Positions 1 through 64,000 of a stretch of DNA of 64,000 nucleotides are shown one piece after another (positions within the stretch are counted from its first letter, which is position 1; each line of letters begins with the position of its first letter). Source of the stretch: Synechococcus elongatus PCC 11801 (GTDB lineage: Bacteria > Cyanobacteriota > Cyanobacteriia > Synechococcales > Synechococcaceae); assembly GCF_003846445.2 (NCBI RefSeq), contig NZ_CP030139.2, forward strand, positions 1,839,223-1,903,222, in the 5' to 3' direction. The notes beneath the pieces were generated by a model that was not told the DNA's origin, did not search any database, and worked only from the letters and a program-made list of their open reading frames with translations. A program made the translations under genes and the position numbers.

Positions 1-1044
1 GGCCGCGCCCAGAATCAGATAGGCCGCCAATAACAGACAACCTTCCAACCAGTCCGATCGCCCGTCAATGCTAATCAAGTTACTGACCGCGACAGCGACC
101 ACGACGGCAACTAGCTCAAACAGGTTGAAGCTGAGATCCAGCGGATGACCAAATAGGGGGCCCAGCAGCACCAACAGTGGCGCAACGAAGAGAGCAACCA
201 GCAGGGTTGAACCGAGAGCCACCGAAACCGACAGATCCATGTTGTCCTTGCGCGCCACGCTGACAGCGGTGACATATTCCGCTGCGCCACCCAGCAGGGG
301 CAGCAAAATCACGCCGGTAAACAGGGGCGACAGACCGACTTTTTCAGTGACGGACTCAACCACGCCGACAAAAATTTCTGATTCGTAAGCCACAGCAAGG
401 GTTGCAGCCGCTAGGACACCCACCCAAAGCACCAGGTTGGGGCGATCGCCGCTGTGCTCATGTTCAGTCACGCCCACATCGTAGAGACTGCGGTGGGTTT
501 TGAGGGAGAACAGGAGTGTCAGACCATAGACCGCCAGCAGAATCCAAGCGACAAACTGCGAGAATCCCAGTTCAGAGGGCGGTGTATCACCGCCGGTCGC
601 GATCGCCAGCGTCGGCAAGAGAATGGCGAGAACCGCCAAGGTCATCGCAGAGCCATTAACCCGTGCCACCACCGGCTTGAAGGTTTGTTCTTGACGACCA
701 ATGCCGCCCACCAGCATCGACAAGCCCATCGCCAGCAGGAGGTTGCTGATAATCGTGCCGGTAATACTGGCTTTGACGATATCGACTAAACCTGCCCGTA
801 GCGCGACCACCGCAATGATCAGCTCCGTTGCATTGCCAAAAACAGCATTCAATAGTGCGCCGATCGAAGGCCCCACAACGACTGCAATTTCTTCCGTGGC
901 AGTGCTCAGCCAAATTGCCAAGGGCACGATCGCCAGCGCCGAGGTTACAAAAATCGCGCCTTCACCCCAGTGCAGCCATTCCGCCGCGATCGAGATCGGC
1001 ACAAAGATCAACAAACCAAACGAGATCAGCGACTTAATCGACAT
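1..1044 (-). CDS. Ca2+/H+ antiporter (CaCA/CAX family), 3' end cut by window edge
   Basis: Integral membrane cation/proton exchanger that would move Ca2+ out of the cytoplasm against H+. 348 residues are visible from an ATG at 1044; the frame is still open at base 1, so only the C-terminal tip is missing (family length is about 360-370). Both alpha-repeat signatures of the family are present: GNATE at residues 70-74 and GGAAEYVTA at 252-260, each in a run of hydrophobic helices, with a hydrophilic acidic linker near residues 185-203 (EHEHSGD). Long hydrophobic segments fill the rest. Family membership is clear; ion specificity is inferred. Confidence 0.9.
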   Translation of the reverse strand, partial: MSIKSLISFGLLIFVPISIAAEWLHWGEGAIFVTSALAIVPLAIWLSTATEEIAVVVGPSIGALLNAVFGNATELIIAVVALRAGLVDIVKASITGTIISNLLLAMGLSMLVGGIGRQEQTFKPVVARVNGSAMTLAVLAILLPTLAIATGGDTPPSELGFSQFVAWILLAVYGLTLLFSLKTHRSLYDVGVTEHEHSGDRPNLVLWVGVLAAATLAVAYESEIFVGVVESVTEKVGLSPLFTGVILLPLLGGAAEYVTAVSVARKDNMDLSVSVALGSTLLVALFVAPLLVLLGPLFGHPLDLSFNLFELVAVVVAVAVSNLISIDGRSDWLEGCLLLAAYLILGAA

Positions 1045-1103
1045 GGAGCAAGCCAAGTAGCTGCGCCTTATTCTGACGGTAGAAGTCCCTTCTGCGAAGA
1101 GGA

Positions 1104-2294
1104 CTAGCGCTGGCTACCCGTCTTAATCCCACTTTCTTGTGGGCGGGGTGGCGTGATTCCTCGTTGCTGAAGCTGGCGATCGAGATTGTGCAGCAATTCC
1201 AGATCGGCTTCAGGGAAGGGCTGAGTGCGATCGCGGAGGAAGGCAAAGGCTTGGCGGACGGCTTCAGGGCCCGCCGCGATCGGGGCTTCAAAGTGGCAGG
1301 GCACGATTCGCTCAAACGGCCATTGGCAAATGCGATTAACCCAATCCCAAGTCACATCTGGCGATTGCTTGAGAATCAGCTCCTGCAGAATTGGCGCAAC
1401 AAAGGGCGTTCCGGCAGCAGGTAGCTTTTGGAATGACTGCTGCCAATCGGCGTTCCAGCGGAAAGGATACAGTCCCCAGTAAGCACGGCGCGATCGCTCG
1501 GGCGCTTGTCCTGCCTCTTTGACACTCTGCCAAAGCGAGGTGACTTCGAGGGCACTCGGGCGGAAGTAGAGACTGAACAATACTGTGCGTTGCCAACCCT
1601 GACGGCGGCGTTCTGGCGTATCTTCCCAAGCTTGATCGACGCGATTGCGGCTGTGGAAGAGCAGGGGCCAGGGATCCAGCTGGGCGATCGCGGGCGGCTC
1701 AGGCTGAATCGCGATTAGCGTGTCAGTGAGCAGCAAGCTGCGACTGGGGCGGTGAAAGAGCGCGATTTCTTCAAAGGGGCCAGGACCGAGATTGATTGGG
1801 CCAAGTCGCGCCCACTCAAACTCCTCCGCTAGCACTCCTTGAGAATCGGTGAGGAAACGAGTGCGATCGCGGGGAACCCCTAGCCAGTGCAGCGGTAGTC
1901 TCAGCGGAAAGCTCCATTGATCCGGTGCAACCCAAATTGTGGCGCTGGGGAAGGCACGGGCAAACGGCCCCACAAAGACCTTATGTTCGAGTCCGGAGCT
2001 CGTCGGCAGGACAATATGCTGCACTGCGCCGTAGCGATTTTCTAAGGCTTGCAGTTGCCGACAACATTCAGTTGTGGGGGCGATCGGGGCATAGACCAGC
2101 AGACCCCCGCGATGGAGTCGCACCACCGTCATCCGAATCGGCACTGCGACGTAGAGCACCCCTTGCAATTGCTCAAATACCCACAGCTGACTTGGCAGAA
2201 TTTCCCGACAGAGCGTCTGGCGCTGCCCATAGGGATAGAGCGGCAGCAGCGGCCAGAGCGGCCAGTTCCGGTCAGCAGTGTGCGAAGTGATCAT
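1104..2294 (-). CDS. DUF4336 domain protein
   Basis: 396-residue soluble protein that I place in the DUF4336 family (conserved in cyanobacteria and plastid-bearing eukaryotes, no established function). I chose the ATG at 2294 (MITSHTADRNW) because the longer open frame would run into the divergent hydrolase gene. It is rich in Trp and Pro, with a conserved-looking N-terminal half (WVFEQLQG, TVVRLHRGGLLVYAPIAPT, LPTSSGLEHKVFVGPFAR). DUF4336 proteins have been described as resembling a metallo-beta-lactamase fold, but no full HxHxDH motif is visible here, so hydrolase activity should not be assumed. It is divergently transcribed from the next gene across about 100 bp. Confidence 0.75.
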   Translation of the reverse strand: MITSHTADRNWPLWPLLPLYPYGQRQTLCREILPSQLWVFEQLQGVLYVAVPIRMTVVRLHRGGLLVYAPIAPTTECCRQLQALENRYGAVQHIVLPTSSGLEHKVFVGPFARAFPSATIWVAPDQWSFPLRLPLHWLGVPRDRTRFLTDSQGVLAEEFEWARLGPINLGPGPFEEIALFHRPSRSLLLTDTLIAIQPEPPAIAQLDPWPLLFHSRNRVDQAWEDTPERRRQGWQRTVLFSLYFRPSALEVTSLWQSVKEAGQAPERSRRAYWGLYPFRWNADWQQSFQKLPAAGTPFVAPILQELILKQSPDVTWDWVNRICQWPFERIVPCHFEAPIAAGPEAVRQAFAFLRDRTQPFPEADLELLHNLDRQLQQRGITPPRPQESGIKTGSQR

Positions 2295-2393
2295 CCCAGC
2301 GTTTGGTGGTGCCCGATCGATTGTAGAAGCAGCCACAGATGCTCCTTCCAGAAGCGACAAAATGGAAGCTGATCTCTGCCGCTGGTTTGAAGG

Positions 2394-4049
2394 TTGATTC
2401 CTGTGAAGCCACTGCACCAGCCTCTTTGCCGCTTACATTCCTTAGCAAGAATTCGCTTTCGTTTCAGGCGATCGCTCTGGAGTGGTGGACTCGCATTGGG
2501 GCTCTGGGGTGCGATCGCCTTGCCCAGTCGTCCAGCAGAAATCCTGCGGGTGACTTGGGCAGACACGAACCTTGATTTGCCGGTTTCTGTCCTCGAAACT
2601 TTCCAGAAAACGGGTCGCTTCGATCGCGGCTTTGGCTTTTTAAATGTGTTGGTTCCCGAAACCACCTTGAAGGAAGCCCGCAATGCGCTCAGGGCCAGAC
2701 TACCGCTAGCACCAGAGGTGTTGCGGCCGGTGTTGACTAACACTGACACCCTCGAAATTTTTCTGCAGCAAGTCGGCAGCCTCATTCGGCCAGAGCCGGG
2801 CGAATCGGGTGCGGCAGCACTCAAGCAAGCACTCCTGACCGCTAGTGAACAGCCTCAAGGGTTGACCCTAATTGGACTGATCCAATCCTTTCCGGGGCCA
2901 TTAATCCAGATTGACTTAGATACAGGACTGAGGTTGTTTCGGCAAATTCGGGCACTCGAAGCAGAGACGGGAGCAATGCTGAAGGCGATCGCGGCGCAGA
3001 TGCAGCAGCAAGCTACCGTCACCACTGGGGACTACCAGCCTGCGCAACGCGGCTCTTACACGGTGCGCCAGCAAAGCTGGGACTGGGTGGACCGCGATCG
3101 CGATCGCCGAGTCCCCACCACGATTTACTGGCCCGATCGTCAAGGACTGTCCTTACCGTTGGTGGTCATCTCCCATGGGCTGGGCGAGGATCGCGGCAAC
3201 TTCGCCTACCTCGCGCAGTTTTTGGCCAGCCACGGATTTGTCGTCGTGCTGCCCGAACATCTCAACAGTTCCTCTCGCCAATTTGCTTCGGCTGCAGCCG
3301 GCTTTGCCAATCCCCCTGGGCCGCAAGAGGCGATCGATCGCCCTCAAGACATCCGTTTTGTTCTCGATCGTTTGGTGCTAGAGCCGCAATGGCGCAATCG
3401 GGTCAATATCCGTCGGGTGGCGGTAATCGGTCATTCCTACGGCGGCGTGACAGCGTTGATGCTGGCGGGAGCAGTGATTGAACCTGAGAAAATTCGTGCG
3501 GCTTGCAGCGCCGTCGATCGCCTGATGCTGGTGCCATCAGCGTCGTTGCAGTGCAGTCTGGGGCGCTTACCCCGCGATCGCTATGATCTGCGTGACCCTC
3601 GCGTCGTGGCGATTCTGCCGATCAGTCCTTTTGCCAGCCAAGTGTTTGAACCCAAGGCGCTCAACCAAGTGCAGGTGCCAACCTTGCTCTGGAGCGGTAG
3701 CGCCGATTTGATTGTGCCGACCTTGGCCGAGGCGATTCAGCCCTTCCAGCACTTGGGTAGCCCCAACAAGCATCTGGTGATCGCCCTCAATGCCACTCAC
3801 TTCTCCGTGTTGGGCGAGAGTCAAGGACCGGCAACACGTTTGCCACCTGCTTTGCTTGGACCCTCGCCCGAGTTGGGGCGCCGTGCTCTGAAGCAAGTAA
3901 GCCTCTCGTTTTTGCAGACCTATTTGCTTGGCCAACGCCAAGCGAAGGCCGGCTTGACGCCTGCTGCCGCTGAGCAATTATCCAATCCAGTGATGCCGTT
4001 GTTGTTTAGCGAGCAGCTACCGCCAGCGGCGATCGCGCAGCAGAACTGA
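2394..4049 (+). CDS. secreted alpha/beta hydrolase with N-terminal DUF1400
   Basis: 551 residues. The N-terminus has arginines followed by a hydrophobic stretch (about residues 24-44) like a signal peptide or anchor, so a periplasmic location is likely. Residues about 45-170 match the cyanobacterial DUF1400 domain. Residues about 230-540 form an alpha/beta hydrolase of the dienelactone-hydrolase/PAF-acetylhydrolase type: nucleophile elbow GHSYGG with Ser348, an acid in SGSADLIVP and a late His in NATHFSV. The substrate is unknown; a lipid or ester is plausible. No ATG precedes the signal sequence; the start is TTG 2394 or GTG 2403. The last 44 bp overlap the 3' end of the convergent aldo/keto reductase gene. 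Confidence 0.82.
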   Translation: MIPVKPLHQPLCRLHSLARIRFRFRRSLWSGGLALGLWGAIALPSRPAEILRVTWADTNLDLPVSVLETFQKTGRFDRGFGFLNVLVPETTLKEARNALRARLPLAPEVLRPVLTNTDTLEIFLQQVGSLIRPEPGESGAAALKQALLTASEQPQGLTLIGLIQSFPGPLIQIDLDTGLRLFRQIRALEAETGAMLKAIAAQMQQQATVTTGDYQPAQRGSYTVRQQSWDWVDRDRDRRVPTTIYWPDRQGLSLPLVVISHGLGEDRGNFAYLAQFLASHGFVVVLPEHLNSSSRQFASAAAGFANPPGPQEAIDRPQDIRFVLDRLVLEPQWRNRVNIRRVAVIGHSYGGVTALMLAGAVIEPEKIRAACSAVDRLMLVPSASLQCSLGRLPRDRYDLRDPRVVAILPISPFASQVFEPKALNQVQVPTLLWSGSADLIVPTLAEAIQPFQHLGSPNKHLVIALNATHFSVLGESQGPATRLPPALLGPSPELGRRALKQVSLSFLQTYLLGQRQAKAGLTPAAAEQLSNPVMPLLFSEQLPPAAIAQQN

Positions 4050-4986
4050 GCTGGGACAGGCTCGCCACATCTTCGGGGCTGAGTTGCCAGCCAAGAGCAC
4101 CCGCATTGTCTTTAGCTTGCGCAGGCGATTTCGCACCGGGAATCGGGATGACGTTGCCTTGGGCAATCAGCCAGTTCAAGGCGACTTGCGGAATCGTGCG
4201 ATCGTAGCGATCGGCTAGAGCAGCCAATTGATCGAGTAATGGCTGTAGTTTTTCCAGCGATTGCGATCGGAATTGTGGATTGATCTTGCGGGCACCTGTG
4301 GGGCGCAAGTCTGCTTCCGAGCGATATTTGCCGGTTAGCAAGCCCTGTGCCAGCGGACAGTAGGCCAAGATCGTCACACCGAGTTCACGAGCGGCAGCAA
4401 GGCTACCATTCGTTTCAATCCGGCGTTCTAGCAGCGAGTACTGCACCTGATTAACAGCGAGGGGAACACCCTGCTCAGCCAGAAGGGCATGAGCCTGCCG
4501 CAGTTGTTGAGCGTTGTAGTTGCTGACGCCGATCGCCTGAATTTGACCGCGTTTGACCGCCGTTGCAAGGGTTTTGAGGATCGTGGTCTGTCCCAGCAGA
4601 AAAGCGGGTGGCCAGTGGACTTGATAGAGTTCGACACTCTGGCGCTGCAGCCGTTCGAGGCTTTGATCCAGTGCCTTTTGCACCGATCGGCTCCCGAATC
4701 GCCAAGGAATCGGGAAGTACTTGGTGGCAATTTGGGCGGGTTGAGCCGTTTGCTGCAGACAGCGCCCCAGAATCCGCTCCGATTCACCGAGGCCGTAGAC
4801 TTCGGCGGTGTCGAAGAAGCTGACTCCAGTAGCGATCGCCGCTGCAAAAGTTTCCTGCAACTGTGCTTCGTCGTAGTCCTTGCCGTAGGTCCAGTAGAGA
4901 CTGTCGCCCCAGGCCCAAGTGCCGATGCCGAGGGCGGAAACCGTGGGTCCGTCGGGACCGAGCTGACAAGTCGTTGCGATCGTCAT
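4006..4986 (-). CDS. aldo/keto reductase
   Basis: 326-residue NAD(P)H-dependent oxidoreductase of the aldo/keto reductase superfamily, a (beta/alpha)8 barrel. The conserved tetrad can be read: Asp in FFDTAEVYG, Tyr in VYGLGESE, Lys in IATKYFP and His in LYQVHWP. The C-terminal NADPH-binding segment has IPIPGAKSPAQA. The start is the ATG at 4986 (MTIATTCQLG); the frame stays open upstream, but that extension reads into the bioF leader and lacks family similarity. The substrate cannot be inferred. The 3' end overlaps the hydrolase gene on the other strand by 44 bp, and the gene is divergent from the biotin operon. Confidence 0.9.
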   Translation of the reverse strand: MTIATTCQLGPDGPTVSALGIGTWAWGDSLYWTYGKDYDEAQLQETFAAAIATGVSFFDTAEVYGLGESERILGRCLQQTAQPAQIATKYFPIPWRFGSRSVQKALDQSLERLQRQSVELYQVHWPPAFLLGQTTILKTLATAVKRGQIQAIGVSNYNAQQLRQAHALLAEQGVPLAVNQVQYSLLERRIETNGSLAAARELGVTILAYCPLAQGLLTGKYRSEADLRPTGARKINPQFRSQSLEKLQPLLDQLAALADRYDRTIPQVALNWLIAQGNVIPIPGAKSPAQAKDNAGALGWQLSPEDVASLSQLSSAARSPLAVAAR

Positions 4987-5113
4987 GGAGCTGCTCAGAA
5001 TCTGCCTTTCACGATAGACGGCTGGGACGGCAGGCTGTCTGTCGCCTCGGACGCAGTCGCAGGGAAAAGCGATCGCGGCTTTAGGATCGGAGAGCTGAGG
5101 CGGTTGGGATGCT

Positions 5114-6277
5114 GTGGGCGATCGCGGAGTGGCGAAATGGGCGTTTGTGGAGGCGGCCTTCCAGAAGCGCGGGCCGTCGAATCGGCGATCGCTGCGGGAG
5201 TTTGCGCCGGAGGCAGGGCCGTATTTGCGGCAGGGCGATCGCCCCTTGCTGGATTTCAGCAGCAATGACTATTTGGGCTTGGCTCAGGATCCGCGCTTGA
5301 TTGCGGCGGCGACGGAAGCGACGCGGCGCTACGGCACGGGAGCGATGGCTTCGCGCTTAGTCTGCGGTAGTTTTCCGCTGCATCAGCAACTGGAAGCAAC
5401 GTTGGCGGAATTTAGTCGGCGGGAAGCGGCGCTGCTATTCAGTTCCGGCTATCAGGCGAATGCAACCTTGCTGCCGACTTTGTTCGATCGCCAATCCCTT
5501 GTCTTGGTCGATCGCTTGGCCCACAACAGTCTGTTGTTTGGCATCCAAGCCAGCAAAGCCCAGTGGCGGCGCTATCGCCACAACGATTACGACCATTTGG
5601 AGCAGCTGCTCCAGCAGGCTCCGGCAGGCGTCCGGCGCGGCATCGTCAGCGAAACGGTGTTCAGCATGGATGGCGATCGCACGGCGGTCGATCGCTTGGC
5701 TGATCTGGCCGATCGCTATGGCGCGATTCTCTACTTGGATGATGCGCACGCGCTAGGGGTACTGGGGCCAGAAGGCAGTGGCTTGGCACTGCGGCACCCG
5801 CGAGTGGATGTGGCAGTTGGCACCTTTGGCAAAGCCTGTGGATCGGCAGGGGCGTTTGTGGTGGCCTCGCGATCGCTCTGTGATTACTGGATCAACACTT
5901 GTCCGGGGCTGATTTATACGACGGCGATCGCCCCGCCAGTTGTAGCTGCAGCTTTGGCTGCCGTGCAGTTATTACCGGAGTTGGAACCGGAACGGCAACA
6001 TTTGCAGGCGATCGCAGCAGAATTACGACAGGCTTGTCGCGATCGCGGCTGGGATTGTGGGCCGTCAGAGACGCAGATTGTGCCGCTACTAGTGGGTGAG
6101 TCTGAGCAAGCCTTGACCCTAGCGCAGCGACTGGAGGCGGCGGGCATTTTGGCGATGGCGATTCGCCCCCCAACGGTGCCCGTTGGGACAGCGCGTTTAC
6201 GGCTGGTGCTACGCAGCGATCATCAACCCGAGCATCTGCAGCAGCTTGTGACGGCACTGAGTGAGGGCTGGGTATGA
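5114..6277 (+). CDS. bioF: 8-amino-7-oxononanoate synthase
   Basis: PLP enzyme that condenses pimeloyl-ACP with L-alanine to give 8-amino-7-oxononanoate, the first ring-assembly step of biotin synthesis. 387 residues from GTG 5114, close to the usual 384; GTG 5129 is an alternative and no ATG is available in frame after the stop at 5096. It shows LDFSSNDYLGL near residue 47, the LDDAHALGVLG cofactor motif, and the PLP lysine K240 in TFGKACGSAG. It is the first gene of a five-gene biotin operon, and its stop overlaps the next start by 4 bp (ATGA). Promoter signals should lie in the 127 bp shared with the divergent aldo/keto reductase gene. Confidence 0.95.
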   Translation: MGDRGVAKWAFVEAAFQKRGPSNRRSLREFAPEAGPYLRQGDRPLLDFSSNDYLGLAQDPRLIAAATEATRRYGTGAMASRLVCGSFPLHQQLEATLAEFSRREAALLFSSGYQANATLLPTLFDRQSLVLVDRLAHNSLLFGIQASKAQWRRYRHNDYDHLEQLLQQAPAGVRRGIVSETVFSMDGDRTAVDRLADLADRYGAILYLDDAHALGVLGPEGSGLALRHPRVDVAVGTFGKACGSAGAFVVASRSLCDYWINTCPGLIYTTAIAPPVVAAALAAVQLLPELEPERQHLQAIAAELRQACRDRGWDCGPSETQIVPLLVGESEQALTLAQRLEAAGILAMAIRPPTVPVGTARLRLVLRSDHQPEHLQQLVTALSEGWV

Positions 6278-6942
6278 GTCGTTGGTCGGTGCTGGCTTTT
6301 CATGGCTGGGGCTGGTCAGCGGCGAGCTGGCAGCCTTGGCAGAACTGGTTCACTGCACAGGGGGCAGACTTTTGGGCGGGCGATCGCGGCTATTGGGGAT
6401 CGCCGCAGTGGGAGTGGCCGCAGTTGGGCGATCGCCTTTGGTTGCTGACCCATTCCTGGGGGCTGCATTGGCTCCCACCAGAGCTTGTAGCGCGGGCAGA
6501 CTGTCTGATCTGCTGGGGTGGCTTTACGGCCTATCATCCGGAGCAAGAACCAGCGCGAAGTCAGTCTCAGCATGCGTTAGGGCAATTACGAGCCGCGATC
6601 GCAGCCGATCCACTCGCTGGATTGCAGGGTTTTTATCGTCAGTGCTACCGACCGCAAACCGCGCCTGAGTTACCAGCGATCGCCCCCGATCGCGATCGCT
6701 TGTTGGCAGATTTGGAGCAGCTCGATCGCAGTCAACTGACAGTGAAACCGTTGCTGCAGATTCCGCAGCGGTTGCTGCTGCATGGCGAGAGCGATCGCAT
6801 TGTGCCGATTGAACGAGCACAGGCTTTGGTGGCTCAGTTGCAGCCCACGGCTTGGAAATTCTGGCCGCGCCAAGGTCATGCCCTGCCGGTCACAGCGATC
6901 GCAGATTGTCAGCAATGGATCCAAGCGGTGGTGGTGGAATGA
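6274..6942 (+). CDS. bioK: pimeloyl-ACP methyl ester esterase, BioK type
   Basis: 222-residue alpha/beta hydrolase between bioF and bioC with 4-bp ATGA overlaps on both sides. In cyanobacteria the BioH role, cleaving pimeloyl-ACP methyl ester to pimeloyl-ACP, is done by BioK in the order bioF-bioK-bioC-bioD-bioA, exactly the order seen here. The sequence gives a catalytic triad: Ser61 in LLTHSWG (an elbow with Thr in place of the usual first Gly), Asp174 in GESDRIVP and His202 in RQGHALP. An oxyanion element HGWGW lies at residues 10-14. The short length also resembles BioG. The reaction is inferred from position and fold; BioK rather than BioG or BioH is my best reading. Confidence 0.82.
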   Translation: MSRWSVLAFHGWGWSAASWQPWQNWFTAQGADFWAGDRGYWGSPQWEWPQLGDRLWLLTHSWGLHWLPPELVARADCLICWGGFTAYHPEQEPARSQSQHALGQLRAAIAADPLAGLQGFYRQCYRPQTAPELPAIAPDRDRLLADLEQLDRSQLTVKPLLQIPQRLLLHGESDRIVPIERAQALVAQLQPTAWKFWPRQGHALPVTAIADCQQWIQAVVVE

Positions 6943-7760
6943 GTGCGCTCACACCCGCAGAAATTGGTCAGCAGTTTGGCGCAGCAGCGGCGACCTATGA
7001 GTCGGTGGCGATCGCGCAGAAAGTCGCGGTTGATTACCTGAGTGCAGCTTTTCGCGGGATTGAACTGCCGGCAGGCCCGATCCTCGAAATTGGCTGCGGT
7101 ACAGGATTACTCAGTCGGAAACTGCAACAGACGTGGCCCGATCGCCCCTTAATTTGCTCCGATATTTCGCCAGCGATGTTGGCGGCTTGTGAGCAGAATT
7201 TGCCGCGATCGCCCCAACTACAATTCCAAGTTTTGGATGGGGCGACCGTTCGTCCAGAACCAACCTATGCCGCGATCGCCAGTAGCTTCGCCCTGCAATG
7301 GCTGCCGGATCCGATCGCCAGTTTGCAGCGTTGGCAAGCGGCTCTCCTTTCCGGTGGTTGGTTGTTCATTGCGGTGCCGACAGCAGGGAGTTTTCAGATT
7401 TGGCGACAGCTGTGCGAGCAGTTGCAGATTCCCTTTACAGGCCATCCACTGCCAGAAGCCGCAGAGCTGCAAGTCGTCCTGTCGCGATCGGGACAATTGC
7501 TGCAAGGGACTTGCGATCGCCTGACGTTGCCCTTGCCCAACGCCCGTAGTTTTTTCCGACAACTCAAAGAACTGGGAGCAACAGCAACGGCGGCACCAAC
7601 GCTCAATCCTGCTCAATTGCGCCGCCTCTGTCGGGCTTGGGATCAGCAAGCGCAACCGATTGAGCAAGAATTTTGGTGGGGACTTTGGCAAAAAACGCCG
7701 GTGCCTGCGGCGATCGCGCCGTTGGGCTGCCCTGATTCCCGTTGTTCTCTGCTGACCTAA
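6939..7760 (+). CDS. bioC: malonyl-ACP O-methyltransferase
   Basis: SAM-dependent methyltransferase that methylates the free carboxyl of malonyl-ACP, letting the fatty acid synthase build the pimeloyl chain. 273 residues from ATG 6939, which overlaps the bioK stop (ATGA). Motif I is ILEIGCGTGLL at residues 48-58, followed by the acidic SAM-ribose position in LICSDISP and the post-motif ASSFALQWLPDP that is typical of BioC. The C-terminus (WWGLWQKTPVPA onward) is slightly longer than in many homologues. The gene functions with bioK, which removes the methyl group once the chain is complete. Confidence 0.93.
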   Translation: MSALTPAEIGQQFGAAAATYESVAIAQKVAVDYLSAAFRGIELPAGPILEIGCGTGLLSRKLQQTWPDRPLICSDISPAMLAACEQNLPRSPQLQFQVLDGATVRPEPTYAAIASSFALQWLPDPIASLQRWQAALLSGGWLFIAVPTAGSFQIWRQLCEQLQIPFTGHPLPEAAELQVVLSRSGQLLQGTCDRLTLPLPNARSFFRQLKELGATATAAPTLNPAQLRRLCRAWDQQAQPIEQEFWWGLWQKTPVPAAIAPLGCPDSRCSLLT

Positions 7761-7765
7761 GCTGC

Positions 7766-8398
7766 ATGCCTCAGTTCGCGTTTCCCGATCGCTTCTTTGT
7801 GACTGGCACCGATACGGATGTCGGCAAAACGGTGGTTTCGGCCTTATTGGCAGCGGGTTTGGGCGCGAGCTACTGGAAGCCAGTGCAGTGTGGATTGGAA
7901 GGCTTGGGCGGCGATTGCGATCGCGTAGCGGCTTGGGCGGGGTTGACGCCCGATCGCGTTATTCCCGATCGCTACCGACTCGAAGCGCCACTGTCGCCTC
8001 ATTTGGCCTCGCGGCTGGAGCAGGTGCAGATCAACCTCCAAGATTTTCAACTGCCGGAAGTCTCGGGTCCGTTGCTTGTGGAAGGGGCGGGCGGTTTGCT
8101 GGTGCCCTTAAACGAGCGGGATTTGATTCTCGATTTGATTCGCCAGTTTCAGTTGCCGGTCGTGTTGGTGGCGCGTAGCAAGCTGGGGACGATTAATCAC
8201 ACGTTGCTCTCGATTGCGGCGCTGCGGGCAGCCGAGGTGCCGATTCTGGGCGTGGTCGTCAACGGCCCGCGCAACCCCGAGAATTGCGCTGCGATCGCCC
8301 ACTATGGCCAAGTGCCGATTTTGGCGGAGCTGGAACCCTTACCAGCGCTGAATCCGCAAATTCTCAAAGACACCTTCAACCAGCTTTTCCATGCCTAG
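7766..8398 (+). CDS. bioD: dethiobiotin synthetase
   Basis: ATP-dependent carboxylase that closes the ureido ring, turning 7,8-diaminopelargonate and CO2 into dethiobiotin. 210 residues from ATG 7766, five bases after the bioC stop; a TTG 24 bases upstream is in frame but less likely. The P-loop GTDTDVGKT lies at residues 14-22, and the substrate/metal motif VEGAGGLLVPL follows near residue 106. GTINHT and VVNGPRNP match the nucleotide-recognition segments of the family. The last 8 bp overlap the start of bioA. Confidence 0.95.
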   Translation: MPQFAFPDRFFVTGTDTDVGKTVVSALLAAGLGASYWKPVQCGLEGLGGDCDRVAAWAGLTPDRVIPDRYRLEAPLSPHLASRLEQVQINLQDFQLPEVSGPLLVEGAGGLLVPLNERDLILDLIRQFQLPVVLVARSKLGTINHTLLSIAALRAAEVPILGVVVNGPRNPENCAAIAHYGQVPILAELEPLPALNPQILKDTFNQLFHA

Positions 8399-9665
8399 CC
8401 ATCCGCACCTTTGGTTCCCCTTCACGTCGGTGAAAGATGCGCCGGATCCGCTCAAGGTGGTGTCGGGACGTGGGGCTCGTTTGACGCTGGCGGATGGCCG
8501 CGAGCTGATCGACTGCATTTCCAGTTGGTGGGTAAATCTGCACGGTCATGCCCATCCGCAGATTGTGGAAGCGATCGCCCAGCAAGCGGCAACGCTGGAG
8601 CATGTGATTTTTGCGGGCTTTAGCCATGAGCCAGCTGAACGTCTGGCGATGGAACTCTGCGAGATTCTGCCGGAAGGACTGACGCGGGTTTTCTTCTCGG
8701 ACAACGGTTCGACAGCGGTGGAAGTGGCGCTGAAGATGGCGCTGCAGTATTGGCACAACTTAGATCAGCCGCGATCGCGCATTTTGGCCTTTGACGGGGC
8801 TTATCACGGCGACACCTTTGGGGCGATGTCGGTCGGTGAGCGATCGCTGTTCAATGCGCCATTCGAAAAGCTGCTGTTCAGTGTCGAGTTTTTGCCCTAT
8901 CCCGAGACGTGGTGGGGTGATGAAACCGTTGCGGAGAAAGAGGCAGCGGCGATCGCGGCAGTGGAGCAAGCGCTAGCGGCGGGCGATGTGGCGGCGGTGA
9001 TCCTGGAGCCATTGGTGCAAGGCGCGGGTGGGATGCGGATGGCGCGTCCGCAGTTTTTGCAACAACTCGCGGCCAGGGTGCAAGTGGCAGGGTCGCTGCT
9101 GATTGCCGATGAAGTGATGACGGGTTTTGGCCGAACAGGGGCTTGGTTTGCTTGTCAGCGAGCGGGCATTCAACCGGATTTGATCTGTCTGTCGAAAGGA
9201 CTAACGGGAGGCTTTTTGCCGCTCTCGATTACGGTGGCAACTGAGGCGATTTACGACACCTTTTGCAGTGGCAATCCTGACCACACTTTCTATCACGGCC
9301 ACAGTTATACGGCGAATCCATTGGGTTGTGCTGCAGCGATCGCCAGCTTAGATCTGTTGCGAAAATCAGAAGCGATCGTGCAGGGCTTAGAAGCCGCGCA
9401 TCGACCTGGGTTGGAGTTGTTAGCGCAGCATCCAAAGGTGACGAAGCCCCGCTTGACTGGCGATGTTGCAGCTTGTGACTTAGTCAGCGATCGCGGCGGC
9501 TATCTTGACCCAATTGGCTTGCGCGTTCGTCAAGCTGCGATCGCCCGTGGGTTGCTCCTGCGTCCACTCGGGAATGTTCTCTATCTGCTCCCGCCCTATT
9601 GTCTGGAACCTGCTGAAATTCAAGAAATTTATGCTGCGATCGCTGATCTTTTAGATGAAATTTAA
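8391..9665 (+). CDS. bioA: adenosylmethionine-8-amino-7-oxononanoate aminotransferase
   Basis: Class III PLP aminotransferase that uses SAM as amino donor to convert 8-amino-7-oxononanoate to 7,8-diaminopelargonate. 424 residues. It has the BioA-specific CISSWWVNLHGH near residue 42, DNGSTAVEVALKMA, the GAYHGDTFGAM motif, the cofactor Asp in LIADEVMTGFGRTG and the Schiff-base Lys269 in CLSKGLTGG. Some cyanobacteria replace BioA with BioU; this window keeps BioA. A diverged second copy of the last 81 bp lies about 0.73 kb downstream, on the far side of a toxin-antitoxin pair. bioB is not in the window. Confidence 0.96.
   Translation: MPSHPHLWFPFTSVKDAPDPLKVVSGRGARLTLADGRELIDCISSWWVNLHGHAHPQIVEAIAQQAATLEHVIFAGFSHEPAERLAMELCEILPEGLTRVFFSDNGSTAVEVALKMALQYWHNLDQPRSRILAFDGAYHGDTFGAMSVGERSLFNAPFEKLLFSVEFLPYPETWWGDETVAEKEAAAIAAVEQALAAGDVAAVILEPLVQGAGGMRMARPQFLQQLAARVQVAGSLLIADEVMTGFGRTGAWFACQRAGIQPDLICLSKGLTGGFLPLSITVATEAIYDTFCSGNPDHTFYHGHSYTANPLGCAAAIASLDLLRKSEAIVQGLEAAHRPGLELLAQHPKVTKPRLTGDVAACDLVSDRGGYLDPIGLRVRQAAIARGLLLRPLGNVLYLLPPYCLEPAEIQEIYAAIADLLDEI
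9576..9656 (+). repeat. left copy of bioA 3'-end direct repeat
   Basis: This 81-bp piece of the bioA 3' end is repeated in the same orientation at 10391-10470. By hand alignment, 69 of 81 positions match, with 11 substitutions and one 1-base gap. The copies bracket about 734 bp that hold the Doc/AbrB pair. Uninterrupted shared cores include CTATTGTCTGGAA and GCGATCGC. Confidence 0.85.
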
Positions 9666-9670
9666 GTCGA

Positions 9671-10084
9671 TTATTCATTGTTATTAATAATTTCGCTATT
9701 GTTCATTAACCAGTTTTCCAGCCTCTCCATGCATTGTTCTTGGGTTTCGAGACTGGCTGCCAAATCTAAGAACATATTTACTGCATCAACCTCTGAGGCG
9801 GTAAGCTCAATTCCGTTAATGAATAAGAAAGTGTAAACAGCAATTAAGGCAATGCGTTTATTTCCATCTACAAAGCAATGATTTTTGGTGAGTCCGTAAC
9901 CATAGGCTGCCGCTAACTGATATAGAGTGATATCATTGCCATATAGATAGAGATTAATGGGCTTGCTCAAGGTTGACTCAAGAGCGTCCTCACTGAGTAA
10001 TCCTGATGCGCCTCCAGATTCTGCAATAATTTCACCATGAATTGCACAAATGTCATGAGTATCTAGCCAATAAGGCTCTATCAC
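9671..10084 (-). CDS. doc: Fic/Doc-family toxin
   Basis: 137 residues. The core HCFVDGNKR at residues 69-77 matches the Doc version of the Fic motif (HxFx[D/E][A/G]NKR); Doc proteins phosphorylate elongation factor Tu and stop translation. Doc-like features also include the N-terminal WLDTHDICAIH and LLSEDALESTLSKP segments. The start is GTG 10084, overlapping the antitoxin stop by 4 bp (GTGA), the usual coupling of antitoxin-first TA operons. The gene is AT-rich with no HIP1 site, unlike flanking genes, and its 3' end lies 5 bp from the bioA stop in a tail-to-tail arrangement. Toxin identity is strong; activity is not demonstrated. Confidence 0.9.
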   Translation of the reverse strand: MIEPYWLDTHDICAIHGEIIAESGGASGLLSEDALESTLSKPINLYLYGNDITLYQLAAAYGYGLTKNHCFVDGNKRIALIAVYTFLFINGIELTASEVDAVNMFLDLAASLETQEQCMERLENWLMNNSEIINNNE

Positions 10085-10302
10085 TTGGCTAGCTCAATGA
10101 GAGCATTTCGATACTTTTTCATACCTCGTCGCGCCGCCTCAATTTTTTTTACAAAATTAGGATCGCAGGCTGAAATCTCATAGCCTGAAGGTGTTTTTGT
10201 TGCGAACAGAATATCTCCATCTTCAACATTCATGCTTATTGCCATTTCTTTAGGAATGATCACACTGAGTGAATTTCCTCGTTTTTTAACGCTTAGCTTC
10301 AT
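10081..10302 (-). CDS. AbrB/MazE/SpoVT-type antitoxin
   Basis: 73 residues from ATG 10302 (MKLSVKKRGNS); an upstream frame extension is possible but starts poorly. The swapped-hairpin DNA-binding signature is visible: KKRGNSLSVIIPKEMA, then VEDGDILFATKTPSG. The C-terminal half (NFVKKIEAARRGMKKYRNAL) is basic and would wrap the toxin. It is the first gene of the two-gene operon with the Doc toxin. By analogy with this class, the protein should neutralise Doc and repress its own promoter, which would lie in 10303-10390, between the gene and the bioA remnant. Confidence 0.85.
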   Translation of the reverse strand: MKLSVKKRGNSLSVIIPKEMAISMNVEDGDILFATKTPSGYEISACDPNFVKKIEAARRGMKKYRNALIELAK

Positions 10303-10640
10303 AAGAAATCCTCTAAGTAGACTCTTGGTGGATGGCTCCAACTGAATGTTACTACAAATGTTGCTACGTGCAACTGCCCTTCTGGAGATTGTTCTCCATC
10401 TGCTCCCACTCTATTGTCTGGAAGCTGCTGAGCCACAAGAGATTTATACTGCGATCGCCGTCTTTTAGATCAGACTTAGATCCTCAGTGCTAACTTCATA
10501 AAAACTTCTGATTTCTAAAGAAGATCTAAAAAATCTAAATTAATAGTTATTTAAACTTTAATCTACAAAAAATGCAGTACATGCTTTAATGTTTCTGCTT
10601 TGTTCTTTAGTGGTTCTCCCTAGAAGGCTTAGGAATCAGG
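10303..10640. other. 338-bp gap: TA promoter region, bioA remnant, AT-rich leader
   Basis: Three parts can be told apart. 10303-10390 lies directly upstream of the antitoxin and probably carries its promoter. 10391-10470 is the diverged copy of the bioA 3' end. 10471-10640 is very AT-rich (runs such as TCTAAAAAATCTAAATTAAT) and leads into the membrane protein gene at 10641. The only GCGATCGC site between the bioA end and about 11.4 kb is the one inside the bioA remnant. Confidence 0.6.
10385..10470 (+). pseudogene. remnant of bioA 3' end (right copy of direct repeat)
   Basis: Frame +2 from 10385 reads 27 codons to a TAG at 10466-10468. The peptide includes VLHLLPLYCLEAAE and QEIYTAIAV, matching VLYLLPPYCLEPAE and QEIYAAIAD at the bioA C-terminus (18 of 26 residues identical). 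No bioA sequence precedes it, so this is an isolated tail with no start codon. It is a diverged duplicate of 9576-9656, about 85 percent identical in DNA, and marks the right border of the inserted toxin-antitoxin segment. Confidence 0.85.
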
Positions 10641-10979
10641 ATGTCTGAAGTTGATTTGTGGCAATCTAGTAATTATTTATTAGGCATTGGAGCTGCGCTC
10701 CTTGTTCTAGTTGTTTTCGCTTCTTTATTCTGGCTTTTAAGGCTACTTGCTAATGTCTTAATCTGGATAACTATCTGTATCTGCGCTGTACTACCTTTCT
10801 TTATTTTGCAATCTGATACTCTATCTTCAAACTCTGATATTTGGAGTTTTTCAGCCGTTTTAGGAGCTGCTTGCGCGGTTGTCTGTCTAGCGATCTATCC
10901 GTACTCAAGTATGTATGAAAATAAGATCAAAGAAAAAATTGAAAAAGCATTGCTTCTCGATCGCGATTTAAATATTTAG
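10641..10979 (+). CDS. hypothetical small membrane protein
   Basis: 112 residues, not recognised. Three hydrophobic segments are visible: about 13-35 (LLGIGAALLVLVVFASLFWL), 38-56 (NVLIWITICICAVLPFFIL) and 68-88 (SAVLGAACAVVCLAIYPY). A short charged tail follows (NKIKEKIEKALLLDRD). GGAATCAGG just before the ATG can serve as a ribosome binding site. Base use is far more AT-rich than in the neighbouring operons and there is no HIP1 site, so it probably belongs to the same acquired island as the TA pair. Whether it is expressed is uncertain. Confidence 0.6.
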   Translation: MSEVDLWQSSNYLLGIGAALLVLVVFASLFWLLRLLANVLIWITICICAVLPFFILQSDTLSSNSDIWSFSAVLGAACAVVCLAIYPYSSMYENKIKEKIEKALLLDRDLNI

Positions 10980-11321
10980 ATAAGACTTTAAAATTCCTCT
11001 ATTAAACTGAATTATCAGTTCCTTTATTACTGTAATGATTCTTGGCTCTACCTGTGATCGCACCAACTAAATCGCACTCTCTAGGTATAGTCTCTCGGTA
11101 ACTGGTGGCAGTTTGACACTAACGAATTCATCTTGAAGCATAGCTACTAATAGTAAAAGATAAGATCGTCATAGTTTAACTGCAAATCACGACTGTTTTT
11201 CCATAACTGACCTATCAAAAACTATACCTAGAACCTCTTAGACAATAACTCGCTACTCTCGAACAGGAACTCGTTATTGTTCAAGACCACCTTTTTACTC
11301 TCAGACAGTCGCTGACCTCTC
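10980..11321. other. 342-bp AT-rich gap without a recognisable gene
   Basis: No ORF of useful length, no tRNA and no HIP1 site. One inverted repeat is visible: ACAATAAC at 11242-11249 pairs with GTTATTGT at 11273-11280 across a 23-base loop that carries repeated AACTCG elements. There is no T-run after it, so it is not a convincing terminator. The segment lies between a plus-strand gene end and the 3' end of the minus-strand lipoprotein gene. Confidence 0.5.
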
Positions 11322-12080
11322 TCAAGTCCCTGTTGCCAAAGCCTCAGTCAGTGCCTCGTAGTTCTCCTCCTTCCCTGCTGCATACTTCAAAAAAGCTTGA
11401 ATCGCGATCGCTTGTCTTTGAATCGAACCCACGTCCGCGATCGCAACAATCCAAACAGCTAGCACATCGCCTTCAAGGTGCATCGCCACAGTGCAGAGTC
11501 CCTGACCATCCGCCGCACAATCAGCAGTCGGCTCAGTCTTCACCAACTGCATCCGCTGCACCACCTCTTGAATAGGTTCCTTCTGTCCCCCAATTAAGCC
11601 CAGACTGTTAACCCTTGTTAGCGACTCCGCTTCAATGAGAGTGAACCTTCGCAGGTTGTCCTGAAACAAAGAAGGGCCAGTGCATTGCTGACGCGCCCAG
11701 CGCTGAGTGAGTTGTTCACAGAGTTGCGGAATGTCAAACCAGCGATCGAGCTCTGTGTTCTTAAAAGTGCTGTAGTCATCCAGCAGAATCTCAAGACTGC
11801 TTGCTGCGATCGCAGTTCCTTGGTTGGCAGATTGCACAAGGGTTGCCACTGGCACCGAGCACAATCGCTGTGACTCTTCTCCCGCACAAGGACTCGACAC
11901 TTTAGAGCTGCCCGCCCAAGTGATTGCCACCAAAGGGAGGTGCAAGTGATAGGGTCCCATCGTCACGGAAATCACTGTTGCCAGCTCATCTACCGGTGGC
12001 GTTTCGCTGAGGCGACTATCTGGTTGACAAGCCGCTAATAGCAGGATGGGAATTGTCGCAATCAGTCGATTGAGCCGCAT
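11322..12080 (-). CDS. hypothetical lipoprotein
   Basis: 252 residues with an N-terminal signal sequence and lipobox LLLAAC, so the mature protein should begin at lipidated Cys18 and sit on the membrane surface. The rest is soluble, with several Cys (SSPCAGEESQRLC, ADCAADGQGLC) that could form disulfides in the periplasm. No family is recognised. The gene is separated by 108 bp from the secF-linked membrane protein gene on the same strand and is probably transcribed on its own. Confidence 0.7.
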   Translation of the reverse strand: MRLNRLIATIPILLLAACQPDSRLSETPPVDELATVISVTMGPYHLHLPLVAITWAGSSKVSSPCAGEESQRLCSVPVATLVQSANQGTAIAASSLEILLDDYSTFKNTELDRWFDIPQLCEQLTQRWARQQCTGPSLFQDNLRRFTLIEAESLTRVNSLGLIGGQKEPIQEVVQRMQLVKTEPTADCAADGQGLCTVAMHLEGDVLAVWIVAIADVGSIQRQAIAIQAFLKYAAGKEENYEALTEALATGT

Positions 12081-12188
12081 TGCATTGATTCTGATCTTTG
12101 CAATCGCTGTGAGCCTTGGCTCCAGAGATCAAGACGCTGGACAGACAATGACTGCCATGGGCTGAGCTGCAGTCTACAAACAGTCGAT

Positions 12189-12587
12189 TTAGAGACTGCT
12201 GGCATGGGTGCTATCAGGACTGAGAGTCTGCAAGCGTTTCCAGAGTGGATGGCGAGTTCCCGTGGCTAAAATGCGATCGAGCTGGCGTTGTAGTCGGCGA
12301 TCGCGGCGTTGCGGCCAGCAGCGATCGATCAACACTCCAGCCAAACTCATCGAACAGACGATCAGCACTAGCCACGTCAAGAGATGGTAGAGCATGGCAT
12401 AGCGCAGCGCTGCCCAAGTGAACTGCTCTGCCATCAAGGCCCATTCAGCCCGAAGATCCCAAAGGCTCCAAACCAGTCCCAAGCTGGCCAGCCACAGTCT
12501 GGGCTGTTGTCGGCGGTAATGCCAAGCCTGCAGCAGCTGCAGTTGGCGATCGCGCTGCGTCACTTCTGTCAGATCAGGTTTCAGCAT
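12189..12587 (-). CDS. hypothetical membrane protein downstream of secF
   Basis: 132 residues with two probable membrane segments (about 32-48, [15 protein letters not shown], and 63-88, [25 protein letters not shown]), followed by a strongly basic cytoplasmic tail ([12 protein letters not shown]). Its start overlaps the secF stop by 14 bp, so it is the last gene of the pdhB-secD-secF cluster. No family is recognised; translational coupling to secF is the only functional hint. Confidence 0.65.
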
Positions 12588-13518
12588 TGATCGGTTGCGG
12601 CGATCGCGGCGTGCGTTTACGCCACCAACCTAGCAGGGTACTCGCGACAAAAATGCTGGAATAAGCACCCAAAACAAACCCGACAATTAAGGTCAAAGCA
12701 AAGTTCTGCAGGGTGGCGCCCCCGAAGATGTAAATCGCTACGAGGGGTAACAGCGTTGTCAGGGTAGTGTTGATCGAACGGCCTAGCGTCTGGTTGACCG
12801 AAAGATCGACGATTTCATCAATATCGTCGTCGGGGAACAGGGCGATCGTTTCTCGGATGCGATCGTAGATGACCACCGTGTCATTGACCGAGAAACCCGT
12901 GATCGTTAGCAGCGCCACAATAAACAGGCTGTCTGCCTCATAGCCCGCCAAGATCCCCAGCCAAGCAAAAACGCCCGCCGTAATAAACACATCGTGGAGC
13001 AGAGCCAGAATGGCTAGCAAGGCATAGTCCCGCTGGAATCGGAAATTGAGATAGACCAGAATCCCAGCAAAGGAGACCAGCAGCGCCAACAAGCCAGAGC
13101 TGAGCAATTGCTGCCCTAGTACCGGACCCACCGTGTCGATTTGCGTCTGCTGCGGATCAAAGGGACCAAACGCTTCACTCAGTTTGATTTGCAGCTGAAC
13201 ACGCGCTTCAGGGCTCAGATCGCCAGTGCTGATTACAAATCCCTGCTGTTCCTGCCCCACCACTTGAACATTGCTGCGCTCCAAGCCCTCGGAGGTCAAG
13301 ACCTCACGAATGGCACCAGCTTCCAGCGGGCGATCGCACTGTGCTTTGGTACAGTCTCGCTCGAGCTGCAGACGAGTACCCCCAATGAAGTCCAGACCCG
13401 GTCGTACCGGCCCCCCAAACTGCACCCAAGAAATCGCCATGCCCACAATGCTGAGCAAGACCAAGATGGAAGAGATCCACCACCAACGCCGACGCTGAGC
13501 CGTGAGTTGTAACGTCAT
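12574..13518 (-). CDS. secF: protein translocase subunit SecF
   Basis: 314-residue partner of SecD. The SecDF complex uses the proton gradient to help pull proteins across the membrane after SecYEG. It shows one N-terminal helix, the periplasmic region starting [15 protein letters not shown], and five C-terminal helices with the family motifs [31 protein letters not shown] and [14 protein letters not shown] chose ATG 13518; GTG 13524 two codons upstream is also possible. secD ends 8 bp before this start. Confidence 0.95.
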
Positions 13519-13526
13519 GGTCACCC

Positions 13527-14921
13527 TCAGGATTTGGTTGCAGTCAGAGTGCGATCGAACAGTTGCGGCTTGCGCAGGGCTGGATTCGTGATCGCCAAGA
13601 ACATCAGCGTGCGGCTACAGGTGATCGCCGTAAACATGCTGACCATCACCCCGATCGCCAGTGTTAAAGCAAAGCCCTTGACCAGACCGCTGCTTAGCCA
13701 GAACAGAGCACCACAGGCAATCAGCGTCGTGACGTTACTGTCCAAGATGCTGCTGAAAGCTCGATAGAAGCCGGATTCAACGGAGCGATAGAGCGATTTG
13801 CCTGCTCGTAGTTCCTCTCGCGTTCGCTCAAAAATTAGGACGTTGGCATCCACGGCCATACCGATGCTGAGCAAAAAGCCAGCAATTCCGGGCAGGGTCA
13901 AGGTCACACCCAGCAGATTAAAGGCTGCCAACGAGAGGATGGCGTAAATCGCTAGGGAAATGTCAGCGATCAAGCCGGGCAGCTGGTAGTAAACCACCAT
14001 GAAAACAAGGACGAGGAGCAAACCGCCAACGCCCGCATAGATGCTGCGCTGGATGCTGTCTCGACCAAGTGTCGCGCCCACGGTGCGGTTTTCAACAATT
14101 TCCACCGGTAGCGGTAGGGCACCACCGCGCAGCTGAATCGCCAGGTCATCGGCTTGCTCCGTACTGAAGCGGCCCGTGATGACCGCACTGCCCCCTGTGA
14201 TCCCAGTCTGGGCAAACTCAGGCCCCACCACCGGCGCACTGATCAGAACGCCATCGAGGAAAATGCCAATGCTGCGCCCTGTGCCCGCCAAACTTTTGGT
14301 GAGGGCTGCAAATTGGTCACCGCCTTCCGTATCAAAGCGCAGGGCCACTTCCCAGCTATTGCCTGATTGGGTTGGCTGGGCAAGAGCATCCTTCAGCGAT
14401 TTACCAGTAATTTGGGCGGGACCAAAAAACTTACCTAGTTCTGTCTGAGCTTTTTCGAGTGTCTGCTCTAACTCAGTCACTTTGGCAGGGTCACCATTGC
14501 GGCGCTCAATCTCTATCGCCCCCCGCGCTTGGGAAACCACTTGCTGTAGCTGGGTCACAGCAGCTTCAGTGCCAGGATTCTGTTCCCGAAACTCTAGCTG
14601 AGCTGTGCCTCCTAACACCCGCTCGGCTTGTTCGGGGTCACTGACGCCGGGCAACTGCACCAAAATCTTGTCGCTGCCAGCAGTTTGAATCACCGCTTCA
14701 GAGACACCCAAGCCATTAACCCGGTTCTCAATGACACGCTGCACCGCTTCCAGTTCGCGATCGCCTACCGAGGGAATCTCGGTGGTGGGCTTGACCAAGA
14801 TGGTCAACTGCGAGCCCCCTTGGAGATCAAGGCCAAGGCGGATGGGGAGCTGCACCAAGACAAAGATGGCAGCGGCCACCAAGGCCAGAATTAAGATCAG
14901 CGGACTCTGCTGTTTTCCCAT
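13527..14921 (-). CDS. secD: protein translocase subunit SecD
   Basis: 464 residues. The N-terminal helix (about 7-25) is followed by [12 protein letters not shown], then the periplasmic P1 region with [17 protein letters not shown], and a C-terminal block of five helices from about residue 290 with [25 protein letters not shown], the proton-relay segment of the family. It is shorter than E. coli SecD (about 615), as is normal in cyanobacteria. It sits 36 bp downstream of pdhB and just upstream of secF, suggesting one transcript. Confidence 0.95.
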
Positions 14922-14957
14922 GATGTTTCTGAATACGGCAGATCGGCGATCGCTGAC

Positions 14958-15938
14958 CTAGACCTTGGCAGTCAACAGATCTTTGACAGCGGCCGCAATT
15001 TGTTCGGGTTGAACGATCGTCAGATTTTCCAGCTTGCCGTTGTAGGGCGTCGGAATATCTTGGGAAGACAGACGCACGACCGGTGCATCGAGTTCATCGA
15101 AGCAGCGTTCCATAATCGCTGCGGACAGTTCAGCAGCAATCCCGCCCGTTTTCATGCACTCTTCAACGATGATGACGCGGTGGGTCTTGCGAATTGAGGC
15201 TTCGATCGCTTCAAAATCGAAGGGCTTGAGCGAAATCAGGTCGATCACTTCGGGATCAAACCCTTCTTTCTCCAGCGTCTTCACTGCCTGCAAGCAGTGG
15301 TAGCGCATGCGCGAGTAGGTGAGGATTGTGACATCCTTGCCGGGACGAACCAGTTCTGCCTTATCCAACGGGCAGATGTACTCCTCGTCGGGCAGGTCTT
15401 CTTTGAGGTTGTAGAGCAGCACGTGCTCAAAGAAGAGGACAGGGTTGTTGTCGCGGATTGCTGCTTTCAGCAGACCCTTGGCGTTGTAGGGCGTTGAGCA
15501 AGCCACGATTTTGAGCCCGGGCACGGCATGGAAGTAGGCTTCCAGTCGTTGGGAGTGTTCAGCCCCAAGCTGGCGACCGACACCCCCAGGACCGCGGAAG
15601 ACGATCGGAATGGTGAAGTTACCGCCGGAAGTGTAGCGCAGCATCGCGTTGTTGGCGATCTGGTTGAAGGCTAGGAGCAAAAAGCCCATATTCATGCCTT
15701 CGACAATCGGCCGCAAACCGGTCATGGCGGCGCCGACGGCCATCCCTGTGAAGCCGTTCTCGGCGATCGGGGTGTCGAGCAGCCGGAAGTCACCGTATTT
15801 TTTGTAGAGATCCTTGGTGACTTTGTAGGAGCCGCCGTAATGCCCCACGTCCTCGCCGAGGACAAAAACATTGGGGTCACGTGCCATTTCTTCATCGATT
15901 GCAGCCCGTAGGGCGTTGAACATGAAGGTTTCGGCCAT
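14958..15938 (-). CDS. pdhB: pyruvate dehydrogenase E1 component, beta subunit
   Basis: 326-residue beta subunit of the E1 heterotetramer that decarboxylates pyruvate with thiamine diphosphate and feeds acetyl-CoA synthesis. Recognisable parts are [17 protein letters not shown], the TPP-activating Glu60 in [28 protein letters not shown], and [12 protein letters not shown] in the C-terminal transketolase domain. A good ribosome binding site (GAGGAA) precedes ATG 15938, and a TATTAT sequence in the 5' region could be its -10 box. The alpha subunit gene is not in this window. It is the first gene of the cluster with secD and secF. Confidence 0.96.
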
Positions 15939-16015
15939 GGGTTCCTCGAAGGCGGCAAAAACTGCGCAATCTTCAGATAATAGCCGCTTGCCCTTGGGCT
16001 CGGATAGCGATCGCC

Positions 16016-16120
16016 CTAGCCGCCCTTGGCAAAGGTGCCAAGAATCAAGACTGAGAGCAGCAGCCCTGGCGATAGGAAGAGAATCAACAAGCCGAGGTCG
16101 CTATAGGTCAAAGCAGTCAT
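16016..16120 (-). CDS. 34-residue single-helix membrane peptide
   Basis: Short gene starting at ATG 16120 and ending TAG at 16016. The peptide begins [10 protein letters not shown], continues with one hydrophobic helix ([20 protein letters not shown]) and ends AKGG. Size and layout resemble small subunits of photosynthetic complexes (photosystems, cytochrome b6f, NDH-1), but it does not match the PsaI, PsaM, PsbX, PsbY, Psb30, PetN, PetG or PetL sequences I know. It lies 77 bp upstream of pdhB on the same strand. The peptide-like composition and clean ends support it being real; its complex is unknown. Confidence 0.6.
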
Positions 16121-16226
16121 GGTGCAAGGATTTCCGTCGTTTGCTTTCAGACTAGCGATCCCCACTGCTGCTGGCTGCCAATCGTTACATTTGAGACGTT
16201 GTGGCGTTGCCTTACCTGGTTTCCCA

Positions 16227-16679
16227 ATGCTGGCTGAGCTCTTTTTTAACGGTGCCAATCTGGCCGTCTTGCCCTTTTGGTTATTGCTGATTGGCCGTCC
16301 GCGCTGGGAATGGACACAGCGGATTGTCGGCTCGCCTTATCCTTTTGCGGTACTGGCGATCGCCTATTTGATACTGCTGGTTACGTCCGTATCGCCCGAA
16401 TCGGCTGCTGCGCTTGCCAGCCCCAAGTTGGCGGATATTGCCAAAGCCTTTGCTGATCCTGGGGTCACGGCTGCTGGCTGGCTTCATTTCGTAGTGCTGG
16501 ATCTCTTTGTGGGGCGCTGGGTAGCTCAAACCGCCGTCGAGAAACCGGGACTTCCCGTGCGCCACTCATTAGTTCTCTGCTTATTTGCAGGCCCGCTTGG
16601 ACTGCTCAGCCACCTGATTACCCAAGCAATTTGGCAGTGGTGGCAACAACGACAAGCCACCTCAACTACAACGGCCTAG
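16227..16679 (+). CDS. ABA4-like (DUF4281) membrane protein
   Basis: 150 residues from ATG 16227 (MLAELFFNGANLAVLPFW). Four hydrophobic segments are visible (about 8-24, 38-54, 84-102, 112-135), with the family features NPYP-like SPYPFAVLAIAY, WLHFVVLDLFVGRWV and FAGPLGLLSHL. DUF4281 includes the plant protein ABA4, needed for neoxanthin formation, so a carotenoid-related or pigment role is possible, but the cyanobacterial function is not established. It ends in a CTAG shared with the convergent DUF3082 gene. Confidence 0.75.
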   Translation: MLAELFFNGANLAVLPFWLLLIGRPRWEWTQRIVGSPYPFAVLAIAYLILLVTSVSPESAAALASPKLADIAKAFADPGVTAAGWLHFVVLDLFVGRWVAQTAVEKPGLPVRHSLVLCLFAGPLGLLSHLITQAIWQWWQQRQATSTTTA

Positions 16680-17008
16680 CTTTGGGCTTTGCGCAAGCTT
16701 TGTAGCCCCACTTGAATCCCGAGTAGAAACAGGCCCAAGGCCACAATGCCAAAAATGCCTGTGGCAAGCGCACCCATGCCAACTACCAGCGTCCGCACTG
16801 CAACCGCAATGTTTTGAGCGAAGGCGTTGCCAGTCGGCAGCGGTTTAGCCGCAAAGCTACTGGCGATTGACAGCGTCAGAAAGTAGCCGCCTACCGCGAT
16901 CGCTCCTGAGACAGCGGAACCACTCCAACAGCTCGGTAAGGTTGGCGGTGGATTGCCAGCGGTAGTTTCAGTCGGTTGGGTCTGCTTGGTCTGCTGTTCG
17001 TCACTCAT
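16676..17008 (-). CDS. DUF3082 membrane protein
   Basis: 110 residues from ATG 17008 (MSDEQQTKQTQ). A polar, Thr/Gln/Pro-rich N-terminus is followed by two hydrophobic helices (about 32-52 and 72-98). DUF3082 is a cyanobacterial and plastid-lineage family without known function. Its stop codon overlaps the stop of the convergent ABA4-like gene by four bases in the palindrome CTAG. It is divergent from the repeat-containing membrane protein at 17130. Confidence 0.75.
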   Translation of the reverse strand: MSDEQQTKQTQPTETTAGNPPPTLPSCWSGSAVSGAIAVGGYFLTLSIASSFAAKPLPTGNAFAQNIAVAVRTLVVGMGALATGIFGIVALGLFLLGIQVGLQSLRKAQS

Positions 17009-17129
17009 GGATCGGGCGATCGCCAAACAATGCTTGCTCTAGTCTCGCTGAAAAGAGGCGGCAACGATGCAGGCTACAGCAGGGGCGATCGCCGCGCCAT
17101 ACTCAACGGTAAGAGACCGAACTTGGCAC

Positions 17130-17822
17130 ATGGTGGATCTGTTCCTACAGCGGCTCCTCGCTGTCACCCTCCTTCTAGGCGGTGTGCCTAGCATGGTCTT
17201 GGGGATCGGTCTAGCCTCAACCAACCCCACTGCTTGGGGCTATAGCCGCGAACAGCAGGAGGCCAGCATCATCCTGTTTGGGGGCGGTGGTTTGGTGGCA
17301 ACCGCTGCGGGTAGCTTGCTAGAACTCAACTTTCGTCAGCAGCGGCGCCAGCGGCAAAAACAACGCCTACAGCGGTTTCTGCATGGTTTGATTCGCGAGT
17401 CGCAAGGGAGCTTGGGCATGATCGAGTGGGTCACCCGCGCCAGCGATCGGGTACCTTGGCCCACCGAGGAACTGAAGTCTTTTTTGAAAACGGAAGCGCT
17501 ACTGCTCAATGCTGAAGTCAGCTCGGATGAGTTGGGGAATATTCGCTATCGCTTTCCCTTCGATCCGCAACGGCAAGATCAACAGCAGCAACTACGCCGC
17601 TTATTGCACGACCTTATTCAGCAACAGCAAGGTCGGGTTAGCTTAGTCGATTGGGTAACCCAAGCCAGTACTCTTGTGCCTTGGCCCACTGCTGACTTAC
17701 GGGCTTTTTTGGAAGCAGAAGCTAGCCTGCTGGAAGCCAATCCTGAAGTTGTGGATAACAACACTCTTTACTACTGCTTTGCGACGCCAGCACTTCCCAC
17801 AGCGGCCCCGCCATCTGCCTAA
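17130..17822 (+). CDS. membrane-anchored protein with two tandem ~63-residue domains
   Basis: 230 residues from ATG 17130, no family recognised. Two hydrophobic segments (about 5-30 and 46-66) are followed by a basic linker (RQQRRQRQKQRLQR) and two copies of the same domain. Copy 1 is residues 80-143 (FLHGLIRESQGSLGMIEWVT, RVPWPTEELKSFLKTEA); copy 2 is 155-217 (LLHDLIQQQQGRVSLVDWVT, LVPWPTADLRAFLEAEA). Each copy ends in a short strand-like NIRYRF or TLYYCF. The repeated domain would face the cytoplasm under the positive-inside rule. An in-frame start 63 bases upstream is less likely. Confidence 0.7.
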   Translation: MVDLFLQRLLAVTLLLGGVPSMVLGIGLASTNPTAWGYSREQQEASIILFGGGGLVATAAGSLLELNFRQQRRQRQKQRLQRFLHGLIRESQGSLGMIEWVTRASDRVPWPTEELKSFLKTEALLLNAEVSSDELGNIRYRFPFDPQRQDQQQQLRRLLHDLIQQQQGRVSLVDWVTQASTLVPWPTADLRAFLEAEASLLEANPEVVDNNTLYYCFATPALPTAAPPSA

Positions 17823-17858
17823 GCAGTGCGATCGCGGCCGGTCAGCACGTTTAGTCCG

Positions 17859-18191
17859 TCAGTCAAACAGCACATCCAGCCACCACACTGGGAGCTTGGG
17901 AATCCGGTTGCTGGTCAGCGGGATTAACGGCAGATCAGGAAAAGCAGGCAGCGTGTAGGTATCAGTGTAGGTGTCCACCCGAATCAAATCCAAGGGGTTG
18001 TCACCGCTGGGCTGGCGTTCTGCCGAAAGACAAATTGTCGCAGCTTGGGGCTGATGATCGGTTGGTGTCAGCGCTTTCAAGAGCTGGTCAAAGTGGGAGA
18101 TCCCTTCAGCATCTGTCCAGTAGGCCCCATTCCAGAGAAACGACAGTTGATAAATCTGTTGATCACTGGTGGGTGATGAGGGATGTTTCAT
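17859..18191 (-). CDS. hypothetical small soluble protein
   Basis: 110 residues from ATG 18191 (MKHPSSPTSDQQIYQ). It has a compact alpha/beta look with LSFLWNGAYWTDAEGISHFDQLL near residue 14 and a Pro-rich C-terminus (LPAFPDLPLIPLTSNRIPKLPVWWLDVLF). No membrane segment, signal peptide or known motif. The frame extends upstream of the chosen ATG but that part reads as leader sequence. Function unknown. It is divergent from the kinase gene at 18347. Confidence 0.55.
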   Translation of the reverse strand: MKHPSSPTSDQQIYQLSFLWNGAYWTDAEGISHFDQLLKALTPTDHQPQAATICLSAERQPSGDNPLDLIRVDTYTDTYTLPAFPDLPLIPLTSNRIPKLPVWWLDVLFD

Positions 18192-18346
18192 GGTCGACCT
18201 CTCCCAAAAAAATGGGATGGAATGGTTCTTAAGATTCCCGCAACGGAGGCTAGGAACATCCCTCTGATCTTGCTGACTTAGACGATCGAGCTTGATCAAG
18301 GTTTGGCGAGCGTGCCACGGTAGAAGCAGTGTTTTAGGCCAAAACG

Positions 18347-19891
18347 ATGACGGATGCTGCCCTGCCGCTTCTCATTCAGCAGATGTTGCAGCCTGAGTTT
18401 TATCCGCATGCCGTTGAAACACCTGTGCAGCTCTATCAAACGCACTGCTCCTATGTCCTGCTGACAGGGCCCTATGCCTACAAGCTCAAAAAGCCGGTTA
18501 ACTTTGGCTTTTTAGACTACTCAACATTGGAAAAACGCCAGCATTTTCTGCAAGAAGAATTGCGCCTCAACCAACGGACAGCAGCACCCCTCTATCAACA
18601 GGTTCTTGCTATTTCAAAAACGGGCGATCGCTATCAGTTCTCTGAAGGCGAACCCGCTGAAGAATATGCTCTGCAAATGAAGCAGTTTCCCAAGGGTTGT
18701 CTCTTCTCTGAGCAGTTTGAAGCGGGCCATCTTGATGCTGAGGTCATGCGCCAACTGGCTGGAGTTGTCGCGGATTTTCATGCTCGAACTTGGGTAGATG
18801 ACCACGTTCGTAGCTATGGGCAAGTGGCACAAATCCGTAAAGCCTTTGATGAAAACTATCAACAAACGCTGAGCTATGTTGGGGGCCCACAGACTCAAAT
18901 ACAGTTTGAGGAAACCAAAGCCTTTAGCGATCGCTTCTTTGACACTCAGTCTGATCTATTCGCAGCTCGGACTGCTGCAGATAAAATCCGTGAATGCCAT
19001 GGCGATCTTCATCTCGGAAACCTTTGCCGATGGGATGATCAACTCTTTTTGTTTGACTGCATTGAGTTCAATGAGCCCTTCCGCTTTGTCGATACGATGT
19101 ATGACATTGCGTTCTTGGTCATGGACCTCGATGCACGCGGCCGTCAGGATCTAGGAACGGCTTTTCTCAACGCCTATGCTGAGATAAGTGGCGATTGGGA
19201 AGGACTACAAGTTCTGCCGCTGTATCTGAGTCGACAAGCGTATGTCCGCGCTAAAGTCACCTCATTTTTATTAGACGATCCAGCCATTGATAGCGATCGC
19301 CGTCAGCAGGCTTTTGATCAGGCAGCTGCTTACTACCGGCTGGCCCATGCCTATGCCCAACCAGCTCAACAGGGCGAATTGCTGTTACTCAGCGGTCTTT
19401 CCGGCTCGGGTAAATCAACTCTAGGACGCACGATCGCGGAACGGCAACGGGCCATCATTTTGCGATCAGATGCGGTTCGCAAACACCTAGCAGGTGTGCC
19501 CTTGTTCGAACGGGGTGGCCCAGAACTCTATAGTGCTGAGATGAACGATCGCACCTACAATCGCCTCTTACAATTGGGTCTTTGCTTAGCTCGTGCCGGC
19601 TACCGCGTCATTCTGGATGCGAAATATGACCGTCAAGCCTATCGAAATGCTGCGATCACTGCAGCTCAATCCCAAGAGATCCCGATCCGAATTTTGCATT
19701 GCCAAGCCTCGGAATCGACGCTGCGGCAGCGATTGCAAGCCCGTCAAGGGGATATTGCTGATGCGACTGCGGATTTGGTCAGTCAGCAACTCGCAGCTTG
19801 GCAAGACTTTAGTGCCGAAGAGCAAACCTCTGTGCAAGCGATCGCGACTGAAGAGCCTCTAGCAGAACAATTAGACGTGATTGGTCTTTAA
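18347..19891 (+). CDS. bifunctional APH-like / P-loop kinase
   Basis: 514 residues made of two kinase folds. Residues about 30-310 are aminoglycoside-phosphotransferase-like, with the catalytic loop HGDLHLGNL (His218, Asp220) and the metal-binding LFDCIEFNEPFRFVD. Residues about 345-505 are a P-loop kinase of the gluconate/adenylate-kinase type, with Walker A GLSGSGKST (Lys356), ILRSDAVRKHLAG and ILDAKYDRQAYR. The fusion is widespread in bacteria and its substrate is unknown; drug resistance should not be read into the APH-like half. Its stop shares TTAA with the convergent alkyltransferase gene. Confidence 0.88.
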   Translation: MTDAALPLLIQQMLQPEFYPHAVETPVQLYQTHCSYVLLTGPYAYKLKKPVNFGFLDYSTLEKRQHFLQEELRLNQRTAAPLYQQVLAISKTGDRYQFSEGEPAEEYALQMKQFPKGCLFSEQFEAGHLDAEVMRQLAGVVADFHARTWVDDHVRSYGQVAQIRKAFDENYQQTLSYVGGPQTQIQFEETKAFSDRFFDTQSDLFAARTAADKIRECHGDLHLGNLCRWDDQLFLFDCIEFNEPFRFVDTMYDIAFLVMDLDARGRQDLGTAFLNAYAEISGDWEGLQVLPLYLSRQAYVRAKVTSFLLDDPAIDSDRRQQAFDQAAAYYRLAHAYAQPAQQGELLLLSGLSGSGKSTLGRTIAERQRAIILRSDAVRKHLAGVPLFERGGPELYSAEMNDRTYNRLLQLGLCLARAGYRVILDAKYDRQAYRNAAITAAQSQEIPIRILHCQASESTLRQRLQARQGDIADATADLVSQQLAAWQDFSAEEQTSVQAIATEEPLAEQLDVIGL

Positions 19892-20457
19892 CAGACTTTC
19901 GCTTCCCAATTCAAGAGTTTCTGTTTGCGATCGCGTCCCCAACGATAGCCACCCAATTCGCCGGACTGTTGTATAACGCGATGGCAAGGAATGAGGTATG
20001 CGATCGGATTTTTGCCAACCGAATTGCCTACTGCACGGGCAGCATTGGGGCGTCCGATCGCGATCGCTAAGGCTTGATAAGTGGTCGTTACCCCTCTAGG
20101 AATTTGAAGCAGCGATCGCCAGACTTGCTGTTGAAAGGGTGTGCCGTGCACGTGCAGCCGGAACAGGCTGGGGTCAGCAGTTTCATAACGAAAGAGCTGC
20201 TGAGCAATCATGGTCGTTTCAGTCGGCTGATAGTGAATTGCTGCGTCAGGCCAAGCCGCTTGCAACCATGGCTCAGCTTCCGCAGGGCTTAAAGAATCAA
20301 AAAACTCAAGCTGACAGATGCCGATCGCCGTCTTTGCAATCAAACAATCTCCAAAAGGAGTGCTGTGTAATCCGTAGATCAGTTGGCTGACCCCAGATGA
20401 ACTAACTAGCGATCGCGATGTAGGACTCCAGTGAATCATCGAATCTGTTAGTTGCAT
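19888..20457 (-). CDS. ogt: methylated-DNA-[protein]-cysteine S-methyltransferase
   Basis: 189-residue suicide repair protein that takes the alkyl group from O6-alkylguanine onto its own cysteine. The acceptor Cys158 sits in LIPCHRVIQQSG, preceded by GTPFQQQVWRSLLQIPRG, the helix-turn-helix that flips the base, and by GRPNAARAVGNSVGKNP. The N-terminal half (TPFGDCLIAKTAIGICQLEFF) is the ribonuclease-like domain; no Ada zinc domain is present, so this is the Ogt/Ada-C type. Start ATG 20457 leaves a 14-bp gap after the upstream glycosyltransferase gene on the same strand; TTG 20484 would overlap it. Confidence 0.93.
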   Translation of the reverse strand: MQLTDSMIHWSPTSRSLVSSSGVSQLIYGLHSTPFGDCLIAKTAIGICQLEFFDSLSPAEAEPWLQAAWPDAAIHYQPTETTMIAQQLFRYETADPSLFRLHVHGTPFQQQVWRSLLQIPRGVTTTYQALAIAIGRPNAARAVGNSVGKNPIAYLIPCHRVIQQSGELGGYRWGRDRKQKLLNWEAKVC

Positions 20458-20471
20458 TGCAAACTCACTCA

Positions 20472-21572
20472 CTAACCAACCCAAGTAAGTTTGCGATTCA
20501 GCCAGAAATTCCAGAGAGTAACAACCGCGATCGCTACCCAGTTCGATGGTAAATAGTGTAATTTAAGACCTTCAACTAAGAGGCTTAAAATCAGGAGATT
20601 TAAGAAAATTCCCAAGGAACAAATCAAATTAAACTTGAGGAATCGACGAGACCAGTAGCGCTTTTGAGATCCCTTTGCTAAATCACGAAAAGTCCAAGCA
20701 TCATTCAGCATAAAGTTATTAAAAATAGCGACCTCAGCTGCAATAAATTTGCTGAGTAGTAACGGCAATCCTAATTGACTGGAATCATGTAGAAGATAGA
20801 GTACGAGGCTATCAACGATAACGCCAGTTGCGCCCACGCCGATAAATTTCAAAAAGCGCGAACTTTCCCAGCGCTGGAGTCGTAACTGTAGCAAGTGCCG
20901 TAGGTAATCCCAATACTCTCGGGACGTCACCTTGCTTTCGCCTTGGCTGCGCTCACGGAAGACAAAGCCGACTTCCTGAATGTGCCGGATGCGTCCTTTG
21001 GCAATCACTTCTAAAAGGATTTTGTAGCCGCGAGGCTGGAGGCGATTGAGGTCGAGTGCCGATCGCCGCACCATGAAGTAACCGCTCATCGGATCGCTGA
21101 CGCGACCGAGGACTTCTGGCAGTACTAAAAGACCAAGCAACTGAGCGCCCCGTGAACCAAAGCGACGCCATAGACTCCAGTCACTGACGCCGCCGCCGGT
21201 CACATTACGGCTGGCGACTGCTAAGTCAGTTCCTGCTTGCATCGTCTCGAGCAAAGCCAAGAGTGTTTCCGGTGGATGCTGCAGGTCACCGTCAATCACG
21301 CCCAAAATTTCGCCTTGAGCCTGTTGCCAGCCATAGACGACGGCTGTTGCTAGGCCGCGATCGCTCTGCCGCCGCAATACCGTCAACATTGGCAGCTTCG
21401 GTTGGAGTTCTGCCGCTAACGCCCAAGTGTGATCGGGGCTATCATCATCGACCACAATCAGCTCGTAGCGATCGGGCAGGGCGTGGTCGAGCAATGAACT
21501 CAGCTGTAGCAGCAGCGGCTGGATATTCTCAGCTTCATTGAAGGTCGGGATGACCAAGGAGAGAGAAAGCAC
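20472..21572 (-). CDS. GT2 polyprenol-phosphate glycosyltransferase with GtrA domain
   Basis: About 366 residues. The N-terminal 230 residues are a DPM1-like family 2 glycosyltransferase: LVIPTFNEAENI, the nucleotide-sugar DDDSPDH, GVIDGDLQHPPE and DPMSGYFMVRR. Residues about 240-366 form a GtrA-like domain with four membrane helices (FIGVGATGVIVDSLVLYLL, FNNFMLNDAWTFRDL, NFWLNRKLTWVG). Together they should load a sugar onto a polyprenol phosphate at the inner face of the membrane and help flip it. There is no ATG at the natural start; GTG 21572 or TTG 21578 must be used. The alkyltransferase gene follows on the same strand. Confidence 0.88.
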   Translation of the reverse strand: MLSLSLVIPTFNEAENIQPLLLQLSSLLDHALPDRYELIVVDDDSPDHTWALAAELQPKLPMLTVLRRQSDRGLATAVVYGWQQAQGEILGVIDGDLQHPPETLLALLETMQAGTDLAVASRNVTGGGVSDWSLWRRFGSRGAQLLGLLVLPEVLGRVSDPMSGYFMVRRSALDLNRLQPRGYKILLEVIAKGRIRHIQEVGFVFRERSQGESKVTSREYWDYLRHLLQLRLQRWESSRFLKFIGVGATGVIVDSLVLYLLHDSSQLGLPLLLSKFIAAEVAIFNNFMLNDAWTFRDLAKGSQKRYWSRRFLKFNLICSLGIFLNLLILSLLVEGLKLHYLPSNWVAIAVVTLWNFWLNRKLTWVG

Positions 21573-21822
21573 TGCCAATCACTTGGGCTCCGACGCAAAC
21601 TGCTGCTCAGCATACGAGGCGATCGCCCTTCCAGACAAATCAACCTTGGGTGACTGCTCTCTTGTCTCGTCCCTACAGTCCTCGGGAAGTTGAATCTCAG
21701 TCCTGAAACGGTTGTCGATTGAAGCTCATGATGGCCAGCGCGATTGAACTCCCGTGATCGTGCGAATTCTCAACTAAAAGTCCGGAAAGTTACCATTCTT
21801 GATTGGAACCAGAGGCATGAAT

Positions 21823-22905
21823 TTACGACTGGATATAAGCCGTCCAGCAAAGATCGGGGCCGATCGCTTGCCACTGCGATCGCTCAACTTTGAGGGCTTG
21901 ATCCATCCGCAATAAACCCAAATCACCGACTGGGCTGTAACCGGGTGGGCCACCAATCAACTTGGGAGCAATGAACGCTAGAAGCTTCTGAATTTGACCT
22001 TCGCGGAGAGCAGCCGCAGCTAAAGTGCCGCCACATTCCCAGAGCAGAGTCGAAAGGCCGCGATCGAATAATTCAGCACTCACAGCCGTAGGAGTTAACG
22101 GCGATCGTGCAATGACTTCTACCCCTTGAGTTTCGAGTTTCTTCCGGCGATCGCGATCGGCCGTCTCTTCGGTAAAAACAAGCGTGGGCGCAATATCGGT
22201 CTGCCAAAGATTGGCCTCCAGCGGCAAATCTAAGTGGCGACTCATCACTACTCGCAGGGGATGGCGATCGCTGACGTCATGACAAGTCAGACGAGGGTTG
22301 TCCAGCCGCACTGTGTTGCCACCCACAATGACCGCATCCACTTGCGATCGCAGTTGATGCACTTGGCGACGCGATTCAGGACTGCTGACCCAAGCGCTAT
22401 GGCCGCTGCTAGCCGCAATTCGACCGTCGAGGGTCATGGCGTACTTGAGAATGCCAAAGGGACGACGCTGAGTCACCCGCCAAACAAACGCTTCGTTCAG
22501 TTGCTCACAGGCGGCTTGTTCAACACCAACCGTCACGTCGATTCCCGCTTGTTGAAGTCGGGCAATGCCACCCCCAGCGACTCGGGGATCAGGGTCGACC
22601 ATGCCGACTACGACCCGCTTTAGACCAGCCGCCACCACCGCTTCGCTACAGGGCGGCGTCCGGCCATAGTGATTACAGGGCTCAAGGTTGACGTAAAGGG
22701 TGGCTCCACGGGCGCGATCGCCGGCTTGCCGCAGAGCAAACACTTCCGCATGGGGCTGCCCAGCGGCCGGATGGAAGCCTTCACCCACGACTTCTTCGCC
22801 TTGGGCAATGACGCAGCCGACCATGGGATTCGGTGCTGTTTGCCCAGCCGCTTGTGCAGCTAACTCTAAACAGCGCTGCATGTACTGACGATCGCGATCA
22901 CTCAT
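21823..22905 (-). CDS. ribD: riboflavin biosynthesis deaminase/reductase
   Basis: 360-residue bifunctional enzyme for steps two and three of riboflavin synthesis: deamination of the pyrimidine and NADPH reduction of the ribose. The deaminase zinc site is seen as His52-Ala-Glu54 in QPHAEVFAL with Cys77 and Cys86 in EPCNHYGRTPPC. The reductase domain from about residue 147 has LKYAMTLDGRIAASSGHSAWVSS, DAVIVGGNTVRLDNPRL and LLWECGGTLAAAAL. The start overlaps the end of the upstream DUF3122 gene by 8 bp, so the two are probably co-transcribed. Confidence 0.95.
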   Translation of the reverse strand: MSDRDRQYMQRCLELAAQAAGQTAPNPMVGCVIAQGEEVVGEGFHPAAGQPHAEVFALRQAGDRARGATLYVNLEPCNHYGRTPPCSEAVVAAGLKRVVVGMVDPDPRVAGGGIARLQQAGIDVTVGVEQAACEQLNEAFVWRVTQRRPFGILKYAMTLDGRIAASSGHSAWVSSPESRRQVHQLRSQVDAVIVGGNTVRLDNPRLTCHDVSDRHPLRVVMSRHLDLPLEANLWQTDIAPTLVFTEETADRDRRKKLETQGVEVIARSPLTPTAVSAELFDRGLSTLLWECGGTLAAAALREGQIQKLLAFIAPKLIGGPPGYSPVGDLGLLRMDQALKVERSQWQAIGPDLCWTAYIQS

Positions 22906-23362
22906 GCCCGATCGCAGCCCATTCTTTGACCATAAACGGCGGTACCGTCAACATCACTTCATTGTCTAGCTGTAGCCGCAGAGGGGTGATGCGATCGAGG
23001 AGTGGCAACAGCGTCTCGCTGTCGAACTCTGCCACATTGGCGCTGAGCTGAGTATCTTGATCCGTCACGTTGGGCAAGGACAGTTGCCGACCCGTTTGCT
23101 CCACGATCAAGGGCGTCTGCCGCGAGAGGCGCACGGCTGGAAAACCTACCAAGCGCAGTCGGGAAGCAATGCGATCGCTGCCTTGGCGACGTTCATAGAA
23201 AATCACCTGCCAAGATTGATCCCTTGCATCGCGCAGACTTTGCAAGGAGCGAATCATTTCGCGATCGCCCCCTTCGGGATAGTGATGAATTGCCGCGATC
23301 GCAGGCAGGCTCGGACTTCCCAACAGGAGAAGCAAGCACCATCCCCATATCAGCCAACGCAT
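22898..23362 (-). CDS. DUF3122 exported protein
   Basis: 154 residues with a clear signal peptide (WLIWGWCLLLLLGSPSLPAIA, cleavage after about residue 23), so probably periplasmic or lumenal. The mature part matches the cyanobacterial DUF3122 family: IHHYPEGGDREMIRSLQSLRD, QSWQVIFYERR, SRLRLVGFP. No function is known. It lies upstream of and overlaps ribD, and is divergent from the NMN adenylyltransferase gene. Confidence 0.8.
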   Translation of the reverse strand: MRWLIWGWCLLLLLGSPSLPAIAAIHHYPEGGDREMIRSLQSLRDARDQSWQVIFYERRQGSDRIASRLRLVGFPAVRLSRQTPLIVEQTGRQLSLPNVTDQDTQLSANVAEFDSETLLPLLDRITPLRLQLDNEVMLTVPPFMVKEWAAIGHE

Positions 23363-23504
23363 CGCTCTAATCCAGCTGTGCCGTTCACTGTTTCATTGTG
23401 TGCATAGGCTGACGCTGCGATCGCCTTGTCAGCTTTCAAAATTCAGTGCTACCTTCAAAGCAAGCCACGCTAATCGAAGCAGGCTTTCACTTCAGGGATT
23501 CTGA

Positions 23505-24530
<1,026 letters not shown>

Positions 24531-24572
24531 TGCTGAATCGATCAGTCATTAGGTAATCGCATAGCTGGAAAT

Positions 24573-24595
24573 CAAGAGTTTTAGCCTCTTGTTTT
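24573..24595 (+). terminator. weak hairpin with T-run between nadM and nadV
   Basis: CAAGAG at 24573-24578 pairs with CTCTTG at 24586-24591, followed directly by TTTT. The stem is only 6 bp, so it could attenuate rather than end transcription from nadM. Confidence 0.35.
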
Positions 24596-24658
24596 GGTAG
24601 TCATTTTGTTCTGACAGCTCAGTCTGGAGAGACCGGGTGAGTTGTCCTTGACCTCATC

Positions 24659-24673
24659 GTTGCGGAGCGCAAC
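24659..24673 (+). promoter_or_regulatory. hairpin presenting the nadV Shine-Dalgarno in its loop
   Basis: GTTGCG (24659-24664) and CGCAAC (24668-24673) form a perfect 6-bp stem around the triloop GAG, six bases before nadV ATG 24679. GGAG, the best ribosome binding site available, spans the last stem G and the loop. Folding or unfolding would alter access to it. Regulation is inferred from layout only. Confidence 0.4.
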
Positions 24674-24678
24674 TGATT

Positions 24679-26067
24679 ATGGACCTCAATCTTCTGTTCG
24701 ATACCGACTCATACAAAGTGAGTCACTGGCTGCAATATCCAGCTGATACCACTGCGATCGGAGCTTATTTAGAGAGCCGGGGTGGAGATTGCTCGCACAC
24801 GCTCTTTTTTGGCCTGCAATATCTACTGTTGCGTTATTTCTCAAAGCCAATCACTAGCACCGACATTCAAGAAGCTGCCGCGCTATTTCGAGCACATGGC
24901 TTGCCCTTCAATCAAGCAGGCTGGCAACAAGTTTGCGATCGCCATGGCGGTTATTTACCGTTGCGAATTCGTGCCGTACCCGAAGGCAGCCTGGTTCCCA
25001 CCGGCCATGTCTTGCTGACAGTGGAATCGACCGATCCTGAATTGGCTTGGTTGGTGACTTGGGTTGAGACGCTACTGTTGCGGGTTTGGTATCCGACGAC
25101 TGTGGCAACGCGCAGTTGGCAGCTTCGGCAAATCATTCAGCAAGCGCTGGAGCAGTCAGCCGACAATCCAGCCGCTGAAATTGACTTCAAGTTGCATGAC
25201 TTTGGTTCGCGGGGGGTCTCAAGCCAAGAGAGTGCTGCAATCGGAGGGCTAGCCCATTTAGTCAACTTTCAGGGCACCGATACGATCGCTGCTTTACTGG
25301 CAGGACAGCGCTATTACGATTGCGCGATCGCAGGCTTTTCGATTCCGGCAGCGGAGCACTCGACGATTACAGCTTGGGGGCAAGCAGGTGAGTTAGATGC
25401 TTACCGTAATATGCTCGATCGCTTTGCAAAGCCGGGATCTGTGGTTGCTGTTGTTTCGGATTCCTATGATCTCTGGAACGCCGTCGATCATCTTTGGAGT
25501 GAGGATTTACGCGATCGCATTCTGCAATCGGGCGCAACAGTGGTGATTCGGCCTGACTCAGGCAATCCAGAGCAGATTGTGCCAGAGTTACTGCGTCGTT
25601 TGGCCGCTAAGTTCGGCTGCGATCGCAATCAGAAAGGCTATCAAGTCCTGCGATCGGTGCGAGTGATTCAAGGTGATGGCGTCACAGCGGAAAGTCTGCC
25701 CAAAATTCTGCAAGCAGTTATGGCAGCAGGCTTTAGTGCCAGCAATGTAGCCTTCGGCATGGGGGGTGGGCTGTTGCAGCAGGTCAACCGTGATACCCAG
25801 CGCTTTGCCTACAAGTGCAGCTGGATCGAGCGATCGGGGCAAGTCATCCCGATTCGTAAGCAGCCAGCAACAGATCTCAGCAAAGCCAGCAAAGCAGGAC
25901 GATTGGATTTAATCCGCGATCACAAGGGCGAATACCGAACAGTGTCACTCCTGACCTCGGCACTCGATCCGCAATCCTGTCTGCAAACGGTGTTTGAAAA
26001 TGGTGCGATTACTCAGCGGCAAAGCTTGCAGGAGATTCGCGATCGGGCGAGGTCTGAGACCACCTAG
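24679..26067 (+). CDS. nadV: nicotinamide phosphoribosyltransferase
   Basis: 462 residues, similar in length to human NAMPT (491). It joins nicotinamide and PRPP to give NMN. Family landmarks are present: DSYKVSHWLQYP at the N-terminus, YLESRGGD, LHDFGSRGVSSQESA, AAEHSTITAWG, SDSYDLWNAVDHLW, VIRPDSGNP, RVIQGDGVTAES, and FGMGGGLLQQVNRDTQRF. Placed after the NadM-Nudix gene, it completes a two-step NMN route from nicotinamide to NAD. Most bacteria use nicotinamidase instead, so this is a distinct salvage choice, though one found in several cyanobacteria. Confidence 0.95.
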   Translation: MDLNLLFDTDSYKVSHWLQYPADTTAIGAYLESRGGDCSHTLFFGLQYLLLRYFSKPITSTDIQEAAALFRAHGLPFNQAGWQQVCDRHGGYLPLRIRAVPEGSLVPTGHVLLTVESTDPELAWLVTWVETLLLRVWYPTTVATRSWQLRQIIQQALEQSADNPAAEIDFKLHDFGSRGVSSQESAAIGGLAHLVNFQGTDTIAALLAGQRYYDCAIAGFSIPAAEHSTITAWGQAGELDAYRNMLDRFAKPGSVVAVVSDSYDLWNAVDHLWSEDLRDRILQSGATVVIRPDSGNPEQIVPELLRRLAAKFGCDRNQKGYQVLRSVRVIQGDGVTAESLPKILQAVMAAGFSASNVAFGMGGGLLQQVNRDTQRFAYKCSWIERSGQVIPIRKQPATDLSKASKAGRLDLIRDHKGEYRTVSLLTSALDPQSCLQTVFENGAITQRQSLQEIRDRARSETT

Positions 26068-26130
26068 ACACTGACGTGAATCAAATCGCGATCGCCTGAT
26101 CTGGAGTGAAAGACTCGCTACAGTAAGGCC

Positions 26131-26301
26131 ATGATCAAGCCCCGCGCTTTTCGTCGCATTGAAGATTGCAATCGCTGCTTATTTGCCAGCGACCATCCGA
26201 TGCAGCCTTGCTTGGCACGACGAACAGCTCCGGTCGGCGATCGCTGTTTAGACTTTCGTCCTTATCCGACTGAACCCAACACGCCGCCTCGCGATCGTTA
26301 G
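26131..26301 (+). CDS. small Cys-rich cyanobacterial protein
   Basis: 56 residues from ATG 26131 to TAG 26301. It has four cysteines in a C13-X2-C16, C27, C39 pattern (IEDCNRCLF, MQPCLARR, GDRCLDFRP), which could bind zinc or an iron-sulfur cluster. The layout CxxC...HP...C...GD.C.DF.P resembles a group of short conserved cyanobacterial proteins of unknown function. It sits between nadV and the TPR-glycosyltransferase gene, on the same strand as both. The motif spacing and clean reading frame support it as a real gene. Confidence 0.65.
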   Translation: MIKPRAFRRIEDCNRCLFASDHPMQPCLARRTAPVGDRCLDFRPYPTEPNTPPRDR

Positions 26302-26373
26302 GTTCCTGGCAACTTCAAAACAGAGCGGCAACAGATCGGGGATGATAGCCCCGAAGCATCGGAATCTCGGATC

Positions 26374-29145
26374 GTGCAGATTACGGCAGCAGCGCAGCAC
26401 GACTACCAACAGGCGATCGCGGCCTATGAAGCAGGCGAGTTTGAGTCGGCGATCGCCCAGCTCGATCGGCTGCTCAGCGAGTTTCCCGACTGGGCAGATG
26501 CGATCGGCTTGCAAGGCTTGTGCTACTACCGCTGCGACCAGAAAGAGACTGGAATTGCACTGCTGCGCCAAGCGATCGCCCTTGATCCCACCGAGCCACA
26601 CCACCTCAACAATCTCGGGAACCTGCTCCAGCAAATGGGGCAGCTCACGGAGGCGTTGGAGCATCTAAATCAGTCGCTAGCGATCGCCCCAACCCATGCA
26701 GCAGCTCGTTTCAATCGCGCCATCACGCTGCAAAAACTGGGAGATCCAACGACTGCGCTGCGGGATTATCAACAGCTTTTGGAGACGGATCCAGACAATA
26801 CTGAAATTCGCTACAACAGTGCCCACGCAGCCCTCGCGATCGGGGACTGGGACTTTGGTCTACCCGCCTACGAAGCTCGCTGCCAACAACTTCAACACTT
26901 TCCCGAAATCGAAGCCTCGCTGAAACTGCTGCGTTGGCAAGGGCGAGACTTGGGTCAACAAACGCTCTTGGTCTGGGGAGAACAGGGATTTGGCGATCGC
27001 CTGATGGGGGCGCGTTGGGTTCCCCTGCTGCGCCAGCGCTATCCCCAAGCCCGCATCGTTTGGCAGACCAGCCCGAGTCTGGTACGCCTGTTTCAAACCT
27101 GGGCTGATGATCAGCTCACCGTCATCGCGGAAGGCGCTGAGTTGCCAGTTTGCAATTGGCAGGTGCCTTTGCTGTCGCTGATGCTGATTTTTCAAAGCGA
27201 TCGTGACCATCTACCCTGGCATGGCCCCTATTTCTTTCCTCGGCAGGGAGCTTTGCTGCCCGATCGCAATCGCCCCAGGCTAGGCCTAGTCTGGAGTGCT
27301 GGCCGCAATCCAGCTCAGTCAGCGGAATTCGCTGCTAACAAAAGCTGTCCGCTGTCACTGCTCTGGTCTGCTCTGTCGGAATCTGGCTGGGGAGTCGTCT
27401 CGCTACAAGTGGATGAAGCTCGGCAAGATTGGCAGACGATCGCAGATCCACCACTGGATTTGGGCAGCGAGATTAGTGATTTTCAGGACACGGTTGATCG
27501 CCTCGCCCATCTGGACTTACTGATCACCGTCGATACCGCGATCGCGCATCTCGGCGGCATGATCGGGCTACCGACTTGGGTGCTGCTGCCAGCTGTGCCG
27601 GATTGGCGTTGGGAACTCTCCGGCTCCACCACACCTTGGTATCCCAGCCTGAGACTATTCCGGCAGCCCAGCCCCGGCGATTGGTCAGGGGCGATCGCAG
27701 CACTGCAAACGGCACTGACGGAGTTCCAGCCCACACCTCTGTCGTGGAACTATCGCGGCGAGCTATCCATAGCGGATTGGATTGAAGCTGCCGATCGCGC
27801 CTTTACCGCGCAGAACTGGCCTAGGGCTGAATGGTTGATTCGGCAGGCGTTGGCGATCGCTCCTCAGGAGCCCACCTTGCACCGCGCTTTGGGTCGCAGC
27901 CTTAAGCAGCAAGGGGACTATGCCGGTGCAGCCCAAGCCCTCGCGATCGCCTGTGAACAAGCCCCCTCGCAAGCCGAGTTCTGGCAAGAGCGATCAGGTC
28001 TGGAGTACTACGACAATCAGCTAACTGCTGCGCTGGCCAGCCTGAATCAGGCGATCGCGTTGCAAGGAGCGACCGCTGACACCCTGATCAGTCGGGGCGT
28101 CCTCCACTATCGCCTCGGGCAATTCTCCGAATCCTTAGCAGACTACGAAGCTGCAGCTGCGATCGCGCCTGAGAGTCCGTTGCTGCGCTGCAATCGCGGC
28201 TTTTTACAACTGCACTGGGGCAATTGGCAGCAGGGCTGGCCCGATTTAGAAGTGCGCTTCGACTATCAACCCGAACTCGATCCATTTCAGTACCGCCAAC
28301 TGGCTCCGGCTTGGCAGGGTGAATCGCTCGGGAATCAGACTCTATTGATTTGGGGCGAACAAGGACTGGGGGATCATCTGCTGTTCTGTCGTTGGTTGCT
28401 GGAACTACGCCAGCAGCATCCCCAAGCCCAGCTCGTCTTCGTCACCGATCCGCTGTTAGAGCAGCTGATGCAGCAACTGGCAGACGATCACCTTCAAATC
28501 TGCTGCTTGGGTGAACCGCTCCCAGCCTGCGATCGCCAAGTGGCGCTGATGTCTCTGCCTGCGATCGCGCAAACCACACCCGCAACGGTGCCTTGGCAGT
28601 GGGCCTATTTCCAGAGCAGTACACCGCCCCTCCGCTGTGCTGAAGCGCTGCAAGTCGGCTTTGTTTGGGCCTCAGGCAAGCGCTCCTCCCCAGAAACCGC
28701 TCGTCTCTACCGCGAAAAGAGCTGTCCTCTCAGCGAACTCCTGCCAGCATTGCTGGCGGTTCCAGAGGTTGACTACTACAGCTTTCAAGTTGGGGCTGAC
28801 GTGACTGAACTGCAACCCTGGCTGGAACAGAGCGATCGCCTGTTTGACCTGAGTGAGCAGCTTCAGGATTTTCAAGATACGGCCGATTGGCTAGCGGAGA
28901 TGGACTTGCTGATTTCCGTTGATACGGCGGTGGCAAATCTGGCGGGAATGATGGCGCTGCCCGTGTGGACCCTACTGCCAGAGCCGGCCAATTGGCGCTG
29001 GGGGCTAAGCGGCGAAACGACGCCGTGGTATCCCAGCATGCGGCTTTATCGTCAGATCCAACGCGGTGATTGGAGCAGCGCGATCGCCCAGATTCAGCAG
29101 GATCTACAGCAGCTCAGCCGCGATCGTAACTGCCTCGTGACCTAG
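26374..29145 (+). CDS. tandemly duplicated TPR / GT-B-like protein
   Basis: 923 residues from GTG 26374 (no ATG or GTG lies between the upstream stop at 26299 and this codon). The protein is one module repeated twice: TPRs (about 1-150 and 455-610), then a GT-B-like domain (about 170-445 and 630-915). Matching landmarks in the two halves are LLVWGEQGFGDRLMGARW / LLIWGEQGLGDHLLFCRW, DLLITVDTAIAHLGGMIGLP / DLLISVDTAVANLAGMMALP and TTPWYPSLRLFRQ / TTPWYPSMRLYRQ. The GT-B part resembles the heptosyltransferase (GT9)-like domain found on TPR proteins. An acceptor is not known; a role in protein or surface glycosylation is possible. Confidence 0.8.
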   Translation: MQITAAAQHDYQQAIAAYEAGEFESAIAQLDRLLSEFPDWADAIGLQGLCYYRCDQKETGIALLRQAIALDPTEPHHLNNLGNLLQQMGQLTEALEHLNQSLAIAPTHAAARFNRAITLQKLGDPTTALRDYQQLLETDPDNTEIRYNSAHAALAIGDWDFGLPAYEARCQQLQHFPEIEASLKLLRWQGRDLGQQTLLVWGEQGFGDRLMGARWVPLLRQRYPQARIVWQTSPSLVRLFQTWADDQLTVIAEGAELPVCNWQVPLLSLMLIFQSDRDHLPWHGPYFFPRQGALLPDRNRPRLGLVWSAGRNPAQSAEFAANKSCPLSLLWSALSESGWGVVSLQVDEARQDWQTIADPPLDLGSEISDFQDTVDRLAHLDLLITVDTAIAHLGGMIGLPTWVLLPAVPDWRWELSGSTTPWYPSLRLFRQPSPGDWSGAIAALQTALTEFQPTPLSWNYRGELSIADWIEAADRAFTAQNWPRAEWLIRQALAIAPQEPTLHRALGRSLKQQGDYAGAAQALAIACEQAPSQAEFWQERSGLEYYDNQLTAALASLNQAIALQGATADTLISRGVLHYRLGQFSESLADYEAAAAIAPESPLLRCNRGFLQLHWGNWQQGWPDLEVRFDYQPELDPFQYRQLAPAWQGESLGNQTLLIWGEQGLGDHLLFCRWLLELRQQHPQAQLVFVTDPLLEQLMQQLADDHLQICCLGEPLPACDRQVALMSLPAIAQTTPATVPWQWAYFQSSTPPLRCAEALQVGFVWASGKRSSPETARLYREKSCPLSELLPALLAVPEVDYYSFQVGADVTELQPWLEQSDRLFDLSEQLQDFQDTADWLAEMDLLISVDTAVANLAGMMALPVWTLLPEPANWRWGLSGETTPWYPSMRLYRQIQRGDWSSAIAQIQQDLQQLSRDRNCLVT

Positions 29146-29157
29146 TTCAACCGTTTC

Positions 29158-29757
29158 TTAGTCCTGCCACGCCTGCAACCAGGGATAGTCCGCTGCTCGC
29201 AGCAAATTGCGCAGCAAGGGCAAGCTCAGGCCAATCACATTGGTGTGGCAGCCCTGAATTTCAGCAATGAACAGCCCACCCTTACCTTCAAGCGCAAAAG
29301 CCCCCGCACAAGCCAAAGGTTCGCCGGTTGCCACGTAGGCTTCAATCTCGGCATCCTCCACTTCTGCGAAGCGCACCCGCGTTGTGCCACAAGCTAGCCA
29401 GCGGCGCTGACTGGCGGAATCAATCAAAGCGTGGCCAGTATGCAGTTCACCCCACTGCCCCCGCATCTGTTGCCAGCGGGCGATCGCCTCTGCAGGACTG
29501 GCAGGCTTGCCACAAATTTCGCCGTTGATCGCCAGGACTGAGTCGCAGCCCAACACCAGCGCCGGTTCTGTCTGCGATCGCGCCACACTTGCAGCCTTAC
29601 GAAAGGCCAGTTCCTGAACCAAAGCGGGCGGATCCGTCAGTTGCACCAAGCTTTCATCAAAGTGACTGGGCTGCACCTCTACTGATAGACCCACCGTCGC
29701 CAGCAGACGACGACGTGCAGGCGAAGCCGAAGCCAAAATCAGGCGCGGAGCAGGCAT
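29158..29757 (-). CDS. maf: Maf-family nucleoside triphosphate pyrophosphatase
   Basis: 199 residues from ATG 29757. Maf proteins hydrolyse non-canonical or methylated nucleotides (dTTP/UTP or m7GTP types) to monophosphates. The signature is at the N-terminus, [14 protein letters not shown], followed by FDESL, the [11 protein letters not shown] segment, [16 protein letters not shown] and [29 protein letters not shown]. This last part is typical of the dTTP/UTP branch (YhdE), though I would not rely on it. It converges with the TPR-glycosyltransferase gene and is divergent from the next gene by 42 bp. Confidence 0.93.
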
Positions 29758-29799
29758 AGCCACCAAAACCAACAGGACGGGAGTCGTTGCCCCAATCCT

Positions 29800-30234
29800 A
29801 TGATCCAAGAGTCAACTTCTAACGCTGTGGCCATGTCTGCTGCCCTGTCGGGGGGATTGAACTTCCCAGCCAAAACACTGCGTCGGGCGACCCGAGCAGC
29901 AGCCTGCTCACCCTTTCGCCTGGGCCTGTTCCTCGCACTGCGACAGACCGCCGTGCCGCTCCAAGACATTGCAGGCACTGCGGGCATTGCCCATGGCTAC
30001 AGTCGGCGCAATCTCAATGAACTGATTGCTGAAAACGAGCTGATGTGGCTGATGCAGGTGGGACTGCTGCGCCGCGAAGTCGATGGCCAAGGGCTGACCA
30101 ACCGCTTTCGGCTCACGCCTTTGGGACAGCAGTTAGTGCTGATTTGGCAACAGCAGGGCGATCGCCTACCACCTGCGGGTCTGCGCGATCGCTTTTACAA
30201 TGCGGTGTGCCGCTGGTTGCGGTTGCCGTTCTAG
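29800..30234 (+). CDS. conserved cyanobacterial protein, Npun_F0494-like
   Basis: 144 residues from ATG 29800 (ATG 29833 is also possible). It resembles the Npun_F0494 family: [41 protein letters not shown] and [33 protein letters not shown]. The second half reads like a winged-helix end (a helix, then a beta wing, as in MarR/PadR-type proteins), so DNA binding is possible but not established. It ends 10 bp before cobQ on the same strand and may be co-transcribed with it. Confidence 0.65.
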
Positions 30235-30244
30235 GGGGAGACTC

Positions 30245-31720
30245 ATGCCGGCTCTGATGGTCGTGGGCTGTACCTCCCACGCAGGCAAATCACTGATCAC
30301 AGCAGCGATCTGCCGCTTGTTGCGGCGGCAGGGCTGGCGTGTTGCTCCTTTCAAGGGGCAGAACATGGCGCTCAATGCCTACGTGACTGCCAGCGGCGGT
30401 GAGATTGGCTATGCCCAAGCCTTTCAAGCCTGGGCGGCGGGGGTCGAGCCAACGATCGAAATGAACCCGATCTTGCTCAAGCCCCAAGGGGATATGACCT
30501 CGCAGGTTGTTCTCAACGGGCGGGCTGTCGGTCGCACTACTGCCGAGCATTACTATCAGGACTACTTTGAGGTGGGCTGGGAGGCAATTTGTGAAGCGCT
30601 GGAGAGCCTACAAGCCGAGTACGACTGGATTGTCTGTGAGGGAGCCGGTAGCCCCGCTGAGATTAACCTCAAGCACCGCGACCTGACCAACCTCCGGGTG
30701 GCCAAACATCTGCAAGCACCAACACTGTTGCTGGTCGATATCGATCGCGGCGGCTCCTTTGCTCACCTGATCGGCACCTTAGAACTGCTCGATCCTGACG
30801 AGCGATCGCTGATTCGGGGCTTCGTCTTCAATAAATTCCGGGGGCGGCGTGAGCTGTTGCAGTCGGGGCTGGACTGGCTAGAGGAACGCACAGGTATTCC
30901 CGTTCTTGGTGTAATTCCTTGGATCGATCGCGCCTTTCCGTCTGAAGACTCGCTGGATTTAATGGAACGGCGACGCCGCAAAACCCAGGCGGAAGTGACG
31001 ATCGCGGTAATTCGGCTGCCGCGCATCGCGAACTTCACCGACTTTGATCCCCTAGAAAGCGAGCCATCGGTGCAGGTGCGCTATGTGGGGCTCCACGATG
31101 AGCTGGGCTATCCCGATGCCGTGATTCTGCCGGGCTCCAAAACGACGATCAGTGACCTGCTGGACTTGCAGCGATCGGGCTTAGCCCAAGCGATCCAAGA
31201 CTATGCAGCTGCGGGCGGAACCGTGCTGGGTATCTGTGGCGGCTTCCAGATGATGGGCCAGCAGATTATTGACACAGAGGGTAATGAGGGAACAGCAGGC
31301 CAATTTGAGGGACTGCAGCTATTCCCAACCCAGACTTGGTTCACCGCTGAAAAAACCTTGCGGCAGCGGCAAACCACAGCGCGATCACCCCAAGCAGGTC
31401 TACCGATCACGGGCTATGAAATCCACCAAGGCCAGACGCACCTCAGCAGTGAGAGTGAGGAGTTCCTGCCGATTTTTGATGATCCCAAGCTGGGGTTGTG
31501 CGATCGCAGTGGCAACCTCTGGGGCACCTATCTGCATGGCGTGTTCGACAACGGAGCGTGGCGACGAGCATGGCTGAATAGTCTGCGCCACCGTCGTGGT
31601 CTGAAAGCGCTACCAACCAGCATCGGGCACTATCAAGTCCAACGGGATGATCTGATCGATGCTTTGGCGGATGCGGTGGAACCCCATCTCAATCTGTCGC
31701 CGTTGCTGGAAGCAGACTAG
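30245..31720 (+). CDS. cobQ: cobyric acid synthase
   Basis: 491-residue amidotransferase that adds amide groups from glutamine at four corrin side chains to give cobyric acid. The N-terminal dethiobiotin-synthetase-like ATP domain shows [19 protein letters not shown] and [14 protein letters not shown], then [14 protein letters not shown]. The C-terminal class I glutaminase domain has Cys331 in [11 protein letters not shown] and a late His in [10 protein letters not shown]. The start is ATG 30245; an extension into the preceding gene is possible but lacks family similarity. It implies cobalamin or pseudocobalamin synthesis. Confidence 0.95.
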
Positions 31721-31800
31721 CGGATTCCAGCCTGCCCCAAGAATCGGGCTTTCCCGTCCCATCTGCCGATAAGATCGAAGGCTGGAACCAGCACGGCAGT

Positions 31801-32889
31801 ATGGGCAGCAGCTTCGGCCATCTCTTTCGCATCAGCACCTTCGGCGAATCCCACGGGGGAGGGGTCGGCGTTGTCATCGATGGCTGTCCACCTCGACTCG
31901 AAATTTCCGAAGCTGAGATCCAATTTGAGCTCGATCGTCGCCGTCCGGGTCAAAGCAAGATCACGACACCCCGCAAAGAAGCGGATCAGTGCGAAATCCT
32001 TTCGGGCGTGGTCGATGGCAAGACTCTCGGTACGCCGATCGCGATCGTGGTGCGCAACAAAGACCAGCGATCGCAGGACTACAGTGAAATGCAGGTCGCC
32101 TATCGGCCTTCCCATGCCGACGCGACCTACGACGCGAAATACGGCATTCGAGCGGTTGCCGGTGGGGGACGCTCCTCTGCACGGGAAACAATCGGTCGCG
32201 TAGCGGCTGGCGCGATCGCCAAAAAGCTGCTGCGAGAAATTGCGGGCGTCGAAATTGTTGGCTACGTCAAACGGATCAAAAACTTGGAGGGACAGGTTGA
32301 TCCCGAAACCGTGACGCTGGAGCAAGTTGAGAGCAACATCGTCCGCTGTCCCGATGAAGCGATCGCGCCACAGATGATTGACCTGATTGAAGCGATCGGT
32401 CGGGAAGGAGATTCCCTCGGCGGCGTGGTCGAATGTGTTGCCCGACGAGTTCCACGGGGCTTGGGTGAACCCGTTTTCGACAAATTGGAAGCGGACTTAG
32501 CCAAGGCTTGCATGTCGTTGCCCGCCACCAAAGGCTTTGAAATCGGTTCGGGCTTTGCTGGCACGGAAATGACGGGGAGCGAACACAACGATGCTTTCTA
32601 CACCGATGAGCAAGGCCAACTCCGCACCCGCACTAACCGTAGTGGCGGTACCCAAGGTGGGATCAGCAACGGCGAGAACATTGTGATTCGAGTGGCTTTT
32701 AAACCAACCGCGACGATTCGCAAAGAACAAGAGACCGTTACCAACGCCGGCGAAGCGACAACTCTGGCTGCTCGCGGTCGCCACGATCCCTGCGTCTTGC
32801 CCCGTGCCGTGCCGATGGTGGAAGCGATGGTTGCCCTCGTGCTCTGCGATCACCTACTGCGTCAGCAAGCCCAGTGCAGCTGGTGGTAG
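31801..32889 (+). CDS. aroC: chorismate synthase
   Basis: 362 residues. It converts 5-enolpyruvylshikimate 3-phosphate to chorismate using reduced FMN, the last shared step toward aromatic amino acids, folate and quinones. All three family signatures are present: [17 protein letters not shown] near residue 17, [19 protein letters not shown] near 122, and [15 protein letters not shown] near 281, as well as [17 protein letters not shown] at the end. The first residues [19 protein letters not shown] match the normal start. Confidence 0.97.
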
Positions 32890-32994
32890 CAATCGCGCTG
32901 CAAAACTGCGAGTTGCTGTGAGTTAGCCTTCAGGTTGACCCTTGGCTTGTGGCTATCAAGCGGAGGCTATCGCACCCTGAGGCGCTGAGCATCA

Positions 32995-33930
32995 TCACTC
33001 AGTCTCGGGACGATAGCCTAACTCCTCGAGCTGACTGCGCGACTGTCGCCATTTGGGTTGCACTTTGACGAACAGTTCTAGGTAGATCTTTCCGTCGATC
33101 AGCTTTTGCATTTGCTGGCGAGCCTCGCTGCCGATCGCTTTCATCATGGAGCCGCCGCGACCGATCAAGATGGCTTTTTGCGAGGGTCGCTCGACGCAGA
33201 TCATCGCCAGAATGCGAGTGATGTTGGGATCTTCTTCGACTCGTTCAATTACCACGGCAACTGAGTGGGGCACCTCTTCGCGGGTCTGGAGCAAAATCTG
33301 CTCACGAATCAGCTCCGCCATAATGAATCGCTCGGGCTGATCGGTGATCAGGTCGGGTGGATAGTAGTAGGGGCCGGGTTCCAAGGCGCTAGTCAGCCAT
33401 TCTAGCAGAGCTGCTGTGCCTTCACCTGTCGTTGCTGAGAAAGTTTGTAGCGGCCAGTCGCGATCGCCTGCTAGTTGGGCATAGCTGGCAGCGATCGCCT
33501 CGGTATCCTCCGGCAACTGGCGATCGACCTTGTTCAATCCCAAGACTGTGGGGACACCTGCCCGCTGGATGAGGTCGGCAATAAAGGCATCCCCCCGACC
33601 GGCAGGCACGCTGCCATCGACAACAAACAGCACGAGATCGACGATGCGAATGGCACTGCTGGCGTTTTGAACCAAGACGCTGCCGAGCTGGTGCTGAGGC
33701 TTGTGAATGCCGGGCGTGTCTACGAAAACGATTTGAACTTGATCCGTAGTCAGCACACCCCGCAACCGATTGCGCGTGGTCTGCGCCACCGGCGAAGTAA
33801 TCGCAATTTTTTGACCGACCAAATGATTCATGAGAGTGGACTTGCCAACATTGGGCCGCCCAATCAGTGCCACAAAGCCCGAGCGAAAGCCCTCTGGTGC
33901 GACAGGAATGGTGGTGAAGAGGTCGGACAT
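32995..33930 (-). CDS. era: GTPase Era
   Basis: 311-residue essential GTPase that binds the 3' end of 16S rRNA during 30S assembly. G-motifs: GRPNVGKST (G1), the TSPVAQTTRNR switch region, VDTPGIHKP (G3), GLNKVD (G4), FSATTGEG (G5). The KH domain follows with ERPSQKAILIGRGGSMMKAIGSEARQQM and the typical end LELFVKVQPKWR. The start is ATG 33930 (MSDLFTTIPVAPEGFRSGFVALIG); the frame runs open further upstream into the divergent JAMM gene but is not conserved there. Confidence 0.96.
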   Translation of the reverse strand: MSDLFTTIPVAPEGFRSGFVALIGRPNVGKSTLMNHLVGQKIAITSPVAQTTRNRLRGVLTTDQVQIVFVDTPGIHKPQHQLGSVLVQNASSAIRIVDLVLFVVDGSVPAGRGDAFIADLIQRAGVPTVLGLNKVDRQLPEDTEAIAASYAQLAGDRDWPLQTFSATTGEGTAALLEWLTSALEPGPYYYPPDLITDQPERFIMAELIREQILLQTREEVPHSVAVVIERVEEDPNITRILAMICVERPSQKAILIGRGGSMMKAIGSEARQQMQKLIDGKIYLELFVKVQPKWRQSRSQLEELGYRPETE

Positions 33931-34022
33931 GAGGCTCTCAAGGGCAAGTCGATAGACCTCAACCCTAGCGGTAAGCGAACCGCCCTGCCTAGCATGGCAG
34001 GAACTCCTGATCGGCTGTTCCG

Positions 34023-34457
34023 ATGTCAGACCTGCTCTTACCTGTCGCCTGTCGTCAGGCGATCGCCGCTCATCTGCAGCAGTGCTATCCCCAAGAAGGT
34101 TGTGGTCTGTTGCTGGGCAAGGATAGACGAGTCGAGCAGGTATGGCCGGCAGCAAATGTTTGGCAGCCTTCCACGGTGGAGGAGAACCACGATCGCCGCG
34201 ATCGCTATCAAGTTGATCCTCAAACACTATTGCAAGCCCAACGATATTGCCGCGATCGCCAGTGGCAAATTCTCGGCATCTATCACTCCCATCCCGATCA
34301 CCCTGCCCTGCCTTCAGAGTGCGATCGCCTGCAGGCTTGGCCTGAGTATGTCTACCTCATTGCCTCAGTCACGCAGGGTAAGATTAAAGACTGCCGTTGC
34401 TGGCAACTGAACGACCGGCAACAGTTCCAGGCGATCGCGATCGCCGAGCCGACCTGA
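34023..34457 (+). CDS. JAMM/MPN metallopeptidase (M67)
   Basis: 144-residue stand-alone JAB1/MPN+ domain. The full zinc site is present: Glu25 in QEGCGLLLG, then His88-Ser-His90-Pro-Asp with Ser98 and Asp101 (H-x-H-x7-S-x2-D). Bacterial members cut the C-terminal peptide bond after the Gly-Gly tail of ubiquitin-like sulfur carriers; Mec+ frees cysteine from CysO in Mycobacterium. The next gene, 26 bp on, encodes a MoeZ-type enzyme that activates such carriers, which fits this role. No ThiS/MoaD/CysO-like gene is in the window, so the substrate is inferred. Confidence 0.88.
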   Translation: MSDLLLPVACRQAIAAHLQQCYPQEGCGLLLGKDRRVEQVWPAANVWQPSTVEENHDRRDRYQVDPQTLLQAQRYCRDRQWQILGIYHSHPDHPALPSECDRLQAWPEYVYLIASVTQGKIKDCRCWQLNDRQQFQAIAIAEPT

Positions 34458-34483
34458 GCAGGCTGAGGACCCTGATTCAATCA

Positions 34484-35659
34484 ATGCTCAACCTCGACAC
34501 GGACTCCATTCAACTCACCCAAGACGACTACGCCCGCTACTCTCGGCATTTGATTCTGCCGGAAGTGGGTTTAGAGGGTCAAAAGCGTCTCAAAGCGGCC
34601 AAGGTGCTCTGCATTGGCACTGGTGGTTTGGGCTCACCCTTGCTGCTCTATTTGGCTGCAGCAGGTATTGGTCGTATTGGGATTGTCGATTTCGACATCG
34701 TCGATCACTCCAACCTGCAGCGGCAGGTTATCCACGGCACTTCCTGGGTTGGCAAGCCCAAAATTGAATCGGCGAAAAACCGCATCCACGAGATCAACCC
34801 CTATTGCCAAGTTGACCTCTATGAAACCGCGCTGAGCTCGGAAAATGCGCTGTCGATTCTCGAACCCTACGACGTGATTGTCGACGGGACCGACAACTTC
34901 CCAACGCGATACCTCGTCAACGATGCCTGCGTGCTGCTGGGCAAACCGAACGTCTACGGTTCAATCTTCCGCTTTGAAGGTCAAGCAACTGTCTTCAATT
35001 ACGAAGATGGCCCCAACTATCGCGATCTCTATCCAGAGCCGCCGCCACCCGGCATGGTGCCTTCCTGTGCTGAGGGTGGTGTCCTTGGCATTTTGCCCGG
35101 GATCATCGGTGTGATCCAAGCGACTGAGACCGTCAAAATTATTCTTGGCCAAGGCCAAACCCTGAGCGGTCGCCTCCTGCTCTATAACGCGCTGGATATG
35201 AAATTCCGTGAGCTGAAGCTGCGGCCCAATCCAGAACGTCCCGTGATCGATCGCCTGATCGATTACCAAGAGTTCTGCGGCATTCCCCAAGCAAAAGCTG
35301 CCGAAGCTGCTGCCACGGACTCGATTCCTGAGATCAGCGTTACTGAGCTGAAAACCATTCTCGATCGCCAAGATCCTGATGTCTTATTGATCGACGTACG
35401 GAATCCCCACGAGGCAGAAATCGCCACGATTCCGGGAGCAGTCTTGGTGCCGCTGCCGGATATCGAAGCGGGTGCTGGCGTTGAGACAGTGCGCGAACTG
35501 CTCAATGGCAAGCGCCAGCTGATTGTTCACTGCAAAATGGGTGGGCGATCGGCGAAAGCCCTCGGCATTCTCAAAGAAGCGGGGATCAACGGCACTAACG
35601 TTGCGGGTGGGATCAACGCTTGGAGTCAAGACGTCGATCCCAGTGTGCCGCAGTACTAG
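34484..35659 (+). CDS. moeB: MoeB/MoeZ-type adenylyltransferase with rhodanese domain
   Basis: 391 residues from ATG 34484. Residues about 15-260 are an E1-like ThiF/MoeB domain that adenylates the C-terminal Gly of ubiquitin-like sulfur carriers: CIGTGGLGSPLLLYLAAAG, DFDIVDHSNLQRQ, DGTDNFPTRYLVND and PSCAEGGVLGILPG. Residues about 285-390 are a rhodanese domain with the active Cys in IVHCKMGGRSAKAL, which would pass sulfur on. The two CxxC zinc pairs of E. coli MoeB are absent (NYRD and ERPVID stand in their places), as in the MoeZ type. It follows the JAMM gene and is followed by a strong terminator. Confidence 0.92.
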   Translation: MLNLDTDSIQLTQDDYARYSRHLILPEVGLEGQKRLKAAKVLCIGTGGLGSPLLLYLAAAGIGRIGIVDFDIVDHSNLQRQVIHGTSWVGKPKIESAKNRIHEINPYCQVDLYETALSSENALSILEPYDVIVDGTDNFPTRYLVNDACVLLGKPNVYGSIFRFEGQATVFNYEDGPNYRDLYPEPPPPGMVPSCAEGGVLGILPGIIGVIQATETVKIILGQGQTLSGRLLLYNALDMKFRELKLRPNPERPVIDRLIDYQEFCGIPQAKAAEAAATDSIPEISVTELKTILDRQDPDVLLIDVRNPHEAEIATIPGAVLVPLPDIEAGAGVETVRELLNGKRQLIVHCKMGGRSAKALGILKEAGINGTNVAGGINAWSQDVDPSVPQY

Positions 35660-35686
35660 TTGCTGCCAGCCCCAGATAATCCCCAG

Positions 35687-35741
35687 CCCGATCGCACAGT
35701 GTCCTGAAATCCCAGCTCGGGGTCATGCGATCGGGTTTTTT
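35687..35741 (+). terminator. rho-independent terminator after moeB
   Basis: CCCGATCGCA at 35687-35696 pairs perfectly with TGCGATCGGG at 35726-35735, followed by TTTTTT at 35736-35741. A 10-bp stem with a 29-base loop and a T-run ends the JAMM-moeB transcript. The stem itself contains the HIP1-like core CGATCG. Confidence 0.8.
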
Positions 35742-36141
35742 GCTGCAGATGCGATCGTGGCGGCTGGTTGATGCCACGAATAACGGATAGAAATCAGTTG
35801 CTGAATAGCCGTGATTGCCGATGTCCGCTGGCACTAAAGTTTGTACACCAACAGCTGTTATTCCTCGCAGTGGACTGCTCGCTGACCTGACTGAGATCGG
35901 GCTCTCGCAGCCTCACAAATTGTGAAGTCATACGCGACGGCTGACACTGAAGATAGTCGTACTAACCTAGTTGCTGCAGTGCTTCTCCCGTCAGGATTTT
36001 CATGATTTAGTGGACTGCGATACAGACAGCTTTGGGCTGATCCATCACAGTCTGAAATGGAACAGTAAGTTTTTCTTAAGACCCAGATCCAAATAGGCGT
36101 AATACCCTATGTCTTGATCTAGGTGGTGTGAGAGTGCGGTT
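35742..36141. other. 400-bp intergenic region with a palindromic operator-like site
   Basis: No gene found. TCACAA-A-TTGTGA at 35913-35925 is a perfect 6+1+6 inverted repeat of the kind bound by dimeric regulators. Closer to the next gene, TTAAGA (36076-36081) and TAATAC (36100-36105), 18 bp apart, could be a weak promoter for the coiled-coil protein at 36142. Neither has been matched to a known regulator. Confidence 0.4.
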
Positions 36142-36651
36142 ATGACGAAACGCAGATCTCCCAAGCTCCATCGGCCTCGGCGGCGTCGCGTTGAGACCTG
36201 TGACCCTGTCATTGACAGTATTCCGTGGGAACTCTACGAAGCGCTGCGCCAACAGCATGAGGCATTACTCGACTGGGTTGCGCAACTGGAAGCAACGGTG
36301 GTTGATCCCATGTTGCAACCGATCGCGGTGCCGGCTGCAGCAACCGATGCCCAAGTCCAGCGGCTCCGGACGGAAAACCAAGAGCTCCGCGATCGCTTGG
36401 ATCGCCAGCAGCGTTACATCTGCCAGCTAAAACGGGCCTTGGAGTCGAGCCTTGAAGGCCGAGTCCCATCGGATCTTTTGGCGACCCTGCAAACACCCTC
36501 TGAGGCAAATGCCTCTCCGGCTTCGATCGCTCCGGTGCCTGCGCCTGCGGAGTTTCTGTCGCCCAGTCCAGAGCCTGCGATCGCAAGTCCCAGTGCAGCC
36601 CCCAGCCCTCGCAAGAGCCTTGCGGCTGTACAGCTACCGCGCTTCCGCTGA
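36142..36651 (+). CDS. hypothetical coiled-coil protein
   Basis: 169 residues, not recognised. A very basic N-terminus (MTKRRSPKLHRPRRRRVE) is followed by a predicted coiled coil (about 30-115, with AQVQRLRTENQELRDRLDRQ and YICQLKRALESSL) and then a low-complexity Pro/Ala/Ser tail (SPSPEPAIASPSAAPSPRKS). The layout suits a scaffold or nucleic-acid-associated protein. It is transcribed alone, with a long leader upstream. Confidence 0.65.
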   Translation: MTKRRSPKLHRPRRRRVETCDPVIDSIPWELYEALRQQHEALLDWVAQLEATVVDPMLQPIAVPAAATDAQVQRLRTENQELRDRLDRQQRYICQLKRALESSLEGRVPSDLLATLQTPSEANASPASIAPVPAPAEFLSPSPEPAIASPSAAPSPRKSLAAVQLPRFR

Positions 36652-36851
36652 TTGCAGCGTCACTAGGTTTGAACGCTGGCTTGCCAACGCTGACAGCGTT
36701 GCGGTTAGGACTGTCTAATCAGGCTCGCCGCTTGAAAATGTTCTAGCCAGAGAAAATTGGCGGGCAGTCGCCCCAGAAACTGCCAGTCGGGGCTCATTTC
36801 TGCGAAGATGGCCACAACTTCTGAGCTCTCTGCTTCTAGAAGCTGGGCTAG

Positions 36852-38507
<1,656 letters not shown>

Positions 38508-38542
38508 TCACTGTTTTACAACGGCTTTCAATTGTTGAACCA

Positions 38543-38779
38543 TCAGCCCTCGGCCTGATCAGCAGGTTGAGGGTTCGCTTTATCGGAATTTGCTGCGATC
38601 GCTAGCGATCGCCAACGCCATGCCAAAGCTATCCCCAGCAACAAAGGGGGGAGCAACACCAGCGACAGTGCCACAGCATCAGTGGCCGGTAAAGGGAAGC
38701 GTGGCCCGAGGTTCCGAATGGCCCAGGAAATCGCGATCGACAGTCCCAACAGTTGGAGTAGCAGGAGTCCGGATTTCAT
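38543..38779 (-). CDS. small two-helix membrane protein
   Basis: 78 residues with two hydrophobic segments (about 4-22, LLLLQLLGLSIAISW, and 34-54, AVALSLVLLPPLLLGIALAW) and a polar tail (SDKANPQPADQAEG). No family is recognised. Its ATG overlaps the fibrillin stop by 4 bp (ATGA), so it is translated together with that gene. Confidence 0.6.
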   Translation of the reverse strand: MKSGLLLLQLLGLSIAISWAIRNLGPRFPLPATDAVALSLVLLPPLLLGIALAWRWRSLAIAANSDKANPQPADQAEG

Positions 38780-39393
38780 TGCGCTCTGCCAGTGGTGGGT
38801 CGTTGCAAGACAAAGACGCTTCCCTCATTGCCGCGATTGATCCGCAAGTCCTGATCGAGGTAAGTCAGCTCAATCCAGCCCCGTCGATTGCCCGGCTGAA
38901 TTGGAAAGTCAATGCCTGTCCAAATCCGTTGATCCTGCCCCAAGCGATCGACCCAAGTGGCGACATCCCGATAACCCAGGAACCGTTCCAATCCCAAGAC
39001 GAGGCGCTGGAAGCTGACCTCCAGTCGGCGGTCGGAGACGATCTCAAAGGTTGCTGCAACACTGACCAAGCCCGTCCCCAGCAAGCTTTGTACCTCAGCG
39101 AGGTTGACGACGCGCCGATCGCTGGTGCGCAGGCATTGCCAAATTTCACCGAGTGCCAAGAGGGGTAAGCGATCGATCCCCAACAGTTCCAAGCTTGTGG
39201 TGAATAGCAGCTTCCAATCGCCTTCTAATAGATCGGTTGCGGTTGTGGGTGCAGGGGTGGGGTTGACCGCCTCGAGGGCAGCGATCGCCTGCAAAATGCG
39301 GTCTGCCTCTTGGGGTTGGGGCTGCCAAGGTTGTTGACAGGTTGCAATCGCTGCCAACAGAGCCTGCTTTTGCTCAGAGCCGTGAGCCGTCAT
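38776..39393 (-). CDS. PAP/fibrillin family protein
   Basis: 205 residues of the plastid-lipid-associated protein (fibrillin) family, which bind lipids or carotenoids at thylakoids and in plastoglobules. Typical elements are LEGDWKLLFTTSLELLGIDRLPLL at the lipocalin-like start, LLGTGLVSVAATFEIVSDRR, and the C-terminal WIELTYLDQDLRINRGNEGSVFVLQR. Cyanobacterial fibrillins are linked to photoprotection and thylakoid membrane stability. It is followed by a translationally coupled two-helix protein, and is divergent from the DUF3134 gene. Confidence 0.88.
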   Translation of the reverse strand: MTAHGSEQKQALLAAIATCQQPWQPQPQEADRILQAIAALEAVNPTPAPTTATDLLEGDWKLLFTTSLELLGIDRLPLLALGEIWQCLRTSDRRVVNLAEVQSLLGTGLVSVAATFEIVSDRRLEVSFQRLVLGLERFLGYRDVATWVDRLGQDQRIWTGIDFPIQPGNRRGWIELTYLDQDLRINRGNEGSVFVLQRPTTGRAQ

Positions 39394-39467
39394 GGCTGCA
39401 ATCCCTACGTTAGGATAAAAGATCGGTGCGAGTCATTGATCGTGCCCTAGCTTGCGTTGCTGCCACT

Positions 39468-39707
39468 ATGCTCAAAAATCCTTCTCTCAAACAGTATCCT
39501 CGTCAGCAGCCTGCGCCGTTGCTGCCAGCCTCTGATGAGCCTGATTTGTTGACTTGGCTCGAAAATAGTGGCCGTCTCATTGCCCGAGACACTGCGGCGG
39601 AACCTGAGTTCCTCACGGCTGAGGAAGAAGAAATTTCGGCACTTATGGGTGTTGAAGATTCGTCCTACGACGACTACGAAGAAGACGATTCCTACGACGA
39701 AGACTAG
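39468..39707 (+). CDS. DUF3134 protein
   Basis: 79 residues from ATG 39468 (MLKNPSLKQYPRQQPAP). It matches the cyanobacterial DUF3134 family: LLTWLENSGRLIARDTAAEP and EEEISALMGVEDS, ending in a very acidic tail (DDYEEDDSYDED). No function is known. An in-frame ATG 42 bases upstream exists but is not conserved. It lies 14 bp upstream of mraY and is probably co-transcribed. Confidence 0.8.
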   Translation: MLKNPSLKQYPRQQPAPLLPASDEPDLLTWLENSGRLIARDTAAEPEFLTAEEEEISALMGVEDSSYDDYEEDDSYDED

Positions 39708-39721
39708 GCGGAGTCGCTCCT

Positions 39722-40819
39722 GTGTCTTGGGGACAGGTGCTTCGTCAGGTTAAGCCCACGGGCCGTCAGTTATTTCTCGGACTGACGACACTGCTGGCAA
39801 TTGCTGCTTGGGGCCGCGATCGCCAGTTGGAAGTAGCGCTGCTCAACCCCCAGAGTCAATTGCTGGCTTTGGGGCTTGGTTTTGCTCTGTCCGCGATCGT
39901 GGGCTACTGGGCTGTCCCGCTGCTGCGACGGATTAAAGCGGGTCAGTTCATCCGGGAAGATGGTCCGCAGTCGCACTTACAAAAAGCCGGAACACCGACC
40001 ATGGGGGGCATTTTTGCCATCCCTGCCGGTCTGTTGCCCGCTCTAATTTTGGCGGGGCGATCGCCCAGTGTTTGGGCCGTCACTCTCGTGACGGTGGCCT
40101 ATGCAGCCATTGGCTGGCTGGATGACTGGCAAATTTTGCGTCACCGCAACAACAAAGGCATTTCACCCAAGCTCAAGCTGACCTTGCAGTTTGGCGTCGC
40201 CCTGCTCTTCTGTCTCTGGCTGATCAGTCAGCAGGGGTGGCAAGGAGCCGTGACGACGATTGCCCTGCCGTTTGGCTGGGGTTTAGCGCTCAGTGTGCTG
40301 TTTTGGCCTTTAGCGGTCTTCACCTTAGTCTCCGAGAGTAATGCCACCAACCTTACGGATGGTTTGGATGGTTTGGCGGGCGGAACTGGGGCTGCCGTCC
40401 TGACGGGGCTGGGCCTGTGGCTAGCTCCCCAAGATCCCGCTCTCGCGACTGTTTGCTGTAGTCTGGCTGGTGGCTTCCTGGGCTTCCTGCTTCACAATCA
40501 CAACCCGGCCCGAGTCTTTATGGGGGACACCGGCTCGCTGGCGTTGGGTGGTGCGATCGCGGCGATCGCGATCGTGGGCAACTGTCTCTGGGTGCTCTTG
40601 GTGATGGGTGGCCTATTTGTGCTGGAATCCCTCTCGGTCATCCTGCAAGTCAGCTACTACAAAGCCACCAAAGGGCCGGACGGTAAAGGCAAGCGTCTCT
40701 TCCGCATGGCGCCTTGGCATCATCACTTGGAGCTAGGTGGCTGGAGTGAGACCCAAGTGGTCGCCAGTTTTTATGGTCTGACCCTATTGTTGATTGCTCT
40801 CTGCTGGCTGCTGAGCTAG
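39722..40819 (+). CDS. mraY: phospho-N-acetylmuramoyl-pentapeptide-transferase
   Basis: 365-residue integral membrane enzyme that moves phospho-MurNAc-pentapeptide from UDP to undecaprenyl phosphate, giving lipid I of peptidoglycan. It has about ten helices and the family motifs TPTMGGIF, IGWLDDWQIL, NATNLTDGLDGLAGG, RVFMGDTGSLALGG and the APWHHHLELGGWSE loop. The start is GTG 39722. Its stop codon shares the tetranucleotide CTAG with the convergent regulator gene. Confidence 0.95.
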   Translation: MSWGQVLRQVKPTGRQLFLGLTTLLAIAAWGRDRQLEVALLNPQSQLLALGLGFALSAIVGYWAVPLLRRIKAGQFIREDGPQSHLQKAGTPTMGGIFAIPAGLLPALILAGRSPSVWAVTLVTVAYAAIGWLDDWQILRHRNNKGISPKLKLTLQFGVALLFCLWLISQQGWQGAVTTIALPFGWGLALSVLFWPLAVFTLVSESNATNLTDGLDGLAGGTGAAVLTGLGLWLAPQDPALATVCCSLAGGFLGFLLHNHNPARVFMGDTGSLALGGAIAAIAIVGNCLWVLLVMGGLFVLESLSVILQVSYYKATKGPDGKGKRLFRMAPWHHHLELGGWSETQVVASFYGLTLLLIALCWLLS

Positions 40820-43209
40820 GCCAAGGGATCGAAGCTTGGGGTGTTGCGCAACGCGGTTCGGGATTCAGCCACCCTAATGCGATCGCCCCCCAGTGCGATC
40901 GCCTGTCTGAGCGAGTGGCTGGCTGCTTCGATCAAGCTTGATAAATCGGTGCCATGCAGCGGAAATTCAGCAATGCCGACGCTGATCTGAATCGGTAAGG
41001 GTCGAGATCGCTTGGCTGAGGCATCCCCTTCCTGTAATAGCGATCGCACCTGTTCTAGGCGTTGGATCGCGAAGTCGCAATCCATGCCATAAAACCCCAA
41101 GACAAACTGTTGATCAGTCCAGCGAGCCACGACGTCTTCGCGACGGCAGCAGCGTTGTAGCCGATTTGCCAGTTCAATCATCTGTTCCATTTGGACGGCT
41201 GAGGCGAGCGCTTCAGGCTCTGTAGTGGGGGTGATTTGCAGCAAGATCAGTGTCAAGGGTTGGCGATAGCGCTGGGCTAGCCCCGCTAACAGCGATAGCA
41301 CCTCGCGGCCCCGCCGTTGATTGACGAGACCTGTCAAATGATCGGTGGCTGTCAAACGCTGCAGTTGACGGTATTTGTCGAGGCGATTATGAATTCGAGC
41401 GACCAGCTCAGCGCCGACGATCGGTTTCGTAATGACATCATCAGCACCATAGCGAAAAGCCTGCTGAACGAGGTCAGCATCATGGCGCTCAGCCAAAATC
41501 AGAATGGGTTGATTCAGCCAGTAGCGATCGCTGCGCAGAACGCGACAGAGATCTAAGCCGTTGTAGTCGGGCAGGGTGGCATCCAGAAGAATGAGATCGG
41601 GCTGGCTGCTGGTCAGAGCCTCCCAAAATTGTTCGCCCCGCTGACAGACCGTCAACTGCCAGCCCCAAGGATGAAACAGCTGTTGCAGGTAGGCCAGCAC
41701 GGCCGGATCGTCATCCGCAATCAGCACTGTTGCAGGCGTAGCTTGAGCCTCGAGCACGGTAACTGCCTGATCGATGAGCACTTCGGCGCTGATCGGTTTT
41801 GGGAAAAAGCGCTGACTGCCCATCCGAGCCGCTTGCACGCGATTATTGAGGCTGTCATCCGAGATGAGCAAGATGGAGAGACTTGGCTGAATTTGCAGCC
41901 AGTTAACCAGTTGCAAATCTGTGAGTTGCTGAGGCTCGACATCCAGAATCAGTAGATCGACGCCCTGAGGCTCGAAAACGGCGATCGCACTGTCGAGATC
42001 GATACGGGTTGTGACGCGTAGTCCTCGCAAATTGGCTTGGGTGGCGACGGTTTCAACCCAGCGGCGATCGCGGCTCCAGACTTCGATTTGATAGGGGCGT
42101 TGCTGAGCCTTACGGGGTACCGCCGGAGCCATTGCACTGGGTAATTGCACTGGAGAGATTGCCTCCGCCGCCCCGAGCAGAACCCGCAATTGCTGCACCT
42201 GTTCGAGGATGGTTGTGAGGGTTGCAGGGTTGACCTGTGGCTCCAGTTCGAGGGCGTGCAATCCGACTGCTAAGATGCGGGCGCTCTGGGATCCCTGCTC
42301 AAACCCAAAGCTGCCGAGTGCCCCCGCAAGTGTTTGAGCATGGCGGTAGGCTTCAGTGCGTTTGAGTGCGGGCATTTGGTCCCAGCCGGTTAATGTCAGG
42401 GCGATCTCATCAAGGCGTTGCCAGTACTCATGGCGATAGCGTTCCCAAATCGATTGGTGGTTGGGCATCAGCGATGCGTCGCCGTTGCTACTGGAAGAAT
42501 TACTCTCGGGGCCGGAAGGTTGCGATCGCCAGTGCCAACCCAACCCATAGAGCAGTTCTAAACTTTCAGGCGAGCCCGCGACCGCCAATTTGTAGTTCAG
42601 TTCAGTCACAATTTCAGACAGCTGCAGCGGATTCGGTGCAACGGCCTGGGGCCAAATCAGCCGCAGCAAGATGGACTCACTGAATACGCGATCGGGTGAA
42701 CTGATCAAAAGTTCGAGCAGCTCATATTCCTCGGCCCGTAAGTTGAGATTGATGCCACCAAACCACGCTTGGCGCGATCGCGGCTGCAGAATGAAATCCC
42801 CGCGGCGAAACTGATCAGCTTGCAAGCTGCGTAAACGCCGAATCACCGCTCGCAGACGGCTGAGAAACTCTGTCGAGGAAATGGATTGTAGCCAGACATC
42901 ATCGACTCCCGCATCTAAGAGCGCGATCGCGGCATCGTAATCCTCAGGTGCGGCCACCAATAAAATCGGTAGATCATTGCGCACTTTGAGACCGGCTTCA
43001 GCTTGGCGCACTTGTTGACAGAATTGATGGATATCAACAAGTTCTGGCAGGCCGCTGATCACAATGAAATCAGTGCTTGTAGCTTGGAGGCTTTTGATAG
43101 CAGTTGCGGGTGAGGAAACAACCTTAAGTGAAATTCCTTCAGTCGTCAGTGTCTTGCGCCAATTAGCGGGCAATGGGTTGTTATTTTCAATTAATAAAGC
43201 ACAAACCAT
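40816..43209 (-). CDS. multi-receiver response regulator with winged helix and degenerate GGDEF
   Basis: 797 residues. Domains in order: a receiver (about 3-125) whose phospho-acceptor and Lys positions read VISGLPE and WLQS, so it is probably not phosphorylated; an OmpR-type winged helix (about 135-230, LRAEEYELLELLISSPDRVFS); an HPt-like helical segment (about 255-345); receiver 2 (about 375-485, LLILDVEP, FFPKPIS); receiver 3 (about 492-610, ADDDPA, LILLDATLP, ITKPI; complete); and a GGDEF domain (about 620-785, TDHLTGLVNQR). The catalytic motif is TDQQF instead of GGDEF, but RRED, the RxxD inhibitory site, is kept. Likely a signal integrator, possibly a c-di-GMP sensor. The stop shares CTAG with mraY. 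Confidence 0.87.
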   Translation of the reverse strand: MVCALLIENNNPLPANWRKTLTTEGISLKVVSSPATAIKSLQATSTDFIVISGLPELVDIHQFCQQVRQAEAGLKVRNDLPILLVAAPEDYDAAIALLDAGVDDVWLQSISSTEFLSRLRAVIRRLRSLQADQFRRGDFILQPRSRQAWFGGINLNLRAEEYELLELLISSPDRVFSESILLRLIWPQAVAPNPLQLSEIVTELNYKLAVAGSPESLELLYGLGWHWRSQPSGPESNSSSSNGDASLMPNHQSIWERYRHEYWQRLDEIALTLTGWDQMPALKRTEAYRHAQTLAGALGSFGFEQGSQSARILAVGLHALELEPQVNPATLTTILEQVQQLRVLLGAAEAISPVQLPSAMAPAVPRKAQQRPYQIEVWSRDRRWVETVATQANLRGLRVTTRIDLDSAIAVFEPQGVDLLILDVEPQQLTDLQLVNWLQIQPSLSILLISDDSLNNRVQAARMGSQRFFPKPISAEVLIDQAVTVLEAQATPATVLIADDDPAVLAYLQQLFHPWGWQLTVCQRGEQFWEALTSSQPDLILLDATLPDYNGLDLCRVLRSDRYWLNQPILILAERHDADLVQQAFRYGADDVITKPIVGAELVARIHNRLDKYRQLQRLTATDHLTGLVNQRRGREVLSLLAGLAQRYRQPLTLILLQITPTTEPEALASAVQMEQMIELANRLQRCCRREDVVARWTDQQFVLGFYGMDCDFAIQRLEQVRSLLQEGDASAKRSRPLPIQISVGIAEFPLHGTDLSSLIEAASHSLRQAIALGGDRIRVAESRTALRNTPSFDPLA

Positions 43210-43565
43210 ATCAATAAACTCCGCTTAAGATGACTCGCCTTTAGAGTCGCTGTTTGAATTGGAAAAACTATGTCTAAACCTAATGGTTTTGAACTATTGC
43301 TCCCTATGTCACGGCCTGTCTACCTTTTATTCGCGTACATTCACCCTATCAGCCTCGAAACAGGTGGTAATCAGTTTGTCAAAAAAGTAATTCTTCTGAA
43401 GAAATAAATAACCTGTCTGCCATCAGGGTTATTGAGATGACGGCAATACTGTGAAAATGCTCTGATGGCCGAGACATCCGTCCAACTATGGTTTAAGGCA
43501 GAGTTGTAGCCAACACTGGCTCGTTCACTCCTGAAACCAACTTCTTTATGGATGTGTTGACGAGC
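43210..43565. other. 356-bp intergenic region upstream of the regulator
   Basis: Probably holds the promoter of the minus-strand regulator. One inverted repeat is visible: AATAACC (43407-43413) with GGTTATT (43427-43433), extendable with a one-base bulge; there is no T-run. A 35-codon frame at 43283-43390 has no convincing start site or composition and was not called. No tRNA or known small RNA was found. Confidence 0.4.
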
Positions 43566-43594
43566 ACAAAAAATGAGCAGCTATTTTAGCTGCT
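43566..43594 (-). terminator. rho-independent terminator of infC
   Basis: On the minus strand, GAGCAGCTA-AAA-TAGCTGCTC (43574-43594) is a perfect 9-bp stem with a triloop, followed by ATTTTTT. It lies 40 bp after the infC stop and ends that transcript. Confidence 0.85.
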
Positions 43595-43634
43595 CGTGCA
43601 GAATTTGGCTCAATTGCCAGACTGGAAGATAGGT

Positions 43635-44189
43635 TTAACTGCCTGCTTTCTTCGGCCCAAGCATCATCATCATGTTGCGACCTTCTTTCTTGGGAGCCTG
43701 TTGGACTTCGCCAATCTCCTTAAGGTCGCTGGCCAAGCGCATCAGCAGTTGCTGCGCCAAGTCGGTGTGCTGAATCTCGCGACCGCGGAAGGTAATCGTG
43801 GCTTTGACCTTATCGCCCGCTTTGAGGAAGCGTAGCGCCTGACTGACGCGCACTTGGTAGTCGTGCTCGTCGATCTTGTAGCGCATCTTCACTTCTTTAA
43901 CTTCGACGTTGTGCTGCTTCTTGCGCGCTTCGCGAGCCCGTTTTTCCTGCTCAAACTTGTATTTGCCGTAATCCATGATCCGGCAAACCGGTGGGTCGGC
44001 CTTATCGCTGACCAGCACGAGATCGAGTTCTTTCTCCTCGGCAATCCGTAGCGCTTCTGCAGGGGTCAAGATTCCCAGTTGGGCCCCATCAGTATCGACG
44101 ACACGAATCTTTGGAAAGCGAATGCGTTCGTTGATCTGGGGGAGATTGCGAAGGTTGCGAGCGCTGTTCGGTTGGGGAGGTAGAGCCAT
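43635..44189 (-). CDS. infC: translation initiation factor IF-3
   Basis: 184 residues, the usual size. It binds the 30S subunit, checks the start codon and prevents early joining of 50S. The N-domain has [22 protein letters not shown] and [26 protein letters not shown]; after the basic linker (REARKKQ) the C-domain has [18 protein letters not shown] and [15 protein letters not shown]. It uses a normal ATG (44189) with GAGAGGAGA upstream, not the rare AUU start known in E. coli. A strong terminator follows. The Met-rich tail ([13 protein letters not shown]) is typical of cyanobacteria. Confidence 0.96.
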
Positions 44190-44304
44190 TCAGGACCGAG
44201 AGAGGAGAACTGTTGAAAGCGACGAGCGATTCTGCGGTTAGGCAAAGAAACGCTCTCCAATTCTACCGAGGAGCGGAAGGAACGTCAGAACATTGCGGAA
44301 GAAT

Positions 44305-45819
44305 TCATATCGCTTTGCGGCGTTGCCAGGTCAACCAAGCAGCGCCACTAAAACCGGCGAGGGGAATGATCACCAGGGACAGCCAGGTGACGACAGTGGC
44401 TCGCCAGCCGGTTAGCAGCAGGCGGCGATCGCGACTTTGGCGGGGACGAATGCTCAAAGCGTCCGCTTGGCGATCGCTCAGCCAGCCAACACTGTTCAAG
44501 AAGACATCGCCATTCAACTGCTGATTGAACAGACCATCTTGCAGGAACTGGCTGCTCCCAAAGACCACGATCCGCGCTTCTTGTTCACCCGTCTTGCGAC
44601 TAGCCGCCGCCGCGAGGGCCAGCGGTCCGCGTAGATCGCGGGCAGGATCAAAGCCGACCGTGTCGCCCAAATCCGCCTCAGCCCAACTGCGATCGTTGCT
44701 AATTAGCAGGGGATCGACTTGGATCTCGGGTTTTTCTTCAATCAAAATCGCGCCTGCTTTGGGAAAGAAAGAGAGGCCATTGCCAAAGGCTTGGGTGATT
44801 GGGTGATTGCCATAGCGATCGACTAAGGGTGCTTCGGGCCCAAACCCGGCGATCGCGCCAGAGCTACTGTCGATCACTGACCGCCGATCTAAATTCAACC
44901 CCCAAGGCTGCAGCAGCGGCTCTAAGCCCGTCTCAGTGGTGGGTGGCGCCAAGACCAGCAGTCGTCCACCACGATCGAGATAGCGCTGGAGACTGGCGAC
45001 TTCCGCAGCCAAAAGCGGTCGTTCGGGAGCGGCGATTGCGACTACTGCCGCATCGTTGGGAATGTCAGCGTTACCAGTCGCCAGTTGACTCGCCAGATTG
45101 AGAGGACGCACTGTGTAGCCGCGATCGCTCAGGGCTTGATTGGCCGCAGCTAAGGCTTCTGGTGCGGGTTCCCCGTGGCCTTGCAGCCAGTAGAGCGGTG
45201 TGGCTGCTGTCTGCTGGAGGTTGGCGATCGCGGTGGTCAGCCGAGCCTCACTCAAGGGGGTAACGGCTTGATTGACGAGAAACTGACGGCGATCGCCCTG
45301 CTCCAGAATCAAATCGCCTTCATCTTTAACGCCCAAACGCTCTGCTAAATCGGGCCGTTGCTGTAAATCCACCCGCTCGAAACGCAGCTGTGGGCTTTGT
45401 CGTTGATAGAGCTGGACCAGCTTTTGAAGACCCGGATCGGGTTGTGCTGAGAAGAACCAGAGCGTTACTGGCTGCTGCAATTTAGAGACAACTTGCTGGG
45501 ATTCTGGCGCCAAGCTGTTGAGCTGAGCTTCGGTCAAATCAAGGCGACGATCCCAACGTACGGCCCCCCAATTGAGCAGGATGAGCAGCAGCAGGATCAA
45601 GGCCGTGGTGCCTGCTGCGGTTGCTCCCGATCGCAGACTGCGTTGCTGCCAATTCAGTCCTAGAAGCCAGCTGATCAAGGCAATCGCGCTGCCAACCAGA
45701 AAAAGAGCGATCGCACCGGGCTGCACGCCGCGGATGAAAGCGAAGCCGAGAGCTGCCAAGGCCAGTCCAATTCCCAACCCCGGACCCCAGCGCCGCAGGC
45801 GGCGAACCCAAAGTTGCAT
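44305..45819 (-). CDS. GldG-like ABC transporter auxiliary protein
   Basis: 504 residues. Two N-terminal helices (about 13-35 and 38-55), a third near 70-85, and a C-terminal helix (about 475-495) surround a large periplasmic domain of the GldG/IFT52-like type: LDLTEAQLNSLAPESQQVVSKL, VTLWFFSAQPDPG, YWLQGHGEPAPEAL and GRLLVLAPPTTETGLEPLL. It is the last of three genes (ATP-binding protein, permease, this one) separated by only 4 bp each. The set parallels Bacteroidetes GldA-GldF-GldG, but cyanobacterial sets of this kind are general uncharacterised exporters; gliding should not be assumed. Confidence 0.85.
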   Translation of the reverse strand: MQLWVRRLRRWGPGLGIGLALAALGFAFIRGVQPGAIALFLVGSAIALISWLLGLNWQQRSLRSGATAAGTTALILLLLILLNWGAVRWDRRLDLTEAQLNSLAPESQQVVSKLQQPVTLWFFSAQPDPGLQKLVQLYQRQSPQLRFERVDLQQRPDLAERLGVKDEGDLILEQGDRRQFLVNQAVTPLSEARLTTAIANLQQTAATPLYWLQGHGEPAPEALAAANQALSDRGYTVRPLNLASQLATGNADIPNDAAVVAIAAPERPLLAAEVASLQRYLDRGGRLLVLAPPTTETGLEPLLQPWGLNLDRRSVIDSSSGAIAGFGPEAPLVDRYGNHPITQAFGNGLSFFPKAGAILIEEKPEIQVDPLLISNDRSWAEADLGDTVGFDPARDLRGPLALAAAASRKTGEQEARIVVFGSSQFLQDGLFNQQLNGDVFLNSVGWLSDRQADALSIRPRQSRDRRLLLTGWRATVVTWLSLVIIPLAGFSGAAWLTWQRRKAI

Positions 45820-45823
45820 GGAG

Positions 45824-46633
45824 TTAACCTCGACGTACGCGCAACAGTTCCACGGATTGAGCTGTTAGGAACAAGCCCAACCCAATCGCGCTAGCAAACA
45901 GTACGACGCTGGCGCTACTGACCTGTCCTTCTACCCACTGGCTGTATTGCTGCAACAGCGACAGATGACGGCTGATATCCCCGATCGCGCCACTCACGCT
46001 GCCGCCCAAGCTATCCAAGGCCCAAAGCGCCAGCACCAACAGAAAGCTGAGAATGGCGGCCAGCACCGTACTGTCGGTCAACGAGGACAGGAACATGCCC
46101 AAGGACAAGACGGCAGCAGCCAGGAGCAAGAGTCCGACGTAGCCGGAAAAGAAGATCCAAGGTGAGAGCGGCGGGCTGGCAGACCCAAGAGCGATCGCCT
46201 CATAGACAGCGATCGGGAGCAACAGTCCCACAACGGCAGTGAGTACTGCCAAAAGCTTGGCGATCGCCACCGTCCAATTCCGTACAGGCGCGGTCAGCAG
46301 CAATTCCAAGGTGGTGCGCTTGCGTTCTTCGGTGTAGAGCCCCATCGACAGCATCGGCAGCAGCAACAGCAGCAGAAAGCCCAGCACCCCCATAAAGTTC
46401 TGGATCAGCAGATAGGGGGCATCAATCGGCTGGGTGATAGTGGCGCCGCCCTGTTGATCAAATGCAGCAAGCTGGCTAAGCAGACTCTGCAGTTGAACAT
46501 TGAAGAAAAAGCCCGCCAGCAGCCAAAAAGCACCAGCAATGCCATAGAAAAACGGTGATCCAAAGTAGCTGTACAGCTCTCGTTCGTAGAGAACGACCCC
46601 CGCGCGATCGCGCAGCAAATGAAGGCGTTGCAT
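45824..46633 (-). CDS. ABC transporter permease (GldF/ABC-2 type)
   Basis: 269 residues with six predicted helices, an ABC-2 type permease. It starts with YERELYSYFGSPFFYGIAGAFWLLAG and has the typical central LPMLSMGLYTEERKRTTLELLLTAPVRNW, followed by AKLLAVLTAVVGLLLPIAVY. It lies between the ATP-binding gene (4 bp upstream) and the GldG-like gene (4 bp downstream), forming one transport complex. The substrate is unknown. Confidence 0.88.
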   Translation of the reverse strand: MQRLHLLRDRAGVVLYERELYSYFGSPFFYGIAGAFWLLAGFFFNVQLQSLLSQLAAFDQQGGATITQPIDAPYLLIQNFMGVLGFLLLLLLPMLSMGLYTEERKRTTLELLLTAPVRNWTVAIAKLLAVLTAVVGLLLPIAVYEAIALGSASPPLSPWIFFSGYVGLLLLAAAVLSLGMFLSSLTDSTVLAAILSFLLVLALWALDSLGGSVSGAIGDISRHLSLLQQYSQWVEGQVSSASVVLFASAIGLGLFLTAQSVELLRVRRG

Positions 46634-46637
46634 GCTG

Positions 46638-47591
46638 TTATTCTGCCGGTTCCTCGGGTTGATTCCGCTGGGCTGGGGCGGTCAGGCGCAGGAAGATGTC
46701 TTCCAAACTTGGGCGATCGCGACGCAGTTCCCAGAGCTGAAAGCCTTGCTGCTGGAGGGTTTGTGCCAAACTAGCGCCCAATTCTTGGTCGGGCTGGCTC
46801 GCAAGACTGAGGACCCAGCGATCGCCGATCTGCGCTTGAACCTGTACGGACTGCACCCCCGCTAGGTGTTGCAAAACTGCCAGAGGATCGCGATCGCTAC
46901 TGACTTCGAGGCGATAGTGCCAGCCGCCCGGATCGAGCAAATCTTGGGTTGCCATGGTAGTCACCAGTCGCCCCTGATCGAGGATGACAACGCGATCGCT
47001 GACTTGGCTGACCTCGGACAGGATGTGGCTAGAGAAAATCACGGTTTTTTCGCCGGCCAAGCTGCGAATCAGCGATCGCACCTCTTGCAACTGGCGGGGA
47101 TCGAGGCCAACCGTAGGCTCATCCAGCAAAATCACTGGCGGATCATGGACGATCGCCTGAGCCAATCCAACCCGTTGCCGGTAGCCCTTGGAGAGCTTGC
47201 GAATCGGCGTTCGGGCGCGATCGCTCAGGCCGCAGCGCTGAAGCGTCGTTATCAACCGCTGGGGTCGATCGCCAGCCACTACACCCTTGAGTCTTGCCAC
47301 AAAGCTGAGGTAAGCCTGCACCGTCATCTCGGGGTAGAGCGGCGGAATTTCTGGCAGGTAGCCAATCTGTTTCCGCACAGCCTGAGCCTGCTGATGCACA
47401 TCCCAGCCAGCAATGCGTGCAGTGCCTCGGCTGGCGGGTTGTGCTGCCGCCAAAATGCGCAGGGTAGTCGTCTTGCCCGCGCCATTTGGTCCTAAAAAAC
47501 CAAGGATTTCACCCGCTTCGACCCGAAAAGTAAGGTCTTGGATAGCAGTGCGGGCACCATACTGCTGAGTCAGTTGTTCGACTTCAATCAT
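46638..47591 (-). CDS. ABC transporter ATP-binding protein (GldA/CcmA-like)
   Basis: 317 residues from ATG 47591 (MIEVEQLTQQYGARTA); the open frame further upstream is not conserved. Walker A is GPNGAGKTTT, the signature is LSKGYRQRVGLAQAI, Walker B is VILLDEPTVGLDP, and the H-loop is FSSHILSEV. A C-terminal regulatory extension of about 90 residues follows, as in DrrA/GldA-like proteins. It is the first gene of the three-gene ABC operon and drives the permease that follows. Confidence 0.92.
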   Translation of the reverse strand: MIEVEQLTQQYGARTAIQDLTFRVEAGEILGFLGPNGAGKTTTLRILAAAQPASRGTARIAGWDVHQQAQAVRKQIGYLPEIPPLYPEMTVQAYLSFVARLKGVVAGDRPQRLITTLQRCGLSDRARTPIRKLSKGYRQRVGLAQAIVHDPPVILLDEPTVGLDPRQLQEVRSLIRSLAGEKTVIFSSHILSEVSQVSDRVVILDQGRLVTTMATQDLLDPGGWHYRLEVSSDRDPLAVLQHLAGVQSVQVQAQIGDRWVLSLASQPDQELGASLAQTLQQQGFQLWELRRDRPSLEDIFLRLTAPAQRNQPEEPAE

Positions 47592-47725
47592 GCCTAGGAT
47601 GCTGGGGATCGGTCTGCCAGTCAGCACTGAGCCCCTGACGCTGGCCAGTGTAGCGCTGTGAAGTCCCCTCTCAGGCAGCTGAACACGCACCGATCGCCGC
47701 CAATTGCTGGCGGGGGCAGGTTGAC

Positions 47726-48019
47726 ATGTCTCAGGAACAAGAATGCCGCTTCGTGGAACGGGTACTCAATGCCCGCCTGCGACAAGTGGGACAGCAGATC
47801 AGCAGGGCAGAAGTCGAGCAGATCCTGCATCGTGGTGAGGTGCAGCGGCTCGTTCAGATGGGCTACCAGTTTTGCGATCGCCTGCAACAATTTGCCAGCA
47901 GTCAGCAGCGATCGCCCCTTGATTGCCTCGGGGAAGTCGCGCTCTCTTGCGGGATGCCCGCCGATTTAGGCATTGCTGCTTACGAGACTTTGATTGCTCA
48001 GCATCGCCAGATTCTCTAA
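47726..48019 (+). CDS. hypothetical conserved protein
   Basis: 97 residues from ATG 47726 (MSQEQECRFVERVLNARL). All-helical in appearance, with ISRAEVEQILHRGEVQRLVQMGYQF and FASSQQRSPLDCLGEVALSCGMPADLG. No membrane segment or known motif. GGGGGCAGG precedes the start as a ribosome binding site. It converges with the flavoprotein gene, the stops being 2 bp apart. Function unknown. Confidence 0.65.
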   Translation: MSQEQECRFVERVLNARLRQVGQQISRAEVEQILHRGEVQRLVQMGYQFCDRLQQFASSQQRSPLDCLGEVALSCGMPADLGIAAYETLIAQHRQIL

Positions 48020-48021
48020 CC

Positions 48022-48582
48022 CTAGGGATTGATGCGCTGCCGCTGCCAGTCTGTCTCAGTGAGCCAATAGGACCAGCGCTCTTGAGGGTCAGGCGCTAGC
48101 TGCAGATGATCGACGGCGATCGGGCTGATCACCAGCAACACAAAGTTTTCAGGGGGGTGATCCTGGTTGTCAACTGTAGATGCGATCGTTGGCTCTTCCC
48201 AGACTGCTCCGGGTTGCGGCCAATAGAGCTGTTGTCGGGCGGCTGGACTAAGGCGCTGCCAAAGCTGTTGCCTCGCATCTTGCAAGTCGCTGAGATCTGC
48301 TGCGGTCACAGTGGCGATCGCGCCCTGAATCCGGAATTGCTCGCGGGTCTTGGCGAAGTACCAGCAGATTTCGCAACCTGCTGTTAATTGCGTCAGCTTC
48401 GCCGATCGTGCATCGGTGAACATCTGCAAGCGATTAGGCTCCAGAAAGCCTCGAAAGACCACGGTGCGATTGGCGGCTTTGCCGTCGGTCGTTACGGTGG
48501 CTAGCTGAAAGTAGCGACTTTGGGGCTGAGCCCGATTGCGGTGCAGGGCCCGCGCTAAGGGCGATCGCCAAGGAGCCAGCAT
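48022..48582 (-). CDS. FMN-dependent PPOX-type flavoprotein (Npun_F5749-like)
   Basis: 186 residues of the pyridoxamine-phosphate-oxidase-like split-barrel fold. FMN-binding elements are visible: SRYFQLATVTTDGKAANRTVVFRGF and LQMFTDARSAKLTQL, then CEICWYFAKTREQFRIQG. The end, RWSYWLTETDWQRQRINP, resembles the C-terminus of PdxH-like proteins. It belongs to the cyanobacterial Npun_F5749-type family, distinct from true PdxH, so B6 activity is unproven. It starts one base after the stop codon of the DegT gene and is co-transcribed with it. Confidence 0.82.
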   Translation of the reverse strand: MLAPWRSPLARALHRNRAQPQSRYFQLATVTTDGKAANRTVVFRGFLEPNRLQMFTDARSAKLTQLTAGCEICWYFAKTREQFRIQGAIATVTAADLSDLQDARQQLWQRLSPAARQQLYWPQPGAVWEEPTIASTVDNQDHPPENFVLLVISPIAVDHLQLAPDPQERWSYWLTETDWQRQRINP

Positions 48583-48583
48583 G

Positions 48584-49780
48584 CTACTGACTGACAGCGA
48601 TCGCGAGATCCTTCAGAGCCGTGATGACCTGCGCCTGATCGTCTTCAGTCAGTTCAGGGAACATCGGCAGCGACAGGACTTCTTGGGCGGCCCGCTCGGC
48701 TTCAGGGAAGTCACCAGCCTTGTAGCCCAACTGGCTGTAGGCCTGCTGCAGATGCACGGGCACGGGGTAGTAAATCATTGAGCCAACGCCTTGGGCTTGC
48801 AGTTGTTGCTGCAGCCAGTCGCGGCACAGTCCCTGGCGATCGCAGGGATTGCTGACACAGCGGCGGCGATCGCCACAGGACCGCACCCGCACCGTGTATT
48901 GGTGCCAAACATGATCAGCATCAGGATGAACGCTGGGGGCGACCAGACCGGGAATCGCGGCGATCGCCTCGCTATAGCGATGTGCGATCGCTTGGCGCTG
49001 TTGATTCCATTCGTCTAAGTAGCGCAGCTTAATCGAGAGAATCACCGCCTGCAGCGCATCCAAGCGGCTATTCAGGCCAATTTCATCGTGGTAGTAGCGC
49101 ACTCGCATGCCGTGTTGCCGCAGCGATCGCAGGCGCTCGGCCACTTCCGGGTTGTTGGTTGTTACGAGACCACCGTCACCACAGGCACCCAAATTTTTGG
49201 TCGGATAGAAGCTAAAGCAGCCACAGTCACCAAAGCTGCCGACCGGCTGACCCTGCCACGTCGCTCCTGTTGCTTGAGCACAGTCTTCGATCACCCGCAG
49301 ATTGTGGGCTTGGGCGATCGCCATGATTTCCGACATCTCGGCCGGATGCCCAAACAGATGCACAGGAATGATTGCCTTCGTGCGCGGAGTAATTGCTGCT
49401 TCAAGCTGGCGACAGTCGAGGTTGAAAAACTCCGGCTCAATATCAACGAGGATAGGTGTTGCCCCGACCAAACTGATTGCTTCGGCTGAGGCAAAAAAGG
49501 TAAAGGGTGAGGTGATCACCTCATCGCCTGGGCCAATGTCCAGTGCCCTCAGCGCGAGATGAAGAGCGTCTGTGCCCGAGTTGCAGCTCACCGCTTCTGT
49601 CACGCCCATGGCAGCCGCAAAGGCCGTTTCAAAAGCCGCGACGGTTTGGCCGCCAATGTAGCCCCCCGAAGCCAAGACTGCTGCCGTTGCAGCTTCTAAT
49701 TCAGCACCGATACGGCGGTACTGCTCGGTCAAATTGAAGGCGGGGATAGACTTCACCGGTAACTCTGGAGAAGAGCACAT
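48584..49780 (-). CDS. DegT/DnrJ/EryC1/StrS aminotransferase
   Basis: 398 residues. PLP enzyme of the sugar-aminotransferase family that would install an amino group on a nucleotide-linked keto sugar for surface polysaccharide. Landmarks are SCNSGTDALHLALRAL (residues 65-80), ITSPFTFFASAEAI, VIEDCAQATGA, and the PLP Lys195 in SFYPTKNLGACGDGG. Residues about 300-321 hold an unusual insertion with four cysteines (C302, C308, C313, C319) between the usual YTVRV strand and the GVGSMIYYPVPVH segment. No other sugar-nucleotide genes are adjacent; the flavoprotein gene follows by one base. Confidence 0.9.
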   Translation of the reverse strand: MCSSPELPVKSIPAFNLTEQYRRIGAELEAATAAVLASGGYIGGQTVAAFETAFAAAMGVTEAVSCNSGTDALHLALRALDIGPGDEVITSPFTFFASAEAISLVGATPILVDIEPEFFNLDCRQLEAAITPRTKAIIPVHLFGHPAEMSEIMAIAQAHNLRVIEDCAQATGATWQGQPVGSFGDCGCFSFYPTKNLGACGDGGLVTTNNPEVAERLRSLRQHGMRVRYYHDEIGLNSRLDALQAVILSIKLRYLDEWNQQRQAIAHRYSEAIAAIPGLVAPSVHPDADHVWHQYTVRVRSCGDRRRCVSNPCDRQGLCRDWLQQQLQAQGVGSMIYYPVPVHLQQAYSQLGYKAGDFPEAERAAQEVLSLPMFPELTEDDQAQVITALKDLAIAVSQ

Positions 49781-49959
49781 TGCTTTCCATTGACCTACGC
49801 CTTGCCGCTGAGATCAAGGCTTGGCGAGAATCACAGCTTGGCAAAGATGGGCATCTGTGTCGCCAGACCAGACAGGAGCAGGCTTAGGCAAGTGGATTGA
49901 TCGACTGAAGACGGTAGCGATCGCCTTGAGTTCCAACCCACTAGGATGCGAGAAATAGC

Positions 49960-50568
49960 CTAAAAGCGTGCGTGGCGGCGCGGGGGTAGCGGCAAATTCA
50001 GTTGTTGATGGAAGTCCTCTTGGACGCGGTGAGTCAAACGGCGGGAGGTCTGGCGCACAATTTGCCGCAGCAGATGGTCGCCGGTACTGTGCACGAGCTT
50101 CTGGGGCAGCATGTGAATGAATCGCGGCAGGCGAATCCCCACGGTCAGCAGCAGATCCCAAGCAACGGCTGTGGCCTCTGTCACAGGTGCATCAGTCTCG
50201 TGGGTGAGTTGCTCCAGGCTCAGCGACGCTTGAAAGTCGACTTGGTAGCCCTGAGGTTCATAGCCGGGCACTGGTACTGTGCAAATCCGGTAAACGCCTT
50301 GATCCGCAGGCAGTAGCTCTAGACCGATCTGCGGTTCCACCTCGAAACCGAGGGAGCCATAGCGTCCCAACACGATCGCATAGGCATCCTTGCCGATCGA
50401 CGTGGTCGTCATCGGTTCCGCACAGCGCCGAAACCACTCCTCATGGCGATCGAGATAGTGAGCGACCACCTCTGCAGGGGCATACATCTCCATCTCGTCC
50501 TGAAAGCGACTGCTGAAACAAATCAGTTCAGGATCGGTACTAAAGGCAGGAGTGGGGTCAAGAGTCAC
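49960..50568 (-). CDS. DUF1997 protein
   Basis: 202 residues from GTG 50568 (TTG 50592 is also possible; there is no ATG near the N-terminus). It matches the cyanobacterial and plant DUF1997 family: LICFSSRFQDEMEMYAPAEVVAHYLDRHEEWFRRCAEPM, then GRYGSLGFEVEPQIGLELLP and a basic tail (LPLPPRRHARF). The fold is likely SRPBCC/START-like, suggesting lipid or pigment binding, but the function is unknown. It is flanked by ispH upstream on the same strand, 84 bp away. Confidence 0.72.
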   Translation of the reverse strand: MTLDPTPAFSTDPELICFSSRFQDEMEMYAPAEVVAHYLDRHEEWFRRCAEPMTTTSIGKDAYAIVLGRYGSLGFEVEPQIGLELLPADQGVYRICTVPVPGYEPQGYQVDFQASLSLEQLTHETDAPVTEATAVAWDLLLTVGIRLPRFIHMLPQKLVHSTGDHLLRQIVRQTSRRLTHRVQEDFHQQLNLPLPPRRHARF

Positions 50569-50652
50569 GATTGCGCAGCGACACAGCGGCAAGACAAAGA
50601 CAGGGACTGTCTCTCACTCTAGGCAAGAGGCAGCACGAGGGGAAGCGAATGC

Positions 50653-51849
50653 CTAGGGTCGCGGCAGATCAAATAGCCGCTCAATCACGTCTTCAACTAC
50701 TCTGTCGGGAGTGGAAGCACCGGAGGTGATGCCAATCGTTAGGGGACCGGCGGGCAACCAAGGCTCCAGAACGGTGAGGTCCGCTCCCAAGGGCTTGTGT
50801 TCAATCCGGTTGCCGGGGCCAATCCGTTCCGCTGCATCGATGTGATAGGAGGAGATGTTGCGATCGATCGCAATTTCTTGCAGGTGGGTGGTGTTGGAGG
50901 AGTTGAAGCCACCGATCACCACAATCAAGTCCAAAGGCTCCTCGACCAGTTGGAACATGGCATCTTGGCGCTCTTGGGTGGCGTCGCAGATCGTGTTGAA
51001 GGCCAAGAAGTGATCGTTGAGTTTTTGGGGGCCGTACTTCTTCAGCAGCGTCCGCTCAAACAGCTTGCCGATCGCCTCGGTTTCACTTTTCAGCATCGTC
51101 GTTTGGTTGGCGATGCCGACCCGCTCTAGGTCGCGATCGGGGTCGAAGCCTGCTGAGCAAGCTTTGCCAAAGCGCGCCATAAATTCATCGCGATCGCCGC
51201 CATTCAGGATGTAGTCGCAGACGTACTGTGCCTGCTCAAGATTGAGGACGACCAAATAGGTTTCTGCGAAAGAACTCGTGGCGATCGTCTCTTCGTGGTT
51301 GTACTTGCCGTGAATGATCGAGGTGTGAGCACCGCGCTTATGTTTCTCCACGGTGTTCCAAACCTTGGAAACCCAAGGGCAGGTGGTATCGACGATATGG
51401 CAGCCCTTTTCATCGAGTAGCTGCATTTCCTGCACGCTGGCGCCGAAGGCCGGCAGAATCACCACATCGCCACTACCGACCACGGCAAAGTCCTTGTCCC
51501 CTTGCTCGCAGGGGATAAACTCGACGCCCATCTGGCGTAGGTGCTGGTTGACCGAGGGGTTATGAATGATTTCGTTAGTGATCCAGATCCGTTCTTGGGG
51601 AAAGTGCTGACGCGTCTCGTAGGCGATCGCGACGGCTCGTTCGACCCCCCAGCAAAAGCCAAAGGCTTCTGCAAGGCGAATGGTCATGTCTCCGCGCTGC
51701 AGCCGGTAGTCATTTTGGCGCAGAGCTTGGATCAAATCGCTTTGATAAGCCGACTCTAGGGCCCCTGAGACATCAGTGGTTTTGCCAAAGCCTTTGCGGT
51801 TGTAGCGCTCGGACTGATGCAAGGCCCGCTTAAAAGCTTTTGTGTCCAT
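50653..51849 (-). CDS. ispH: 4-hydroxy-3-methylbut-2-enyl diphosphate reductase
   Basis: 398 residues, the long cyanobacterial/plant form. Final enzyme of the MEP pathway, giving IPP and DMAPP, the precursors of carotenoids, phytol and quinones. The three Fe-S ligands are Cys66 in [11 protein letters not shown], Cys157 in [13 protein letters not shown] and Cys288 in [12 protein letters not shown]. Other landmarks are [27 protein letters not shown] and [12 protein letters not shown]. The N-terminal extension (about 50 residues with a Lys/Arg-rich start) is normal for this group. It is transcribed as a single gene, with 118 bp to the upstream gene. Confidence 0.96.
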
Positions 51850-51967
51850 TGAAGAGGTTGCAGAGACGCCTTTTCAGATTAGCGGCTCCGTTGAACCGGC
51901 CGCAGGTTTTCTGGGCTGCGATCGCCAATCGCAACCATTGGGGACAAAGGCTGCGAACTAGCTAGCA

Positions 51968-52618
51968 CTATCGACTGTGCCGTGATCTCGCAGTCACTCG
52001 ATGACTGAGCGTCTGCGGGTATGATTGCCCGCTTTTGCGACAGGGCCGTGAAGCGGCCGCCAAATAGTTGAGCGTTTCGGACTGCACCAAACGGTGCTGC
52101 AGTAGCCAATCTGCCAGCGATCGTGCTGGCATCCGACGAAGCTGCTGAATGGCAGTTTGCAGGTTTGCCACAGAAACAATGCCGGCAATGAATAGCCGCT
52201 CAGCAAGTATCCAGTCACTAGAACTGAGATGCTCAACGGCTTGCTGCAATGTCAGCGCTTGATCAGGAGATGCCATTTGGCGTAGCCCCCGCCACAGTAG
52301 CTGATCGCCATTCACCGCCTTGGGGGATGCGGAACCGTCAGGAAGTGAAGCAGGTGTCAGGGGATCTGCGATCAGTTCTGCATCGATGATCGCTTCAACT
52401 TGAAACCAGTACTGAAACAGCGGATCTTGGGTGCAGATGGTCTTGAGATCATGGCTGCAGGCTCTCAGGTATGGAAAAATGAGCTGCAACAAAGTCTTGA
52501 GAGTTTGGCGTGCCTGAGTAGGCCCTGCAAGCTCCAGTGATGCGGCGGTTGTGAGTGTTGCTTCGGTGTAGATCAAGGCTGGCTCATTGCTCAAGCTCCG
52601 TAGGTAGACCTGCAGCAT
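51968..52618 (-). CDS. hypothetical protein
   Basis: 216 residues from ATG 52618 (MLQVYLRSLSNEPALIYTEA); GTG 52624 is also in frame. Mostly helical and soluble, with AGPTQARQTLKTLLQLIFPYLRACSHDLKT-like helices in the N-terminal half and RLFIAGIVSVANLQTAIQQL in the C-terminal half. The last 25 residues are Arg/Ser-rich and look less constrained. No family is recognised. It is divergent from the aminopeptidase gene and upstream of ispH on the same strand. Confidence 0.55.
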   Translation of the reverse strand: MLQVYLRSLSNEPALIYTEATLTTAASLELAGPTQARQTLKTLLQLIFPYLRACSHDLKTICTQDPLFQYWFQVEAIIDAELIADPLTPASLPDGSASPKAVNGDQLLWRGLRQMASPDQALTLQQAVEHLSSSDWILAERLFIAGIVSVANLQTAIQQLRRMPARSLADWLLQHRLVQSETLNYLAAASRPCRKSGQSYPQTLSHRVTARSRHSR

Positions 52619-52827
52619 GGTCACTATTCCTTCTTAAAATGAGCCGTGGGCTAACACCTCAGTTACGCTTGCCTCGGTGATTTGGATGCATCTTCTGATA
52701 GATGCCAACCACCCATCAGCGATTGCGTCCTCATTTCGGCGACCCTCCTCCGGATTCAGCAGACCCCACGGCTCAAAATCAGCTCTGATATGCTGGCGTC
52801 AACTCTTGCTGCACAACGCTCAGTCCT

Positions 52828-54147
52828 GTGGTTATTGCCCTCTCCGAATTCGTCCAACGCCGCGAACAGCTCCTCAGCAAACTGGGGTCGGGAGTCGCGG
52901 TGTTTCGCAGTGCCCCCCACGCTGTGATGCACAACGATGTGGAGTATCGGTACCGCCAAGACAGCGACTTCTACTACCTAACGGGCTTGGATGAACCGGA
53001 GTCGGTGGCGGTATTGGCACCCAACCACGAGCACAAATTTGTGTTGTTTGTGCGCCCACGTGATCCAGCTCAAGAAACCTGGGTGGGCTACCGACTGGGC
53101 GTCGAAGGCGCCAAGGAAAAGCTGGGGGCAGATGCAGTGTACTCGATCGCCGATCTGGATCAGGAACTGCCGAAGCTGCTCGAAACAGGCGATCGCCTCT
53201 ACTACCATCTCGGTCTCGATCGCGCTTTTAACGAACGAATGCTGCAGTTCTATCAGCAGCAATTAGCGCTCTATCCGCGGCGGGGCTTTGGGCCGACCGC
53301 AATCGCTGATCCAGGCCCGTTGCTCCACAGTCTGCGCCAGGTCAAAAGTCCGGCGGAAATTGAGCAGTTGCGTAAAGCAATTGCGATCGCAGTAGAAGCC
53401 CACGATCGCGCTCGGGCGATCGCGGCTCCGGGTGTCTGGGAATACGAAGTGGAAGCAGCGATCGAAGGCTGTTTTCGGCAGCGTGGTGCTCAAGGGGTGG
53501 CCTATCCCTCGATTGTGGCGACGGGTGCGAATGCTTGCATCCTCCACTACATCGACAACAACCAACAGCTGCAAGATGGCGATTTACTGCTGATCGACGC
53601 GGGCTGCAGCACCGATTACTACAACTCCGATTTGACCCGGACCTTCCCCGTCAACGGCCGTTTTAGCGATGAGCAGCGGGCGCTCTACGCGATCGTGCTG
53701 GAAGCCCAGAAACGGGCGATCGCGGCAGTCCAAGCTGGTGCCCCCTACGGCAACTTCCACGAGGCTGCTGTCCGCACCTTGATCGATGGACTATTGGACT
53801 TGGGCCTTCTCCAAGGCGAACCGGCTGAACTGTACGAAACGGGTGCCTATCGACCCTTCTACATGCACCGCACTGGTCACTGGCTGGGCATGGATGTCCA
53901 CGATGTCGGCACTTATCAGTACCGAGACAGTTGGACAACGCTGGCTCCGGGGCATGTCGTCACGGTGGAACCCGGGCTCTACATCTCGCCCACGATTACG
54001 GTGGCTGATGGTCAACCCGAGGTGCCAGAACGCTGGCGTGGCATTGGCATCCGCATTGAGGATGATGTTTTGGTTCAGGCAGATGGCCCCGAAGTGCTGA
54101 GCGCCGCTTTGGTTAAGGAAATCGCTGACTTGGAGCGTTCATCATGA
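52828..54147 (+). CDS. pepP: Xaa-Pro aminopeptidase (M24B)
   Basis: 439 residues from GTG 52828. It removes N-terminal residues that precede proline. The AMP-N domain comes first (EFVQRREQLLSKLGSGVAVF, DSDFYYLTG), then the pita-bread domain with all five metal ligands: two Asp in LIDAGCSTDYYNSDLTRTFP, His in HRTGHWLGMDVHDVG, Glu in VEPGLYI and Glu in GIGIRIEDDV. The stop overlaps the start of the next gene by 4 bp (ATGA), linking peptide turnover to a periplasmic amino-acid-binding protein. Confidence 0.94.
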   Translation: MVIALSEFVQRREQLLSKLGSGVAVFRSAPHAVMHNDVEYRYRQDSDFYYLTGLDEPESVAVLAPNHEHKFVLFVRPRDPAQETWVGYRLGVEGAKEKLGADAVYSIADLDQELPKLLETGDRLYYHLGLDRAFNERMLQFYQQQLALYPRRGFGPTAIADPGPLLHSLRQVKSPAEIEQLRKAIAIAVEAHDRARAIAAPGVWEYEVEAAIEGCFRQRGAQGVAYPSIVATGANACILHYIDNNQQLQDGDLLLIDAGCSTDYYNSDLTRTFPVNGRFSDEQRALYAIVLEAQKRAIAAVQAGAPYGNFHEAAVRTLIDGLLDLGLLQGEPAELYETGAYRPFYMHRTGHWLGMDVHDVGTYQYRDSWTTLAPGHVVTVEPGLYISPTITVADGQPEVPERWRGIGIRIEDDVLVQADGPEVLSAALVKEIADLERSS

Positions 54148-54899
54148 GCCTTCGCCCTTTTGCCGCGGGACTCCTGACCTTGGGCCTAGGGCTGAGCTGG
54201 AGTCCCGCCGCCTTGGCGCAGACCCTGCGCGCCCTGACAACCGATAACTATCCGCCCTTTGAATTTCGCATCGAAGAGACGGCTGAACGACCGGGCGTCT
54301 ACGGATTTGATATCGAGTTGGCTGAGACGATCGCTCGTAACCTCGGTTTGCAGATCCAGTTTAAGATTGGCGGCTTTGAGCAGTTGCTGCCCCGATTGAT
54401 TACTGGACAAGGCGATCTGGCGATCGCGGCGATCTCGATCACGCCTGAGCGTGCCCAACAGGTTGATTTCTCTGAGCCTTACTTTGAAGCCCAAGACAGT
54501 CTAGTCAGCCTGCGATCGCTACCGACTGACCAAAGCCTCTCGGGTCTCAAGCTGGGCTATATCCAAGGCACTGTACAAGCCCAACAAGCCACGCAACTTA
54601 AAACTCGTTATTCCACTTTGCAACTTAAAAGTTACGCTGATGTCACAGCTTTGTTAAAAGCACTAACTGCTCGTGAAATTAACGTGGCATTAGTGGAATC
54701 TGTGGTTGCAAACATTTTTGCGCAGGATGATGCACAGCTGATTGTTCAAAAGCTCAAAGGGGCTAGTCTAGAACGCTATGCGATCGCTTTTCCCAAAGGT
54801 TCGCCCTATCGCGAGCAATTTAATCGTGAAATCCGTCGCTTACGTAACAGTGGCGAATTGACGTTGATGATAAGACGCTGGTTTGCTGCACAGCAATAA
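54144..54899 (+). CDS. extracellular solute-binding protein, family 3
   Basis: 251 residues with a signal peptide (FAAGLLTLGLGLSWSPAALA, cleavage near residue 26), so periplasmic. The fold is a type II periplasmic amino-acid-binding protein: LRALTTDNYPPFEF, GFDIELAETIARNLG, and GDLAIAAISITPERAQQVDFSEPY, ending in SGELTLMIRRWF. No permease or ATPase gene is beside it, so it either serves a transporter coded elsewhere or acts as a sensor. It is translationally coupled to pepP (ATGA). The 3' third is more AT-rich than the rest. Confidence 0.88.
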   Translation: MSLRPFAAGLLTLGLGLSWSPAALAQTLRALTTDNYPPFEFRIEETAERPGVYGFDIELAETIARNLGLQIQFKIGGFEQLLPRLITGQGDLAIAAISITPERAQQVDFSEPYFEAQDSLVSLRSLPTDQSLSGLKLGYIQGTVQAQQATQLKTRYSTLQLKSYADVTALLKALTAREINVALVESVVANIFAQDDAQLIVQKLKGASLERYAIAFPKGSPYREQFNREIRRLRNSGELTLMIRRWFAAQQ

Positions 54900-54975
54900 G
54901 TCTCTGCGGTTGCGGCTTTTCTAAAAATCGTTTTATTCTGCTTAGGTTGGAGAAAATTCCTTCTGAGACCCAGCA

Positions 54976-55668
54976 ATGGCCCCCACTGAATTTGAAGTTG
55001 AAGCAGCACAACGGGCCCTGCGTCTTGCCCATCTGTTGCAACAGCTTCGTGCCGCTGCTTATCAGCAAGCAACGGAGATAACGGGCCTCTCGATCGGTAG
55101 TCTTTCCAAACGAAAACTTTCCCAACTCCTGGGTGTCTCACCAACGCTAATCAATAAGTATGAGAACGCCGAAATTGATCCTTGGGACATTCGTTGGAGT
55201 TTAATTCGGCAAATTGCTCACCTCTGCGGCCTTTCTTTAGATGATTTTGATAAAGCGTTAGTAGGTGAAGAGTCGGCCAGTGATGCGACTCAGCCCGCTG
55301 AACTGCTCGAAGAATTGCAGCTGCAGCTGCAGCGGCTGGCGACGGCACTCGAACATCAGCCCATGACCGCCAAGCCAACGTTGGCTCCCAATCAACCCAT
55401 TCCCTGGTTTGGGCGCTATCTGCGAGCCTTGATTGCCGATGAGGTGGGCGAGTCTGGCAAGACGGAACAGGCGGTGCACCGTCTATTAGTTGCAGCCTTC
55501 CCTTCCTCCAATTCCGCGCTCACCGATCGCTTTCAGGCAGTGCTGCGAGGCGAGGCGGAACTGACGGCAGCGGAGATTGAGGAAATGGCGGCACCGATCG
55601 CTGCAGCCCTGTCTGTGGTAATTGCCACGCCAGTGACTGCCAGCCAACTGCACTCGCTCCTGCCCTAG
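54976..55668 (+). CDS. XRE-like helix-turn-helix protein
   Basis: 230 residues, no family recognised by name. Residues about 40-90 read as a Cro/CI-type HTH: LSKRKLSQLLGVSPTLINKYENAEIDPW, then LIRQIAHLCGLSLDDFDKAL. The middle has a coiled-coil-like Leu/Gln stretch (ELLEELQLQLQRLATALE), and the C-terminal 100 residues are helical and acidic, possibly for dimerisation or ligand binding. It is likely a transcription factor of unknown targets; the solute-binding gene lies 76 bp upstream. The stop shares CTAG with the convergent YjbQ gene. Confidence 0.6.
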   Translation: MAPTEFEVEAAQRALRLAHLLQQLRAAAYQQATEITGLSIGSLSKRKLSQLLGVSPTLINKYENAEIDPWDIRWSLIRQIAHLCGLSLDDFDKALVGEESASDATQPAELLEELQLQLQRLATALEHQPMTAKPTLAPNQPIPWFGRYLRALIADEVGESGKTEQAVHRLLVAAFPSSNSALTDRFQAVLRGEAELTAAEIEEMAAPIAAALSVVIATPVTASQLHSLLP

Positions 55669-56114
55669 TCCCCCGTGAGGTGAACAATCACTTGGCGGCT
55701 ATGGGGGCGATTGCGGTGCTCCCACAGATAGATTGCCTGCCAAGTCCCCAAGCCGAGGCGACCCTCCACAATTGGGATTTGCTCAGAAGTGCGGGTTAGC
55801 ACCGTGCGAATGTGGGCGGGCATGTCGTCGGGGCCTTCGGCGCTGTGCGCATAGGAACGAAAGCGGCGACTCCCCCCGAGAGATTCGTAGCCTGCTTCTG
55901 GGACTAGAGCCTCGAAGTAGCCGGTCAGATCATGGAGAACGTCTGGGTCAGCGTTTTCTTGAATGATCAGGCTAGCTGAAGTGTGGCGGACAAAGAGATG
56001 GCAGATCCCCGTCTGAATCTGAGACTCCCGTACGATGCGGGCGATCGCCCCCGTGATGTTGAGGAAGCCTTGGCCTTGGCTTTGAAGCTGGAAAATCTGC
56101 TGGTACTGTGCCAT
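55665..56114 (-). CDS. YjbQ/UPF0047 family protein
   Basis: 149 residues from ATG 56114 (MAQYQQIFQLQSQG). The UPF0047 signature is intact: GICHLFVRHTSASLIIQENADPDVL, then HSAEGPDDMPAHIRTVL and GRLGLGTWQAIYLWEHRNRPHSRQV. Members form a trimer with a metal site at the conserved His residues; some have weak thiamine-phosphate synthase activity, but the physiological reaction is unsettled. It is convergent with the HTH gene, with stops sharing CTAG, and lies downstream of ssb on the same strand. Confidence 0.9.
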   Translation of the reverse strand: MAQYQQIFQLQSQGQGFLNITGAIARIVRESQIQTGICHLFVRHTSASLIIQENADPDVLHDLTGYFEALVPEAGYESLGGSRRFRSYAHSAEGPDDMPAHIRTVLTRTSEQIPIVEGRLGLGTWQAIYLWEHRNRPHSRQVIVHLTGD

Positions 56115-56179
56115 GCGGGTGAAAGCGAACAAGCGGTCCCTGCTGCAATTGATCAGACTCTGACTGGCAGGGCAATAAT

Positions 56180-56626
56180 CTAGAACGGGATGTCATCGTA
56201 ATCGACATCAGGCGCGGTAGTACTGGCCACGGTTGGACTTGCAGTCACAGGCGCAGGGGCCGCTGGGCCACGGCCATAGCGGGGCTCGGGTTCCTCTTGA
56301 GCCAAAATGCCGGTGGCGCTATCCAGACTGAGGTGATGGACGCGCGACACGGTTAATTCTGTGACTTTCTCGCGACTGCCGTCGGGCTTGAGCAGTGAGC
56401 TGATTTTCAAGCGGCCTTCTAGCACAACTTCATCATTCGTCCGGCAGCGATCTTGCAATTCCTGAGCCACTGATCCCCAGCCCACGACTTTCAGCCGTGA
56501 CGGCGCATCCTTGCTACTCAGGCCAGGGAACTGCACCACCATCTCGGCAACGGGAGTCTGGTTGTCTTGGGTGTAACGCAGTTGCGGCGCTTCCACCACA
56601 GTGGCTTGCAAAATGCAGCTGTTCAT
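56180..56626 (-). CDS. ssb: single-stranded DNA-binding protein
   Basis: 148 residues from ATG 56626 (MNSCILQATVVEAPQLRYT); TTG 56632 just upstream is also in frame. The OB fold covers residues about 1-100 (VAEMVVQFPGL, LKVVGWGSVAQELQDRC, DEVVLEGRLKI). A flexible Pro/Ala/Thr linker leads to the acidic tip DYDDIPF, the docking site for RecO, PriA and other partners. It differs from the common bacterial SSB in its short basic OB core, as in the cyanobacterial second type. Probably binds ssDNA; whether it is the main SSB cannot be told here. Confidence 0.88.
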   Translation of the reverse strand: MNSCILQATVVEAPQLRYTQDNQTPVAEMVVQFPGLSSKDAPSRLKVVGWGSVAQELQDRCRTNDEVVLEGRLKISSLLKPDGSREKVTELTVSRVHHLSLDSATGILAQEEPEPRYGRGPAAPAPVTASPTVASTTAPDVDYDDIPF

Positions 56627-56688
56627 TGTCAAAAGCCCGGCGATCGCTGTTGCTATTGTCTCGCCTTCTGCTGAGGAATGCCAACGCT

Positions 56689-57912
56689 CTAGGCGCTCCG
56701 TAGTGCCACGATCGGGTCGAGTCGGGCGGCTTGGCGAGCGGGAACCACGCCGAAGAACAGACCAATGCCACTGGAAAGGGTGACGGTAATCGCGATCGCT
56801 ACGGGAGACACACTGGCTTTGAGCGGTGTCAGCAGTGCGATCGCAGTGACACCTGTAATTCCCAGACCAGTGCCAACCGCACCGCCCACCAAGGCCAAAA
56901 TAATCGCCTCAATCACGAACTGGTGGAGGATGTCCTGCTGGGTTGCACCGATCGCTTTGCGCAGACCGATCTCCTGAGTTCGCTCTGAGACGGACACCAG
57001 CATGATGTTCATAATGCCGATGCCCCCGACCAGCAAGGAGATACCAGCGATCGCGGACAACATCAGGGTCAGACCATTGGTGACCGTGCCAACAATCGTC
57101 AGCACATCCTTCTGCGATCGCACCTCAAAATCGTCCTCACGGATGATTCGGTGGCGTTGACGCAGCAGGTTGGTGATCTGGAACTGGGCGGCATCGATGC
57201 TGTCGGCATCCTTGGCGGCGACTGAGATAAAGCTGACTTCCACACCGTAGGGCGAGGTCGTTCCCAGAATGCGGCTGGAGACGGTGGTTAAAGGCAGGAA
57301 CACCGCATCATCTTGGTTGTTGCCCAAAAAGCTGCCCTTGGGTTCCATCACGCCAATGACCCGAAAGGAGACCCCTTTGATCCGAATGCTGGCTCCCAGC
57401 GGGTTTTGCACTCCAAACAGCTTGGTGGCGAGATCGCTGCCCAAAACTGCGACCTGTTCAGCACGGCTGAGATCGAGATCGGTGAAGAAGCGGCCGCGAT
57501 CGATTGCAAAGCTCCGCACGGTCAGAAAGTTGGGCGTCACCCCCAAAATCTGGGTTGTACTGGTCTCGCCTTGATAGGTCACCAACTGGCGAGTGCTCAC
57601 TTGGGGCGCGACTTCACCGGCTGTGGGGACTTGACTGGCGATCGCTTCTGCATCGGCCAAGACCAGCGTTTTGGGGACGTCTAAACCGCCGCGTCGCGTG
57701 TCTTGGTTGCCCGGGACGATGAACAGCACATTCGGCCCCAGCGACTCGAATTGCTCAGAGGCGAGCCGTTGTGCTCCTTGACCGACGCCCACCATCGTGA
57801 TCACCGAGGCATTGCCGATGATGATGCCCAGCATGGTGAGGGCGCTGCGCAGCCGATTGGCACGTAGGGTTTGCACCGCCATGCTCAGGCTTTCAGACCA
57901 ATCCACACTCAT
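56689..57912 (-). CDS. MacB/DevC-like ABC transporter permease
   Basis: 407 residues with the MacB topology: one N-terminal helix, a large periplasmic domain (about 45-275) and three C-terminal helices. Motifs include LRANRLRSALTMLGIIIGNASVITMVGVGQG, VNVLFIVPGN-like PNVLFIVPGNQDT, AEQVAVLGSDLATKLFG, IGIMNIMLVSVSERTQEIGLRKAIGA and the closing ARLDPIVALRSA. It resembles LolE/MacB permeases of lipoprotein or peptide export. No ATPase or membrane-fusion partner gene adjoins it. Confidence 0.9.
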   Translation of the reverse strand: MSVDWSESLSMAVQTLRANRLRSALTMLGIIIGNASVITMVGVGQGAQRLASEQFESLGPNVLFIVPGNQDTRRGGLDVPKTLVLADAEAIASQVPTAGEVAPQVSTRQLVTYQGETSTTQILGVTPNFLTVRSFAIDRGRFFTDLDLSRAEQVAVLGSDLATKLFGVQNPLGASIRIKGVSFRVIGVMEPKGSFLGNNQDDAVFLPLTTVSSRILGTTSPYGVEVSFISVAAKDADSIDAAQFQITNLLRQRHRIIREDDFEVRSQKDVLTIVGTVTNGLTLMLSAIAGISLLVGGIGIMNIMLVSVSERTQEIGLRKAIGATQQDILHQFVIEAIILALVGGAVGTGLGITGVTAIALLTPLKASVSPVAIAITVTLSSGIGLFFGVVPARQAARLDPIVALRSA

Positions 57913-58044
57913 CGATGTTGTCCTTGGGCTGCAAACAGCAATTTGTTGTGCACTTCCTCGGTCTAGCGGCTGCCAGAGCCGATCGCCCTTTTATCCTAGG
58001 TTGCTATTTCTGCTGACGGCTGTGCCTGCGATCGCCCGCTAAAC

Positions 58045-58257
58045 CTACTGGCCTTGCAGGGGCGGTACCAAAAAGACTCGACCGGCAAAATTGACGCGAT
58101 CGCCCTCGCGCAGTTGGCGACCGCGTCGGGTTTCCACAGCGCCATTGACCTGCACTTGGCCGTCTTGGATGTAGAGTTTGGCCTCCCCTCCGGTTTGGGC
58201 AGCGCCCATCCACTTCAAAAATTGGTCGAGGCGAATTGTCGCGGTTTCCGTGCCCAC
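58045..58257 (-). CDS. S4-domain RNA-binding protein (YbcJ/YaaA type)
   Basis: 70 residues from GTG 58257, a single S4 domain: IRLDQFLKWMGAAQTGGEAKLYIQDGQVQVNG, then VETRRGRQLREGDRVNFAG. Stand-alone S4 proteins of this type bind structured RNA, perhaps rRNA, but targets are unknown. The conserved GQVQVNGAVETRRG element is intact. The gene stands alone, with the MacB-like permease upstream on the same strand. Confidence 0.82.
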   Translation of the reverse strand: MGTETATIRLDQFLKWMGAAQTGGEAKLYIQDGQVQVNGAVETRRGRQLREGDRVNFAGRVFLVPPLQGQ

Positions 58258-58299
58258 AGACTTAATTTAAGTGCGATCGCTTCCATCCTAGGCTGTCGT

Positions 58300-58330
58300 C
58301 GCCTGCCCGTTGCGCGATAACAGGCAGGCG
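58300..58330. repeat. inverted repeat upstream of the ABC exporter
   Basis: CGCCTGCC (58300-58307) pairs perfectly with GGCAGGCG (58323-58330) over a 15-base loop; a further GTCG/CGAC pairing is possible after a bulge. There is no T-run on either side. It lies in the 219-bp gap upstream of the divergent S4 gene and the exporter, so it may be a regulatory site or an RNA hairpin. Confidence 0.4.
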
Positions 58331-58476
58331 CGACTAAGGCGTAAAACTGGCTCGACGGCCAACCTATTTCTGCTTAACCTAGGGGCTCTCACCCCTTCTC
58401 AATCAGTGACGATGGCTGGAGTCCTGCCCAGCTCTCTGATAGGTTGAGACGTGACCCTGTGTTCTCCTGAGACTCC

Positions 58477-60207
58477 TTGCAGAAGCACGCCAGCTATCAC
58501 CTGCTTTGGCCTTACCTGCGGCCCCAAGCCAAGACCATTGTTCAGGCGTTGCTCTGTACGCTGGTTTTCACTGCATTTTGGCCGATCTTGGCCTACCTCG
58601 CGGGGCAGATGGTCAACCTACTGGTGCAGGGCCAAGTCTGGCCCCTGGCACGGTTGGCAGGCATCACCATTGTTGGCTTCCTCATTCACAAGGTTGCGCA
58701 GTACGGCCAAGACTCGCTGATGGCCAAGGCAGCGCTCCAAATTGCCTACAACCTGCGGGTCAACACCTACCGCCACATTCAACGACTCAGTCTTAGCTAC
58801 TTCGAAAAAGCCCAGACTGGTGACCTGACCTATCGCCTCACCGAAGACATCGATCGCGTCGGTGAAGTTGTTAATAAGGTCTTTCACGACGCTACCCCTT
58901 CGATCCTGCAGCTGATTGTCGTGCTCAGCTACATGATCTATCTGAACTGGACGCTGACCCTCGCCATCTTTGTGATCGCACCGATCATGGGCTTTTTGGT
59001 CGGCTGGTTTGGTCAGCAAATGCTGGTGTTTTCGCGCCGCAGTCAGTCGCGCATCTCTGACCTCTCATCGCTGCTGACGGAAGTCTTCAGTGGCATTCGC
59101 TTGGTACGGGCTTTTGCAGCGGAGCCCTACGAAATTGAGCGCTTTAGCGGTGCTGCTGAGCGAAATCGTGAGGCGCGCTATCGCACGGCTTGGCTGCGTG
59201 CTATTCAATATCCGGTCATTGGGTTTCTGCAGGCTGCCAGCATCCTCTTCATCGTCGTTCTCGGCAGTTGGCAGATTTCGACGGGACAACTAAATGGCCC
59301 CAATTTGGGCAGCTATGTGGCGGCGATCGCCATGTTGATTGACCCGATCGTCCACCTGATCGACAACTTCAACGAATTCAAGCAAGGTCAAGCGTCTCTC
59401 GATCGCATTGATGAGTTGCTGAGCATCGAGCCAGCGGTTCAAGAAGATCCGAATGCGCGGATGCTGCCGCCGATCACCGGCAAAGTTGAATTTCGGCAGG
59501 TCAGCTTCAGTTATCGCAGTGCTAATGGTCCCGTTTTGCGTAGTCTCAATCTGACTGTGGAAGCGGGCGAAGCTGTGGCTTTGGTTGGCGCTTCGGGTGC
59601 CGGTAAATCAACGCTGGTCAATTTGATTCCCCGCTTCTATGACCCGCAGGAAGGGGAAATCCTCGTGGATGGTATCCCCATTCGGAGTGTCACCCTCGGT
59701 AGTCTGCGTCGCCAGATTGGCATTGTTCCGCAAGAAACGATTCTGTTCTCCGGCACGATCGCCCAAAACATTGCTTTTGGTCAGCAGCATTTCGATCGCG
59801 ACGCCGTGGAAGAAGCAGCACGGATCGCCAATGCTCACCAGTTCATCAGCCAAATGCCCGACGGCTACGACACGTGGGTAGGTGAGCGTGGCGTCAATCT
59901 CTCCGGTGGTCAGCGACAACGGTTGGCGATCGCGCGGGCTGTCTTGCTCAATCCCCGCATTCTGATTTTGGATGAGGCGACTTCAGCGCTAGATTCCGAG
60001 TCGGAAACGCTGGTCCAAGAAGCCCTCGAGCGGGTGATGAAAGACCGGACGGTGTTCATCATTGCCCACCGCTTAGCAACCGTACGCAATGCCAGCCGCA
60101 TCTTGGTGATGGAACGCGGTCAGATTGTGGAAGCAGGCAACCACGACGCACTCTTGGCAGAAGCTGGGCGCTATGCGCGATACTACGCGCAGCAATTCCG
60201 TGCTTAA
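58477..60207 (+). CDS. ABC exporter, fused membrane and ATPase domains
   Basis: 576-residue half-transporter of the MsbA/BmrA type. The six-helix membrane domain (about 18-310) is followed by an ATPase domain: Walker A GASGAGKST, Q-loop VPQETILFSG, signature LSGGQRQRLAIARA, Walker B LILDEATSALD, H-loop IAHRLATV. It probably exports lipids or drugs as a homodimer. The start must be TTG 58477: the in-frame stop at 58468 precedes it and the next ATG falls inside the first helix region. A small unknown gene follows 8 bp downstream. Confidence 0.92.
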   Translation: MQKHASYHLLWPYLRPQAKTIVQALLCTLVFTAFWPILAYLAGQMVNLLVQGQVWPLARLAGITIVGFLIHKVAQYGQDSLMAKAALQIAYNLRVNTYRHIQRLSLSYFEKAQTGDLTYRLTEDIDRVGEVVNKVFHDATPSILQLIVVLSYMIYLNWTLTLAIFVIAPIMGFLVGWFGQQMLVFSRRSQSRISDLSSLLTEVFSGIRLVRAFAAEPYEIERFSGAAERNREARYRTAWLRAIQYPVIGFLQAASILFIVVLGSWQISTGQLNGPNLGSYVAAIAMLIDPIVHLIDNFNEFKQGQASLDRIDELLSIEPAVQEDPNARMLPPITGKVEFRQVSFSYRSANGPVLRSLNLTVEAGEAVALVGASGAGKSTLVNLIPRFYDPQEGEILVDGIPIRSVTLGSLRRQIGIVPQETILFSGTIAQNIAFGQQHFDRDAVEEAARIANAHQFISQMPDGYDTWVGERGVNLSGGQRQRLAIARAVLLNPRILILDEATSALDSESETLVQEALERVMKDRTVFIIAHRLATVRNASRILVMERGQIVEAGNHDALLAEAGRYARYYAQQFRA

Positions 60208-60215
60208 GTGCTGCT

Positions 60216-60422
60216 ATGAAACGGACGCCCCAGACTGAGTTGCCGGACTGGGAGGCGATCGCGGATCTCGACGCGATCGTGGTGGATAAACGAGCCCGCA
60301 AGCGAGCGACAGCGGCCAAAGGACGGCGTCGCGATCGCCGCTATGGAAAACGCTTGCTGATGCATCAAATCGAGGCGATCGAGGGTGATGTAGACCCTGA
60401 TGACGATCAATTTATTGAGTGA
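60216..60422 (+). CDS. small charged hypothetical protein
   Basis: 68 residues, not recognised. The middle is strongly basic (DKRARKRATAAKGRRRDRRYGKRL) and the C-terminus acidic (IEGDVDPDDDQFIE), a layout suited to nucleic-acid or ribosome binding. It lies 8 bp after the ABC exporter and 3 bp before the M41-like protease gene, so all three are probably co-transcribed. Confidence 0.6.
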   Translation: MKRTPQTELPDWEAIADLDAIVVDKRARKRATAAKGRRRDRRYGKRLLMHQIEAIEGDVDPDDDQFIE

Positions 60423-60425
60423 TTT

Positions 60426-61127
60426 ATGAGTGAACTGGGACTGAGTCTGACGGCGATCGCTATCTTTGCGACGACGCTGTTGGCGTTGGTGGGGCCGATG
60501 CTGGGGAGTTCTCCGCTGCTGCCAGCGGGACTGGGCTTTGGTCTGTTGGTGATGTTTAGCCTTGATTCTGTGACTTGGCAGGGACGAGGGGCAACACTCC
60601 TGATTGATGGCATTCAGCAGCGATCGCCGGAGTATCGTCAGCGGATTCTGCACCACGAAGCGGGTCACTACCTAGTGGCGACGGCGCTGGGCTTGCCGGT
60701 GACAGGCTATACGCTCTCGGCTTGGCAGGCCTTTCAGCAAGGGCAATCGGGTCGTGGGGGCGTGCAGTTCCAGTCTGCGGAGTTAGAAGCTGAAGCAGCC
60801 AAGGGGCAACTCAGTCAGCGATCGCTGGAGCAATGGTGCCAAGTCTTAATGGCGGGTGCTGCCGCCGAGCAACTGGTCTACGGCAATGTGGAAGGCGGGG
60901 CTGACGATCGCGCCCAGTGGCAGCAACTCTGGCGACAACTCGATCGCAATCCAGCGGAAGGTAATCTGCGCAGTCGTTGGGGTTTGCTCAAAGCCAAAAC
61001 GCTGATTGAACAGCAGCGCCTTGCCTACGAGGCTTTAGTGGCGGCGATGGCGGCAAAAGCGAGTGTCGAAGACTGCAATCGGGCGATCGCTGCCGCTTGG
61101 ATTGAGGAATCAGCGTTAGCTGCCTAA
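60426..61127 (+). CDS. FtsH-like M41 peptidase without an AAA domain
   Basis: 233 residues. Two N-terminal helices (about 8-25 and 32-48) anchor a domain with the zinc motif HHEAGH at residues 76-81 (HEAGH at 77-81) and a third-ligand region in EGGADDRAQW near residue 157, comparable to the GASNDI region of FtsH. The AAA ATPase module is missing, so unfolding would depend on a partner or the protein may cut already exposed chains. Similar stand-alone M41 proteins are common in cyanobacteria and plastids. It is the last gene of the exporter operon. Confidence 0.85.
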   Translation: MSELGLSLTAIAIFATTLLALVGPMLGSSPLLPAGLGFGLLVMFSLDSVTWQGRGATLLIDGIQQRSPEYRQRILHHEAGHYLVATALGLPVTGYTLSAWQAFQQGQSGRGGVQFQSAELEAEAAKGQLSQRSLEQWCQVLMAGAAAEQLVYGNVEGGADDRAQWQQLWRQLDRNPAEGNLRSRWGLLKAKTLIEQQRLAYEALVAAMAAKASVEDCNRAIAAAWIEESALAA

Positions 61128-61208
61128 CAAATGGCTAGTACGGCCCGTAGCGGCGTGTGATGAATGGTCTGAACCTGCTGGCCGGAATAGCTAATCACAT
61201 CCAATGGC

Positions 61209-61376
61209 TCAATCGGCCATGGAATAACCCACAAACTGCTCCAACAGGTCATCCAAGGTCACAGGCAAACTCAGTTCATTGAGCATGTCTGCCAAGACGC
61301 AATTTGTGATGCGTTCGCTATCAACAAGCAGCCCATCACAGTCGAAAGTCACGCGCTGAAATGGCGAAGTCTGCAT
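61209..61376 (-). pseudogene. truncated HAD hydrolase (N-terminal fragment)
   Basis: 55 codons from ATG 61376 to TGA 61209. The start matches HAD phosphatases of the beta-phosphoglucomutase/CbbY group: VTFDCDGLLVDSERITNCVL carries the DxDG nucleophile motif, then ADMLNELSLPVTLDDL and EQFVGYSMA. Similarity stops after SMA, where the normal protein of about 220 residues would continue with the cap domain. The second and third HAD motifs are absent, so it cannot be a working phosphatase. It lies 5 bp after the glgX stop on the same strand, and an out-of-frame 42-codon ORF (61252-61124) overlaps it. Confidence 0.75.
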
Positions 61377-61381
61377 GGCTT

Positions 61382-63466
61382 TTAGGCGCGGGCCATCAAC
61401 AGCAAGAGCGATCGCGCGGGGACAGTGTAGTCGCGACGCAAGCAGGGTTTGGCATCATCGGGGAGATGACAGGCTTCCAGATTAGGCAGCGAGGTATCGA
61501 GCAGGCGATACCAAACCCGACCACGGGGTGGACGCGGCAATTGGAAACGCAGATCTTCCCAGTAGGCATTGAAGGCCAAGTACAGCCATTCCTGTTCGCG
61601 GGGGTGGCAAAGACTAACTGCAAGACTGTGTGACCACAGGGCCCAATCGGGTTGTTTGAGTTTGACACCATGCCAAATCGCATAGGGGCGACGCGGATGC
61701 GGCTCGTTCTGCAGCAGCTCATTCTGCTGGAACATCACAAGCGATTGCGAAAGCTCAATCAAGCGACGGCTGAAAGCCAGAAAATCAGCATGGCGATCGC
61801 ACAAGGACCAATCAAACCAACTGATCTCATTGTCTTGGCAATAAGCGTTGTTGTTGCCCTGCTGACTCCGTTTCACTTCGTCTCCCATGGTCAGCATCGG
61901 CGTTCCTTGGGCAAGGAAAAGAGTAGCCAAGAGGTTGCGTTGCTGGCGTTCTCGTAAGCTCAGAACAGTTGGATCAGTTGTCTCACCCTCATGACCGTAA
62001 TTCCAGCTGTAATTGTCATTCGTCCCATCACGATTCTGCTCACCATTTGCCCAGTTATGCTTATGGCTATAGCTCACTAAGTCATGCAACGTAAAGCCAT
62101 CATGACAGGTGACAAAGTTGATGGTGCGACCGGCATACCACTGGTCTTTACTGTAGATATCTGGGCTGCCCAGTAACCGCTGGCTCAGCGCATAAGAACA
62201 GCCTTGATCACCACGCCAAAAGCGACGCACATCATCCCGGAAGGGACCATTCCAGGTTCCAAAGCGATCGCCGATAAAGGTACCGACTTGATAGAGACCT
62301 GCAGCATCCCAAGCTTCGGCAATCAGTTTGGTGCCCGCTAAAACTGGGTCGGAATCGATCGCCCACAGTAGCGGCGGATCCGAGAGTGGATTGCCGTCTG
62401 CATCGCGGCTCAGCACCGATGCGAGGTCAAAACGGAAGCCATCGACATGCATTTCCGAGACCCAATAGCGCAGGCAATCGAGAATCAGCGCCCGCACGAT
62501 CGAGTTATTGGCTTTTACGGTATTGCCGCAACCGGTGTAGTTGCGATAGCCCGCTTCTTCATCAAGGAGATAGTAGGTTGAGTTCGCCAGCCCTTTGAAG
62601 GACAGCGTTGGACCATCTTCATTGCCCTCGGCGGTGTGATTAAAAACCACATCGAGGATGACCTCAATCCCCGCCTTATGTAGCGCTTTGACGAGGTCAC
62701 GGAACTCATCCACCGGCCCGAGCGGATCATGGCGAGAGCTGTAGGCCGCGTGAGGGGCAAAGAAGGCCATGGTGCTGTAGCCCCAGTAGTTCTCGCGCCC
62801 CAAAGGAGCATCTTGGCGATCGAACTGGTGGACAGGCAGCAACTCAACGGCTGTTACGCCTAGGGATTGCAAGTAGGGAATTTTTTCAATGAGCCCTGCA
62901 TAGGTACCGCGTTTTTCGGGAGCGACGCCGGAATTGGGATGCTTGGTGAAGCCCCCCACATGCAGCTCGTAGATCACCGTGCGGGCATAGGGTGTACGTG
63001 GGTGGCGATCGCCTTCCCAGTCATAGTCAGTCGGATCGACAACGACACCGCGTAGGGCTTGAGCACAGTTGTTGCTGGGTTTAATTGCGGCTTCACGACT
63101 GTAGTGCTGCCAGCCCACCACGGCACGCGCGTAGGGATCGAGCAATACCTTATTGGGGTTAAAGCAGAGGCCGCGATCGGGTGCGTAGGGACCGAAGACG
63201 CGGTAAGCGTACACCTGACCCGATCGCAGGCCAGGAATAAAAACGTGCCAGTAAAACGAGGTGCGATTCAGATGGGGATCGAGTCGGACGGTTCGCTGGG
63301 GTTGGGCGGCTTCTGGGTCATCGAAGAGCAGCAGTTCAACGCCTGTGGCGTATTTGGAATAGAGCGAAAAGTTGACCCCTGTTGGATAAACGGTTGCTCC
63401 CAAGGGATAGCTTTGCCCGGGATCTACGGCAACGGTTGATGCACTGCGACGAGAGGAAACAGTCAT
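61382..63466 (-). CDS. glgX: glycogen debranching enzyme
   Basis: 694 residues from ATG 63466 (MTVSSRRSASTVAVDPGQ); a nearby upstream start would overlap the M50 gene. GH13/CBM48 isoamylase-type enzyme that hydrolyses alpha-1,6 branches of glycogen left by phosphorylase. The CBM48 domain (about 20-140) has YPLGATVYPTGVNFSLYS; the GH13 barrel has VILDVVFNHTAEG, the nucleophile Asp in VDGFRFDLASV, the acid Glu in LIAEAWDAAG and FVTCHDGFTLHDLVSY. Its product feeds the glucan pool that pgm links to sugar phosphates. The HAD fragment follows by 5 bp. Confidence 0.95.
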   Translation of the reverse strand: MTVSSRRSASTVAVDPGQSYPLGATVYPTGVNFSLYSKYATGVELLLFDDPEAAQPQRTVRLDPHLNRTSFYWHVFIPGLRSGQVYAYRVFGPYAPDRGLCFNPNKVLLDPYARAVVGWQHYSREAAIKPSNNCAQALRGVVVDPTDYDWEGDRHPRTPYARTVIYELHVGGFTKHPNSGVAPEKRGTYAGLIEKIPYLQSLGVTAVELLPVHQFDRQDAPLGRENYWGYSTMAFFAPHAAYSSRHDPLGPVDEFRDLVKALHKAGIEVILDVVFNHTAEGNEDGPTLSFKGLANSTYYLLDEEAGYRNYTGCGNTVKANNSIVRALILDCLRYWVSEMHVDGFRFDLASVLSRDADGNPLSDPPLLWAIDSDPVLAGTKLIAEAWDAAGLYQVGTFIGDRFGTWNGPFRDDVRRFWRGDQGCSYALSQRLLGSPDIYSKDQWYAGRTINFVTCHDGFTLHDLVSYSHKHNWANGEQNRDGTNDNYSWNYGHEGETTDPTVLSLRERQQRNLLATLFLAQGTPMLTMGDEVKRSQQGNNNAYCQDNEISWFDWSLCDRHADFLAFSRRLIELSQSLVMFQQNELLQNEPHPRRPYAIWHGVKLKQPDWALWSHSLAVSLCHPREQEWLYLAFNAYWEDLRFQLPRPPRGRVWYRLLDTSLPNLEACHLPDDAKPCLRRDYTVPARSLLLLMARA

Positions 63467-63474
63467 GGCAGTCC

Positions 63475-64000
63475 TTAAAGTGCGGTCAGCCACTGCTGCA
63501 AGACCGGTGGCAAGGGCAGAACAATCAGGATGAGCATCAAGAGAGCAAAAAAGCCAATTCCGTCTCGGCGATCGTCCAGTTCACTGAGGTCATTGAGAGC
63601 TGGTTCATCAGCGACGGGCAGCAACAATAACAACAGTGCCCAGAGCAAGAGTTCCGATCGCACAAACGAAAGGGCGAGAACACAGAGGCGTGCTACCTGA
63701 CCAATGACAGCCCCTTGGCGTTGACCAAACATCGCATGGACGATATGGCCGCCATCTAGCTGACCCACAGGGATGAGATTCAAGGCGGTGACAATCAAAC
63801 CTAAGTAACCCGCGATCGCCACTGGATGCAGTTGCAGCGCTTGGCCCACATCGAGGCGATCGCCCAAGCTGAGATGGCTCACAATCCCCATCAAAATCGA
63901 GACACCAGGATCTAGAGCCGAAAAACTGAGCAGGCCCGATCGCTCAGGCATCGGCACCACCTGCGATTGTGTGAGCCCCCAAATCAACAGCGGCAGCGTG
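63475..64000 (-). CDS. M50 site-2 protease family protein, N-terminus cut by window edge
   Basis: 175 residues of the C-terminal part are visible; the frame is open at base 64000. The family motif NLIPVGQLDGGHI (third zinc ligand Asp) is present near the middle, followed by GQRQGAVIGQVARLCVLAL and three further hydrophobic segments. The HExxH helix should lie beyond the right edge. These proteases cut within the membrane; cyanobacterial and plastid EGY-like relatives affect photosynthetic membranes. It ends 8 bp before the glgX start, so the two may be co-transcribed. Confidence 0.85.
   Translation of the reverse strand, partial: TLPLLIWGLTQSQVVPMPERSGLLSFSALDPGVSILMGIVSHLSLGDRLDVGQALQLHPVAIAGYLGLIVTALNLIPVGQLDGGHIVHAMFGQRQGAVIGQVARLCVLALSFVRSELLLWALLLLLLPVADEPALNDLSELDDRRDGIGFFALLMLILIVLPLPPVLQQWLTAL

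Follow-up and report, generated by a model that had tools for sequence, protein, structure and literature searches.

A toxin-antitoxin pair between two copies of the bioA end

The window analyzed here, a 64-kb stretch of Synechococcus elongatus PCC 11801 DNA, contains an intact bioA gene (8391..9665, plus strand; 424 aa; TIGR00508, 541 bits, and PF00202) followed by two small genes that lie on the minus strand, convergent with it. The first of these (9671..10084), whose stop codon abuts that of bioA, encodes a Doc (death-on-curing) toxin of 137 aa (PF02661, 3.6e-16; TIGR01550, 3.7e-19) with the Fic motif HCFVDGNKR; the second (10081..10302), overlapping doc by 4 bp, encodes a Doc-partner antitoxin of the AbrB/MazE fold, 73 aa from ATG (TIGR02609 'doc_partner', 2.8e-16, and PF04014, both above cut-off). 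As in type II toxin-antitoxin (TA) modules, a Fic/Doc domain with an HxFxDGNKR-type motif is found here together with an adjacent small antitoxin gene.

A spacer (10303..10386) separates the antitoxin start from a second copy of the bioA end. The last ~93 bp of bioA, up to the stop codon (9572..9664, plus strand), constitute the upstream, functional copy; the downstream copy (10387..10478, plus strand) is a dead fragment of the bioA 3' end and closes off the cassette on the right. The Doc/AbrB pair is thus immediately flanked on both sides by direct repeats of roughly 100 bp (93 alignment columns, about 83% identity, one gap). The score of this alignment, 104, was reached by none of 300 dinucleotide-preserving shuffles (mean 16.9, maximum 28), and an ungapped core of 77 nt, 9567-9643 against 10382-10458, is 83% identical. 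The homology ends at the bioA stop codon, with none beyond it. The 1-bp deletion that the downstream copy carries brings its frame to a premature stop at 10466-10468 ('...IYTAIAVF*').

An earlier note on this DNA had described an 81-bp repeat of the bioA end, at 85 percent identity, around a Doc/AbrB pair with no other gene and no integrase. The repeat is real and its dimensions are close to those measured here, the four profiles (PF02661, TIGR01550, TIGR02609, PF04014) confirm the pair, no other gene lies in the interval, and the 64-kb window yielded no match to the tyrosine recombinases (PF00589). A tRNA was sought in the same 64 kb as well, and none was found.

The same site in the sister species

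In the genome set compared, the genus contains only one other genome (G001), and the family and the order likewise comprise two genomes including that of the window. The layout in G001 is that of the window: the bioA end, a cassette, a dead bioA end and the same downstream genes. The bioA protein is 95% identical to that of the window, and the second, decayed bioA end, a repeat of about 130 bp and 82% identity, lies 0.9 kb further on. The cassette itself consists of a gene for an MntA-type nucleotidyltransferase and one for a HepT-type HEPN RNase (PF01909, 5.9e-16, and PF01934, 3.8e-27; in NCBIfam, the equivalog thresholds of 60 bits are not reached). As in type VII-like modules, the MNT nucleotidyltransferase adjoins the HEPN RNase, and the pair is antitoxin-first and convergent with bioA, like Doc/AbrB in the window.

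Between the cassettes and spacers of the two genomes, no homology was detected above shuffled controls, and the same comparison yielded no element ends or att core common to the two cassettes. Outside the cassettes, the genomes are homologous, to the left over bioA and to the right over ~560 bp; the right side is 74% identical over 562 bp, and its alignment beats 300 of 300 shuffles. In the window, this right flank (10479..10979, plus strand) consists of a non-coding stretch and an ORF of 112 aa (10641-10979). The ORF product is membrane-protein-like, with no Pfam or NCBIfam match above cut-off; the ORF is intact in the window and frameshifted in G001 (L009, 4594-4924, minus strand).

Thus the same bioA site holds Doc/AbrB in one species and an unrelated MntA/HepT pair in the other, so that different addiction modules have occupied one site in two species; both genomes of the family have it occupied, and in neither was a related element with an integrase seen there. 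The repeat that brackets them is host sequence, the bioA end, and not part of the element: each of the unrelated cassettes is flanked by the respective host's version. The proposal of the earlier note that the bioA 3' end is a cassette site is supported accordingly, the comparison of the region downstream of bioA having turned up a different cassette in the congener.

Doc, HepT and their antitoxins are ordinary members of known families with a patchy, horizontal distribution. Doc has no match in G001, and in distant cyanobacteria it has relatives with 63-78% identity; for the HepT toxin of G001, too, the closest relatives occur in distant cyanobacteria, with only a weak match in the window's own genome (G000).

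Two further features of the repeats were noticed. The GCGATCGC octamer (HIP1), at 9636-9643 and 10451-10458 of the window, is intact in all four bioA-end copies of the two species, both dead ones included. The left border GCCCTT shared by the two dead copies looked suggestive in the alignment and was set aside as not significant.

Bracketing repeats around TA pairs in cyanobacteria

We took the closest homologs of Doc and HepT from 390 cyanobacterial genomes and surveyed as much as 20 kb of surrounding sequence for direct repeats of at least 35 bp that tightly bracket the TA pair. Such repeats were found at 15 of the 56 Doc or HepT pairs, against an expectation of 0.31 derived from mock intervals placed within those regions. 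Among non-TA gene units, the count was 6 of 393 (P = 1e-10, a value that treats related loci as independent, the surveyed loci being the top matches to two toxins and not independent samples); judging by their sequences, four of these six units are probably TA genes, too. The other 41 of the 56 pairs have no bracketing repeats, and TA pairs in the gap between an MmeI-like gene and a helicase gene, described below, are among them.

The bracketing repeats are of mixed kinds. They include dispersed repeats as well as copies of neighboring gene ends or of the 5' part of the downstream gene (L194, L198, L211). In a Microcystis-like genus (L160-L167), the Doc cassette lies nearly always between GCGATCGC-containing repeat arrays of the AACACGATCGCCCAATCAC type, whereas other positions are rarely bracketed in this way. 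These tandem or dispersed repeats, as well as a MITE-like repeat at L183, do not represent copies of gene ends; they were treated separately. For this reason, the statistics were also computed without that repeat-rich genus (g23), which leaves 8 of 47 TA pairs against 2 of 304 non-TA units (P = 2e-6, with the same reservation on independence).

The gene-end copies involve several targets. In G036, the end of argZ is copied after an MntA/HepT pair (146 bp, 87%). The targets (bioA, MmeI, argZ and the 5' part of a DUF433 gene) differ in sequence, and the repeats range in length from 37 to 368 bp. A separate survey of DUF2281 antitoxins, covering 12 loci, produced one clear bracketed case (G061). 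A 120-bp direct repeat (97.5%) was also seen beside a DUF2281 antitoxin gene in G058 (L234).

A parallel system between MmeI and helicase genes

The end of a gene for an MmeI-like type IIG restriction-methylase is duplicated in a similar manner. At 13 of 37 loci, one to four extra copies of its last 100 codons are present, and TA or other defense-type genes lie between the copies. Four control segments, one internal to MmeI and three in the helicase gene, were duplicated in none of the 24-34 genomes in which they were sought. All loci with extra MmeI 3' copies have an MmeI-helicase gap of at least 1.3 kb; two empty genomes, with gaps of 9 and 15 bp, have a single MmeI 3' end.

The cargo varies from genome to genome. 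A copy of the MmeI 3' end follows MntA/HepT in G176, a RelE-like pair in G114 and DUF2281/PIN in G061; in G017 and G119, the end recurs three to four times between successive TA pairs, forming arrays. As at bioA, G176 and G061 have the upstream and downstream genes in common and differ in the cassette. The G061 repeat (207 bp, 99%) is, by its near identity, apparently the product of a recent, nearly fresh event.

In a tree of the MmeI copies (the trees of 3' copies rest on 100-150 columns), the extra copies are sister to the intact end of their own genome in 7 of 12 genomes (G061, G363, G035, G081, G119, G185, G236; support 89-100), which argues for local duplication, repeated in many lineages. 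The copies of G017, G160, G058 and G114 stand apart from their own intact ends, so some of these may be older or cassette-borne. The duplication is one-sided throughout: the 3' end of the upstream gene is always the part that is copied, the 5' end of the helicase gene never. This bias is more specific than blind target duplication followed by selection predicts and is not fully explained by these; reuse of an existing repeat by recombination could contribute.

Several additional observations concern this gap. It is a hotspot, in many cyanobacteria, where TA pairs and AlbA_2-, RhuM- and Fic-like genes are found (L193 1-4000, L280, L276, L284), and it extends to 7.3 kb in one genome. The window's own genome has an MmeI-helicase pair on a small contig (L289; G000 contig 3, 12000-21000, reversed), with an antitoxin-like and a HigBA-like pair in between; the MmeI 3' end has no extra copy there, and its matched portion contains a stop codon. 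In G236 (L300), two copies of the MmeI 3' end (368 bp, 88%) enclose an ORF of 254 aa (1067-1831) without a Pfam match; it has a weak PADLOC match (PDC-M04A) and may be an unrecognized toxin or defense gene.

Origin of the duplicated ends

In a maximum-likelihood tree of the four bioA-end copies (98 columns), the copies pair within genomes (bootstrap 100, 200 replicates), with short branches for the intact ends and long ones for the dead ends; four sites of the alignment favor this pairing and one is against it. The earlier note had taken one copy to be native and the other to have been brought in. The tree runs counter to that idea: within each species, the nearest neighbor of either copy is the other one, which is not the pattern expected from an imported foreign bioA end. 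Within-genome pairing points either to local duplication of the target or to later homogenization by gene conversion; on its own, in such a short alignment, it is modest evidence.

The layout at bioA is explicable without an integrase. We consider it probable (roughly 0.6) that the Doc/AbrB pair is an addiction-module cassette inserted at the bioA end with a long target duplication and no integrase, and the recurrence of the layout at other cyanobacterial genes suggests that TA pairs insert without a known recombinase, copying a stretch of the target. In such a scheme, the cassette would enter at the bioA end and duplicate about 90-130 bp of the target, so that a complete end of bioA is kept on one side and a second copy of the end is left on the other. 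Keeping the invaded gene complete on one side may be why that gene survives. The element would require no integrase of its own; the likely agents would be host repair or replication, together with RecA-dependent recombination. Once in place between direct repeats, the cassette could be swapped or deleted by homologous recombination. Its deletion would be selected against by the toxin, addiction thereby acting as a stabilizer, and this punishment of loss may be why TA pairs are found between repeats. Repeated at other genes, the same process would yield TA arrays separated by partial copies of the end of the upstream gene.

A more far-reaching version can be put forward only tentatively: TA modules would be autonomous recombinase-free cassettes that regularly insert next to gene ends, copying about 100-400 bp of the upstream 3' end and forming integron-like arrays in which the separators are the host gene's own end. 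If so, the strict bias toward the MmeI 3' end (13 of 37 loci versus none for the four control segments) would imply a dedicated or replication-coupled mechanism and not random breakage with selection.

It is rather unlikely, in our judgment, that the bioA end was duplicated only once, along with some cassette, before the two species split, and that only the cassette was exchanged afterwards, through homologous recombination of the RecA type, while gene conversion homogenized the copies. The site, the right flank and the side of the repeat are indeed the same in both species; incoming DNA would pair via bioA, the repeat or the right flank, the body of bioA and that flank acting as homology arms, and S. 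elongatus strains can be naturally competent, as shown for PCC 11801 (PMC6226537). A single old duplication, however, requires conversion to account for the within-genome pairing of the four copies, and the dead copies of the two species have different 5' borders; furthermore, it leaves the first event itself and the lineage-specific MmeI copies unexplained.

It appears improbable that an integrase, acting in trans or since lost, integrated the cassette site-specifically at the 3' end of bioA, in the manner of cis-mobilizable elements or other islands in gene 3' ends, the repeats then being attL and attR. The position at a gene 3' end and the direct repeats at both borders would suit such an event, and tyrosine recombinases are present elsewhere in the window's genome, but none was detected in the window, and the within-genome pairing contradicts an imported att copy. 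The lack of any end sequence common to the unrelated cassettes implies that nothing recognizable by an enzyme travels with them, and the diversity of targets and repeat lengths described above is equally at odds with a site-specific enzyme. Very improbable is the possibility that the downstream fragment, a decayed bioA end in the same orientation, is the remnant of a whole tandem bioA duplicate between whose members a TA pair landed by chance: neither species has more than the last 90-130 bp, the same right flank borders the fragment in both, partial ends recur around TA pairs at other genes, and a repeated bioA end, sought at 29 of 80 distant bioA loci (at most 60% identity), was not found there apart from two 20-bp matches of chance length.

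Relationship to known mobile systems

How TA modules that lack a recombinase move from chromosome to chromosome is a long-standing question, and such movement is usually credited to plasmids, phages or islands. With insertion at the bioA and MmeI ends as proposed above, the sequence itself displays the borders of the insertions; such borders are enriched around TA pairs, and one of them (207 bp, 99%) apparently stems from a nearly fresh event. How TA modules enter a chromosome can be tested in naturally transformable cyanobacteria, by comparing strains and by simple genetics. Insertion of this kind also offers a reason for the persistence of cassettes between direct repeats that should delete them: the toxin punishes the loss.

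The modules themselves resemble known Doc/AbrB-partner and MntA/HepT modules in being gene pairs, in their domains and catalytic motifs and in their patchy horizontal distribution; unlike in typical modules of these kinds, a repeat of a host gene end is found here at both borders. Islands in gene 3' ends, among them the cis-mobilizable elements (CIMEs), also have flanking direct repeats that include the gene 3' end and lack recombination genes. The cassettes described here share these features but have no att core or ends in common; their repeats are long and variable, several unrelated genes are targeted, and the copies derive from the host's own gene. Chromosomal integrons, likewise, consist of arrays of small cassettes, many of them TA modules, separated by a repeated sequence, as are the arrays found here. 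Unlike integrons, these arrays showed no integron integrase, and they are divided by ends of coding genes, apparently not by attC sites. Integron arrays with TA cassettes are treated in PMC11023631.

The closest parallel in the mode of insertion is with restriction-modification systems. In the open-licence literature searched, we found no earlier report of insertion with long target duplication for TA modules; the mode resembles the known proposal for restriction-modification systems, and a search combining it with TA modules brought up only a review of restriction-modification and TA systems. Restriction-modification systems inserted with long target duplication were reportedly described by Nobusato et al. 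(2000) and Furuta et al. (2010). In a review (PMC3874152) and a later paper (PMC3031569), this mode of insertion is set out for restriction-modification systems, which are addiction modules themselves. In both settings, a selfish, addiction-type pair lies between direct copies of ~100 bp of the target, there is apparently no linked transposase, and the target gene is intact on one side. Unlike in the restriction-modification case, the cassettes found here, in cyanobacteria, carry TA modules of type II or of a type VII-like kind, one gene end is used repeatedly, giving rise to arrays with up to four extra copies, and unrelated modules occupy one site in two species. This border structure, already proposed for restriction-modification systems, would link TA modules to them.
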